Source: Gemmatimonadota bacterium (GTDB lineage Bacteria; Gemmatimonadota; Gemmatimonadetes; Longimicrobiales; Gaopeijiaceae). Taken from it: a DNA stretch of 38,276 bases. Below, piece by piece: positions 1 through 38,276 of this stretch. Each line of letters starts with the position of its first letter. Position 1 is the first letter of the stretch. Below the pieces are notes generated by a model. That model saw only the letters and a list, made by a program, of their open reading frames with translations, did not search any database and was not told where the DNA came from. The translations under genes were made by a program, and so were the position numbers. The stretch is from NCBI GenBank assembly GCA_022826005.1, contig JAJDVT010000078.1, positions 1 through 38,276 on the forward strand. The letters are read 5' to 3'.

Positions 1-140
1 GCACATCGCCTCGCCCTTCGAATGGAAGTTCACCCGCCACGATCTCAACCGACTCCTAGCCCGCTCGCCAACACCCGCCCATCCTCCACTCCGCGAAGCC
101 GCATGAGAATACGTCACCGAACTTCTGAACCGGTGTACTA
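1..140 (+). mobile_element. Right end of an IS630-type insertion sequence
   Basis: The first 106 bases encode the C-terminus of an IS630-type transposase. The following ~34 bases run to a TA dinucleotide at 139-140, where the reading frame of the helicase on the opposite strand begins without a break. IS630/Tc1 elements insert at TA and duplicate it, which fits this junction. The left end of the element is outside the window, so the second inverted repeat and target duplication cannot be seen. Seen: transposase tail and abrupt change of coding strand. Inferred: exact end of the element. Confidence 0.72.
2..106 (+). CDS. IS630 family transposase, C-terminal fragment (partial at window edge)
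   Basis: The open frame enters from the left edge and ends at TGA 104-106. The 34 visible residues contain the FEWKFTRHDLNRLLAR motif, which is the typical C-terminus of IS630-family DDE transposases, where an F-x-W-x-FT-R-x-DL-x-R-LL signature follows the catalytic domain. The DDE residues themselves are outside the window, so activity cannot be judged. The gene points toward the disrupted helicase, on the opposite strand to it. Identification rests on this short motif alone but is supported by the TA junction 33 bases downstream. Confidence 0.72.
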   Translation, partial: HIASPFEWKFTRHDLNRLLARSPTPAHPPLREAA

Positions 141-2880
141 GATACTGATAAGGCACACCGGACTCGATCAGGTGGCTCTCGACGAGCTTCAGGTGACGCA
201 CGAACTGCGAGAAGACCAGGACCTTGTGCCGGCTTTCGCGCAGTTCTCCGAGCATCGTTGCGAATGTCTTGAGTTTGGAGCTCGGCGGGCCTTCCGGCCG
301 CACCAGCCGCGGGTTGCACGATGCAAGCCGCAGCCGGGTCAGGTGGGCCAGCACCTGCAGACGGTTCCCTCCGGTATCGGGTCCTTCCTCCGCGAGCGCT
401 TCCAGATCATCGACGGCCCGCCTCCGGACCGCTTCGTAGAACGCCTCCTCCTCCGGCGACATTTCGACCTTGAGCACGACTTCGGTCCGGGTAGGGAGGT
501 CGTCGAGAACCTCGGCCTTGACCCTGCGGAGCACGAAAGGCGAAATCAGGCGGCGGAGCCGCGTACGGGCCACGGGGTCGCCGTCGCGCTCTATCGGAAA
601 GGCTAGTTTCTCGCGGAACCTCTTCATCGAACCCAGCATGCCGGGGTTGATGAAGGCGAAGAGCGAGTACAGGTCCATCAGATTGTTCTGAATCGGGGTG
701 CCCGTCGTCACCATGCGGAACCCGGCCTTCAGCTTGCGGGCGGCGCGGGCGCGCTTGGTGGAGGGGTTCTTGATGGCCTGCGCCTCGTCCAGCACGACGG
801 TGCTCCACTCGGTCCCGGCGAGCGTGTCGATGTCGTTGTGCATCAGACCGTAGGTCGTTACCACGACATCCAAGGGTTCCAGATCTTCCAACTGCCGGGC
901 CCGGGCACCGGCAGGACCGGTGTAGGAGCGAGTCCTGAGGGTGGGCGCGAAACGGCGTGCCTCGTCGAGCCAATTCGCGACGACGGAGGTGGGGGCCACA
1001 ACGAGGGCCGGACCTTCCCGTGCGCGAGCCAGCAGCAGTGCAAGGGCCTGCACCGTCTTGCCCAGACCCATGTCGTCGGCCAGGCACGCGCCCGCGCCCC
1101 ACCGGCTGAGGCGGCCGAGCCACCGGAACCCGGCTTCCTGGTACGGACGGAGCTCGGCCTGCAGGGTGCCCGGCGTCTGCGGCTCGAAGCCCCGGGCCTC
1201 TCGGATCGCCTTCCGGTGGGCCCGCCAGCCGGCGTCGGGGGTGAGCTGTACGTCGTCGAAGAAGTCCGGCAGTGCCGCGGCCACCGAGCGGTGCAGGCGG
1301 ATCTGCTTCTTGCCCGCAGGTGCCGAGAGGCTGCGCAGGTCCGCGAGCTGCCGCTGGAATGCCGTCGTCAGCGAGACGAAGGCGCCGTCTTCCAATGGCA
1401 CGAAGCGGGATGCCGGACTGCGGTCCATCAGCTCGAAGAGCCTCAGGAGACCGAGGGTGCGGTCCCCGTCGATCTCGAGCTCGCCGGAGGCGCGGAACCA
1501 GTCGGCCGCCGACTTGACGGACACACGCAGCGAAGCGGTGTCGGCCCGGGCCACGATCCTGAACGGCTGGCCCTGGGGCCACAGGCAACGGGCTCCGGCG
1601 GCCTCAAGTTGGTCCACCAGCTCAAGGCAGTCGTGCGGCTCGAGGTAGGCGAGCGAACCGTCCGGCTCGATGCCGGCCAACATGGGGCACGCCCGCAGGA
1701 GTTCCTGGAATCCCCGGGCTTCGGCAGCGAGATCGCGGCTTGCCTGAATGCTCTTGCCGTCGAGTGTGGCGAAGACCGTGGTGCCGCCGATCCCGGGCGG
1801 GAAGTACGTGCCCGAGTCCGGCACGGGTTCGACCACTGCCGAAGCCGTCAGCCCGGGGCCGTGGGGCTCCAGGCGCACCCACGGCTTCGGGTCCGAATCC
1901 ACGCGGGCCGCCGCACGCGCCGAGTCTTCGAGGGCACCCTGGACGCGGATCTCTCCGGCCAGCGCCGAAACCGCGTCCACAAGGCGGTCCCTGGCGTCGA
2001 TGGGCAGCTCCAGACCCCCCGCCGGGACGACTCCGCAGAGCTTCCTGTGGCTCTTCGTGAACCGGGTCACCTCGCAGCGCACGTCGCTCGCCATGACGAT
2101 GCGGTAGTGCCGAAGGTACGAGTCGTCAACGTGCGGCTCGACCTTCGCCCGCATGACGCCGCCGTGCTCCGAGAGCACCAGTTCGGGGTCCCGGCGGACG
2201 ATCTCGACCGGATCTCCGGCCTCGTTGAAGACGTAGGGATGCCCCGCCAGCGCGCAGATCCCTCCGGGCGGAAGGTAGTAGGGTGGCTCGTGGCTCCATC
2301 GGTAGGTGTTCTGCTTGATCCGCGCCGCTGCCGCACGGTCCTGGGCGACGAGAAAGTCCATCGTGCCGGCCTGCGCCTGGAGCCTCTTCAGCGCCACCGC
2401 GCGACCCTTGCTCCACTTGCCGCTTTTCAGCGCCCTCTGTTCCTTCGGCGCGACGGAGATCTCACCGAACCTGTCGACGCTCAGTACCCAGGCCAGCCGC
2501 AGCTTCGGAGTCGAACCCGCCTTGCCGGACCCGGATGTCTTCTTCCTCGTCTCGTAGGCGAACTGCTCGATTTCCTGCAGCGCGTATTCCCACTCGGCCA
2601 CGGGCTGGATGAGGGAGGCCAGCGTGGTCGTTCCCATGTCCCGGTGCAGCGCTGCCGCGACTTCCGCCGGAGTGGCCGGCGCTCCGTCAAGTTTGACCCA
2701 GTCCACCTCCCGGCCCGTCGCCTTCGCGATCCGCGCGACCGCCTCCAGACACTCCGTGGCCAACCAGCGGTAGCCGTTTGCGGAGGCGAGGGTGGCAAGT
2801 CCGCTCAGGCCCTGGAAGCGGTCGTCACCGTGCGGGGAATCGCTGTGGAATTGCGAAAAGTCATCTCCCCAGCAGGCGCT
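139..2880 (-). pseudogene. SNF2-family helicase, central and C-terminal part, cut by IS630 and lacking its own start
   Basis: This minus-strand frame carries a recognisable SWI2/SNF2 ATPase core. Motif I (DMGLGKT) lies near 1050, motif II (VLDEAQ) near 790, motif III (TTGTPIQNN) near 690, and HKVLVFSQF of the second RecA lobe near 210. The frame then reads ESGVPYQYL and is interrupted at 139-141 by the IS630 end, so motifs V and VI (arginine finger region) are missing. About 600 residues of less conserved accessory sequence precede motif I. After the TAG at 2881-2883 the frame has no ATG until 2637. The first possible alternative start is TTG at 2763, inside sequence that looks conserved. It is therefore best read as the continuation of the 2881-3945 ORF. 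SNF2 proteins are ATP-driven DNA translocases; this one is probably dead. Confidence 0.85.
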
Positions 2881-3945
2881 CTATCCTTCGATCAATCTGT
2901 TGATCGACGGGTTCCTGCAATCCTGTGCCCAGGAGACCCCGCCGCCCGCGCGCATGTGCACGGCAAGTGAAACGAAGTGCAACAGGCCCGGATCGGCGTC
3001 GGTCTTCCCGGCCACGCGCAGGAGGTGCCCCAGCCTTGCCTTCCGGTCCGGGCCGTGGTCGCGAACCAGCGCGAGCAGGGCCAGGGTGAACGGGCGACTG
3101 ACAGGAAAGACGTTGCGCTTGCGGGTGCCTGCCTTTTCCGACGCGATTGCGTCCTCGATGTGGCGCAGCGCCCCAGCGTCGTCACCCTGCATCGTGGCGG
3201 CCAGCGCGCGGGTGGCCGCACGTCCCGTCCTGGCTGCTTTCGCTAGCGGCAACTCACCCGGGAGTGCGTCGAAGACCGCGAGGGCATCGTCCCGGCGCCC
3301 CTGCAGCAGGCGGATGAACGCGACATCGGAAGCCCCGGCGGGAGCGTCGGCCATGCGTTCGTGCCACGCAGCGAGGAGGGACTCCGGATGGGCCGCGGTC
3401 CGGGTGAGGTAGGCAACGCTCCCGTCGAGGGCGTCGCTCAGGTACCGGGCCGGGAGATTGGCCAGCAGCCCGCCAGCTCCCGGAGTCGCAAGCCACCACC
3501 ATTCGCCGGGATCGGTTTCCTCGAATTCCCGCTCGAGGCGTTGGAAGCGGCCCGCGACCACATGGCAACGCAGGTCCATGGCGGAGAACAAGTGGGCTTC
3601 AGCGTGCCAGCGGTCCAGGCGCTCCGTCCGAAACGCACGTTCGATTCTGGACAGCCTGTGCTGGCGATGGGCCTCCAGGGTGAGCCACGCCGTCCACTGC
3701 GGGTCGGCCACCAGCTTGCCGCGGTCGGTTGTCTTGTGGACGATTCCGGCGTCGATGACCTCGTCGCATGAGACCTTGTAGCGGTATTGGGGTACGGGCC
3801 GGCCGTCGAGCTTGAACCCGGCCTGCTTCAGCAGCTGGCTTATCTGTAGCGGCGTACGGCGGCACGGATGGAGGACGCCGTAGGCCATTGCGACGATGCG
3901 GGCCGCGGGTTTGAGGGCGCGAAAGCGGGCGGAGAAGTCGGTCAT
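2881..3945 (-). CDS. N-terminal fragment of the SNF2-helicase protein, ended by an in-frame TAG
   Basis: This ORF of about 354 residues starts at MTDFSARF (ATG 3945), 17 bases after the stop of the upstream VPS10 gene. A longer start at 3990 would overlap that gene. It is rich in Ala, Leu and Arg and helical, with no motif of its own that I recognise. The key observation is that its stop, TAG 2881-2883, is followed in exactly the same frame by the helicase accessory region with no intervening start. I infer that this is the N-terminal domain of one ~1,300-residue helicase polypeptide broken by a single amber codon. Alternatives are a sequencing error, or a genuine small protein followed by a gene using a non-standard start. 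Seen: shared frame and missing start. Inferred: former continuity. Confidence 0.7.
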   Translation of the reverse strand: MTDFSARFRALKPAARIVAMAYGVLHPCRRTPLQISQLLKQAGFKLDGRPVPQYRYKVSCDEVIDAGIVHKTTDRGKLVADPQWTAWLTLEAHRQHRLSRIERAFRTERLDRWHAEAHLFSAMDLRCHVVAGRFQRLEREFEETDPGEWWWLATPGAGGLLANLPARYLSDALDGSVAYLTRTAAHPESLLAAWHERMADAPAGASDVAFIRLLQGRRDDALAVFDALPGELPLAKAARTGRAATRALAATMQGDDAGALRHIEDAIASEKAGTRKRNVFPVSRPFTLALLALVRDHGPDRKARLGHLLRVAGKTDADPGLLHFVSLAVHMRAGGGVSWAQDCRNPSINRLIEG

Positions 3946-3962
3946 CGACGCGGGTCGGCTGC

Positions 3963-6900
3963 TCACCCAATCCGCCTCCCTGGGGTCCACGGCGCCCCCG
4001 CCGCCTCCATGTCCCGCTCCAGCCCGGCGAGATCCTCTTCCAGCAGCGACCTGAGCCGCACGACCACCTCGTCAAACCCCGCCCGCGCGATCGCGAGGCT
4101 CTCCCGCTGCGTCCCGGTGGGCTCCTGGCGCGTACCCCAGTGCCCCCCGGCGACCTGCCCGATGCGGCCCGTGATCGAGGGGGCGGTCGGCTCGTTGTAG
4201 CGGCCCGGGGTGGGATCGCCCTGGAGCTCGGCCGCGACCTCGGCGAGCCGCCCGTCGATGGCCTCCAGGCGCTGGTAGAGCTCGTCGCCAGCTGCGGGGG
4301 TCTCGTCGAGGGCGGCGCGCATGTGCCGCAACCGGTCGCGCGCCCGCCCGATCTCGGCGGCGGCACCCCTCGCGCGGCGCTGCAGGTCGGCCGTCTCCTC
4401 GGCGAAGGCCGCCGCCGCGACGAAGTCGGTGCTCATGTCGATGTTGGGCACGGGCTTCACCGTGAAGGGCCGCGGGTCGCCGAGCGGCTGTACGCCGGCC
4501 TCCGTGACGAGCGCCATCTTGACCGTGTAGTCGCCGGGCGGCGCAAGGGGGCCGCGCGACTGGCCCGCCCAGGGGGGCGAGAAGCCCGGCGTGGTGAGGT
4601 CGACGGGGTCGGGGGCGGGGCGGCGGAGGTCCCAGGTGACACGGTGGAGGCCGCGACCGGCGGGGCCCATGACGCGCCGGACGGGGTTGCCCGCGGCGTC
4701 CCGCACCAGGAGCGCCACGCGGGGGCCGCTCTCCTGGGCCTCGGCGGCGAGGCGGTCGTAGCCGGGGAAGGCGATGTCCTCGCCGCGCCCCGCGGCCGCG
4801 CGCTCTTCGCGGCGCCGTTCCTCGCGCATCGTCTCGGGCGCTTCCGCCAGCCAGTAGGTGAAGGTGGCGCCGAAGTCCGGGTTGGGCGCGACGAACGAGG
4901 TCGTGCCGAGGGTGGGCTGGCCGGCCGCCTGCAATGGGGTGTTGGGGACGTACCACCAGGCGTCCCGCACGGGGAACAGGGTCGCGTCGGCGGCCAGCGC
5001 ACCGGCGGCCATCTCCCTCAGGGGCGCGTAGTCGTCCAGGATGTAGAAGCCGCGGCCGAAGGTCGCGCCCACCAGATCACCGTCCCGGCGCTGGATCTCG
5101 AGGTCGCGGAACGAAATCGTGGGGGCGCCGTCGCCCAGCAGAACCCAGTGGTCGCCCCCGTTCGTCGTAAAATAGATGCCGTGCTCGGTGCCGAGGAATA
5201 GCAGATCGGGACGCACGTGGTCCTGCTCCACCGACCAGATCACGATGCCGTCCGGCAGGTCCCCCGCGATCGACCGCCAGCTGCGGCCCGCGTCGTTGCT
5301 CTCGAAGAGATAGGGCGTGTAGTCGCCCTCCTTGTGGTTGTCGGGTGCGACGAAGACCGTTGCGCCGTCGTGCTGCGACGCCTTGATGTCGTTCATGAAC
5401 GCGCGCGCGGGCACGCCCGGCAGCTCCGCCGCTTGCCGCCACGTCGCCCCCCCGTCCTCCGTCACCTGAACCAGCCCGTCGTCGGTTCCGACGAAGATGA
5501 CCCCCTCCGCCACCGGCGACTCCGAGATCGCCGAAATGGTTGAATACAAAGACATTGCGGTGTTCCCATACAGCGCGTCGATGCTGCGCACCCGCCCCGC
5601 CATCGGCAGTTCGTAGCGGTTGTTGTTACGGGTGAGGTCACCGCTGATCGCCCGCCACGAACCGCCCCGATCGTCGCTCCGCCACACCCGCTGGGAGGCG
5701 TAGTAGATCCGGCCCTCCGCGTGGGGACTCGCAATGACCGGGCTGTCCCAGTTCCAGCGCTCGGGCGGGTCGCCGGGAGCCGGCTGCGGGCGGATGTTGA
5801 TGAGCTCGTGGTTGACCAGGTTGACCCGCTGCAGATTCCCTTGCTGAGTCTGGATGAATGCAATAGCTGGATCGGCCATGTCGAAGGCGGCGGCGTACCC
5901 GTCGGCACCCAGCGGCACGTACCAGTCGCGGTTGCGCACGCCTTCAGCGTTCATCGTGCGAGACGGCCCGTGCAGCGTCCCCAGGTCCTGCGCGCCCCCG
6001 AGGATGTTGTAGAACGGCTCGGAGTTGTCGAGCGCGAGCTTGTAGAACTGGGACACGGGCATGTTGGGGAAGTGCCGCCAGGTCGTCCCCTCGTCGAAGG
6101 TCTCGTAGAGGCCCGCGTCGGTTCCGGCCAGCAGGTGGCGTCCATTCGCGGGATCGATCCAGAACGCGTGGTTGTCGCTGTGCTTCTCGCGGCCCGTCCC
6201 CAGCTCTGCGAAGGTGGCGCCGCCGTCGCGCGTCACGTGCACGAAGACGTCCATCTGGTAGACCAGGTCCACATCGTGCGGCGACGCCTCGATCTCCTGG
6301 TAGTAGTGCGGCCCGGTGCCGCCGGAGATGTAGGAATTGCGGCGCTCCCAGCTCTCGCCCCGGTCGGTGGAGCGGTAGAAGCCGCGATCGCTGGGCCCGG
6401 CTTCGATGGTCGCATAGACCACGTTGCGGTCGGCGCCCGAAACGGCCAGCCCGATCTTTCCCATATCCGCATCCGGAAGCCCGCGGTTCACCCGCCGCCA
6501 CGTCCGCCCCCCGTCCGTCGACTTGTGGATCCCCGACCCGGGGCCGCCCGCGAGCAGCGCCCACACGCTCCGCCGCCGCTCGTACGTCGCCGCATACATG
6601 ATGTCGGGGTCGAAGGGGTCGAACTCCACGTCCGTCACGCCGGTGTTCGCGTCGACCGTCAGCACGGCCTCCCAAGTCTCCCCCCCGTCCTCCGTCCGGT
6701 ACAGCCCGCGCTCGCCCCCCGTCGACCAGAGCGGCCCCTCCGCCGCCACGAACACGACGTCCCCGTCCCTCGGATCCACCAGGATCTTGCCGATGTGCTC
6801 GGATTCGGCCAGGCCCATGCGCTGCCAGCTGCGGCCCCCGTCACGGCTCCGGTACACCCCGTCCCCCCACGCCACGTGCCGCCCGCTCACGTTCTCGCCG

Positions 6901-7280
6901 GTACCCACCCACACGATGTCCGGATCGGACGGATCGATGGCGACATCGCCGATGGAATAGGACGGCTGATCGTCGAATATGGGCGTCCACGAGATGCCCG
7001 CGTTCGCGGTCTTCCAGACGCCCCCGGAGCCGACCGCGACGTACCAGGTGGTGGGGTCGCCGGGGTGCACCGCGATGTCGGCGATGCGCCCGCCCATCAG
7101 CGCCGGGCCGATCCCGCGCAGCGCGAGGCCCCGGGCGGCCTCGTGGACGATGGCGGGGTCGGCTTGCTGGGCCTGGATGGGGGTGGGAGCAGCGGCGTTG
7201 GCGACCAGCGCTGCCGACAGGGCAGTCAGCGTCAGGGGCGCCGGGGGCGTCGGCGGGACTCGAGGGGTGACTTCGCGCAT
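3963..7280 (-). CDS. Exported VPS10/sortilin-type BNR-repeat protein ('glycosyl hydrolase')
   Basis: This protein of about 1,105 residues is built of WD40/YVTN-like beta-propeller units. Repeated Asp-box (BNR) motifs are visible: SRDGGRSW, TEDGGETW, STDGGRTW, STDRGESW, TEDGGATW and SNDAGRSW. They are spread over the first ~700 residues, followed by a C-terminal domain with helical, Arg- and Glu-rich sequence. The family is often labelled glycosyl hydrolase or sortilin-like, but the Asp boxes are structural and do not prove enzymatic activity. A Pro/Ala-rich hydrophobic N-terminus ending near IQAQQ looks like a signal peptide, so the protein is probably periplasmic or secreted. Start chosen at ATG 7280 because AAGG lies 7 bases upstream; ATG 7295 is also possible. 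The helicase fragment follows after 17 bases and may be co-transcribed. Confidence 0.88.
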   Translation of the reverse strand: MREVTPRVPPTPPAPLTLTALSAALVANAAAPTPIQAQQADPAIVHEAARGLALRGIGPALMGGRIADIAVHPGDPTTWYVAVGSGGVWKTANAGISWTPIFDDQPSYSIGDVAIDPSDPDIVWVGTGENVSGRHVAWGDGVYRSRDGGRSWQRMGLAESEHIGKILVDPRDGDVVFVAAEGPLWSTGGERGLYRTEDGGETWEAVLTVDANTGVTDVEFDPFDPDIMYAATYERRRSVWALLAGGPGSGIHKSTDGGRTWRRVNRGLPDADMGKIGLAVSGADRNVVYATIEAGPSDRGFYRSTDRGESWERRNSYISGGTGPHYYQEIEASPHDVDLVYQMDVFVHVTRDGGATFAELGTGREKHSDNHAFWIDPANGRHLLAGTDAGLYETFDEGTTWRHFPNMPVSQFYKLALDNSEPFYNILGGAQDLGTLHGPSRTMNAEGVRNRDWYVPLGADGYAAAFDMADPAIAFIQTQQGNLQRVNLVNHELINIRPQPAPGDPPERWNWDSPVIASPHAEGRIYYASQRVWRSDDRGGSWRAISGDLTRNNNRYELPMAGRVRSIDALYGNTAMSLYSTISAISESPVAEGVIFVGTDDGLVQVTEDGGATWRQAAELPGVPARAFMNDIKASQHDGATVFVAPDNHKEGDYTPYLFESNDAGRSWRSIAGDLPDGIVIWSVEQDHVRPDLLFLGTEHGIYFTTNGGDHWVLLGDGAPTISFRDLEIQRRDGDLVGATFGRGFYILDDYAPLREMAAGALAADATLFPVRDAWWYVPNTPLQAAGQPTLGTTSFVAPNPDFGATFTYWLAEAPETMREERRREERAAAGRGEDIAFPGYDRLAAEAQESGPRVALLVRDAAGNPVRRVMGPAGRGLHRVTWDLRRPAPDPVDLTTPGFSPPWAGQSRGPLAPPGDYTVKMALVTEAGVQPLGDPRPFTVKPVPNIDMSTDFVAAAAFAEETADLQRRARGAAAEIGRARDRLRHMRAALDETPAAGDELYQRLEAIDGRLAEVAAELQGDPTPGRYNEPTAPSITGRIGQVAGGHWGTRQEPTGTQRESLAIARAGFDEVVVRLRSLLEEDLAGLERDMEAAGAPWTPGRRIG

Positions 7281-7553
7281 TGTCGGGCCTTGCATCAGGG
7301 TGGGCGGATGCCGTGAAGAGAGCGTCGCGTTGACTGGATGGGAATGGACGGTGGTGCGCGGGCCCCCGCAAGGAACCGGTTTGCCGAGTGGCCGCAGGGT
7401 CTCCTACTGTACTCACGGCCAACCGGGAGCACCTCTTCCCGAGTAGGACACGTAAATTCCAGTAGCCGAGACCCCCACCTGTCCAAACTCTATTCCATCG
7501 TTCTGTTGCCCGCTCTCGTGATTTCGCTGCTAGTGACTACCGGTTAAAGCGAC
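7281..7553. other. Divergent intergenic region between VPS10 protein and DUF3667 operon
   Basis: Both flanking genes are read away from this 273-bp gap, so it must hold two promoters. A weak plus-strand candidate is TTGCCG at 7381-7386, 18 bases, then TACTGT at 7405-7410. No convincing minus-strand promoter, RNA gene or repeat was seen. A plus-strand ORF crosses it and ends 6 bases before the DUF3667 start, but its codons do not look like those of a gene. Confidence 0.35.
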
Positions 7554-8606
7554 GTGCCCGACTCACCTGCTCAGACTCCCACCCGCCCCGAACCGGCATC
7601 CCCCACCACCTGCCTCAACTGCGGCGACGCCCGCTCGGGCCGCTATTGCGCCCAGTGCGGCCAGAACGACCGAACCTACATGCGGTCGCTTCTCCCCATG
7701 CTCTGGGAACTGAACCGCGAGGCTTTCGAGGTGGACGCCAGGATCCTCCAGACCCTGAAGCTTCTCCTGTTCAAGCCCGGAAGCCTGTCGATCGAGTTCT
7801 CCCGCAACCGGCGGGCCCGGTACATGTCGCCGATTCGGCTCTATCTCTTCACCAGCCTCGTGTTCTTCCTCGTGCTGTCGTGGAAGTTGCCGGACACCGT
7901 GTACGACGATTCGGTGGTGCTGGTGGGACCGAACACCGAGGAGCTGAACTCGACCCAGCTGGTGAGCGAAGCCGAGCTCGGTGCTCTCAAGGCGGCGTTG
8001 CGGCCGGAACAGGGCCACCGGGTGGACGACATTCTCCACCGTCCGGAGGGCAGCGCGTCGCGGAGTTTTCTTCCGATGCTCGCCCGGCTCGTGGCCTATC
8101 GCGATCCGTTTGGGCCGGATCTGGCGACTCTGGAGGATTCGGTGGCTCCCGTCGCCGTGCCGAGGACGGATCCTCCCGGATTCCTGCTGAAGGCATTCGT
8201 GACGAGTGTGGTCGACCTCCTGCACGATCCCGATGTCTTCCTCCAGCGGATGATCGGGAACATGCCGATCGCGATGTTCTTCCTGCTGCCGTTCCTGGCT
8301 CTGGCCCTGAAGATCTGCTACTTGAGAAAACGGCGGTACCTGATCGAGCACCTGGTGTTTGCCATCCACGTCCAGACTTTCATCTTCCTGTCTCTGGGGA
8401 CGGCGCTCATGATGCCCGCGGGTACGTTCGGAGACCTGGCGCGTCTGTTCCTGATCATCGCTGCGGAGCTCTACTACGTGATCGCCCTGCGCCGCTTCTA
8501 CGGGGACGGCTGGATCCGGACCCTGTTCAAGGGCTTCATAGTGGAATGGCTCTATTTCTGGGTGTTGCTCCCGGGCTTCCTGGTCGTGTTGTTCCTGACG
8601 GGGTGA
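7554..8606 (+). CDS. DUF3667 membrane protein with N-terminal zinc ribbon (paralogue 1)
   Basis: This 350-residue protein starts at GTG 7554. A zinc ribbon formed by C20-x2-C23 and C32-x2-C35 is followed by a conserved segment (FSRNRRARYMSPIRLYLF) leading into the first membrane helix near residues 98-112. A variable soluble loop follows, then several C-terminal membrane helices from about residue 240 onward. This is the organisation of DUF3667 proteins, whose function is unknown. The gene is followed after 3 bases by a paralogue of the same architecture, and both lead into an amidase gene, so the three are probably one operon. GTG is preferred because the zinc ribbon lies close behind and no in-frame ATG precedes it. 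No good Shine-Dalgarno sequence is visible, so the start is only moderately certain. Confidence 0.85.
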   Translation: MPDSPAQTPTRPEPASPTTCLNCGDARSGRYCAQCGQNDRTYMRSLLPMLWELNREAFEVDARILQTLKLLLFKPGSLSIEFSRNRRARYMSPIRLYLFTSLVFFLVLSWKLPDTVYDDSVVLVGPNTEELNSTQLVSEAELGALKAALRPEQGHRVDDILHRPEGSASRSFLPMLARLVAYRDPFGPDLATLEDSVAPVAVPRTDPPGFLLKAFVTSVVDLLHDPDVFLQRMIGNMPIAMFFLLPFLALALKICYLRKRRYLIEHLVFAIHVQTFIFLSLGTALMMPAGTFGDLARLFLIIAAELYYVIALRRFYGDGWIRTLFKGFIVEWLYFWVLLPGFLVVLFLTG

Positions 8607-8609
8607 CCC

Positions 8610-9626
8610 ATGTCTGAGTCCAGCCCCGAGCCCAGCCCAGCCTGTCTCAACTGCGGCCGCTCCCGCGGAGAACGCTTCTGCGGCTACTGCGGTCAGAACG
8701 ACCGGAACTACATCCGCTCCGCGTGGTCCGTCATGGGCGACCTCGTGCGGGAGACGCTGGAGGTGGACTCGAAGCTGCTCAAGACCATGAAGCTGCTGGT
8801 GCTTCCGGGGCGCCTGTCGGCCGAGTTCTCGCGCAACCACCGCGCGAGCTTCATGTCACCGGTGCGCATGTACCTGTTTGCGACCATCGTTTACTTCTTC
8901 GCCTTCGCGCGTGCGTTCTTCGGCGGCGTGGACGCGGGAGCCGTCGATCCGTCAGTCTCGTTCGATGTGACCCGCGATAGCCCGGCCGCCGACAGCGCAG
9001 GTGTGGACGACGCAACCGACGCCGTACTGGACGACCTCGCTCCCGACCAGTCGCAGGTGGACGCCCTCAAGACGCGATTGGAACCGCGGTACCGGCAGAA
9101 GCTGGACGATATCCTGAGCCGGCCCGAAGAAGCTGCCGGCGTCGGGACGATCCTCACGTTTGCCCGGGACATGGAGCCAAGGGCCCCAGGCGAAACGGGC
9201 TGGCTGGAAAGGGCACTCTGGAGCCTGATGATCGACTTTGTCCACGATCCCGTCTTCTTCATGGAACGGGTTGTGGGAAACCTGTCGGTCTCCTTCCTCT
9301 GTCTGCTGCCCTTCCAGGCCCTCGTATTCGCGATCATCTATTTGGGGAAGAAGCGCTACTTCGTCGAGCACCTGGTCTTCCAGATTCACCTTCAGACGTT
9401 CTGCCTGCTAGCGTCCGCCATTCCCCTGCTGCTTCCCGCAGGCGTCGTCGCCAACGTGATCTGGTTCGGCACCACCGTCTGGATCCTGTACTACACGCTC
9501 GCGGCCATGCGGCACTTCTACCGGGACGGATGGATATGGACCATCATCAAGGGAATCTGCGCGTTCGTTCTGTATTCGAGCCTGCTTATCCCGGCGTTCA
9601 TCGGCGCGGTGGCGCTGACGCTGTGA
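8610..9626 (+). CDS. DUF3667 membrane protein with N-terminal zinc ribbon (paralogue 2)
   Basis: This 338-residue paralogue of the preceding gene has C12-x2-C15 and C24-x2-C27 forming the zinc ribbon. It shares the FSRNHRASFMSPVRMYLF segment before the first membrane helix, the KKRYFVEHLVFQIHLQTF segment, and the same C-terminal helix pattern ending near RHFYRDGW. The middle loop (about residues 105-210) differs from that of paralogue 1. ATG 8610 lies 3 bases after the upstream stop, and its own stop overlaps the amidase start (GTGA at 9623-9626), so translational coupling across all three genes is likely. The molecular role is unknown. A membrane protein with a cytoplasmic metal-binding head is what the sequence shows. 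Confidence 0.87.
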   Translation: MSESSPEPSPACLNCGRSRGERFCGYCGQNDRNYIRSAWSVMGDLVRETLEVDSKLLKTMKLLVLPGRLSAEFSRNHRASFMSPVRMYLFATIVYFFAFARAFFGGVDAGAVDPSVSFDVTRDSPAADSAGVDDATDAVLDDLAPDQSQVDALKTRLEPRYRQKLDDILSRPEEAAGVGTILTFARDMEPRAPGETGWLERALWSLMIDFVHDPVFFMERVVGNLSVSFLCLLPFQALVFAIIYLGKKRYFVEHLVFQIHLQTFCLLASAIPLLLPAGVVANVIWFGTTVWILYYTLAAMRHFYRDGWIWTIIKGICAFVLYSSLLIPAFIGAVALTL

Positions 9627-11506
9627 AGCACGCGCTCGTCGCCTGCATTCTGTTCCTGGCCTGTGCGCCGCCGACGGAGGATGCCGGCTTCGAGGTGACC
9701 GAGGCCTCCATCGTGGAGCTGCAGGCCGCGATGCTGGAGGGCCGCATCACCTCGGCGCAGCTCGTCGACCTGTATCTGGACCGGATCCGGGCCTACGATC
9801 GTGCGGGCCCCGCGCTCAACACCATCATCCGCCTCAATCCAAGGGCGCGGACGCAGGCGGACTCGCTCGACGCGGAGCGGGCGGTGGGGACGGTACGCGG
9901 GCCGCTGCACGGGATCCCGGTGCTGATCAAGGACAACTACGACATCTCATGGATGCCCACGACGGGGTCGAGCCTGGCGCTGGCCGGGCTCCAGCCGCCG
10001 GACGATGCTTTTCAGGTTGCCCGGCTGCGAGCGGCGGGCGTGGTCATTCTGGGCAAGACCAACCTCCACGAACTGGCGGCGGGGATCACCACGATCAGTT
10101 CGCTGGGCGGGCAGACCCGGAATCCCTATGATCCGGCCCGCAATCCGGGGGGAAGCTCGGGTGGAACCGGCGCGGCCGTCGCGGCCAGCTTCGCGGCCGT
10201 CGGCTGGGGCACCGACACCTGCGGCTCGATCCGGATCCCGTCCGCGGTGCACAACCTCTTCGGGCTGCGTCCCACCAAGGGCCTGTCGAGCATCGACGGG
10301 ATCCTGCCGCTCTCGCACTCGCAGGACACGGGCGGTCCGCTGGCGCGCACGGTGACCGATCTGGCCATTGCGCTGGACGCGACGGTTGGAATGGATTCTG
10401 CGGACTCCGCGACTGTGATTCTTGAGGGGCGGGAGGTGCCGGTCTTCCGGGACGCGCTCGATGCGGGTGCGCTGGAGGGCGCGCGGATCGGGGCGCTGGA
10501 CATCGATGAGGGGAGCGCCGGGAGCGTGGTGCGGGTGATCCGCGGCGCCCTGGAGGAGATGGAGGGGCTGGGGGCGACCGTGGTGGACGTGTCGCTTCCG
10601 GATGGCGTGTTGTCGAATACCGGCCTCATCGACTTCGACTTCAAGTTCGACCTGGCGGACTATCTGGCCGGGATTCCGGATGCGCCGGTGACCTCGCTGG
10701 GCGAGATCATCGAAGCGGGACTGCATCATGAGGCGCTGGACCGCACCTTCCGGCGACGGAACGCGCGCGAGGAGCGCGACACCCCCGAACTCGCCGAGAC
10801 CCTGGAGCGCCGCCGGGCACTCACGGCGGCGGTGACCGACCTCATGGACCGGGAGGATCTTGACGCGCTGGCCTACCCGACCATGCGGCAGGAGACAGCG
10901 CTGATCGGCGCGGCCCCGGCCGGCGCGACCTGCTCCCTCAGCGCGCATTCGGGATTGCCCGCGCTCTCCATCCCGGCCGGGTTTACCGAGAGCGGGCTGC
11001 CTGTGGGGCTGGAACTGCTGGGCCGGGCGCTGGACGATGCCCGCCTGGTCGGGTTGGCGTTCGCGTTCGAGTCGGCGGCGCCCAAGCGCCGGGCCCCGTT
11101 GCGGACGCCGCCGCTGGTGGGCGGGGCGCCGCCGCCGCCGGTGCCGATCGCGTTCAAGGCCGGGGCCGTTGCCACCGGCAGCAATGCTGCTGGCAGAGCC
11201 GTGCGGAGGGGGACGGCCATCGCGTCGGTCGAGATGGAGGTCGACCTCCCGCGCGGGCTACTCTCCTACCGGATCGCATTCCTGGGTGCGGAGCCGGCCG
11301 ACGTGTACGGGTCCGTGCTGCGTCGCGTCGCGGAGGATGGGGAGGGGGTGGTGGTGGTGCGGCTGGGTGGTCCCGGGGAGGTGGAGTCGGCGGGCAGCGT
11401 CGAGCTCTCGCCGCGCGTTCTGGCGGATCTTATGGAGGGCCGGCTGGAGTTGGTGCTTGCCGGGAGGGATGGGGTCTGGCACAGGGAGCTCGGTCCGGAG
11501 ATGTAG
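9623..11506 (+). CDS. Lipoprotein amidase of the amidase-signature family
   Basis: This 627-residue protein starts at GTG 9623, which overlaps the previous stop by 4 bases. The first 14 residues form a short lipoprotein signal ending in the lipobox FLAC (Cys14), so the enzyme is probably anchored in a membrane facing the periplasm. The amidase-signature Ser-cisSer-Lys triad is in place: K103 (LIKDNYD), cis-Ser S178 (GGSSGG) and nucleophile S202 in TDTCGSIR. The spacings match those of GatA-like enzymes. One residue before the nucleophile, the usual TDTGGS has Cys in place of Gly. About 120 extra C-terminal residues (from ~520) follow the amidase fold and resemble a small beta domain. It should hydrolyse an amide bond of unknown substrate. 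It is not a GatA, because it is exported and no gatB or gatC is nearby. Confidence 0.9.
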   Translation: MKHALVACILFLACAPPTEDAGFEVTEASIVELQAAMLEGRITSAQLVDLYLDRIRAYDRAGPALNTIIRLNPRARTQADSLDAERAVGTVRGPLHGIPVLIKDNYDISWMPTTGSSLALAGLQPPDDAFQVARLRAAGVVILGKTNLHELAAGITTISSLGGQTRNPYDPARNPGGSSGGTGAAVAASFAAVGWGTDTCGSIRIPSAVHNLFGLRPTKGLSSIDGILPLSHSQDTGGPLARTVTDLAIALDATVGMDSADSATVILEGREVPVFRDALDAGALEGARIGALDIDEGSAGSVVRVIRGALEEMEGLGATVVDVSLPDGVLSNTGLIDFDFKFDLADYLAGIPDAPVTSLGEIIEAGLHHEALDRTFRRRNAREERDTPELAETLERRRALTAAVTDLMDREDLDALAYPTMRQETALIGAAPAGATCSLSAHSGLPALSIPAGFTESGLPVGLELLGRALDDARLVGLAFAFESAAPKRRAPLRTPPLVGGAPPPPVPIAFKAGAVATGSNAAGRAVRRGTAIASVEMEVDLPRGLLSYRIAFLGAEPADVYGSVLRRVAEDGEGVVVVRLGGPGEVESAGSVELSPRVLADLMEGRLELVLAGRDGVWHRELGPEM

Positions 11507-11615
11507 CCGGGGGCTGGCTTCGCCGGGCCGGCACGGCCTGTTGCGCCGAGTGCCGTGACACATTCGTTACCGAATCGTTGCGCGAACCGCTATTCCGGCC
11601 TGCAATCGTTGATGG

Positions 11616-12173
11616 ATGCAACCATCCAACGTCATCTCCTGGCTGGCCGTCCCCAGTCCGCAGCGCCGTTGCGGACCGCTGGAGCTTGCGGCTGCCCTCC
11701 GGCGTCTTCACGAGGCGGGAATACGGCGGGGCTACGTCCTGGTGGTGCCCACCCGGCTGGCCGATCAGCCGATGATGGAAGACGGTTCGAGCGCCGAGGT
11801 CCTGTGGTGGGCGCGGATCTGTGATGCGATCATGGCCGAAACGCCGCTGGGTGTTGTCCTCGTCGACACCGCCGGTAGCGGGCTGGATGCGCGGCTCGTG
11901 CGGGACCGGGCCGTGCGGCACCCGGGTTGGCGACACGGCGAGAAACACCGTCTGCGGATCAGGGTTTTCGAGGACCTCTCGCGTCTGGAGCGCTCGGCGT
12001 TGATGGAACTCTCCCGCGCGGTGTGCACCGGCCATCGGGGACTGCTGGCGGAGGCCGGTACCCTGGGCGTTGCGGCCTTCGAGCCGTGGCAGCTTCAGGT
12101 CGCGCTTGGCGTTGAGGCCGTTGGTGAGCTGGTGGACGACCCGGTGGCGGGCGTCCTGCCGGCGACCGCCTGA
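11616..12173 (+). CDS. Hypothetical protein, unrecognised
   Basis: This ORF of 185 codons has strongly GC-rich third codon positions on this strand, which supports coding. The product is Leu-, Ala- and Arg-rich with predicted alpha/beta pattern (GYVLVVPTRLA and PLGVVLVDTAGSGLDARL look like buried strands followed by helices), reminiscent of a small NTPase-like or RecA-like fold. No Walker motif is present. There is no signal peptide or membrane segment. ATG 11616 is the first in-frame ATG; no clear Shine-Dalgarno sequence precedes it. It stands alone, 109 bases after the amidase and convergent with the RidA/amidohydrolase operon, and its end lies against a beta-propeller remnant on the other strand. 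I do not recognise the family. Confidence 0.55.
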   Translation: MQPSNVISWLAVPSPQRRCGPLELAAALRRLHEAGIRRGYVLVVPTRLADQPMMEDGSSAEVLWWARICDAIMAETPLGVVLVDTAGSGLDARLVRDRAVRHPGWRHGEKHRLRIRVFEDLSRLERSALMELSRAVCTGHRGLLAEAGTLGVAAFEPWQLQVALGVEAVGELVDDPVAGVLPATA

Positions 12174-12177
12174 ACGC

Positions 12178-12340
12178 CCGACCGGTCGAGCGGCCAGAGC
12201 TGCACGTATTCGACTCCCGGTTCGTCGCGCACCTTGCCCAGGAGGTAGTCCGCCCCGATCTCGTAGATCACCAGTCCGTGGGGCGTCTCGACAAAGCCCA
12301 GCACAATCCCGCCGCGGGTCCCAGGCGCCACCGCTGCCCA
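12178..12340 (-). pseudogene. C-terminal remnant of a 6-bladed beta-propeller gene
   Basis: On the minus strand this stretch reads VLGFVETPHGLVIYEIGADY and then LLGKVRDEPGVEYVQLWPLD. That is nearly the same as the last ~45 residues of the intact propeller lipoprotein at 20844-22133 (VLGFVETPPELIIYEIGEDY, then ILGRVRDELGVEYVQVWRLD). Upstream similarity fades at about WWAAVAPG, and there is no start codon or stop at the corresponding place; the frame runs on past the RSG end. It is a leftover of a lost paralogue lying 31 bases downstream of the RidA-like gene. Confidence 0.78.
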
Positions 12341-12371
12341 CCAGCCAGAAGGGCCGAGATCCCTGCCGCCG

Positions 12372-12977
12372 CTATTTCCCCCTCGCAATGCACTCGATTT
12401 CCACCTTGGCGCCCAGTGCCAGCCCGCTCCCGGCCATCGCGGAGCGCGCGGGGGGCTCCATTCCCTCGAAATACGTGACGTAGACCTCGTTCATGGCCGC
12501 GTAGTCGGCGATGTCGGCGAGGAAGACCGTGCACTTCACCAGGTCCTCGAAGCCGAGTCCCGCCGCTTCGAGGACCCGCCCGATGTTGTCCATTGTCGCA
12601 CGGGTTTCGGGTCCGACGCCGCCCTCCACGATGCGCAGTTCGCCGGTGGGCGGGGTGCCGATCGCGCCGGAAAGGAAGACGAGGTCGCCGACGCGGACGG
12701 CCGGCGTGAAGACGGGCAGGCGCGCCACGCCCTCCGGGACTATGTGTTCGATGGGGGTGGGCTCGGACATTGCTCCGCCTTCCTGTTGTGCGCTTTCGCC
12801 GGGGGCTGAGCCGTCCGCTTCCCGAGCGCCTTCACCGGTGCCAGGGGCACCCCCGCAGGCGACGAACGCGGCCAGCGCGGCAACGCAGAGCATCGTGCAG
12901 GCGCCCTGGGGCCGAAACGCGGTCGATTCGGGGGATGGGCGACGCACTTGCAGAATCGGTCGTCCTCTACCGCTCAT
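12372..12977 (-). CDS. RidA/YjgF family protein with lipoprotein signal
   Basis: About 130 C-terminal residues form a RidA (YjgF/YER057c/UK114) domain: VGDLVFLSGAIG, then MDNIGRVLEAAGLGFEDLVK, CTVFLADIADYAAMNEVY, and PARSAMAG near the end, where the family has its ligand-binding Arg. RidA enzymes hydrolyse reactive enamine/imine intermediates. Here the domain follows a hydrophobic stretch ending in AFVAC, a lipobox, and a Gly/Ser/Glu-rich linker, so this one appears exported and lipid-anchored, which is unusual for the family. ATG 12977 overlaps the amidohydrolase stop by 11 bases and has GGAGGGG 9 bases upstream. ATG 12893 would give a tidier signal peptide but lacks a ribosome site. Translation is probably coupled to the amidohydrolase. 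Confidence 0.88.
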   Translation of the reverse strand: MSGRGRPILQVRRPSPESTAFRPQGACTMLCVAALAAFVACGGAPGTGEGAREADGSAPGESAQQEGGAMSEPTPIEHIVPEGVARLPVFTPAVRVGDLVFLSGAIGTPPTGELRIVEGGVGPETRATMDNIGRVLEAAGLGFEDLVKCTVFLADIADYAAMNEVYVTYFEGMEPPARSAMAGSGLALGAKVEIECIARGK

Positions 12978-14727
12978 ACCGCACCACCCCTCCCACGATG
13001 GTCAAGTCCACGCGCGCATCGGCCAGCTCCCCATCCGGCACGGTGAGAATGTCGCGATCGATCACCACCACGTCGCCCAGCTTGCCGACCTCGAGCGAGC
13101 CTTTGAACTCCTCTTCGAAGGCGGCGTACGCGTTGTTGATCGTGTAGCTGCGCAGCGCCTCGATCCGGGACATGTTCTGCTCCGGGTAGAAGATGGACCC
13201 GTCGACGGTCAGGCGGGTGACCGATGAGTGGAAGCTGGCGAGCGGGTCGATGTCCTCGACGGGGACATCGGTGCCGTTGTTGATCGGCACGCCGGCATCC
13301 ATGAACGAGCGCCAGAGGTAGGTCCGCTCGCGCGCACGGTCGTCGCCCAGGCGAAGGGGAATCCAGGGAGCGTCGGAGGTGGCGTGCACTCCCTGCATCG
13401 AGGCGAGGACGCCGAGTTGGGCGAAGCGCGCGATGTCGTCGGGGTGCACGTGCTGCGCGTGCTCGATGCGCCAGCGAAGATCGTCGCCGGCGCCGGCCGA
13501 GTCGAAGACGGCCTCGTAGATGTCAAGGACCTCGCGGTTGGCGCGGTCGCCGATCGCGTGCGTGTTGACCTGGAAGCCGTGCTTGATCGCGACGTGCGCG
13601 GTGCCGGTGATGTCCTCGACCGTTTCCAGCACGAGCCCGACCGATTCGGGCATGTCCTCGTACGGCTCCAACAGCCAAGCGCCGTGTGACCCGAGCGCCC
13701 CGTCGATCTGGCGCTTGATCGACCGCACGGTGAGGTAATCGTCTCCCTCGGACGGCATGTAGTAGTCGGGCAGACGCGCATCCATCTCCTCGTTCGACTG
13801 GCGGCGGACCATGATGTAGAGCCGGACGGGGAGCGCACCCTCGGCCTCCAGCTCCTTGAGGCGGTCGATGGTGCCGAAGCCGGTTCCCGCATCCTGGAAC
13901 GAAGTCACGCCCTTGGAGAGCGCCTCTTCGGCGGCCAGCATCACCTCGCGCCGGAACTGGGCTTCGATCTCCTCCGGCGAGCGGCCCAGCTGCGAATCGG
14001 CAAAGGCCGCCGATACCGGTCCCTGGGCCGTCTCGCGCAGGAGGCCGGTCAGTTCGCCGTTCTCGTCGCGAACCAGCTCACCCCCGGGCGGGGGTTCCGA
14101 GTCTCTCGTGTAGCCTCCCCGCTCCAGCGCCAGCGCGTTGGCGAAGGCCGCGTGCCCCGACGCGTGCCCCAGCAGCACCGGGTTCTCCGGGCTGGCCGCA
14201 GTGAGCGTCCCGTGGGTCGGGTTGCCTTCCACCACCGGCTCCGGCGGCCGGTCCCATTTCTCCTGGTGCCACCCGCGGCCACGGATCCATTCCCCGGGCT
14301 CGGCATCGGCCACCGCCTCGGCCACCATCGCCACGATCGCGTCCCAGTTGGGCGCGTCGTTCAGGTCGAGGATCGTCTTCGAGTTGCCGAGGCTCATGTA
14401 GTGGCCGTGTCCCTCGATGAACCCCGGCCCGGCGAACCGGCCACCCAGCTCGATCACCTCGGTTTCGGCGCCGATGAACTCGGCGACCAGTTCGTCGCTC
14501 CCCACCGCCACGATCCACCCGTCCGTAATCGCCACCGCCTCGGCCATCGTGTTGTCGGCGTCCACGGTGGCGACGACCCCGCCGCGCAGCACCAGGTCGG
14601 CGGGCGCGGCTGGCCCGGCAGCGTCATCGGCACACCCCGCAAACGCCAGCGCGACGCCAACGGTGATTGCGGCGGCAACCCATGCCCACCGCGCCCGCGC
14701 GCATGAATTGCAAACTCTACTTGTCAT
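12967..14727 (-). CDS. YtcJ-type amidohydrolase lipoprotein
   Basis: This 586-residue Amidohydro_3 (YtcJ-like) metal-dependent hydrolase begins with a signal segment ending AFAGC (Cys32), indicating an exported lipoprotein. Landmarks in order are ADLVLRGGVVATVD (N-terminal beta-sandwich), GPGFIEGHGHYMSLG (the HxH metal site), WIRGRGWHQEKWD, the HAIGDRAN motif, WRIEHAQHVHPDD, then NNGTDVPVEDIDP and the closing GKLGDVVVIDRDIL strand. These residues support a TIM-barrel hydrolase acting on amides or cyclic amides; the substrate cannot be read from the sequence. The start ATG 14727 is supported by GAGGAG 8 bases upstream, which sits in the loop of a perfect inverted repeat (14730-14747). It is followed by the overlapping RidA-like gene, suggesting a joint role in exported amide or imine breakdown. 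Confidence 0.92.
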   Translation of the reverse strand: MTSRVCNSCARARWAWVAAAITVGVALAFAGCADDAAGPAAPADLVLRGGVVATVDADNTMAEAVAITDGWIVAVGSDELVAEFIGAETEVIELGGRFAGPGFIEGHGHYMSLGNSKTILDLNDAPNWDAIVAMVAEAVADAEPGEWIRGRGWHQEKWDRPPEPVVEGNPTHGTLTAASPENPVLLGHASGHAAFANALALERGGYTRDSEPPPGGELVRDENGELTGLLRETAQGPVSAAFADSQLGRSPEEIEAQFRREVMLAAEEALSKGVTSFQDAGTGFGTIDRLKELEAEGALPVRLYIMVRRQSNEEMDARLPDYYMPSEGDDYLTVRSIKRQIDGALGSHGAWLLEPYEDMPESVGLVLETVEDITGTAHVAIKHGFQVNTHAIGDRANREVLDIYEAVFDSAGAGDDLRWRIEHAQHVHPDDIARFAQLGVLASMQGVHATSDAPWIPLRLGDDRARERTYLWRSFMDAGVPINNGTDVPVEDIDPLASFHSSVTRLTVDGSIFYPEQNMSRIEALRSYTINNAYAAFEEEFKGSLEVGKLGDVVVIDRDILTVPDGELADARVDLTIVGGVVRYER

Positions 14728-14729
14728 TA

Positions 14730-14747
14730 GGTAAACTCCTCTTTACC
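14730..14747 (-). promoter_or_regulatory. Inverted repeat enclosing the amidohydrolase ribosome binding site
   Basis: On the minus strand GGTAAA, GAGGAG, TTTACC form a perfect 6-bp inverted repeat whose 6-base loop is the Shine-Dalgarno sequence of the amidohydrolase, with ATG 2 bases beyond the repeat. It could be a translational hairpin or a DNA operator. The stem is AT-rich and weak as RNA, so an operator is equally possible. Nothing proves regulation. Confidence 0.5.
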
Positions 14748-14815
14748 GATAGGCGTCGTCGTCGTAGAGCGGGCCGCCCGCGTTGACTTCCGCCATCCGG
14801 GTTGCCCGCGCGCCG

Positions 14816-15982
14816 TTACCCCCGCCGCGACGCATGCCACGCCGCCAGCACCTCGGCCTCCCGCTCCGGACTCAGCCGGTTGAACACCCGGGCCTGCCGC
14901 TCCTCCGAACGCGAGAAGTGGAACTCCAGCGTCGCCGCAGTCGTGTCGGCGAGCGACCGGAAGGTAAGGCCCTTCTCCACCTCCGGCGTGAGATCGAACC
15001 GCGCGAACCCCTCGTACCCGTCACGGGCGGGGCGCCACACCGGCATCTCCCCGTAGGGGCGCAGCCCGGCCTCGCGGAGGAAGTCCGCGTCCACCCAGGT
15101 GAAGGAGGTCTCGGCGGTCGTGACCGCGCGGATGCCGTAGAGCATCTCCGCCATGGGACGGGGCGTCGCCGGGCCGACCACGTTGTAGGTGCCGTGCTCG
15201 CCCGCCTCGGCCATGCGCACCAGCCAGTCGCCGAAATCGCGCACGTCGATGATCTGCACCGGGTCGGTGCCGTCTCCGGGGGAGAGGACCTCGCCGCCAT
15301 GGTGGATGCGCACGGGCCAGTAGGTGAAGCGGTCGGTGTTGTCGCCGGGGCCGATGATGAGGCCGGGCCGGAAGACCAGGGTACGCTCCTCGCCGAAGAC
15401 GTCCCGGGCGATCTGCTCGGAGAGCGCCTTGCCGAGACCGTAGGGGAGCCTTTCCGCGCCCGGTTCCACTCCCGCCCGTTCGTAGGTCCACACCGGCGCG
15501 TCGATCGACATCGGCACCCGGCTGGTATCGGCGTAGACCGACCGCGTCGAAACGAAGATGTAGCGCTCGCACGAGTCCTTCAGAAGGTTCGCGCTCGCCT
15601 CCACCCAGTGCGGGGCGTTGGTCGCCGAGTTGTCCACCACCACGTCCCAGCTCCGCCCCTCCAGCGCGGAAAGGTCGCTCTCGCGGTCGCCGACCAGCTT
15701 CTCGACTTCGGGGAAGAGATGCGCGTTGGTGCGTCCGCGGTTGAAGAGCGTGACTTCGTGCCCGCGCGACAGCGCATACTCGACCTGATGCGGCCCGATG
15801 AATCCCGTCCCGCCCAGGATCAGGATGCGAAGCGACTGCGCGGCCCTGGCACGCTCCGGCGTGGCGCGCCGCGCACCATCACCCGCCACACCGCCCGCGA
15901 GCCCCACAGGAGTGACCCCCGCCGCAACAGCCCCACCCGCGGCAACCGTCGTCTTCAGAAAATCCCGCCGACTCGTGTCCAT
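14816..15982 (-). CDS. Tat-exported NAD-dependent epimerase/dehydratase family protein
   Basis: This 388-residue protein has a twin-arginine signal (SRRDFLK, residues 4-10, then an Ala/Gly/Val-rich hydrophobic segment). The NAD(P)-binding Rossmann motif GGTGFIG is at 57-63, and the extended-SDR catalytic pair is at Y181 and K185 (YGLGK). Downstream motifs FRPGLIIGPGD and VQIIDVRDFGDWLVRM are typical of nucleotide-sugar or isoflavone-reductase-like extended SDRs. Tat export implies that the cofactor is bound before transport and the enzyme acts in the periplasm, which is seen in several bacterial lineages. Ribosome site AAGGAA lies 6 bases before ATG 15982. The substrate is unknown. The gene lies 88 bases upstream of the amidohydrolase on the same strand and may share its transcript. 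Confidence 0.9.
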   Translation of the reverse strand: MDTSRRDFLKTTVAAGGAVAAGVTPVGLAGGVAGDGARRATPERARAAQSLRILILGGTGFIGPHQVEYALSRGHEVTLFNRGRTNAHLFPEVEKLVGDRESDLSALEGRSWDVVVDNSATNAPHWVEASANLLKDSCERYIFVSTRSVYADTSRVPMSIDAPVWTYERAGVEPGAERLPYGLGKALSEQIARDVFGEERTLVFRPGLIIGPGDNTDRFTYWPVRIHHGGEVLSPGDGTDPVQIIDVRDFGDWLVRMAEAGEHGTYNVVGPATPRPMAEMLYGIRAVTTAETSFTWVDADFLREAGLRPYGEMPVWRPARDGYEGFARFDLTPEVEKGLTFRSLADTTAATLEFHFSRSEERQARVFNRLSPEREAEVLAAWHASRRG

Positions 15983-16014
15983 TCTCGTTTCCTTGTTAGC
16001 TCGTGACGGTGATG

Positions 16015-16050
16015 GGTCAGGGCGTGACAGACCCGGTCAGGGCGTGACAG
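16015..16050. repeat. Two perfect 16-bp direct repeats, 20-bp period
   Basis: GGTCAGGGCGTGACAG occurs at 16015-16030 and again at 16035-16050. A weaker third unit (TCGTGACGGTGATGGGTCAG) precedes them. They lie in the 134-bp gap upstream of the epimerase gene and downstream of the gene ending at 16117. A period of two helical turns would suit an activator-binding array, but no regulator is identified. Confidence 0.6.
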
Positions 16051-16116
16051 TAAGAGGTCGTGGCGTCCCGTGAAAGGCCAGCGCGACAGGTGAAAGTCAA
16101 GCGCGTCACGGCACGC

Positions 16117-17025
16117 TCAGCGCGTGACCGTCACCCGCACATACGCGTTCGTCCAGCAGCACTGGTCGCCGCCGGTGCTGTCGTTCACCGCCCAGTTGTC
16201 GACGCGCGCCCGCAACACATACTCGCCCGGCTCGCTGAACACGGCAGTCGCCGTGGCCTCACCGGTCCCGCCCACAACGCTGACGCGCCTGGGATCCACG
16301 GAGACCGCGCCCGCGGGCCCCTGGTGCTTGAACCAGCTCACCCCCACGCGGACCGCCACGTTGACCATGTCCTCGGGCGCGCGCACCGAGACCTCCTCCG
16401 TCCACAGCGTCAGCGTCAGCGGCTCCCCGACCTTCGCGGTCAGCGGCTCCCCCCACACGCCCTGGATGTGCTGGCCCGCCTCCCCGTCGGGGCTGAATCG
16501 CACCACCGGCGACACCGATCCCATCGCCCGCGGCCCGTAGTCCAGCTGCAGCGCCGGTACCCCCACCCGCCCCGGGGTCGCGTTCGTGTACCCGTTCGCC
16601 GTGATCGTCCACACCACCGCCTGCTCCCCGTCCTCGTACGAAGCGGGCACCGTGACGTGGAAGACGCCCCGGTCCCGGCGCGGACGCACCGGGAAGTGGG
16701 TCGGCTGCATCCCGTCGAACTCCGCCGGCTCGATGAAGTTCTCCGGCCCGAGCGGGATGTCCAGGATCTGACGGCTGTTCAGGTTGAAGAACCCGAACGA
16801 GAGCGTGAAGGTGCCGTTGTCGTTCCGGTACCAGCCCTCGAAGAACGGCGCCACTTCGTCCCCCGCGGGCAGGATCGGGGCGAGCGGCAGCCGCCGTTGC
16901 TGCGCTTCCAGAGGTCCGCCCGCGGCCGCCTGCACCGCAAGCAGGACCATTGCCGCGACGAGGACCCGCACCACGCCCGGGACTCGCACCGCGCCGACGA
17001 CCCGCGTCACCTGTCCGTCACGCAT
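16117..17025 (-). CDS. Secreted protein coupled to the copper monooxygenase, function unknown
   Basis: This 302-residue protein starts at ATG 17025, which shares its A with the stop of the upstream gene (TGATG), a classic reinitiation junction. Residues ~15-43 form a signal peptide ending near GPLEAQQ. The mature part begins with a segment containing EGWYRNDNGTFTLSFGFFNL, which looks like a beta-sandwich. A C-terminal region near GEPGEYVLRARVDNW resembles an Ig-like or cadherin-like strand pattern, followed by DQCCWTNAYVRVTV with a vicinal Cys pair. It has no enzyme motif. Because of the coupled translation I infer that it works with the monooxygenase, perhaps as a periplasmic partner or substrate-presenting protein. 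I do not recognise a named family. Confidence 0.75.
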   Translation of the reverse strand: MRDGQVTRVVGAVRVPGVVRVLVAAMVLLAVQAAAGGPLEAQQRRLPLAPILPAGDEVAPFFEGWYRNDNGTFTLSFGFFNLNSRQILDIPLGPENFIEPAEFDGMQPTHFPVRPRRDRGVFHVTVPASYEDGEQAVVWTITANGYTNATPGRVGVPALQLDYGPRAMGSVSPVVRFSPDGEAGQHIQGVWGEPLTAKVGEPLTLTLWTEEVSVRAPEDMVNVAVRVGVSWFKHQGPAGAVSVDPRRVSVVGGTGEATATAVFSEPGEYVLRARVDNWAVNDSTGGDQCCWTNAYVRVTVTR

Positions 17026-18425
17026 CAGTTGCCGTTGCCCCCGCTGCCGCCGCTTGCGAGCCTCTCCTCCCGCTCCTTCACCAGCCGCTGGTAGCCATCT
17101 TCGGTGAGGTGCGTAACGGCGATCCACGCGTGCGACATCTCGTCCATCGTCCGCGATCCGCGCGCATACCAGATCTCGGGGTCCGGAGTGAGCTCGTTCT
17201 CGGCGGTGTTGTCGTACCACCCGGTCAGCACGACGACCGTCCCCGTCGGAAGGAGCGGCGCCACGTCGTCCTCATAGATGTAGCTGTGGTGCCAGCGGGC
17301 GTCGAAGTCGGTGACCATGCTGATGAGCCGGACATTGCCATCGGGATACACCGCCTGGATGGACATCGCGTGCAGGTGCACGTGCCCATGCGGCTGGTAG
17401 CTGTCGATGCGCACCGGATGGTCCCAGCGGTGGAAGCCCTGGGTCATCGCCGTCCCGCCGGGCGCGAGCGCGATGTCGCCCCGAAGCGGGTAGAGGCGCA
17501 GGTCCTGCTGGAACTCCGGCTCATAGCCTTCCTCGTGGAACCAGATCCCGAGCTCCAGCTGGTCGCCTTGCACCTCGTATCCCATGGGGTAGTAGTGGGC
17601 GTCCCATTCGATCAGGTCGGTCGCCTTGAGAAGCCTGCCCGCGTCGCGTGGCACGATCTCGCCGACCTTGCCCATGGCGTACTCGGACAGGCTCTGGATG
17701 CGCCGGTATTCGCCCTCCTCGTTGAGCCGCAGGAGGCGCGGGATTGCGTGATGGACGACCTGCCGGCCGGCCGGGAAGGAGGGACGCGTCTCGGCCGCCA
17801 TCACCCACCTGTCCCTGTCAAGCCCCGTAGGCACGCGCGGACGCCACCAGGTGTCGCCCCCCTCTGCGGGCACGTCGAACGGCTTCGACTTGATTACGTG
17901 GTCGGGCGGGCCGAGGAAGTCCTCGAGCTGCCACATCTGCTTGTCGGGCCACTCGATCGGCGGGGGCAAATCAGCCGGATCCCCCTCCGGCGCCCCCGCG
18001 TTCACCCACGCCACGAAGGTCTCGATCTCCTCGTCGCTCAGCCGCCAGTCATCCTTGATCTCCTGGATCCCGACGCCGGTGTCGAGGTGATACGGAGGCA
18101 TCAGGCGCTTCGAGACCAGATCCCGCGCCCGCGATGCATAGCGTCGGACCTCCTGGTAGGTGAGAAGCGACATCGGGCCAACGGAAGCGGGGCGGTGGCA
18201 GATCTGGCAGTTGGCCTGGAGGATTGGGGCGATGTCCTTGCTGAAGGTTACGTCGGCCTCGCGGGCTCCGCCGTTGGCCTCCACGCCTCCGCCGCTAGCC
18301 GGGCCCTGCTGGGCCGCCCCGGAAGAGGTGGTCATCATCGCCAGAATGGCTGGCGCCGCGATGGCCAGCGCCAGGACGGCGAACGGGTTGGACGGACGGT
18401 TCGGGCGGTCACGCAAGCTGCGCAT
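17025..18425 (-). CDS. Exported c-heme / type II copper ascorbate-dependent monooxygenase-like protein
   Basis: This 466-residue protein has a signal peptide (residues ~15-39). A cytochrome-c-like segment follows with a single heme site C73-Q-I-C76-H77 and the flanking DIAPILQANC and GPMSLLTYQEVR sequence known from planctomycete-type cytochrome domains. The larger C-terminal part resembles the PHM fold: HH at 225-226, a His in DAHYYPMG (277), and an HGHVHLHAM cluster at 346-354, which resemble the CuH and CuM ligands of peptidylglycine monooxygenase. The two domains in one chain suggest electron delivery from heme to copper. Start set at ATG 18425 because AGGAGG lies 8 bases upstream; the longer TTG start at 18443 is less likely. 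Substrate unknown. The downstream secreted protein is translationally coupled. Confidence 0.88.
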   Translation of the reverse strand: MRSLRDRPNRPSNPFAVLALAIAAPAILAMMTTSSGAAQQGPASGGGVEANGGAREADVTFSKDIAPILQANCQICHRPASVGPMSLLTYQEVRRYASRARDLVSKRLMPPYHLDTGVGIQEIKDDWRLSDEEIETFVAWVNAGAPEGDPADLPPPIEWPDKQMWQLEDFLGPPDHVIKSKPFDVPAEGGDTWWRPRVPTGLDRDRWVMAAETRPSFPAGRQVVHHAIPRLLRLNEEGEYRRIQSLSEYAMGKVGEIVPRDAGRLLKATDLIEWDAHYYPMGYEVQGDQLELGIWFHEEGYEPEFQQDLRLYPLRGDIALAPGGTAMTQGFHRWDHPVRIDSYQPHGHVHLHAMSIQAVYPDGNVRLISMVTDFDARWHHSYIYEDDVAPLLPTGTVVVLTGWYDNTAENELTPDPEIWYARGSRTMDEMSHAWIAVTHLTEDGYQRLVKEREERLASGGSGGNGN

Positions 18426-18755
18426 GAGCAGGTCCTCCTTCAAGAGCGATCACGGGGGGCCGGTGCGATTCCCGCGCTGGGCGCGGCGCGGCCCCCGATC
18501 CCTGCCATAATGATGCGGGGGCACCGGATGCCCAGGCAAGCGGACCGGATCCCGGGTGGAAGTTCACCGGCCTCTCGCACCTCGTTGATCGCGGTGGGTT
18601 GCGCCGAAATCCGGCGGGTGTAGAGTACCGGGACAGGGAGCGGGGGCAAGCGGGCGGCTGGCGAGGCGGCGGGCGAGGCCCCCTAGCAAAAACGAGCCCG
18701 CAAGGGTCCACCATATGGGACGAGGGATCATCGAAGCTGGCGGGGAGCCGGTCAC
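18426..18755. other. Divergent intergenic region, candidate promoter for the TolB-like gene
   Basis: This 330-bp gap separates two divergent genes. On the plus strand TTGCGC (18599-18604), 16 bases and TAGAGT (18621-18626) resemble a sigma-70 promoter about 130 bases before the TolB-like start. On the minus strand only the strong AGGAGG ribosome site near 18434-18439 stands out. No RNA gene, repeat or believable ORF was found. Confidence 0.35.
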
Positions 18756-20624
18756 ATGAACCGAAAAGCGGGCCTGAGCGCGTTCTGGAAAGAGGTGGAA
18801 CGCCGTCGTGTGGTCCGCACCGGGAGCTACTACGTGGTCGCGGCGTTCGTACTCCTGCAGCTGGGGGAGATCGTTCTTCCGACATTCGATGCCCCGAATT
18901 GGGTGATGCAGTCGCTGGTGGTCGTGCTGCTCCTGGGCCTGCCGGTGGTTCTGGCCTGTGCCTGGGTCTATGACCTGACCCCGCACGGCCTCAAGCGGAC
19001 GAGCGACCAGGGCGTCACGCGGGTGACCCTGGCGCCCCGGGTCGCGCTGCTGGTGGTCACGCTGATCGTGGCAGGGGTGGGAGCGTTGTGGTTCCAGCGA
19101 AATGCGCGGGCGGGGGGTGAGGGGGCGGAGCCGGCGCCGGCGGGGGTGGAAGCCGAGGTGCTGGCGATCGCGGACATCGACACGACCGTCACCGCGATCG
19201 CGGTCCTTCCGCTCGCGGATCTAACGGGCGGTGAAGACCTCTTCGCGCGCCAGCTGCACGAGGAGATCATCACGCTGCTGAGCGAACTCACCACGCTGAG
19301 GGTCGTGTCGCGGACCTCGGTGGAGCGGTATCGCACCACGGACAAGCTCCTCCCGGAGATTGCGGCGGAGCTGGGGGTGCAGCGGATCGTGACGGGGTCG
19401 GTGGCGATGGCGGCGGGCAGCGACAGCGTGCGGATCTCGGTCCAGCTCCTGGACGCGCCCACGGACACGCACCTGCGCTCGATGACCTACCAGCGCGAGA
19501 TGAGGGACATCCTTCGCCTCCAGACGGAGGTTGCCGTCGACATCGCGAGGACGGTGGTGGGGGAGCTCGAAGCCGCCGCGGTCCCGCAACAGTTCGCGCA
19601 GATAGATCCGGAGGGCTATCGGCTGACCCTGGAGGGTCGGCAGGCACTGGAGGCCGAGAGGTGGGACGATGCCCTGGCGCTTTTCGATCGGGCGATCGGA
19701 GAGGACTCCACCTTCGCGCTCCCCAGCGTCTTGTGGTACGCCGCCGTGCTTGGCGCCCGGATGGAGGGGAGGGCGATGCCGGCGGACACGCTTGCGATGG
19801 CTGTCGCGCACCTGCAGCGGGCCAGGGAGCTTGGAGGTGCGGACGAAGAGGTGGAGGCGTTGCAGGTGGCAGCCGGCCAAGCGGATCCGCGGCTGGGTTG
19901 GGGGGCGGGCGTTCTTGCTCCAGTCGAAGGGGACCTCGATGCAGGGGTCGCGGAGCCGGCGCTGGACACGGACTCGCTCACGCGAACCCTGGTGGAGAGG
20001 ACCAGAATCGGGCGCCAGTTCGGTGGGCCATCTCCCCTCATGCGGGCGAATCGGTATCGGGAACAGGGTCAGTACGACAGCGTGGCCGTCGTCCTTCGGG
20101 AAGTGCTCGCGGAGAACCCGAGGATGAGTCCGGCCTGGGCGGCGCTGGAGGATCTCCGGCTTCACCTGCGCGACTACGAAGGCGCGGTGGGGATCCGCGA
20201 GGAGTGGATCCGGGCCACACAGCGCGATGCAGCGGCCGCGGCGACTGCGATCGACGCGTTGAATGCGACTTTCGACGCGAGCGATCCGCGGACGTATTGG
20301 GAGTGGAGACGCGGTAGCATCGCGGATCGCCAGCAGCGGGGGGAGCGGGTGTCGCAGGTCGAAGCCGCGACCGTGGCAATCCACCTTGACGATCTCAGCG
20401 GTGCGCTCGACCACCTTGAGGCGGCTGTCGAGGCACGGGATCCCGCACTGGCCTTCCTCTCGACCAATCCCGTCTGGGACCCCCTGCGGCGGCATCCCCG
20501 ATTCCGGGAGATCCAACAGCGAATTGGAGAGCTGTGGCGGGAGCGGCGGGAATCGAGAGGCGGGCGGGGCCGCGGGCCGGGGCCGGAAGGAAGGAGCGGA
20601 CGGCGGCCGGACAGTGCACGCTGA
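18756..20624 (+). CDS. TolB/FlgO-like TPR membrane protein
   Basis: This 622-residue protein has the N-terminal module often seen in this protein class (FWKEVERRRVVRTGSYYVVA), with membrane helices at about 22-40 and 48-70, the WVYDLTPHGLKRT tail, and a third helix near 92-110. A FlgO/TolB-N-like domain follows from ~143 to 270 (IAVLPLADL, LRVVSRTSV, RIVTGSV, VRISVQLLDA), which in relatives precedes TPR arrays. TPR-like helices fill 275-600, for example LEAERWDDALALFDRAI. Such proteins often follow a kinase, adenylate cyclase or DNA-binding domain; none is present here, so the N-terminus is a membrane anchor only. It is probably a scaffold or sensor at the inner membrane. ATG 18756 has GGGGAG 8 bases upstream. 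It stands alone with its own promoter region. Confidence 0.88.
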   Translation: MNRKAGLSAFWKEVERRRVVRTGSYYVVAAFVLLQLGEIVLPTFDAPNWVMQSLVVVLLLGLPVVLACAWVYDLTPHGLKRTSDQGVTRVTLAPRVALLVVTLIVAGVGALWFQRNARAGGEGAEPAPAGVEAEVLAIADIDTTVTAIAVLPLADLTGGEDLFARQLHEEIITLLSELTTLRVVSRTSVERYRTTDKLLPEIAAELGVQRIVTGSVAMAAGSDSVRISVQLLDAPTDTHLRSMTYQREMRDILRLQTEVAVDIARTVVGELEAAAVPQQFAQIDPEGYRLTLEGRQALEAERWDDALALFDRAIGEDSTFALPSVLWYAAVLGARMEGRAMPADTLAMAVAHLQRARELGGADEEVEALQVAAGQADPRLGWGAGVLAPVEGDLDAGVAEPALDTDSLTRTLVERTRIGRQFGGPSPLMRANRYREQGQYDSVAVVLREVLAENPRMSPAWAALEDLRLHLRDYEGAVGIREEWIRATQRDAAAAATAIDALNATFDASDPRTYWEWRRGSIADRQQRGERVSQVEAATVAIHLDDLSGALDHLEAAVEARDPALAFLSTNPVWDPLRRHPRFREIQQRIGELWRERRESRGGRGRGPGPEGRSGRRPDSAR

Positions 20625-20843
20625 CGGGCGGATCCAACACGTGTCGAAGGAGACACCGCCGATGCCCGCCAGTCTCACGGCGTTGAAGGGCTCTCCCAGC
20701 GAGTGGGACGGAGCCGGGAACGGCCCGGATCGCCGCCCACTTCCAACCCGTCCAGACCCGGCAGCTCATGATAGGCGACGCGCCCCGCCAGCGATTCGGC
20801 GGATTGCCGCGGCAGCGCCCCGGAGGCGGATCCGACTTTTCGT
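20625..20843. other. Convergent intergenic region, nothing recognised
   Basis: This 219-bp gap lies between convergent genes. A small hairpin GTGTC/GACAC at about 20641-20656 encloses an AAGGAG, followed by ATG 20662. However, the ORF it would start runs antisense into the propeller gene and looks non-coding. No intrinsic terminator with a T-tract was found for either neighbour. Confidence 0.3.
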
Positions 20844-22133
20844 CTACCCGGACCGATCCAGCCGCCAGACCTGCACGTATTCCACGCCCAGCTCATCCCT
20901 GACCCTGCCCAGGATGTAGTCCTCGCCGATCTCGTAGATGATCAGTTCCGGAGGGGTCTCGACGAATCCGAGAACGAGCCCCTTCGGGTCGAAGACGGTC
21001 CAGAGGGCGCGGCCTTCCTCGCCGGGCAGGTTGTGTTCGCGGACCCAGAGGTTGCCCAGGAGGTCGACCTCGATGGCGGAGATGGCGGGGAAGGATTCGG
21101 CAAGTGGAAGCGCATTCCAGGCGGCCAGACGGCTGCGGGAGAAGTCGGTCAGCTCCCCCTCGGGTGCCTGGGCCGCCCGGTAGCCGTCCAGATCGGCCTG
21201 CGTGGGACTTCGCACGTCGTTCTCGCGGCGCACGATTCGCGCCAGGGACCCGTCCTGCCGGTAGGCCCTGAGTTCGTAGCGTTCCGTCGGGGCGACGACG
21301 ACAAGTTCGCCCCAGGCTGCCCACACCAGCGACTTCTGAAACGGCGGGTGCATGATCGTGAATGCGGTGCCATCGTAGATGGCGTCTTCCCAGTGCCAAA
21401 AGGTCTCGGCACCGGGATGGCGACCGAGCATCCCATCGCGAGAGGCGTCGCCTGCCAATACAACGAAGTCGTGGTGGGCGCGGTTCATGCCTTTCTCCGG
21501 TAGCGGATCGGGAGCGTCGACCCGGCGGCTGGCCAGAATGGCTCCTCCGGCAAGCACGTCGCGACAGGTCGGGACATCGCTGCCGCGGGCCAGGTTCAGT
21601 CTCCGGCCGAGGCGTCCTTGCGTGTCCAGAATGGAGACAAATTGCTTTGGCCCAACGGATGATCCGGCGTGACAAACCGCCAGCGAATCGCCTGGCCAGA
21701 GTTCCATCCAGAAGAGATTCGTGGTCATTCCGTCGGTTCCGAAGGAGCCGCCGAAGTCGCCGGGACCCTCGCCGCGCTGCCCCCACGCCGTCAGGTAGTT
21801 GCCTGCCTCGTCGAAGACCAGAAGCTGGTGCGACCCCCCGTTGGCGACCACGATCCGCCCGTCGTTCAGCTTGAGCGCGTCGTCGACCCGGTGAAGCTGG
21901 AACTCATCGGTGCCCCCCGCGGTCCCGATCGACAGGCCGGGCTCCGGGCCGACCTGCCAGCCGAGGCGTGAACCGGACGCCGGGCGGCCGTTCTCGACTA
22001 TGATGACGCCGGCGCTGTCCTCGATCTGGTTCGGCGTTGTGGGTTCGCCTGGCGGGGGAGCTTTGCAGGCGGCGGTCGTTGCAGCCGCACTGACGGCGAC
22101 CAGTGAGATGCGAGCGGTGATTCCCAAGGCCAT
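20844..22133 (-). CDS. 6-bladed beta-propeller lipoprotein
   Basis: This 429-residue exported protein has a signal peptide ending TTAAC (Cys23), so it is likely lipid-anchored. The body contains repeated propeller blade sequence typical of the NHL/6-bladed family, for example DALKLNDGRIVVANGGSHQL, LLVFDEAGNYLTAWGQRGEG and AIEVDLLGNLWVREHNL, ending in the C-terminal blade RVRDELGVEYVQVWRLDRSG. The function of these exported propellers is unknown. Start at ATG 22133 is chosen over 22199 because AAGGGG lies just upstream, and an AT-rich promoter-like stretch with a dyad (22160-22188) would otherwise fall in the coding region. A C-terminal fragment of a close paralogue lies at 12178-12340. Confidence 0.87.
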   Translation of the reverse strand: MALGITARISLVAVSAAATTAACKAPPPGEPTTPNQIEDSAGVIIVENGRPASGSRLGWQVGPEPGLSIGTAGGTDEFQLHRVDDALKLNDGRIVVANGGSHQLLVFDEAGNYLTAWGQRGEGPGDFGGSFGTDGMTTNLFWMELWPGDSLAVCHAGSSVGPKQFVSILDTQGRLGRRLNLARGSDVPTCRDVLAGGAILASRRVDAPDPLPEKGMNRAHHDFVVLAGDASRDGMLGRHPGAETFWHWEDAIYDGTAFTIMHPPFQKSLVWAAWGELVVVAPTERYELRAYRQDGSLARIVRRENDVRSPTQADLDGYRAAQAPEGELTDFSRSRLAAWNALPLAESFPAISAIEVDLLGNLWVREHNLPGEEGRALWTVFDPKGLVLGFVETPPELIIYEIGEDYILGRVRDELGVEYVQVWRLDRSG

Positions 22134-22171
22134 GTCCCCTTCGATTCGCCTACGACCGTTTATCGTATAAT

Positions 22172-22188
22172 TATGACATGATGTCGTA
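22172..22188. promoter_or_regulatory. Operator-like dyad upstream of the beta-propeller gene
   Basis: TATGACATGATGTCGTA is a 17-bp dyad with 7 of 8 pairs matched around a central G, lying 39 bases upstream of the propeller ATG. Adjacent bases 22160-22171 are AT-rich (TATCGTATAATT), unusual in this GC-rich DNA, and likely hold the promoter. The ACAT-n-ATGT core resembles BlaI/MecI-type operators, but no such regulator is in the window. Confidence 0.5.
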
Positions 22189-22215
22189 GCCATGCGCAAC
22201 TGAGAACCTCACCCG

Positions 22216-23748
22216 CTAGCTCCTCAGGACGCTGCGTCCACCCCCCCCACCCCTGCCCCCCCCCGATGGCCGCACGGCGAACATGACGTCGCGCCCCGGT
22301 GGCCCGCCCAGCCGCGGCGCGTAGAACCGCGCGGCGAGGGCATCCATCACCGCGCGGACGGTACGCTCATCGCAAAGCGCCACCGCGCACCCCCCGAACC
22401 CCGCCCCGGTCAGCCTGGCCCCGGCGGCTCCCGCGCCGAGCGCGATATCCACGATCTCGTCCAGCGCGGGCGTGCTCACCTCGTAGTCGCTGCGAAGACT
22501 CTCGTGCGATGCGACCATCAGTTCCCCGAAGCGCCCGATCTCGCCCGCCCGCATCGCGTCCTCGGCCTGCGCGACCCGGAGGCCCTCCGTCACGACATGG
22601 CGGAAGCGGCGCAGCAGCACGGGGGAGAGCAACGGCCGCACTCCTGCGATCAGCACTTCGAGCCCGCCGCGGGCCACCAGGTCGCTGTAGCTTGTGGGCG
22701 CGTCTTCCGCCCGAACGGACATGCCCGCGTCCCGCGATTTGCCGCGGCGCTCGTCGTGGCCGTCCCAATCCGACATGCCCGTGTCCCGCGATTCGCCGCG
22801 GCGCTCGTCGCCTTTGCGGCTTTCATCGCCTCCCGGTCGCGACAGGTGCTCCACCACCACCCCCAGCGCCTCCCGGCACTGCCTCGCCCTCTCGTTGTAC
22901 GCCTCGCGCGCGCCCCCCGACTTCTCCGCGCGCACCAGCGACGACGCCACCACCCACCGCCACCCCTCCGGCACGGCCACCTTCGTCACCCGCAGCGGCT
23001 CGAACTCGATGCGGAGGGCATGCCCCGCCTCCCCAAACAGGCACGCGGCCTGGTCCATCCCTCCCCCTTCCAGCCCCACGAAGCGCTCCGCCCGCGCCAT
23101 CAGCGCGGCGAGCTCAAGGCGGGGCACCTCGGTGCGCCCGGCGCCCGCTTCGCCCCACCCGGCGCTCGCCCGCGCCACGTCCGCCCCCTCAGCGCCCACC
23201 CCCGCCCCCGCAGCGCCCGCCCCCGCCCCCCCCACACCCACCCCATTCGCCCGCAGCAGCGCCAACGCGCTCGCCACCACCAGCGCCGACGAGGACGACA
23301 GCCCCGCAGCGATCGGCACATCGCCGCTCACCGTGCCCTCGATGCCGCGCTCCAGCCGCAGCCCGCTCTCCAGCAGCCCTCGCGCCGCCGACCGCACATA
23401 GTTCGACCAGTCTCCCTGCTCCGCTGGCTCGATGGGACGTTTCAGCTGAAACGTCAAGGGGGCAAACCGCGCCCCGGCGCTGTCCAACCGCACCACCGGC
23501 TCGCCCACGACCCGAAACTCGATCCGGATCGCCCGGTCGATCGCGATCGGCAGCACCGGCAACCCGTTGTAGTCGGTGTGCTCTCCGATCAGGTTGACGC
23601 GCCCGGGCGCGGTCGCGGTCCAGGAGCCCGCGGAAGGCACCCGCGCGTCATACGAGCGGCCGCGGCTACTCCCCGTCAATTGGAGTAGCCCGCGGTACAG
23701 GTACCCGTTGCTTTCGGGACGCGATGCATCCGGGCGAGACTGCGGCAC
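22216..23748 (-). CDS. galK: Galactokinase (GHMP kinase family)
   Basis: The 510 residues include all GHMP galactokinase landmarks: the sugar-binding motif GRVNLIGEHTDYNG (49-62), the ATP motif PIAAGLSSSSAL (145-156), the catalytic Asp in GGGMDQAACLFG (D232) and the C-terminal GAGFGGCAVAL. It phosphorylates galactose at C1 in the Leloir pathway. It is long for the family (usually 380-400): a Gly/Ala-rich insert lies at ~169-207, and a charged insert at ~315-350 comes from a direct repeat (22718-22810). The C-terminus is Gly-rich over a run of 9 C at 22256-22264. The start is uncertain: GTG 23748 gives the longest frame, while an internal GTG near residue 37 is closer to the usual length. No Shine-Dalgarno sequence marks either. 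The symporter and nucleotidyltransferase genes upstream suggest a sugar-use cluster. Confidence 0.9.
   Translation of the reverse strand: MPQSRPDASRPESNGYLYRGLLQLTGSSRGRSYDARVPSAGSWTATAPGRVNLIGEHTDYNGLPVLPIAIDRAIRIEFRVVGEPVVRLDSAGARFAPLTFQLKRPIEPAEQGDWSNYVRSAARGLLESGLRLERGIEGTVSGDVPIAAGLSSSSALVVASALALLRANGVGVGGAGAGAAGAGVGAEGADVARASAGWGEAGAGRTEVPRLELAALMARAERFVGLEGGGMDQAACLFGEAGHALRIEFEPLRVTKVAVPEGWRWVVASSLVRAEKSGGAREAYNERARQCREALGVVVEHLSRPGGDESRKGDERRGESRDTGMSDWDGHDERRGKSRDAGMSVRAEDAPTSYSDLVARGGLEVLIAGVRPLLSPVLLRRFRHVVTEGLRVAQAEDAMRAGEIGRFGELMVASHESLRSDYEVSTPALDEIVDIALGAGAAGARLTGAGFGGCAVALCDERTVRAVMDALAARFYAPRLGGPPGRDVMFAVRPSGGGRGGGGGRSVLRS
22718..22810. repeat. Direct repeat inside galK, about 39 bp, 54-bp period
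   Basis: Copies at 22718-22755 and 22772-22810 begin GACATGCCCG and differ at only a few positions. Because 54 is a multiple of three, the duplication added 18 codons without a frameshift. It encodes near-identical charged peptides (DERRGESRDTGMS and DERRGKSRDAGMS) in a region where ordinary galactokinases have no insert. Confidence 0.7.
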
Positions 23749-23766
23749 TTACGCACTCGCAATGTC

Positions 23767-23803
23767 AAGAGAACTTTACGAATTGTCATGTTTACTTCAC
23801 TTT
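23767..23803. promoter_or_regulatory. AT-rich palindromic element, copy B, upstream of galK
   Basis: This 37-bp AT-rich element shares 28 of 37 positions with the copy at 36784-36820 and 26 of 37 with that at 26683-26719. Its core reads CTTTACGAATTGTCATGTTT with outer arms GAA/TTC. It lies 19 bases upstream of the galK GTG and may form part of its promoter or operator. Its presence inside two other genes argues that it may be a dispersed repeat instead. Confidence 0.55.
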
Positions 23804-23962
23804 TCGGGTTCTGCCGAGCGTCGGTTCCAGCCCCGCAATAATCTGAGCCTTGCTCCACCAGGCGTGCAACCGATCGGCACCGGCACCCGCCGGCAGGTTT
23901 GCCCTGCTCGCTCAGCCCCTGATATCCTTCTCCAGGAGTCGACTGCCGGCAGGGGATGGACA

Positions 23963-24418
23963 ATGAAGAATCGCAGGACCGTCCTGGTACTGAGCGCACT
24001 GGCGCACGCATGGACCTGGGGTGTCGGATTGTTCCACGTCTTCAATCCAGGCGCTTACAGCGGAACATCGACCCGGACAACCTTGAATCCCGACGGCACG
24101 ACCACCACCACCGTTGTGACAGGGATGACATCCTCCGTCATTGAGATGAACGGAGTCCAGGCGGTACTGGCGCTGCTCGCGCCAATCGTGGTTTCCGGCG
24201 TGTTCCTGGCAGTCGCCGTATCGAATCCTGGCGGCCGAGCCATGAGGATCACTCTGCTATGGATTGCCACCGTGGTGATGCTGGGATTCTGCGTTCTGGG
24301 AGCGGCCTCGATAGGGATCGGCTACGCGCCCGGAGCACTCGCAATGCTGGCGGGGGCCCTGGTCGGTGGCGAGCCGGCACGCGGTCCGGCACGCCGATCT
24401 CATCCACGGCCCGCGTAG
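23963..24418 (+). CDS. Small membrane protein, function unknown
   Basis: This 151-residue protein has about four hydrophobic helices: residues ~7-25, then a Thr-rich loop (STRTTLNPDGTTTTTVVTGM), then helices near 58-80, 88-105 and 112-130. The loop and topology suggest an integral inner-membrane protein. No family motif was recognised. ATG 23963 follows AGGGGA at 6-bp spacing, which decides the start over longer upstream options. The gene is convergent with the symporter gene and overlaps its 3' end by 19 bases. It stands alone between the galK promoter region and that gene, so context gives no role. Confidence 0.72.
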   Translation: MKNRRTVLVLSALAHAWTWGVGLFHVFNPGAYSGTSTRTTLNPDGTTTTTVVTGMTSSVIEMNGVQAVLALLAPIVVSGVFLAVAVSNPGGRAMRITLLWIATVVMLGFCVLGAASIGIGYAPGALAMLAGALVGGEPARGPARRSHPRPA

Positions 24419-26181
24419 CCGATCCTCGGCAGCAGCCGGAAGAGCCACACGCCGGCCAACGCCGACACCCCGAGCGCCAGCACCGCCCAGTGGAACTGCC
24501 CGTAGAGCAGGTATCCCGTCCCGAATAGCGCCGCGTAGACGAGAACGCATCCCAGGAACCACGCGAGGAAGGACGCGGTGATCGTCCCGGCATCCCTGGG
24601 CCCGTCGCCGACCCTGACCACCCGTCCCCACCCCTTGCCCATCGGCTGGATCCTGTCGTAGAAGGCCTGCAGCGTCTCGCGGCTGGCCGGCGGCGTCACG
24701 AGGGTCACGCCGACCCACACCACCGTCGTCACCGCGACCCCGATCACGAGCTGCATCGACGCCGGCAACGGATCGAACCCCAGCAGCTGCTGGTGGCCAA
24801 GGGCGAAGTAGAACGCCACGAGGAACGAGATCGTCATCCCGGAGAGTTCGCTCCACACGTTCACCCGGTACCAGAACCAGCGCAGTAGAAAGATCAGCCC
24901 CGTCCCGGCCCCGATCTGCAGCAGGATCTGGAATCCCTGCCCGGCGGTGTCGAGCTGGAGCGCGACGAAGGCGCCGAGCACCATCAGCCCGACCGTCGAC
25001 AGGCGTCCCACCGCCACGAGCTGCCGGTCGCTGGCCCCCTGGTTCACGAACCGCCGGTAGAAGTCGTTGACGACGTACGACGACCCCCAGTTCAGCTGCG
25101 TGCTGATCGTCGACATGTAGGCCGCCGCCAGCGACGCGACCACCAGCCCCAGCAGACCCGCCGGCAGGAACACCAGCATGGCCGGATAGGCCAGGTCGTT
25201 GCCCACCAGCGAGGGGTCGAGCTCCGGAAAGCGGGCCTGGATGTCGGAGAGCTCCGGGTAGATGACCATCGAGCAGAGCGCCACGATGATCCACGGCCAC
25301 GGCCGCAGCCCGTAGTGCGCGATGTTGAACCACAGCGTGGCCTTCATCGCCTCCCGCTCGTCCTTCGCGGCCAGCATGCGCTGGGCGACGTACCCGCCGC
25401 CGCCGGGCTCGGCGCCCGGATACCACGCGCTCCACCACTGGACTGCGATCGGGATGATGAAGATTCCCATCGCGACGCTCCAGTCCGAGAAGTCGGGGAA
25501 GAAGCGCATCGCGGACTGCAGCTCGGGATTGGAGACGAGGCCCGCCAGTCCGCCGACCTCGGGCTGCTGGAGCGCGAAGACCGCCGCCGCTACGGATCCG
25601 ATCATCGCGATGACGAAGAGGAGCAAGTCGGTGGCGACGACCCCCCAGAGCCCCGAGGTGGCCGAATAGAGCATGGTCACGGACCCGGCGATGAGCACGG
25701 TCGTGAGCGGGTCGAGCCCTAGCAGCACGCCGCCGATCTTGGTCGCGGCCAGCGTCACCGTGGCGATGATCACCACGTTGTAGAAGACGCCGAGATAGAG
25801 CGCGCGGAAGCCCCGCAGAAAGGCCGCCGGCTGTCCGGAGTAGCGCAGCTCGTAGAACTCGATGTCGGTCAGCGCGCCCGACCGGCGCCACAGGCGGGCG
25901 TAAAAGAAGACCGTGAGCATCCCGGTGACAAGGAAGGCCCACCAGGACCAGTTCTGCGCGACGCCTCCGGTGCGCACGAAGTCCGCGACCAGGTTGGGCG
26001 TGTCCGTGGAAAAAGTCGTGGCCACCATCGAAGTGCCCAGGAGCCACCAGGGCAGCTTGCGGCCCGAGAGGAAGAACTCGTCGGCGCCCGAACCCGCGCG
26101 CCGGGCGAAGCGGAGGCCGATGGCGAGGGCCGTGAGGCCGTAGAGGGTGATGACGATCCAGTCGAGTGTGGTGAGTTGCAT
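24400..26181 (-). CDS. Sodium:solute symporter family transporter
   Basis: This protein of about 593 residues has 13-14 hydrophobic helices and SSS family signatures: the N-terminal DWIVITLYGLTALAIGLRFA, SGRKLPWWLLGTSMVATTFS with the TDTPNL sequence of the early sodium site, and the central AYMSTISTQLNWGSSYVVND, which corresponds to the conserved helix that helps bind sodium. It should couple uptake of a sugar or other polar solute to sodium. ATG 26181 lies 5 bases after the nucleotidyltransferase stop, suggesting one operon. It overlaps the convergent small membrane gene by 19 bases. Substrate is not readable, but the flanking nucleotidyltransferase and galactokinase point to a sugar. Confidence 0.93.
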   Translation of the reverse strand: MQLTTLDWIVITLYGLTALAIGLRFARRAGSGADEFFLSGRKLPWWLLGTSMVATTFSTDTPNLVADFVRTGGVAQNWSWWAFLVTGMLTVFFYARLWRRSGALTDIEFYELRYSGQPAAFLRGFRALYLGVFYNVVIIATVTLAATKIGGVLLGLDPLTTVLIAGSVTMLYSATSGLWGVVATDLLLFVIAMIGSVAAAVFALQQPEVGGLAGLVSNPELQSAMRFFPDFSDWSVAMGIFIIPIAVQWWSAWYPGAEPGGGGYVAQRMLAAKDEREAMKATLWFNIAHYGLRPWPWIIVALCSMVIYPELSDIQARFPELDPSLVGNDLAYPAMLVFLPAGLLGLVVASLAAAYMSTISTQLNWGSSYVVNDFYRRFVNQGASDRQLVAVGRLSTVGLMVLGAFVALQLDTAGQGFQILLQIGAGTGLIFLLRWFWYRVNVWSELSGMTISFLVAFYFALGHQQLLGFDPLPASMQLVIGVAVTTVVWVGVTLVTPPASRETLQAFYDRIQPMGKGWGRVVRVGDGPRDAGTITASFLAWFLGCVLVYAALFGTGYLLYGQFHWAVLALGVSALAGVWLFRLLPRIGYAGRG

Positions 26182-26186
26182 CGGCG

Positions 26187-27161
26187 TCAGTCGGGGGGCG
26201 AGGGTTGGGGCGGAGCGTCCCAGAGTCGCACGGGGTAGACCTTCGATTCTACCAGCTTTTGCAGCGATTCGGCCACTCCGGCGTGGTCGCCGGGGAAGGT
26301 GACGCCGAGCCAGAGGGCGGGGGTAGGGAGTACCTTGCAGCGGGCGCGCCCGGTGGCGATCAGCTCGTTCATCGCCTCGGAGAGGTAGAACTCGCGGTCC
26401 AGGCCGGGGCCGGTGGCGAGGAATTGGGTGAAGAGGTCGCGGAGGGGGGGCAGGATTCCGGGTGTGAAGCCCCACAGGTTGGTGCAGACGGGGGTGTCGG
26501 CGGGCACGTCGATGGGGCGGCCGGCGACGTCGCGGCCGTGGACGTGGGCGTCCACCCGCCGCAACTCCAAACCCTCGGTCAGCCGCAGAAGGGTGCCGGC
26601 CTCGTCGACTTCGCAGATCCCACGCGAGACGCCGCCGCTATCGGAGAGGGTGGCCGAGAGGGGATAGCCGACGGTGAATGACATGTTCACTTTACGTTCT
26701 GTAATGCTTACTTGACTTCCCGTGGCTTCCTGGGGCCGGGGGCTCCGCATCGCATGCGCCAGCGCGGCATAGGCCTCGCGCCCGTAGAAGTCGTCGGCGT
26801 TGCAGATCGCGAAGGGGCCGTCGATGTGCTCGCCGGCGGTGAGGACCGCGTGGCCGGTGCCCCAGGGGCGGGTGCGGTCGGGTGGCGGGTCGTCCACGAG
26901 GCCGGGATGCGTGATCTGCTGGTAGGCGAAGCGGATGTCAAGGCCGGCCGCGATTGCGGGACGCAGGTGCGCGTCGAAGTCGGGCCGCAGCGCCTTCTGG
27001 ATCACGAGGACGAACCGGGTGAAGCCGGCGAGCACGCCATCGTAGAGGGCGTAGTCGAGCAGGGCCGCGCCGCCCGGGCCGACGGGCGCGAGCTGCTTCA
27101 GGCGGCCGAAGCGGGTGGAGCGGCCAGCCGCGAGGATGACGAGGGTGAGGGGTGGGGGCAC
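26187..27161 (-). CDS. Nucleotidyltransferase family protein (NTP_transferase)
   Basis: This 324-residue protein has the nucleotide-binding start LVILAAGRSTRFGRLKQL (residues 7-24), a variant of the GxGxRx(n)K motif of sugar-nucleotide transferases, and the NADDFYG metal-binding Asp motif near 119-125. It probably adds a nucleoside monophosphate to a sugar phosphate. Between ~145 and 165 the sequence SQVSITERKVNMSF appears to be an insert encoded by the AT-rich element at 26683-26719; relatives I know go straight on to a VGYPL-like strand. The symporter gene follows after 5 bases and galK lies further downstream, so a sugar uptake and activation operon is likely. The ATG 27161 start has no strong ribosome site. 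Confidence 0.88.
   Translation of the reverse strand: MPPPLTLVILAAGRSTRFGRLKQLAPVGPGGAALLDYALYDGVLAGFTRFVLVIQKALRPDFDAHLRPAIAAGLDIRFAYQQITHPGLVDDPPPDRTRPWGTGHAVLTAGEHIDGPFAICNADDFYGREAYAALAHAMRSPRPQEATGSQVSITERKVNMSFTVGYPLSATLSDSGGVSRGICEVDEAGTLLRLTEGLELRRVDAHVHGRDVAGRPIDVPADTPVCTNLWGFTPGILPPLRDLFTQFLATGPGLDREFYLSEAMNELIATGRARCKVLPTPALWLGVTFPGDHAGVAESLQKLVESKVYPVRLWDAPPQPSPPD
26683..26719. repeat. AT-rich palindromic element, copy C, inside the nucleotidyltransferase gene
   Basis: Twenty-six of 37 positions match copy B at 23767. The shared core is CTTTACG, then TGT-ATG, then TTACTT-ACTT. It also contains TTAC-AGAAC-GTAA as a small inverted repeat on the minus strand. It lies in frame within the coding region, where it seems to add about 14 residues. 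Confidence 0.55.
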
Positions 27162-27240
27162 CGGGGGCTGGATGCGGTTGCAGGGGTCTGTACTTACCGG
27201 GGCATAACGACAATAACAGGGAACGGGTTGGCGAGGCTGC

Positions 27241-27269
27241 TTGGAACCAGCCGTCAGATCATCTATATT
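27241..27269 (+). promoter_or_regulatory. Sigma-70-like promoter of the leader/small RNA
   Basis: TTGGAA at 27241-27246, 17 bases, then TATATT at 27264-27269. The -10 box matches the consensus at 5 of 6 positions and the spacing is ideal. Transcription would start near 27275-27277 and run into the structured region and terminator downstream. Confidence 0.6.
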
Positions 27270-27274
27270 GCCGG

Positions 27275-27415
27275 TGGACGAGTGGCCCGAGGCGCGTGGT
27301 CACCACGTACCCGACAGCTTGCCGGCCACCGCCTCCACAGCGTGTGGGAACGAGGATTGCCTCATCCCTGCCGGAGCGACCGTACCCGGCTGCCGATGGC
27401 GGCCGGGTTTTCGTT
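27275..27415 (+). ncRNA. Structured leader or small RNA with intrinsic terminator
   Basis: About 140 bases between a good promoter and a strong terminator have no convincing ORF but several complementary segments. These are CGTGG-TCA-CCACG (27294-27307), GAGGCG pairing with CGCCTC, GGTGG near 27274 pairing with CCACC near 27325, and GGGA-GAGG-ATTG-CCTC-TCCC (about 27348-27370). GCCGG at 27371-27375 can pair with CCGGC at 27387-27391, which would block the terminator stem. It may be a stand-alone small RNA or an attenuator for the genes starting at 27450. The 5' end resembles a tRNA-Ser D-arm, but no T-arm or acceptor stem completes a tRNA. It matches no RNA family I recognise. Confidence 0.5.
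27386..27412 (+). terminator. Strong intrinsic terminator or attenuator
   Basis: CCCGGCTGCC, loop GAT, GGCGGCCGGG gives a 10-bp stem with one G-T pair, followed at once by TTTTCGTTT. This is the best rho-independent terminator in the window. It lies 38 bases before the first gene of the downstream module. Confidence 0.78.
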
Positions 27416-27449
27416 TCTGAGTCGAACCTCCTCCCACCGAAGACCCCAG

Positions 27450-27896
27450 ATGACCCCGGGGCTGACAGCTAAGGTGCACGAGGTCGAGGACGTATTCCGA
27501 GACAAGAAAGCCAGGACGAATTGCCACTCGGAGTCGGGTGGCTGGGACGGAACCGTAGACTCCCCTCTCCGCAAGATACTCAACAAGCTGGAGGACTTCC
27601 TCGACTGGTTCCGCTCCCTGTATCCACGAAGGAAGGACCGGTTTCGACGCGCACTGAGTCGCTGGGAGGGCAGTGACCTCGGCCTGCCTGAGCCGTCCTT
27701 CGAAGTAAAATGGGAGACCTGGAGTGAAATGAATGACTACTTCCAAGGGGTTTCTCATCACGGAAAGCCCACGAGCACTGAGGAACTGAGGAACGGAATC
27801 GCCCGTTTGGAGACCTTCTTGGCGCGGCAACTCCTCAAGACTTCCGACGACCTGAATGCGATCGATGCCCTCTTGAAGGAGCCCGGGAATGCCTAG
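27450..27896 (+). CDS. Hypothetical protein, first gene of an unrecognised module
   Basis: The 148 residues are charged and mostly helical: VHEVEDVFRDKKARTN, then LRKILNKLEDFLDWFRSLYP, and LRNGIARLETFLARQLLKTS near the end. Lower GC and less biased codons than its neighbours suggest transfer from elsewhere. The product has no signal peptide or membrane segment. ATG 27450 is chosen because an upstream in-frame ATG lies inside the terminator; only a weak GAAGA precedes it. It overlaps the next gene by 8 bases. From memory, similar helical ORFs precede a large uncharacterised protein in other genomes, but I cannot verify this and assign no function. Confidence 0.6.
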   Translation: MTPGLTAKVHEVEDVFRDKKARTNCHSESGGWDGTVDSPLRKILNKLEDFLDWFRSLYPRRKDRFRRALSRWEGSDLGLPEPSFEVKWETWSEMNDYFQGVSHHGKPTSTEELRNGIARLETFLARQLLKTSDDLNAIDALLKEPGNA

Positions 27897-28332
27897 TCCG
27901 GAAGCGGTCGAGCAAGCCTTGACGCTCATTGAGAGGCACCCAGTCAACCGGGGGTACTTCTTCTCCAAACTGGAATCACCCGATTGGATCGCACCCTTGG
28001 CCGAAGCGGGCTTCTTCAAGGATCCGCCACCGCGACGAGTCAACGGTGACTTCGTCAGCTACCCTGGCTGGCCCGAATCCAGGTACTTGGCGAGGATGGC
28101 ACCGGTTGCACCGGCCCGGGTGGCAGACGTGATCGGTCGGATTCCCGGCACGGACAACGTCAGCGTTCACGAAGACCTCGCACGGGCGGTGATACATCTC
28201 GACGCCGGGTCGATGGCCCGATGGGCCACAGGGGAGGCTCGCTGGATATCGCGACAGCCGCGAATCGAGCATCCGCTGGATGAGGCGCTGGGTGCCGTGG
28301 TCGAGCGCCTGGCCGGTGACGAGACGACCTGA
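27889..28332 (+). CDS. N-terminal fragment of a large uncharacterised protein
   Basis: The 147 residues start at ATG 27889, overlapping the previous stop (ATGCCTAG). The sequence HPVNRGYFFSKLESPDWIAP, then LAEAGFFKDPPPR, YPGWPESRYLARMAPVAP and TDNVSVHEDLARAVI has the look of the N-terminus of a very large (about 1,000 residue) uncharacterised protein family known to me only from memory. The frame stops after GDETT, and recognisable C-terminal sequence of the same family follows in another frame 20 bases on. I infer that the middle, some 500 residues, was deleted. Function unknown. The two-gene arrangement with a regulatory RNA upstream could be a defence-type or stress module, which is speculation. 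Confidence 0.62.
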   Translation: MPSPEAVEQALTLIERHPVNRGYFFSKLESPDWIAPLAEAGFFKDPPPRRVNGDFVSYPGWPESRYLARMAPVAPARVADVIGRIPGTDNVSVHEDLARAVIHLDAGSMARWATGEARWISRQPRIEHPLDEALGAVVERLAGDETT

Positions 28333-29462
28333 TCGACATTCGCCTGCGGAAGGCCGTGTGGACCACCATCGACGGGTTGGCGGACGACACGGACCCCACG
28401 CCCAAGACCGATTCACAGCCTGCGAGTGACCTGTCGAACCGTTGCATCAACACGGTCCGCGGCAACGCTCTGCACGCCGTTGTCGGCTATTCGCTTTGGG
28501 TCTATCGATCCGAAATGGGGACGGCGAAGGCGAAGCCAGGGGCCTTTGGCATGGACAGGATTCCCGAGGTTCGCGTGAGGCTCGAGCGGCATCTCGATCC
28601 CGCTATCGACCCGTCGCCGACTGTCCGATCGGCATACGGACAGTGGTTTCCGCACCTGCTGTTGCTTGACGAGGCGTGGGCACGGCAGCATGTGAAGAGC
28701 ATCTTTCCCGAAGATCAGCGGGAGCTGCGAGATGCCGCATGGGAGGCGTATCTGCGCCGTGGCCCCGTGTACAACCTGCCCTTCGAGCTTCTCCGCCAGC
28801 AGTATCACGAGGCCGTGGATCGACTTGACGAGATGGAAGAGCGCGACTTGCCGAGGAGAGAGAGAGTTGGAGGGGCTCTCGGGGAGCACCTCGTCATCCT
28901 GGCGGGTCGTGGCCTGGTTTCCTGGTCGGACGATGATGCACTGCTCCGGCGGTTCTTTGAGCACGCCGCACCCCGGGACGCCGACCGAGCCATATGGCTG
29001 GTCGGGAGAGATCTCGCCGATGGCGACACGGATCTTTCCGACGATGCGGTGGAGCGGTTCAGGCGGCTGGCGGAGGACCTGCTGGGAATGCTCGAGGAAA
29101 ACGGGCGCGAGCGAATGGGGCACTTCACATCTCTCGGATGGTGGATAGCGTCCGGTCGCTTCGATCCGGAGTGGACGTTGGATCGCCTGGCAAGACTGGT
29201 TGAACTTGCCGGAGGGGCCAAACCGAGCTTCGGGGTGACGGACTACCTCGTTGACGTGTCGCGGAATCACCCGTCCGAGGCTCTCGAGGTGTTCAGAATG
29301 CTTGTGAACGCAGATGGACTTCGCCGCGGACCGAAACACGTGCGATCGGCGCGGGTAATCCTGCGGGCGGCGCTCGCGGATCCCTCTTCGCATGACGCCG
29401 CGCGCTCATTCATCGAGCAGCTCCTCGCGGCCGGGCACCTGGATTACAGGGACCTGCTGTAA
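28326..29462 (+). pseudogene. C-terminal part of the same large protein, frame broken upstream
   Basis: The open frame of about 378 codons begins without a normal start; GTG 28356 is the first possible one and would give 368 residues. The sequence includes NTVRGNALHAVVGYSLWVYR, RVRLERHLDPAIDPSPTVRS, YGQWFPHLLLLDEAWARQHV, and FTSLGWWIASGRFDPEWTLD, ending RDLL. These are C-terminal landmarks of the large uncharacterised family suggested for 27889-28332, so the two ORFs appear to be the ends of one gene joined after loss of the middle. It may still be translated, because no stop interrupts it. No catalytic motif was recognised. Confidence 0.6.
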
Positions 29463-29578
29463 GGCGTGCCTGACACAGGGCCGGGCCTGACCGCCGCCAG
29501 GATGACGCACTCCGATAACCGGAATCGCGGGCGTGCCGGTTTCCATCGCGAGGGTCGGCACACGCACGAAAACCCGCG

Positions 29579-31555
29579 CTACGATTCCCCGGGATCATCG
29601 CCTTCTCCCAGCCCGGCCAAGGCCAGCAGCCGCAGCGCATTCGTCGAAGTGGTGATGCCGTCGCGGAGCCGGTAGTCGAAGGTGAGCTCCTTGTCCGTCA
29701 CCCCGAAAGACTCGGTGAAGTGGACGGCGGTTGCCCGCGTGGCGAGGTCTTCGGCGTCGGCGAGGGTGAGGTCGTGCGTGGTCACGGCGCCGATTGCGCC
29801 GGTGGCGAGGAGCTTGCGCAGCACCGTGCGGGCCGCGATGCGGCGTTCGGCGCTGTTTGTGCCCTGCAGGATCTCGTCGAGGAGGTAGAGGGTGCGGGGC
29901 CGGGGGCCGGCGGCGGCGTCCACCACGCGCTTCAGGCGCTGGAGTCCGGCCAGGAAGTAGGAGACGCCGTCGGCGAGCGAGTCCTCGATGTGTATGCTGG
30001 TCATGACGCGGAGCGGGGGCATTCGCAGCTCCTCGGCACAGACGGGGCCGCCGGCCTGGGCCAGGACCGCGTTCAATCCGGTTGCGCGGAGCAGGGTCGA
30101 CTTGCCTGACATGTTGGAGCCGGTGACGAGCAGAAAGGAGCCGGCGGGGCCGATTTCGACATCGTTGTGGATGCACTCCTGCGGTGGCAGGAGGGGATGG
30201 CCAAGGGCGCGGGCACGGAGCGTGCGGGCGTCCGGGTCGAGCGCTGGCATCGTCCAGCCGGGATTGTCGGCAGCCAGCGCGGCGAGGGCGGCCAGCGCCT
30301 CCGCCTCCCCCACCGCCCCCAGCCACCCCCTCACACGGCGGCCCGACCGCGCCTTCCACTGCTCCAGCCCGGCCAGCACACGCACGTCCCAGAAGAACAT
30401 CAACGCGAGCGGGATGTGGACGACCGGCGACCTTCTGGCCTCGGCCATGTCGAGCAGGCGGCGCAAAGCGGCGATCTCCTCGGGTGCGGCGCGTCGCTCG
30501 GTGGCCGGACGTGGCCCGGTGCCGCCCGCGGGCCCGGCGTCGGCCGGCGGACCAGCGCCGATACGCTCGCGGAGGGCCGCCAGGTAGCGCGAATCGAGCG
30601 GAGCGTCGCGAAGATGGCCGAGAATGGGGGAGTAGCGCCGCACCCCGGACTCGCCGTCATCCGCCTCGTCGAAGACCGCGTGGATCGCGCGCCACCGGGG
30701 CACGAGCACCAGCGCCGAGATCAGAAGCGGCCACACCAGCACCGGGATGGGTACCAGGCCCAGGGAATAGAGAGTGATCGCGGCCGCGTTGATCGGCGGG
30801 AGCACCAGGCTGGCGGCGCGGAGCCAGCGGTGCCCCGGCAGCCACGCGTCGCCTTCGGCCCAGCGGAGGAAGGAGTCTTCGGACGTCTCTGGCGTGACGG
30901 GCGCGGGCCGGGTCCCGGTGGGAGGGGGCCCGTGGCGCGTAGCGGGAATGGCCGCCAGCCGCGTCTCCGCCGCGAGGCGGTCCCGGAAGTCGAGCGCCCC
31001 GGCCATCTCGCTGACCGCATCCTGGCGCAGGGCGATCGTGTCCGGGTCCGCGCTCCCGAGCAGCCACTCCTGCAGCGTTCGCCAACCAGGGGGCGTCCCG
31101 CACACGCCGGTGAGGTGCAGTAGGGAGGCGTGGCCGTAGAGGTCGAGGTCGCTGGCGTAGTCGTGTTCACGCGGCGCCGCAAGGCCGGGCACCGTTGGCG
31201 CGTTCGGCCACGGCCGCATTTCCGGCCACGACCGCCCGACGCGGGCGATACCCTCGCGGTTGAATGCGGCCATGAACTCCGCGCGCTGCATGCGCAGCCG
31301 GGCCGCCTGCTGCCGCGCCACGAACACCACGAAGAGCGCCGCCGACGCGGCCAGGAGCAGCCATGCCGGCATGCCGCGTCCCGCGGCGAAAAGCCACCAT
31401 GCGCCCAGGGTGGAAGCCGTGAAGAGGGCCAGTCGCAGGCGGCCGTAGAGCCGAACGGTACGCTGCTGTGCGCCGGCTTCCCGATCGAAGCGTTCAGCCC
31501 GTTCCCCATAGACGGTTGCGGGTGGCGCGTCCGTGCGGCTCCGTTCACGTTGCAT
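29579..31555 (-). CDS. Membrane-anchored MutS-like ATPase
   Basis: The 658 residues end in a MutS ABC-ATPase domain: Walker A GSNMSGKST (479-487), Walker B LYLLDEILQGTNS (~554-566) and a TTHD switch motif. Two hydrophobic segments near residues 35-75 and two near 255-290 place the rest of the protein in or at the membrane. The mismatch-recognition domains of true MutS are absent. Such 'MutS-related' membrane proteins are common, but their role is unknown and they should not be equated with mismatch repair. ATG 31555 is preferred; only 2 bases separate it from the start of the divergent serine hydrolase gene, so promoters must lie within the neighbouring coding sequences. It is convergent with the module at 27450-29462. 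Confidence 0.88.
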   Translation of the reverse strand: MQRERSRTDAPPATVYGERAERFDREAGAQQRTVRLYGRLRLALFTASTLGAWWLFAAGRGMPAWLLLAASAALFVVFVARQQAARLRMQRAEFMAAFNREGIARVGRSWPEMRPWPNAPTVPGLAAPREHDYASDLDLYGHASLLHLTGVCGTPPGWRTLQEWLLGSADPDTIALRQDAVSEMAGALDFRDRLAAETRLAAIPATRHGPPPTGTRPAPVTPETSEDSFLRWAEGDAWLPGHRWLRAASLVLPPINAAAITLYSLGLVPIPVLVWPLLISALVLVPRWRAIHAVFDEADDGESGVRRYSPILGHLRDAPLDSRYLAALRERIGAGPPADAGPAGGTGPRPATERRAAPEEIAALRRLLDMAEARRSPVVHIPLALMFFWDVRVLAGLEQWKARSGRRVRGWLGAVGEAEALAALAALAADNPGWTMPALDPDARTLRARALGHPLLPPQECIHNDVEIGPAGSFLLVTGSNMSGKSTLLRATGLNAVLAQAGGPVCAEELRMPPLRVMTSIHIEDSLADGVSYFLAGLQRLKRVVDAAAGPRPRTLYLLDEILQGTNSAERRIAARTVLRKLLATGAIGAVTTHDLTLADAEDLATRATAVHFTESFGVTDKELTFDYRLRDGITTSTNALRLLALAGLGEGDDPGES

Positions 31556-31557
31556 GG

Positions 31558-33123
31558 ATGAAACTAAGCACTTCACCGATGACGGCAGGGCTGGCGGCGG
31601 TCCTCGCAACCATCACCGCCTGCGGTCCGCCGATCCCCGAGGCGGAAGCGCGCGCCCGCGTCAACGCCATCTTCGCCGACTACGCCAGCCCATCCGGCCC
31701 CGGCTGCTCCCTCGGCGTGATCCGGGACGGCGAACTCGTCCTGGCCACCGGCTACGGCAGCGCGGACCTCGACCACGGCATCCCGAACGGCCCGGCGACC
31801 GTCTTCCGCATCGCATCGGTCTCCAAACAGGTCACGGCCGGCGCGATCGCGCTGCTGGCGGTGCGCGGCGAGCTGGACCTCGACGCCCCGGTTCAGCGAT
31901 ACATCCCCGAATTCCCCGACTACCCCGACCCGCCCGCCGTGCGGCACCTGGTCCACCACACCTCCGGCGTGCGGGAGTACCTGACAATCGTGTCGCTGGC
32001 CGGGTACCGCGACGACGATTCCTACGGCAACCCCGAGGCCCTCGCCGCGATCACCCGCCAGCATGAACTCGTCTTCCCGCCCGGCGACCGGCACCTGTAC
32101 AGCAACTCCGGCTACATCCTCCTCGGCGAAATCGTGGCCCGCATCTCCGGCCAGAGCCTGCGCGACTTTGCCGAGGCGAACTTCTTCGGCCCGCTGGGAA
32201 TGACCCAAACCCACTTCCACGACGACCACAACGAGGTCGTGCCGAACCGCGCGACCGGCTATGCCCCGATGCGGCCGGGCCGGGCCGATTCCGACCGCTC
32301 GCCAACCGATGACACCGGGGCAGGCGACTCGGGCGGCGCCTTCGAGATCAGCGTGACCACCCTCGACGTGGTCGGCGACGGCGGCGTCTTCACATCGGTC
32401 GAGGACTGGGGCGCGTGGGACCGCAATCTCTCCGAAGGGACGGTCGGCGGTCCCGAGTGGGTGGCGCTCATGCACCAGCGCGGCGTCCTGAACTCGGGCG
32501 ACACGATTCCCTACGCGTTCGGCCTCTCCCACGGCGAGCACGGCGGCCTCGCGACGGTCGGACACACCGGCTCCTGGGTCGGCTACCGGACGGCGATGTC
32601 CCGGTATCCCGAGACCGGCCATTCCTTCGTCGCGTTCTGCAACCGCTCCCGGATCAGTCCCGGGCGTCTCATCGAGAGGGTCGCGGAGGTCTACCTGGAG
32701 GAACGGATGGCGTCTGCGGAGGAGGAGGAGGCGCCGGAGGGGGCAGAGGCCGCCGCGGAGGAGGAGGCGCCGGAAGCGTCAGCGGAAGAGTCAGGGCCGT
32801 CCGCTGCGGCGCCGGAGCCCTCGGAAGAGCCGGTACGGCCTGAACCCGAAAGCGCCATCCCCGCCGGCGCCCGGTACGCGGGGTCCTTCTACAGCCCGGA
32901 GCTGGCGGCCACCTACCGCATAGTGGAAGACGGCTCCTCCGGGCTTGCCCTGCACGTGGGCCGCAGCGAGCCGGTGAGTCTTCTCGCGGCTGCGGACGGC
33001 GTCCTGACCACCGAGTGGGGGATGACCCTGCGTTTCTCGGACCTCGTCGAGGGTCGCTACCGGGCGATGCTGGTTGATGCAGGGCGGGTGAGGAATCTGC
33101 GGTTCACCCGTGAACAGGGATAG
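31558..33123 (+). CDS. Beta-lactamase family serine hydrolase, lipoprotein
   Basis: This 521-residue protein has a lipoprotein signal ending TITAC (Cys22). The penicillin-binding fold is marked by S87-V-S-K90 (SxxK nucleophile), Y181-S-N183 (YxN) and GHTGSW (HTG motif, third active-site element). It resembles class C beta-lactamases and DD-peptidases. Such proteins are often esterases or peptidases of unknown substrate rather than antibiotic-resistance enzymes. An acidic Glu/Ala/Pro linker near 385-435 separates a C-terminal domain of about 90 residues with a beta pattern (YAGSFYSPELAATYRI). ATG 31558 faces the MutS-like start across 2 bases. No ribosome site is seen, so leaderless translation is possible. 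Confidence 0.9.
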   Translation: MKLSTSPMTAGLAAVLATITACGPPIPEAEARARVNAIFADYASPSGPGCSLGVIRDGELVLATGYGSADLDHGIPNGPATVFRIASVSKQVTAGAIALLAVRGELDLDAPVQRYIPEFPDYPDPPAVRHLVHHTSGVREYLTIVSLAGYRDDDSYGNPEALAAITRQHELVFPPGDRHLYSNSGYILLGEIVARISGQSLRDFAEANFFGPLGMTQTHFHDDHNEVVPNRATGYAPMRPGRADSDRSPTDDTGAGDSGGAFEISVTTLDVVGDGGVFTSVEDWGAWDRNLSEGTVGGPEWVALMHQRGVLNSGDTIPYAFGLSHGEHGGLATVGHTGSWVGYRTAMSRYPETGHSFVAFCNRSRISPGRLIERVAEVYLEERMASAEEEEAPEGAEAAAEEEAPEASAEESGPSAAAPEPSEEPVRPEPESAIPAGARYAGSFYSPELAATYRIVEDGSSGLALHVGRSEPVSLLAAADGVLTTEWGMTLRFSDLVEGRYRAMLVDAGRVRNLRFTREQG

Positions 33124-33676
33124 CCTGGACACCCCCACCGACGACCTGCGGGCGATGGCCGACGGCATCCTCTACATCAACCGCGGCGAGCCCGGCCGCC
33201 TGCGGCCGCTCGTGCGGGCGGTCCGGGACATCGTGGAGTATGCGGCGCCACTCGTGGACGAGCGGATCGGCCGTGGCGGCTCTGACTTCATCACGGTGCT
33301 CGCGGAGGGGGAGCGCCGGGGCGTGTTCACGCGGCATCAGGTGCTCGTCAACACGGGGCTCCTCCTCTTCGCGAGCCGCACAATAGCCAAAGGGGACCGG
33401 CTGCGGTGGATCATGGCGGCGGCGAACCGGGACCCGCGCGTCCTCGCCGATCCCGACATCTTCGACATCGGCCGACAGCCGAACCCGCACCTCTCGTTCG
33501 GGTCCGGCATCCACTACTGCCTGGGCGCGACTCTGGCGCGGATCGAGGGGCAGGAGGTCCTGCGCGGGCTGGCGGAACGGTTCCGGCGCTTCGAACTTGT
33601 TCGCGATCCGCCCGAGTACCAGCCCAGCCTTCAGTTCCCCTCGGTCAAGTCGTTGCCCGTGAGGTGGCCCGCATGA
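33110..33676 (+). pseudogene. Cytochrome P450 remnant
   Basis: The 188 residues contain the P450 heme loop FGSGIHYCLG with the axial Cys137 and the preceding AANRDPRVLADPDIFDIGR. However, the I-helix oxygen-binding motif (AGxxT) and the K-helix ExxR are absent: LLLFAS runs directly into RTIAKGD where ~80 residues are normally found. The N-terminal ~170 residues of a P450 are missing too, and the GTG start at 33110 lies inside the end of the serine hydrolase. Without ExxR, heme binding and catalysis are not expected, although the frame remains open and overlaps the ferredoxin start (ATGA). I read this as a P450 gene with two deletions, in frame internally. Confidence 0.82.
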
Positions 33677-33936
33677 ACGAGACGCCGCGCGCGCGGGGTC
33701 AGGACGCAAGGACTCCCCCACCGCTCCGCATCCAGGTCGACCACATGCGCTGCGCCGGCAATGCCATGTGTCTGGAGCTGGCGCCCGGCGTCTTCGCGCA
33801 CAACCATTGGCGGCAATCCGAGGTGGTCGACCCCGAGGGAGACACGTTGGAAGACGTGCTCGAGGCGGCGGGCAACTGTCCCACCTCGGCGATCACCGTC
33901 AGCGACGCCGTGACCGGCGAAAAACTCTTTCCGTAG
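33673..33936 (+). CDS. P450-type ferredoxin (3Fe-4S-like)
   Basis: The 87 residues include CAGNAMCLELAPGVF and, near the C-terminus, GNCPTSAITV. C-x5-C followed by a distant CP is the cluster pattern of small ferredoxins serving bacterial P450s, where the middle Cys of the usual CxxCxxC is replaced (here Asn), giving a [3Fe-4S] cluster. ATG 33673 overlaps the P450 stop as ATGA. With the neighbouring P450 broken, its remaining redox partner is unknown; it may serve another P450 or be a relic. Confidence 0.85.
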   Translation: MNETPRARGQDARTPPPLRIQVDHMRCAGNAMCLELAPGVFAHNHWRQSEVVDPEGDTLEDVLEAAGNCPTSAITVSDAVTGEKLFP

Positions 33937-33971
33937 ACGCCCCATGAACGCAGCCCGATGAAAGCGGTCCG

Positions 33972-34355
33972 ATGAAACCCAGGCTTTACCTCGCGGCATA
34001 TCCCTTCGCGGACGATGTCCTTGCTCTCCCCGTTACGGACATTGACGCAACAGTCACGTACTACGCCAAAGCCTTCGGCCTGACGGAGGTCGAACGCCAT
34101 GCTGAACCAGCGAGCGTGGTCATGGAACGGGACGGGGTCCGCATAGGGTTTGCGGTCAACGGCGGGGATCCGGACCAGGAGGGTGCTGCCGTCCTTGTTT
34201 CGGACATCGAACGCGCGCGTGATGAACTCCGGGCCGCGGGCGTCGAGACAGGGAATTGGCGTGTGGACGAGCGAGATGGGCAGGAGTACCAGGTGTTTTT
34301 CGTGGTCGCTCCCGACGGGCTGTGCTACTACTTCCACCAGCCGCTGGCCGGCTGA
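33972..34355 (+). CDS. VOC superfamily protein (glyoxalase/bleomycin-resistance fold)
   Basis: The 127 residues show the paired beta-alpha-beta-beta-beta pattern of the VOC superfamily: VTDIDATVTYYAKAFGL, VVMERDGVRIGFAV, AAVLVSDIERARDELRAAGV and FFVVAPDGLCYYFHQ. This class includes metal-dependent isomerases, dioxygenases and antibiotic-binding proteins. Metal ligands are not obvious enough to pick a subgroup. The gene lies 35 bases after the ferredoxin and 8 bases before the PanB-like gene, on the same strand. No strong ribosome site was seen at ATG 33972. Confidence 0.82.
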   Translation: MKPRLYLAAYPFADDVLALPVTDIDATVTYYAKAFGLTEVERHAEPASVVMERDGVRIGFAVNGGDPDQEGAAVLVSDIERARDELRAAGVETGNWRVDERDGQEYQVFFVVAPDGLCYYFHQPLAG

Positions 34356-34363
34356 CCCGACGC

Positions 34364-35185
34364 ATGGCGGATTCGACCCCCGACCGCCCCGTGACCGTCC
34401 TCGATTTCGCCCGACGCAAGCAAGCCGGCGAGCCGATCGTGATGATCACCGCCTACGACGCGCTCTTCGCCCGGCTGGTGGACGCGGCAGGAGTGGACGC
34501 GGTCCTGGTGGGTGACTCGGTGGCGACCGCGCTCGGCGGCGAGGAGACGACCCTCTCCGCCACCGTCGACCAGATGATCTACCACGGGCGCATGGTGCGG
34601 CGCGGTGCCCGGCGGGCGCTGGTCGTCGTCGACATGCCGTTCATGAGCTACCAGGTGTCGCCGGAGGACGCCGTAAGGAACGGCGGGCGCATCCTCAAGG
34701 AGACGGGGGCTGGCGCGGTCAAGCTGGAGGGAGGGGCCGAGGTCGCTCCCGCGGTCGAGGCGCTGGTGACGGCGGGCGTCCCGGTCATGGGGCACCTCGG
34801 CTTCACGCCGCAGTCGGTCCACCAGCTCGGCGGTCCCCGGCAGCAGGCGCGGGACCACGGCGCCCTGGAAAGGCTCATCCGCGACGCCCGCGCTCTCGAG
34901 AAGGCGGGCGCCTTCGCGGTCGTGCTGTCGACCATGCCGGGGCGGATCGCACAGAAGGTCACTCACGTCCTTTCCATCCCCGCGATCGGCTTCGGCGCGG
35001 GCCCGCTCTGCGACGGGCAGGTGCTGGTGCTGACCGACATGCTGGGGCTGAGCACGGGGGATGGAGCCGCAGGCCCGAAGCGGTACGCCGAGCTGGGAGC
35101 AGAAGTGCGCGAGGCGGTCGCGCGGTACGCCCAGGAGGTGCGGGTCGGACTCTATCCGGGAGCGGGGGACGGCCAGGAGGGGTGA
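34364..35185 (+). CDS. panB: Ketopantoate hydroxymethyltransferase (PanB), active-site variant
   Basis: The 273 residues carry the PanB scaffold: ITAYDALFARLVDAAGVDAV, VGDSVATALGG, TVDQMIYHGRMVRRG, VVVDMPFMSY (metal-site Asp90), AVKLEGG (K120, E122) and IPAIGFGAGPLCDGQVLVL. PanB adds a hydroxymethyl group from methylene-THF to 2-oxoisovalerate, the first step of pantothenate synthesis. The conserved LECVP motif holding the catalytic Glu (E181 in E. coli) reads LSTMP here, putting Ser189 in that position. Numbering from the KLEGG motif confirms the alignment. The enzyme may therefore be inactive or altered. ATG 34364 lies 8 bases after the VOC gene stop. Confidence 0.88.
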   Translation: MADSTPDRPVTVLDFARRKQAGEPIVMITAYDALFARLVDAAGVDAVLVGDSVATALGGEETTLSATVDQMIYHGRMVRRGARRALVVVDMPFMSYQVSPEDAVRNGGRILKETGAGAVKLEGGAEVAPAVEALVTAGVPVMGHLGFTPQSVHQLGGPRQQARDHGALERLIRDARALEKAGAFAVVLSTMPGRIAQKVTHVLSIPAIGFGAGPLCDGQVLVLTDMLGLSTGDGAAGPKRYAELGAEVREAVARYAQEVRVGLYPGAGDGQEG

Positions 35186-35274
35186 TAGGCCGGCCGCCGG
35201 GGCATCGGCAGCCGCTCCCGACAGCGCTTGCCGTCCCGCGTCAGCCAAGCCCTCATCGAGGCGGTGGCCGCGTC

Positions 35275-36330
35275 CTACCGCCCCTTCGCCGCCGCGATCC
35301 TCTCCTCGGCCATCCAGTCGGCCGCGCGCGCCGTGCTGATCCCCAGCTCATCCGCCATCGCGATCACCTGCAGGGTCTGATCGTAGATGTTGGCCACCTT
35401 GGAGTAGACCGTGAAGTCCTCGGTCGCGCGGCCGTTCACCTCTTCCTGGGAGCGGATCAGGCCGCCTGCATTGACCAGGAAGTCGGGTCCGTAGACGATC
35501 CCCCCAGCCTTCAGCTCGTCCCCGTGGCGATCCTCGGCCAGGGCGTTGTTGGCGCCTCCGGCGACTGCGGGACAGCGCAGCCGCGGGATCGTATCGTCGT
35601 TGATCACGGCGCCGATCGAATTCGGCGAGAACACGTCGCACTCCACGTCGTAGATCTCGTCCGGACCGACCACTTCGGCCCCCAGCTCGCTGGCCGCCTT
35701 CGCCAGGACCGGTTCGTAGATGTCGGTCACGGTAAGCCGCGCGCCCGCCTCGTGACAGAAACGGGCCAGCGCGAAGCCAACGTTGCCGAGCCCCTGGATC
35801 GCGATGTGACGCCCCCCGATCGAATCACTCCCGTTCGTCGCCTTGAGTACTGCGCGGATTCCGCAGCTGACCCCGTATGCGGTCGTCCGCGAAGGGTCTC
35901 CCGCGCCGCCGGCGGACTCGTTCACGCAGGACACGTGCCGGGTCGCGCCCCGGATCACGGCCATGTCGTGCGAATTGGTGCCGATGTCCTGTCCCGCTAT
36001 GTACTCGCCCGCCATTGTGTCGATGAATCTTCCCATGGCGCGGAGCAGCGCCGGGTTCTTGTCGGTTCTGGCGTCGCCGATGACGACGGACTTGCCGCCG
36101 CCAAGGTCCACGCCGCTGATCGCGGCCTTGTAGGTCATGCCCCGGGCCAGGCGCAGCACATCGTTCAGCGCCTCTTCCTCGGTGGCGTAGGGGAGCATGC
36201 GGATCCCGCCCAGTGCCGGGCCCAGGGTCGTGTCATGTATCGCGATGATCGCTCGGAGTCCCGAGTCGTTGTCGTTGCAGAAAACCAGCTTTTCGTAGTC
36301 GTGTTCGCCCATCAGCGGAAACACTGTCAT
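35275..36330 (-). CDS. Leucine dehydrogenase (Glu/Leu/Phe/Val dehydrogenase family)
   Basis: The 351 residues match leucine dehydrogenase. GGIRM is at 41-45, the catalytic Lys pair is K68 (GMTYKAAIS) and K80 (GGGKSVV) at the same numbers as in Bacillus enzymes, and the Rossmann motif IQGLGNVG follows near 180. It reversibly deaminates branched-chain amino acids to 2-oxo acids with NAD. A link to the neighbouring PanB (which uses 2-oxoisovalerate, from valine) is attractive but the genes are convergent. Start ATG 36330 has AAGGAGA about 13 bases upstream, somewhat far. The longer ORF upstream is Arg-rich and unlike the family. Confidence 0.92.
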   Translation of the reverse strand: MTVFPLMGEHDYEKLVFCNDNDSGLRAIIAIHDTTLGPALGGIRMLPYATEEEALNDVLRLARGMTYKAAISGVDLGGGKSVVIGDARTDKNPALLRAMGRFIDTMAGEYIAGQDIGTNSHDMAVIRGATRHVSCVNESAGGAGDPSRTTAYGVSCGIRAVLKATNGSDSIGGRHIAIQGLGNVGFALARFCHEAGARLTVTDIYEPVLAKAASELGAEVVGPDEIYDVECDVFSPNSIGAVINDDTIPRLRCPAVAGGANNALAEDRHGDELKAGGIVYGPDFLVNAGGLIRSQEEVNGRATEDFTVYSKVANIYDQTLQVIAMADELGISTARAADWMAEERIAAAKGR

Positions 36331-36728
36331 AGGCTTGCGGCGTCTCCTTTCACGTTTCGTCTCTCTCTTCTTCGGTGGGTACCGCTCGGCTCCGCAGGGA
36401 ATGGCCGCGCCGGGAAAGATAATCCCATCGGCCCGCGGCTGCCGCCCGGAGTGGGACCGGGCGGAACTCGTCGAACCCGATCGCACGGACCAGATCACCA
36501 AGCGCGTCAAACGCTCGGTGCTGGCCTGTTTCAAGGCTCCTGGAAAGGGCTGCCAGACGCGGATGAACCCCGTACCCGAGAGCTACGTGCGAGCTCGGGG
36601 AGGGGGCTCTCGCCAGCACCGGGACGCTTGCGGCTGCGCCGCCGCCGCTCTACGGTACCCCCTTGGGGAATCTGCAATCCACGGCCGGACGGCCGGAGCC
36701 GCCGTCCGCGCCTTCCCAAGGAGGTCCC
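36331..36728. other. Divergent intergenic region, 398 bp, with candidate plus-strand promoter
   Basis: This gap lies between divergent genes. Plus strand: TTGCGG (36628-36633), 17 bases, TACGGT (36651-36656), about 75 bases before the M28 start. A 7-bp inverted repeat CGAGAGC/GCTCTCG spans about 36578-36614. The minus-strand ribosome site of the dehydrogenase lies near 36345. Nothing else was recognised; long ORFs here have poor codon use. Confidence 0.4.
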
Positions 36729-38072
36729 ATGCCCAGCCACCCGCGCGCACCCCGCCAAACCGATGGAAATCGCCGAAACCGTAAAGAGAACATTACGATA
36801 TGTCGTGTTCTCATTACATTATTCGCGCTTCTGGTCGCCGGAGCAGCCGCCTCGCCGCTCGCGGCCCTGCAGGAGCAGGAGGAGGTCGATCCGGTCGCCG
36901 TGCTGGTCGAGCGCCTCACCCTCGACGAGTACAAGGCGACGCTGAAGGGGCTGACGCAGTTCGGCGACCGCCGCCAGGGCACGCAGCGCAACCGCGACGC
37001 GGTCGACTGGATCGAGGGCTGGCTGCAGGACTTTGGCTGCACGAACACCGAGCGCATCCACTACGTGTACGCGCCGCGACGATTCGCCGATCCGCCGCGC
37101 CGCGCACCGGCTCCGGCCCAGGGCGCCGCCCAACGCCCCCCTCCCCGCCAGCAGGTCGAGGACCTGACGACGGCGACCGGAGGCCTCGTGGGACGCCGCG
37201 GACGCGGCTCCGGCGGCAGCACCATCTTCGGCTACCGCGGCCGCACCGGCGTCAATCGCGGCCTCATGGCGCAGCCCGACGAGCGCATCCGCGAGCTCAA
37301 CCGCGAGGAGCCGGTCGACGGCGATCGCTCCCAGGTCTATTGCACCAAGGTCGGCACGACGCGCCCCGACGAGATGTACATCCTGGGCGCGCACATGGAC
37401 GGGCATGGCGTGAACGAGGCGGTGGACGACGACGGGTCCGGCACGGCGCTGGTCATGGAGCTGGCCCGCATCTTCAGTTCGCCGGACGTGGAGACCGAGC
37501 GCTCGATCCGCTTCATCCTCTGGAACAACGAGGAGACGGGGCTGAACGGCGCGAGGGCGTACGTGGAGCAGCGCCAGGAGCTGCAGGGCGTCGAGGATCC
37601 ACCGGGCTCCGGCCAATACCCCGAGCCCCGCTGGCTGGGGATGATCCAGCACGACATGATGCTCTGGGACCACGGAGCGCCGGGCCCCGACGGGAGGGTC
37701 AGCCGCGATCAGCGGCCGGAGGCCGACGTCAACATCGAATTCCAGTGGAACTCGGAGATGGTCGACGAGTCGATGAACCTGGCGTTCCACTTCAAGTTCG
37801 CGAACGCGCGCTACGCCACCGACTACCCGGCCACGGTCGGGCCGCACATGACCAACACCGATTCGACGCCCTTCATGAACCTTGTCGCGGCCATCAGCCT
37901 GCGCGAAAACGAACGCGGCGCGCAGGTGGGTGCGGGGTGGAACCCGAACTGGCACCAGCCCACCGACGTGTGGACGACCTACTCGGATGACGACTTCCGG
38001 CTGGGACTGAATGCGGCGCAGACGACGCTGGCCGCGATCGCGCAGCTGGTCGGCGCGAGCGTGGAGCGTTAG
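36729..38072 (+). CDS. M28 family zinc peptidase, exported
   Basis: This protein of about 447 residues has AAGGAGG 4 bases before ATG 36729, a strong ribosome site. Residues ~22-44 form a signal peptide. Peptidase M28 signatures are the first zinc ligand in ILGAHMDGHG (H222), the DDDGSGTAL motif (D234/D235 bridging), the NNEETG catalytic Glu pair (268-269) and HDMMLWD (third ligand region), with a terminal NWHQPTDVW His. It is probably a periplasmic or secreted aminopeptidase or carboxypeptidase. A ~60-residue Pro/Gly/Arg-rich stretch (120-185) is unusual. The AT-rich element at 36784-36820 lies in the codons of the n-region of the signal peptide. Confidence 0.92.
   Translation: MPSHPRAPRQTDGNRRNRKENITICRVLITLFALLVAGAAASPLAALQEQEEVDPVAVLVERLTLDEYKATLKGLTQFGDRRQGTQRNRDAVDWIEGWLQDFGCTNTERIHYVYAPRRFADPPRRAPAPAQGAAQRPPPRQQVEDLTTATGGLVGRRGRGSGGSTIFGYRGRTGVNRGLMAQPDERIRELNREEPVDGDRSQVYCTKVGTTRPDEMYILGAHMDGHGVNEAVDDDGSGTALVMELARIFSSPDVETERSIRFILWNNEETGLNGARAYVEQRQELQGVEDPPGSGQYPEPRWLGMIQHDMMLWDHGAPGPDGRVSRDQRPEADVNIEFQWNSEMVDESMNLAFHFKFANARYATDYPATVGPHMTNTDSTPFMNLVAAISLRENERGAQVGAGWNPNWHQPTDVWTTYSDDDFRLGLNAAQTTLAAIAQLVGASVER
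36784..36820. repeat. AT-rich palindromic element, copy A, inside the M28 signal-peptide codons
   Basis: The outer arms GAGAACA and TGTTCTC (36788-36794 and 36808-36814) form a perfect 7-bp inverted repeat, with an inner AC/GT pair in register. Twenty-eight of 37 positions match copy B at 23767. It stands out from the surrounding GC-rich sequence, and here it encodes KENITICRVLIT of the signal peptide. Confidence 0.6.
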
Positions 38073-38129
38073 GGCGCGGTCCCCGCCAGCCAGCGACACC
38101 ACCAGGTCGGCACTTTCGGTGAGGTCCGC

Positions 38130-38276
38130 ATGACTCCCAGTCTTTTCCAATACGGAGATGAGCCTGAACCGGGGGAGGTGCGAGAAGGTGAGGCCGGAGC
38201 CCGGAGCAGGTGGCAGTTGATGGAGTTTGATTATCTCCTTGGACGTGGGAGAGAGGCAACCGGCGAGCCGGAGGAT
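38130..38276 (+). CDS. Start of an unknown ORF, open to the window edge
   Basis: ATG 38130 has GAGG 6 bases upstream, and the frame stays open for all 49 codons to the edge. The visible part is acidic and polar (FQYGDEPEPGEVREGEAGAR, then MEFDYLLGRGREATGEPED) with no signal peptide. No family was recognised; it may be a chance frame. Confidence 0.35.
   Translation, partial: MTPSLFQYGDEPEPGEVREGEAGARSRWQLMEFDYLLGRGREATGEPED

Follow-up and report, generated by a model that had tools for sequence, protein, structure and literature searches.

The question raised by this locus is what lies in the gap ahead of a two-gene module in a Gemmatimonadota genome, and how it is related to the genes that follow. 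The window analysed here is a 38,276-nt stretch, contig JAJDVT010000078.1 of assembly GCA_022826005.1, and the preliminary description placed in this gap a promoter, a structured RNA of about 140 bases and a terminator, followed by a foreign-looking gene module. The features recognised in the region are listed in Table 1. The gap contains a real, so far unclassified leader RNA of a defence-type module that has decayed in this genome.

Table 1. The leader, the module and the flanking genes in window coordinates.
Feature	Position	Strand	Remarks
Left flank: NTP_transferase-like gene, divergent	26187..27161	-	
Promoter-like site TTGGAA-17-TATATT	27241..27269	+	Pattern match; -10-like CTATNTT kept in three relatives
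Predicted leader RNA, about 138-140 nt	27277..27414	+	Start predicted from the position of the -10 element
Hairpin P2 (27282-27287 with 27298-27303)	27282..27303	+	GUGGCC/GGCCAC in relatives; compensatory changes absent; G007 has a single mismatch
Invariant block CACGUACCCGAC, predicted unpaired	27304..27315	+	The same in all four complete copies; L064 has CCCGAC too
Closing stem P3 around the variable part (27317-27320 paired to 27374-27377)	27317..27377	+	Relatives have GCUUC/GAAGC, with every cell (100%) paired
Intrinsic terminator, 11-bp stem and T-rich tail	27384..27414 (stem-loop 27384-27408)	+	Pattern scan; stem kept in all five copies
Gene 1 remnant, 148 aa	27450..27896	+	About 80 N-terminal residues of relatives missing
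N-terminal piece of gene 2 (residues 1-143 of a ~955-aa Dsr1-sensor-like protein)	27889..28332	+	
C-terminal piece of gene 2 (residues ~570-954)	28317..29462	+	In another frame; deletion of residues ~144-570
Right flank: MutS domain V ATPase gene	29579..31609	-	Adjoins the left-flank gene in genomes without the module

The foreign appearance of the module is borne out by the organisation of the locus in related genomes. In six congeners that lack both module and leader, the MutS and NTP_transferase genes are only 20-90 nt apart, and leader and module therefore represent a single insertion. The copy in the window (27450-29462) is a pseudogene that has suffered two deletions and a frameshift, and the rest of this assembly yielded no intact one. 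Intact copies are present in three congeneric Gemmatimonadota genomes, G003, G007 and G020, where gene 2 encodes a protein of about 955 aa, while gene 1 encodes about 231-238 aa where it could be fully read (G007 and G020). The pieces in the window are mosaic: gene 1 and the N-terminus of gene 2 are closest to G020 (69% and 79%, respectively), and the C-terminus of gene 2 is closest to G003 (70% versus 53% for G020).

Residues ~213-738 of gene 2 match positions 500-1021 of the profile of Dsr1, defence-associated sirtuin 1 (PADLOC PDLC04166, E 1.5e-54); against the NCBIfam Dsr1 model the protein scores 55.8 bits, with a cut-off of 1400. The similarity is confined to the C-terminal sensor part of Dsr1. 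Unlike Dsr1, gene 2 contains no SIR2 domain, and a separate helical gene 1 is present instead. Relatives of gene 2 are spread over many phyla, and in several loci a gene 1-like sequence is fused to gene 2. The product of gene 1 is predicted to be all-helical (pLDDT 74); a fold search with this model returned only generic, non-specific helical-bundle matches, and weak similarity to pP_pnuc_1 (PF18165) was detected in seven of eight relatives. Family searches with gene 1 revealed no Abi_2, HEPN or ToxN match, no ToxN, TenpN or CptN family appeared among the Pfam, PADLOC and NCBIfam matches of either gene, and a sequence search of solved structures gave nothing meaningful for either. Gene 1 was not found in viral contigs, nor leader and gene 1 together in plasmids. 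In view of its relationship to Dsr1, the module putatively has an anti-phage role, and the arrangement of its relatives suggests an exchangeable effector, SIR2-like or the helical gene 1, combined with a shared sensor. A separate gene, read by eye from the sequence as SIR2-like, precedes gene 2 in place of gene 1 in the loci L066 (3635-4564) and L075 (5058-5975).

The leader occupies the same position before the intact modules of G003, G007 and G020, and a sponge-metagenome contig binned as Chloroflexi (L064) begins inside the leader and runs into an intact module. The leaders of the intact modules share about 85% identity over 143 nt, with no indels, as against 44-56% at the fourfold-degenerate sites of gene 2. 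Two blocks are near-invariant, one from the -10 element through CACGUACCCGACAGCUU and the other comprising the terminator together with GAAGCGACCGC upstream of it, while the middle part is variable. A single reading frame is open throughout the leader in all three intact copies. Its variable sites are distributed 7/10/7 over the three codon positions, and it has accumulated 14 non-synonymous versus three synonymous codon changes. This substitution pattern rules out a leader peptide, and the leader thus looks non-protein-coding.

The RNA is as unfamiliar as first described: the whole window yielded no Rfam family at the gathering score, and a permissive search with the window leader and the loci of the three relatives returned only chance-level matches, the best of them in a relative (E 0.42) lying outside the leader. 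No tRNA or tmRNA was found. Among 395 genomes of the phylum, full-length copies of the leader occur solely before this module and never alone, and the short matches in other Gemmatimonadota are mostly the terminator hairpin by itself. Such a distribution, together with the absence of the leader from empty sites, makes it quite unlikely that the RNA is an independent trans-acting small RNA with a function unrelated to the accompanying genes, although it has its own promoter and terminator and survives in the window despite the broken genes. Several weaker candidates were discarded. Matches of the RNA model in other genera reach at most 21.7 bits, whereas true full-length copies exceed 115, and the inspected ones lie inside long open frames. 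Two viral contigs (L078 and L079) match CACCACGTACCCGACRGC, which is GC-rich sequence there, the rest of the leader being missing; the L078 match lies within a coding frame and scores 14.6 bits with the leader model, a weak likeness.

The promoter-like site, with the 17-bp spacing originally reported, agrees with the consensus at nine of 12 positions; it is the sole such site within 2.5 kb, and 0.1 are expected in shuffles. Of the promoter elements only the -10-like motif is kept in the three relatives, where TTCCAG, 17 nt upstream of it, does not match the -35 consensus, and their promoter falls short of the sigma-70 consensus.

Folding of positions 27270-27420 gives -75 kcal/mol (z = -2.55), while the leaders of relatives exceed shuffles in stability only slightly (z -0.3 to -1.4). 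A plausible fold derived from the compared sequences consists of P1 (GCGG/CCGC), the 5' arm of which may in part precede the transcription start, P2, P3, inner stems and the terminator. This consensus pairs in 93.5% of cells, compared with 34-49% when slid. Its covariation is indistinguishable from that of shuffles, of which 95 out of 500 reach the same score with the few sequences available, because most stem columns are invariant; one pair of an inner stem, occurring as U-A, U-G and C-G, is the sole encouraging sign. Two hairpins, 27282-27287/27298-27303 and 27294-27299/27303-27308, cross, so that only one of them can form at a time; either could also form in the relatives, where the columns hardly vary. 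The proposed RNA of about 140 bases is conserved, non-coding and probably structured, while comparison with relatives did not confirm its fold by covariation.

The lack of compensatory changes in P2, and the inverted repeat GTGGCC-N12-GGCCAC that it forms just past the promoter, would also fit a DNA-level element, such as an operator or a recombination site, conserved for reasons unrelated to RNA. However, the conservation spans about 55 nt and then resumes at the terminator, and no recognisable DNA-binding regulator is encoded in the module, which makes this explanation very unlikely.

The stem of the terminator consists of 11 pairs, nine of them G-C, one pair more than in the preliminary description. 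Any terminator-like site is expected by chance about 1.5 times in a stretch this GC-rich; the hairpin is intact in five of the five copies while its loop varies, and the pattern scan also finds those of G003, G007 and G020. Its position immediately ahead of the gene, the crossing hairpins in the 5' half of the leader and the resemblance of the conserved ACCCGACAGC to the 5' arm of the terminator could point to an attenuator that toggles between terminator and antiterminator through alternative RNA folds. In this vein, GCCGG, which lies at 27370-27374 and had been placed at 27371, was earlier suggested to pair with the 5' arm of the terminator. This pairing is missing in relatives, which have GUGAAGC, GCGAAGC, GGGAAGC or UUGAAGC at the same position, and 11-15% of shuffles show as much likeness to the arm as ACCCGACAGC does. 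In the four complete leaders, folds that leave the 3' arm of the terminator unpaired fall short of the terminator fold by 17-20 kcal/mol at best, and the sequestration of the 5' arm is not significantly above that in shuffled leaders. For these reasons a switch between folds is not supported, and an attenuator of this kind appears rather improbable. The intrinsic-terminator attenuators of bacterial operons likewise have a terminator in the leader, immediately ahead of the first gene, but neither a leader peptide nor a conserved antiterminator competing with the terminator was found here. A factor-dependent change in read-through is possible. A candidate terminator remnant before the second module copy of G007 proved no better than shuffles. 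Just downstream of the MutS-like stop, at 29566-29577 of the window, ACGAAAACCCGC mirrors CGGGTTTTCGT of the leader terminator in inverted orientation, which may be a coincidence.

Taken together, the locus is best read as the terminated 5' leader of an inserted two-gene module related to the Dsr1 sensor, which would keep expression of the module low via read-through and whose 5' domain is likely to bind a factor; we assign this reading a probability of about 0.6. Transcription would start from the promoter-like site, with folding of the 5' end of the transcript, and would mostly halt at the terminator near 27410 to yield an RNA of about 140 nt. The fraction of polymerase that reads through would produce the gene 1-gene 2 mRNA, since a pattern scan of the gap of about 35 nt that separates the terminator from the start codon revealed no promoter-like site in the window or in relatives. 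If the genes are expressed in this way, the leader limits the expression of the module. The conserved 5' domain, comprising P2 and CACGUACCCGACAGCUU, likely binds a trans-acting factor, perhaps a protein of the module, which when bound would alter read-through or be controlled itself. As judged from the sequence, a terminator-based throttle on expression with a putative binding site in the 5' domain is the most likely function.

A comparable arrangement is known in AbiF-RCd22 of Clostridioides difficile, where the RNA starts 168 nt before the ATG with a terminator in between, the short RNA is the main product, the gene is expressed by read-through, and RCd22 also binds AbiF (PMC12373285). Both loci combine a promoter, an RNA of about 130 nt (130-140 nt here), an intrinsic terminator and a defence-type gene whose ATG follows the start of the RNA by about 170 nt, and both lack a second promoter (PMC12373285). 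This common order and spacing, the conservation of the 5' half of the leader far beyond what termination requires, and the place of gene 1, which is taken by the SIR2 gene in L066 and L075 so that gene 1 may be an effector, would suit an RNA that acts like an antitoxin or as a cofactor by binding the protein of gene 1 or gene 2, the terminator setting the ratio of RNA to mRNA. We regard this as unlikely. In contrast to AbiF-RCd22, the locus has no recognised Abi_2/HEPN protein, and the abiF motif RF03085 has no match in the window leader (at the gathering score or up to E 10) or in relatives (up to E 2); the module consists of two genes with a Dsr1-like sensor, and related modules lack the leader. 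Type III toxin-antitoxin systems (ToxIN, TenpIN and CptIN) also carry a non-coding RNA before the gene with a terminator between them. In these, ToxI binds ToxN. Here, by contrast, no ToxN-family protein is recognised, and the three leaders contain no tandem array, only scattered two-copy matches.

In five related intact modules (G007:C132, G010, G068, G192 and G162), the sequence ahead of gene 1 contains no terminator-like site, and a leader-model search of the first three revealed no homologue. The leader is thus a lineage-specific accessory, not an obligatory part, and the RNA appears dispensable for the proteins, which counts against an antitoxin. It is quite improbable that the leader is a new RNA antitoxin or cofactor, of independent origin from the AbiF and type III toxin-antitoxin RNAs, in a two-gene anti-phage system based on the Dsr1 sensor.

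Few defence-type genes are known to follow a terminated RNA, and this leader is an undescribed case among them, from a phylum in which RNAs are sparsely annotated; the module, for its part, points to a two-gene design that couples the sensor half of Dsr1 to a non-sirtuin partner. RNA-controlled immunity would extend beyond HEPN and ToxN proteins if the RNA does bind the proteins of the module.

Upstream of gene 1 in L031 and L023, a promoter-like TTGGAGCC...GGCTATCTTGTCATG is common to the G068 and G010 modules; it has no accompanying terminator and lies about 170 nt or less ahead of gene 1.
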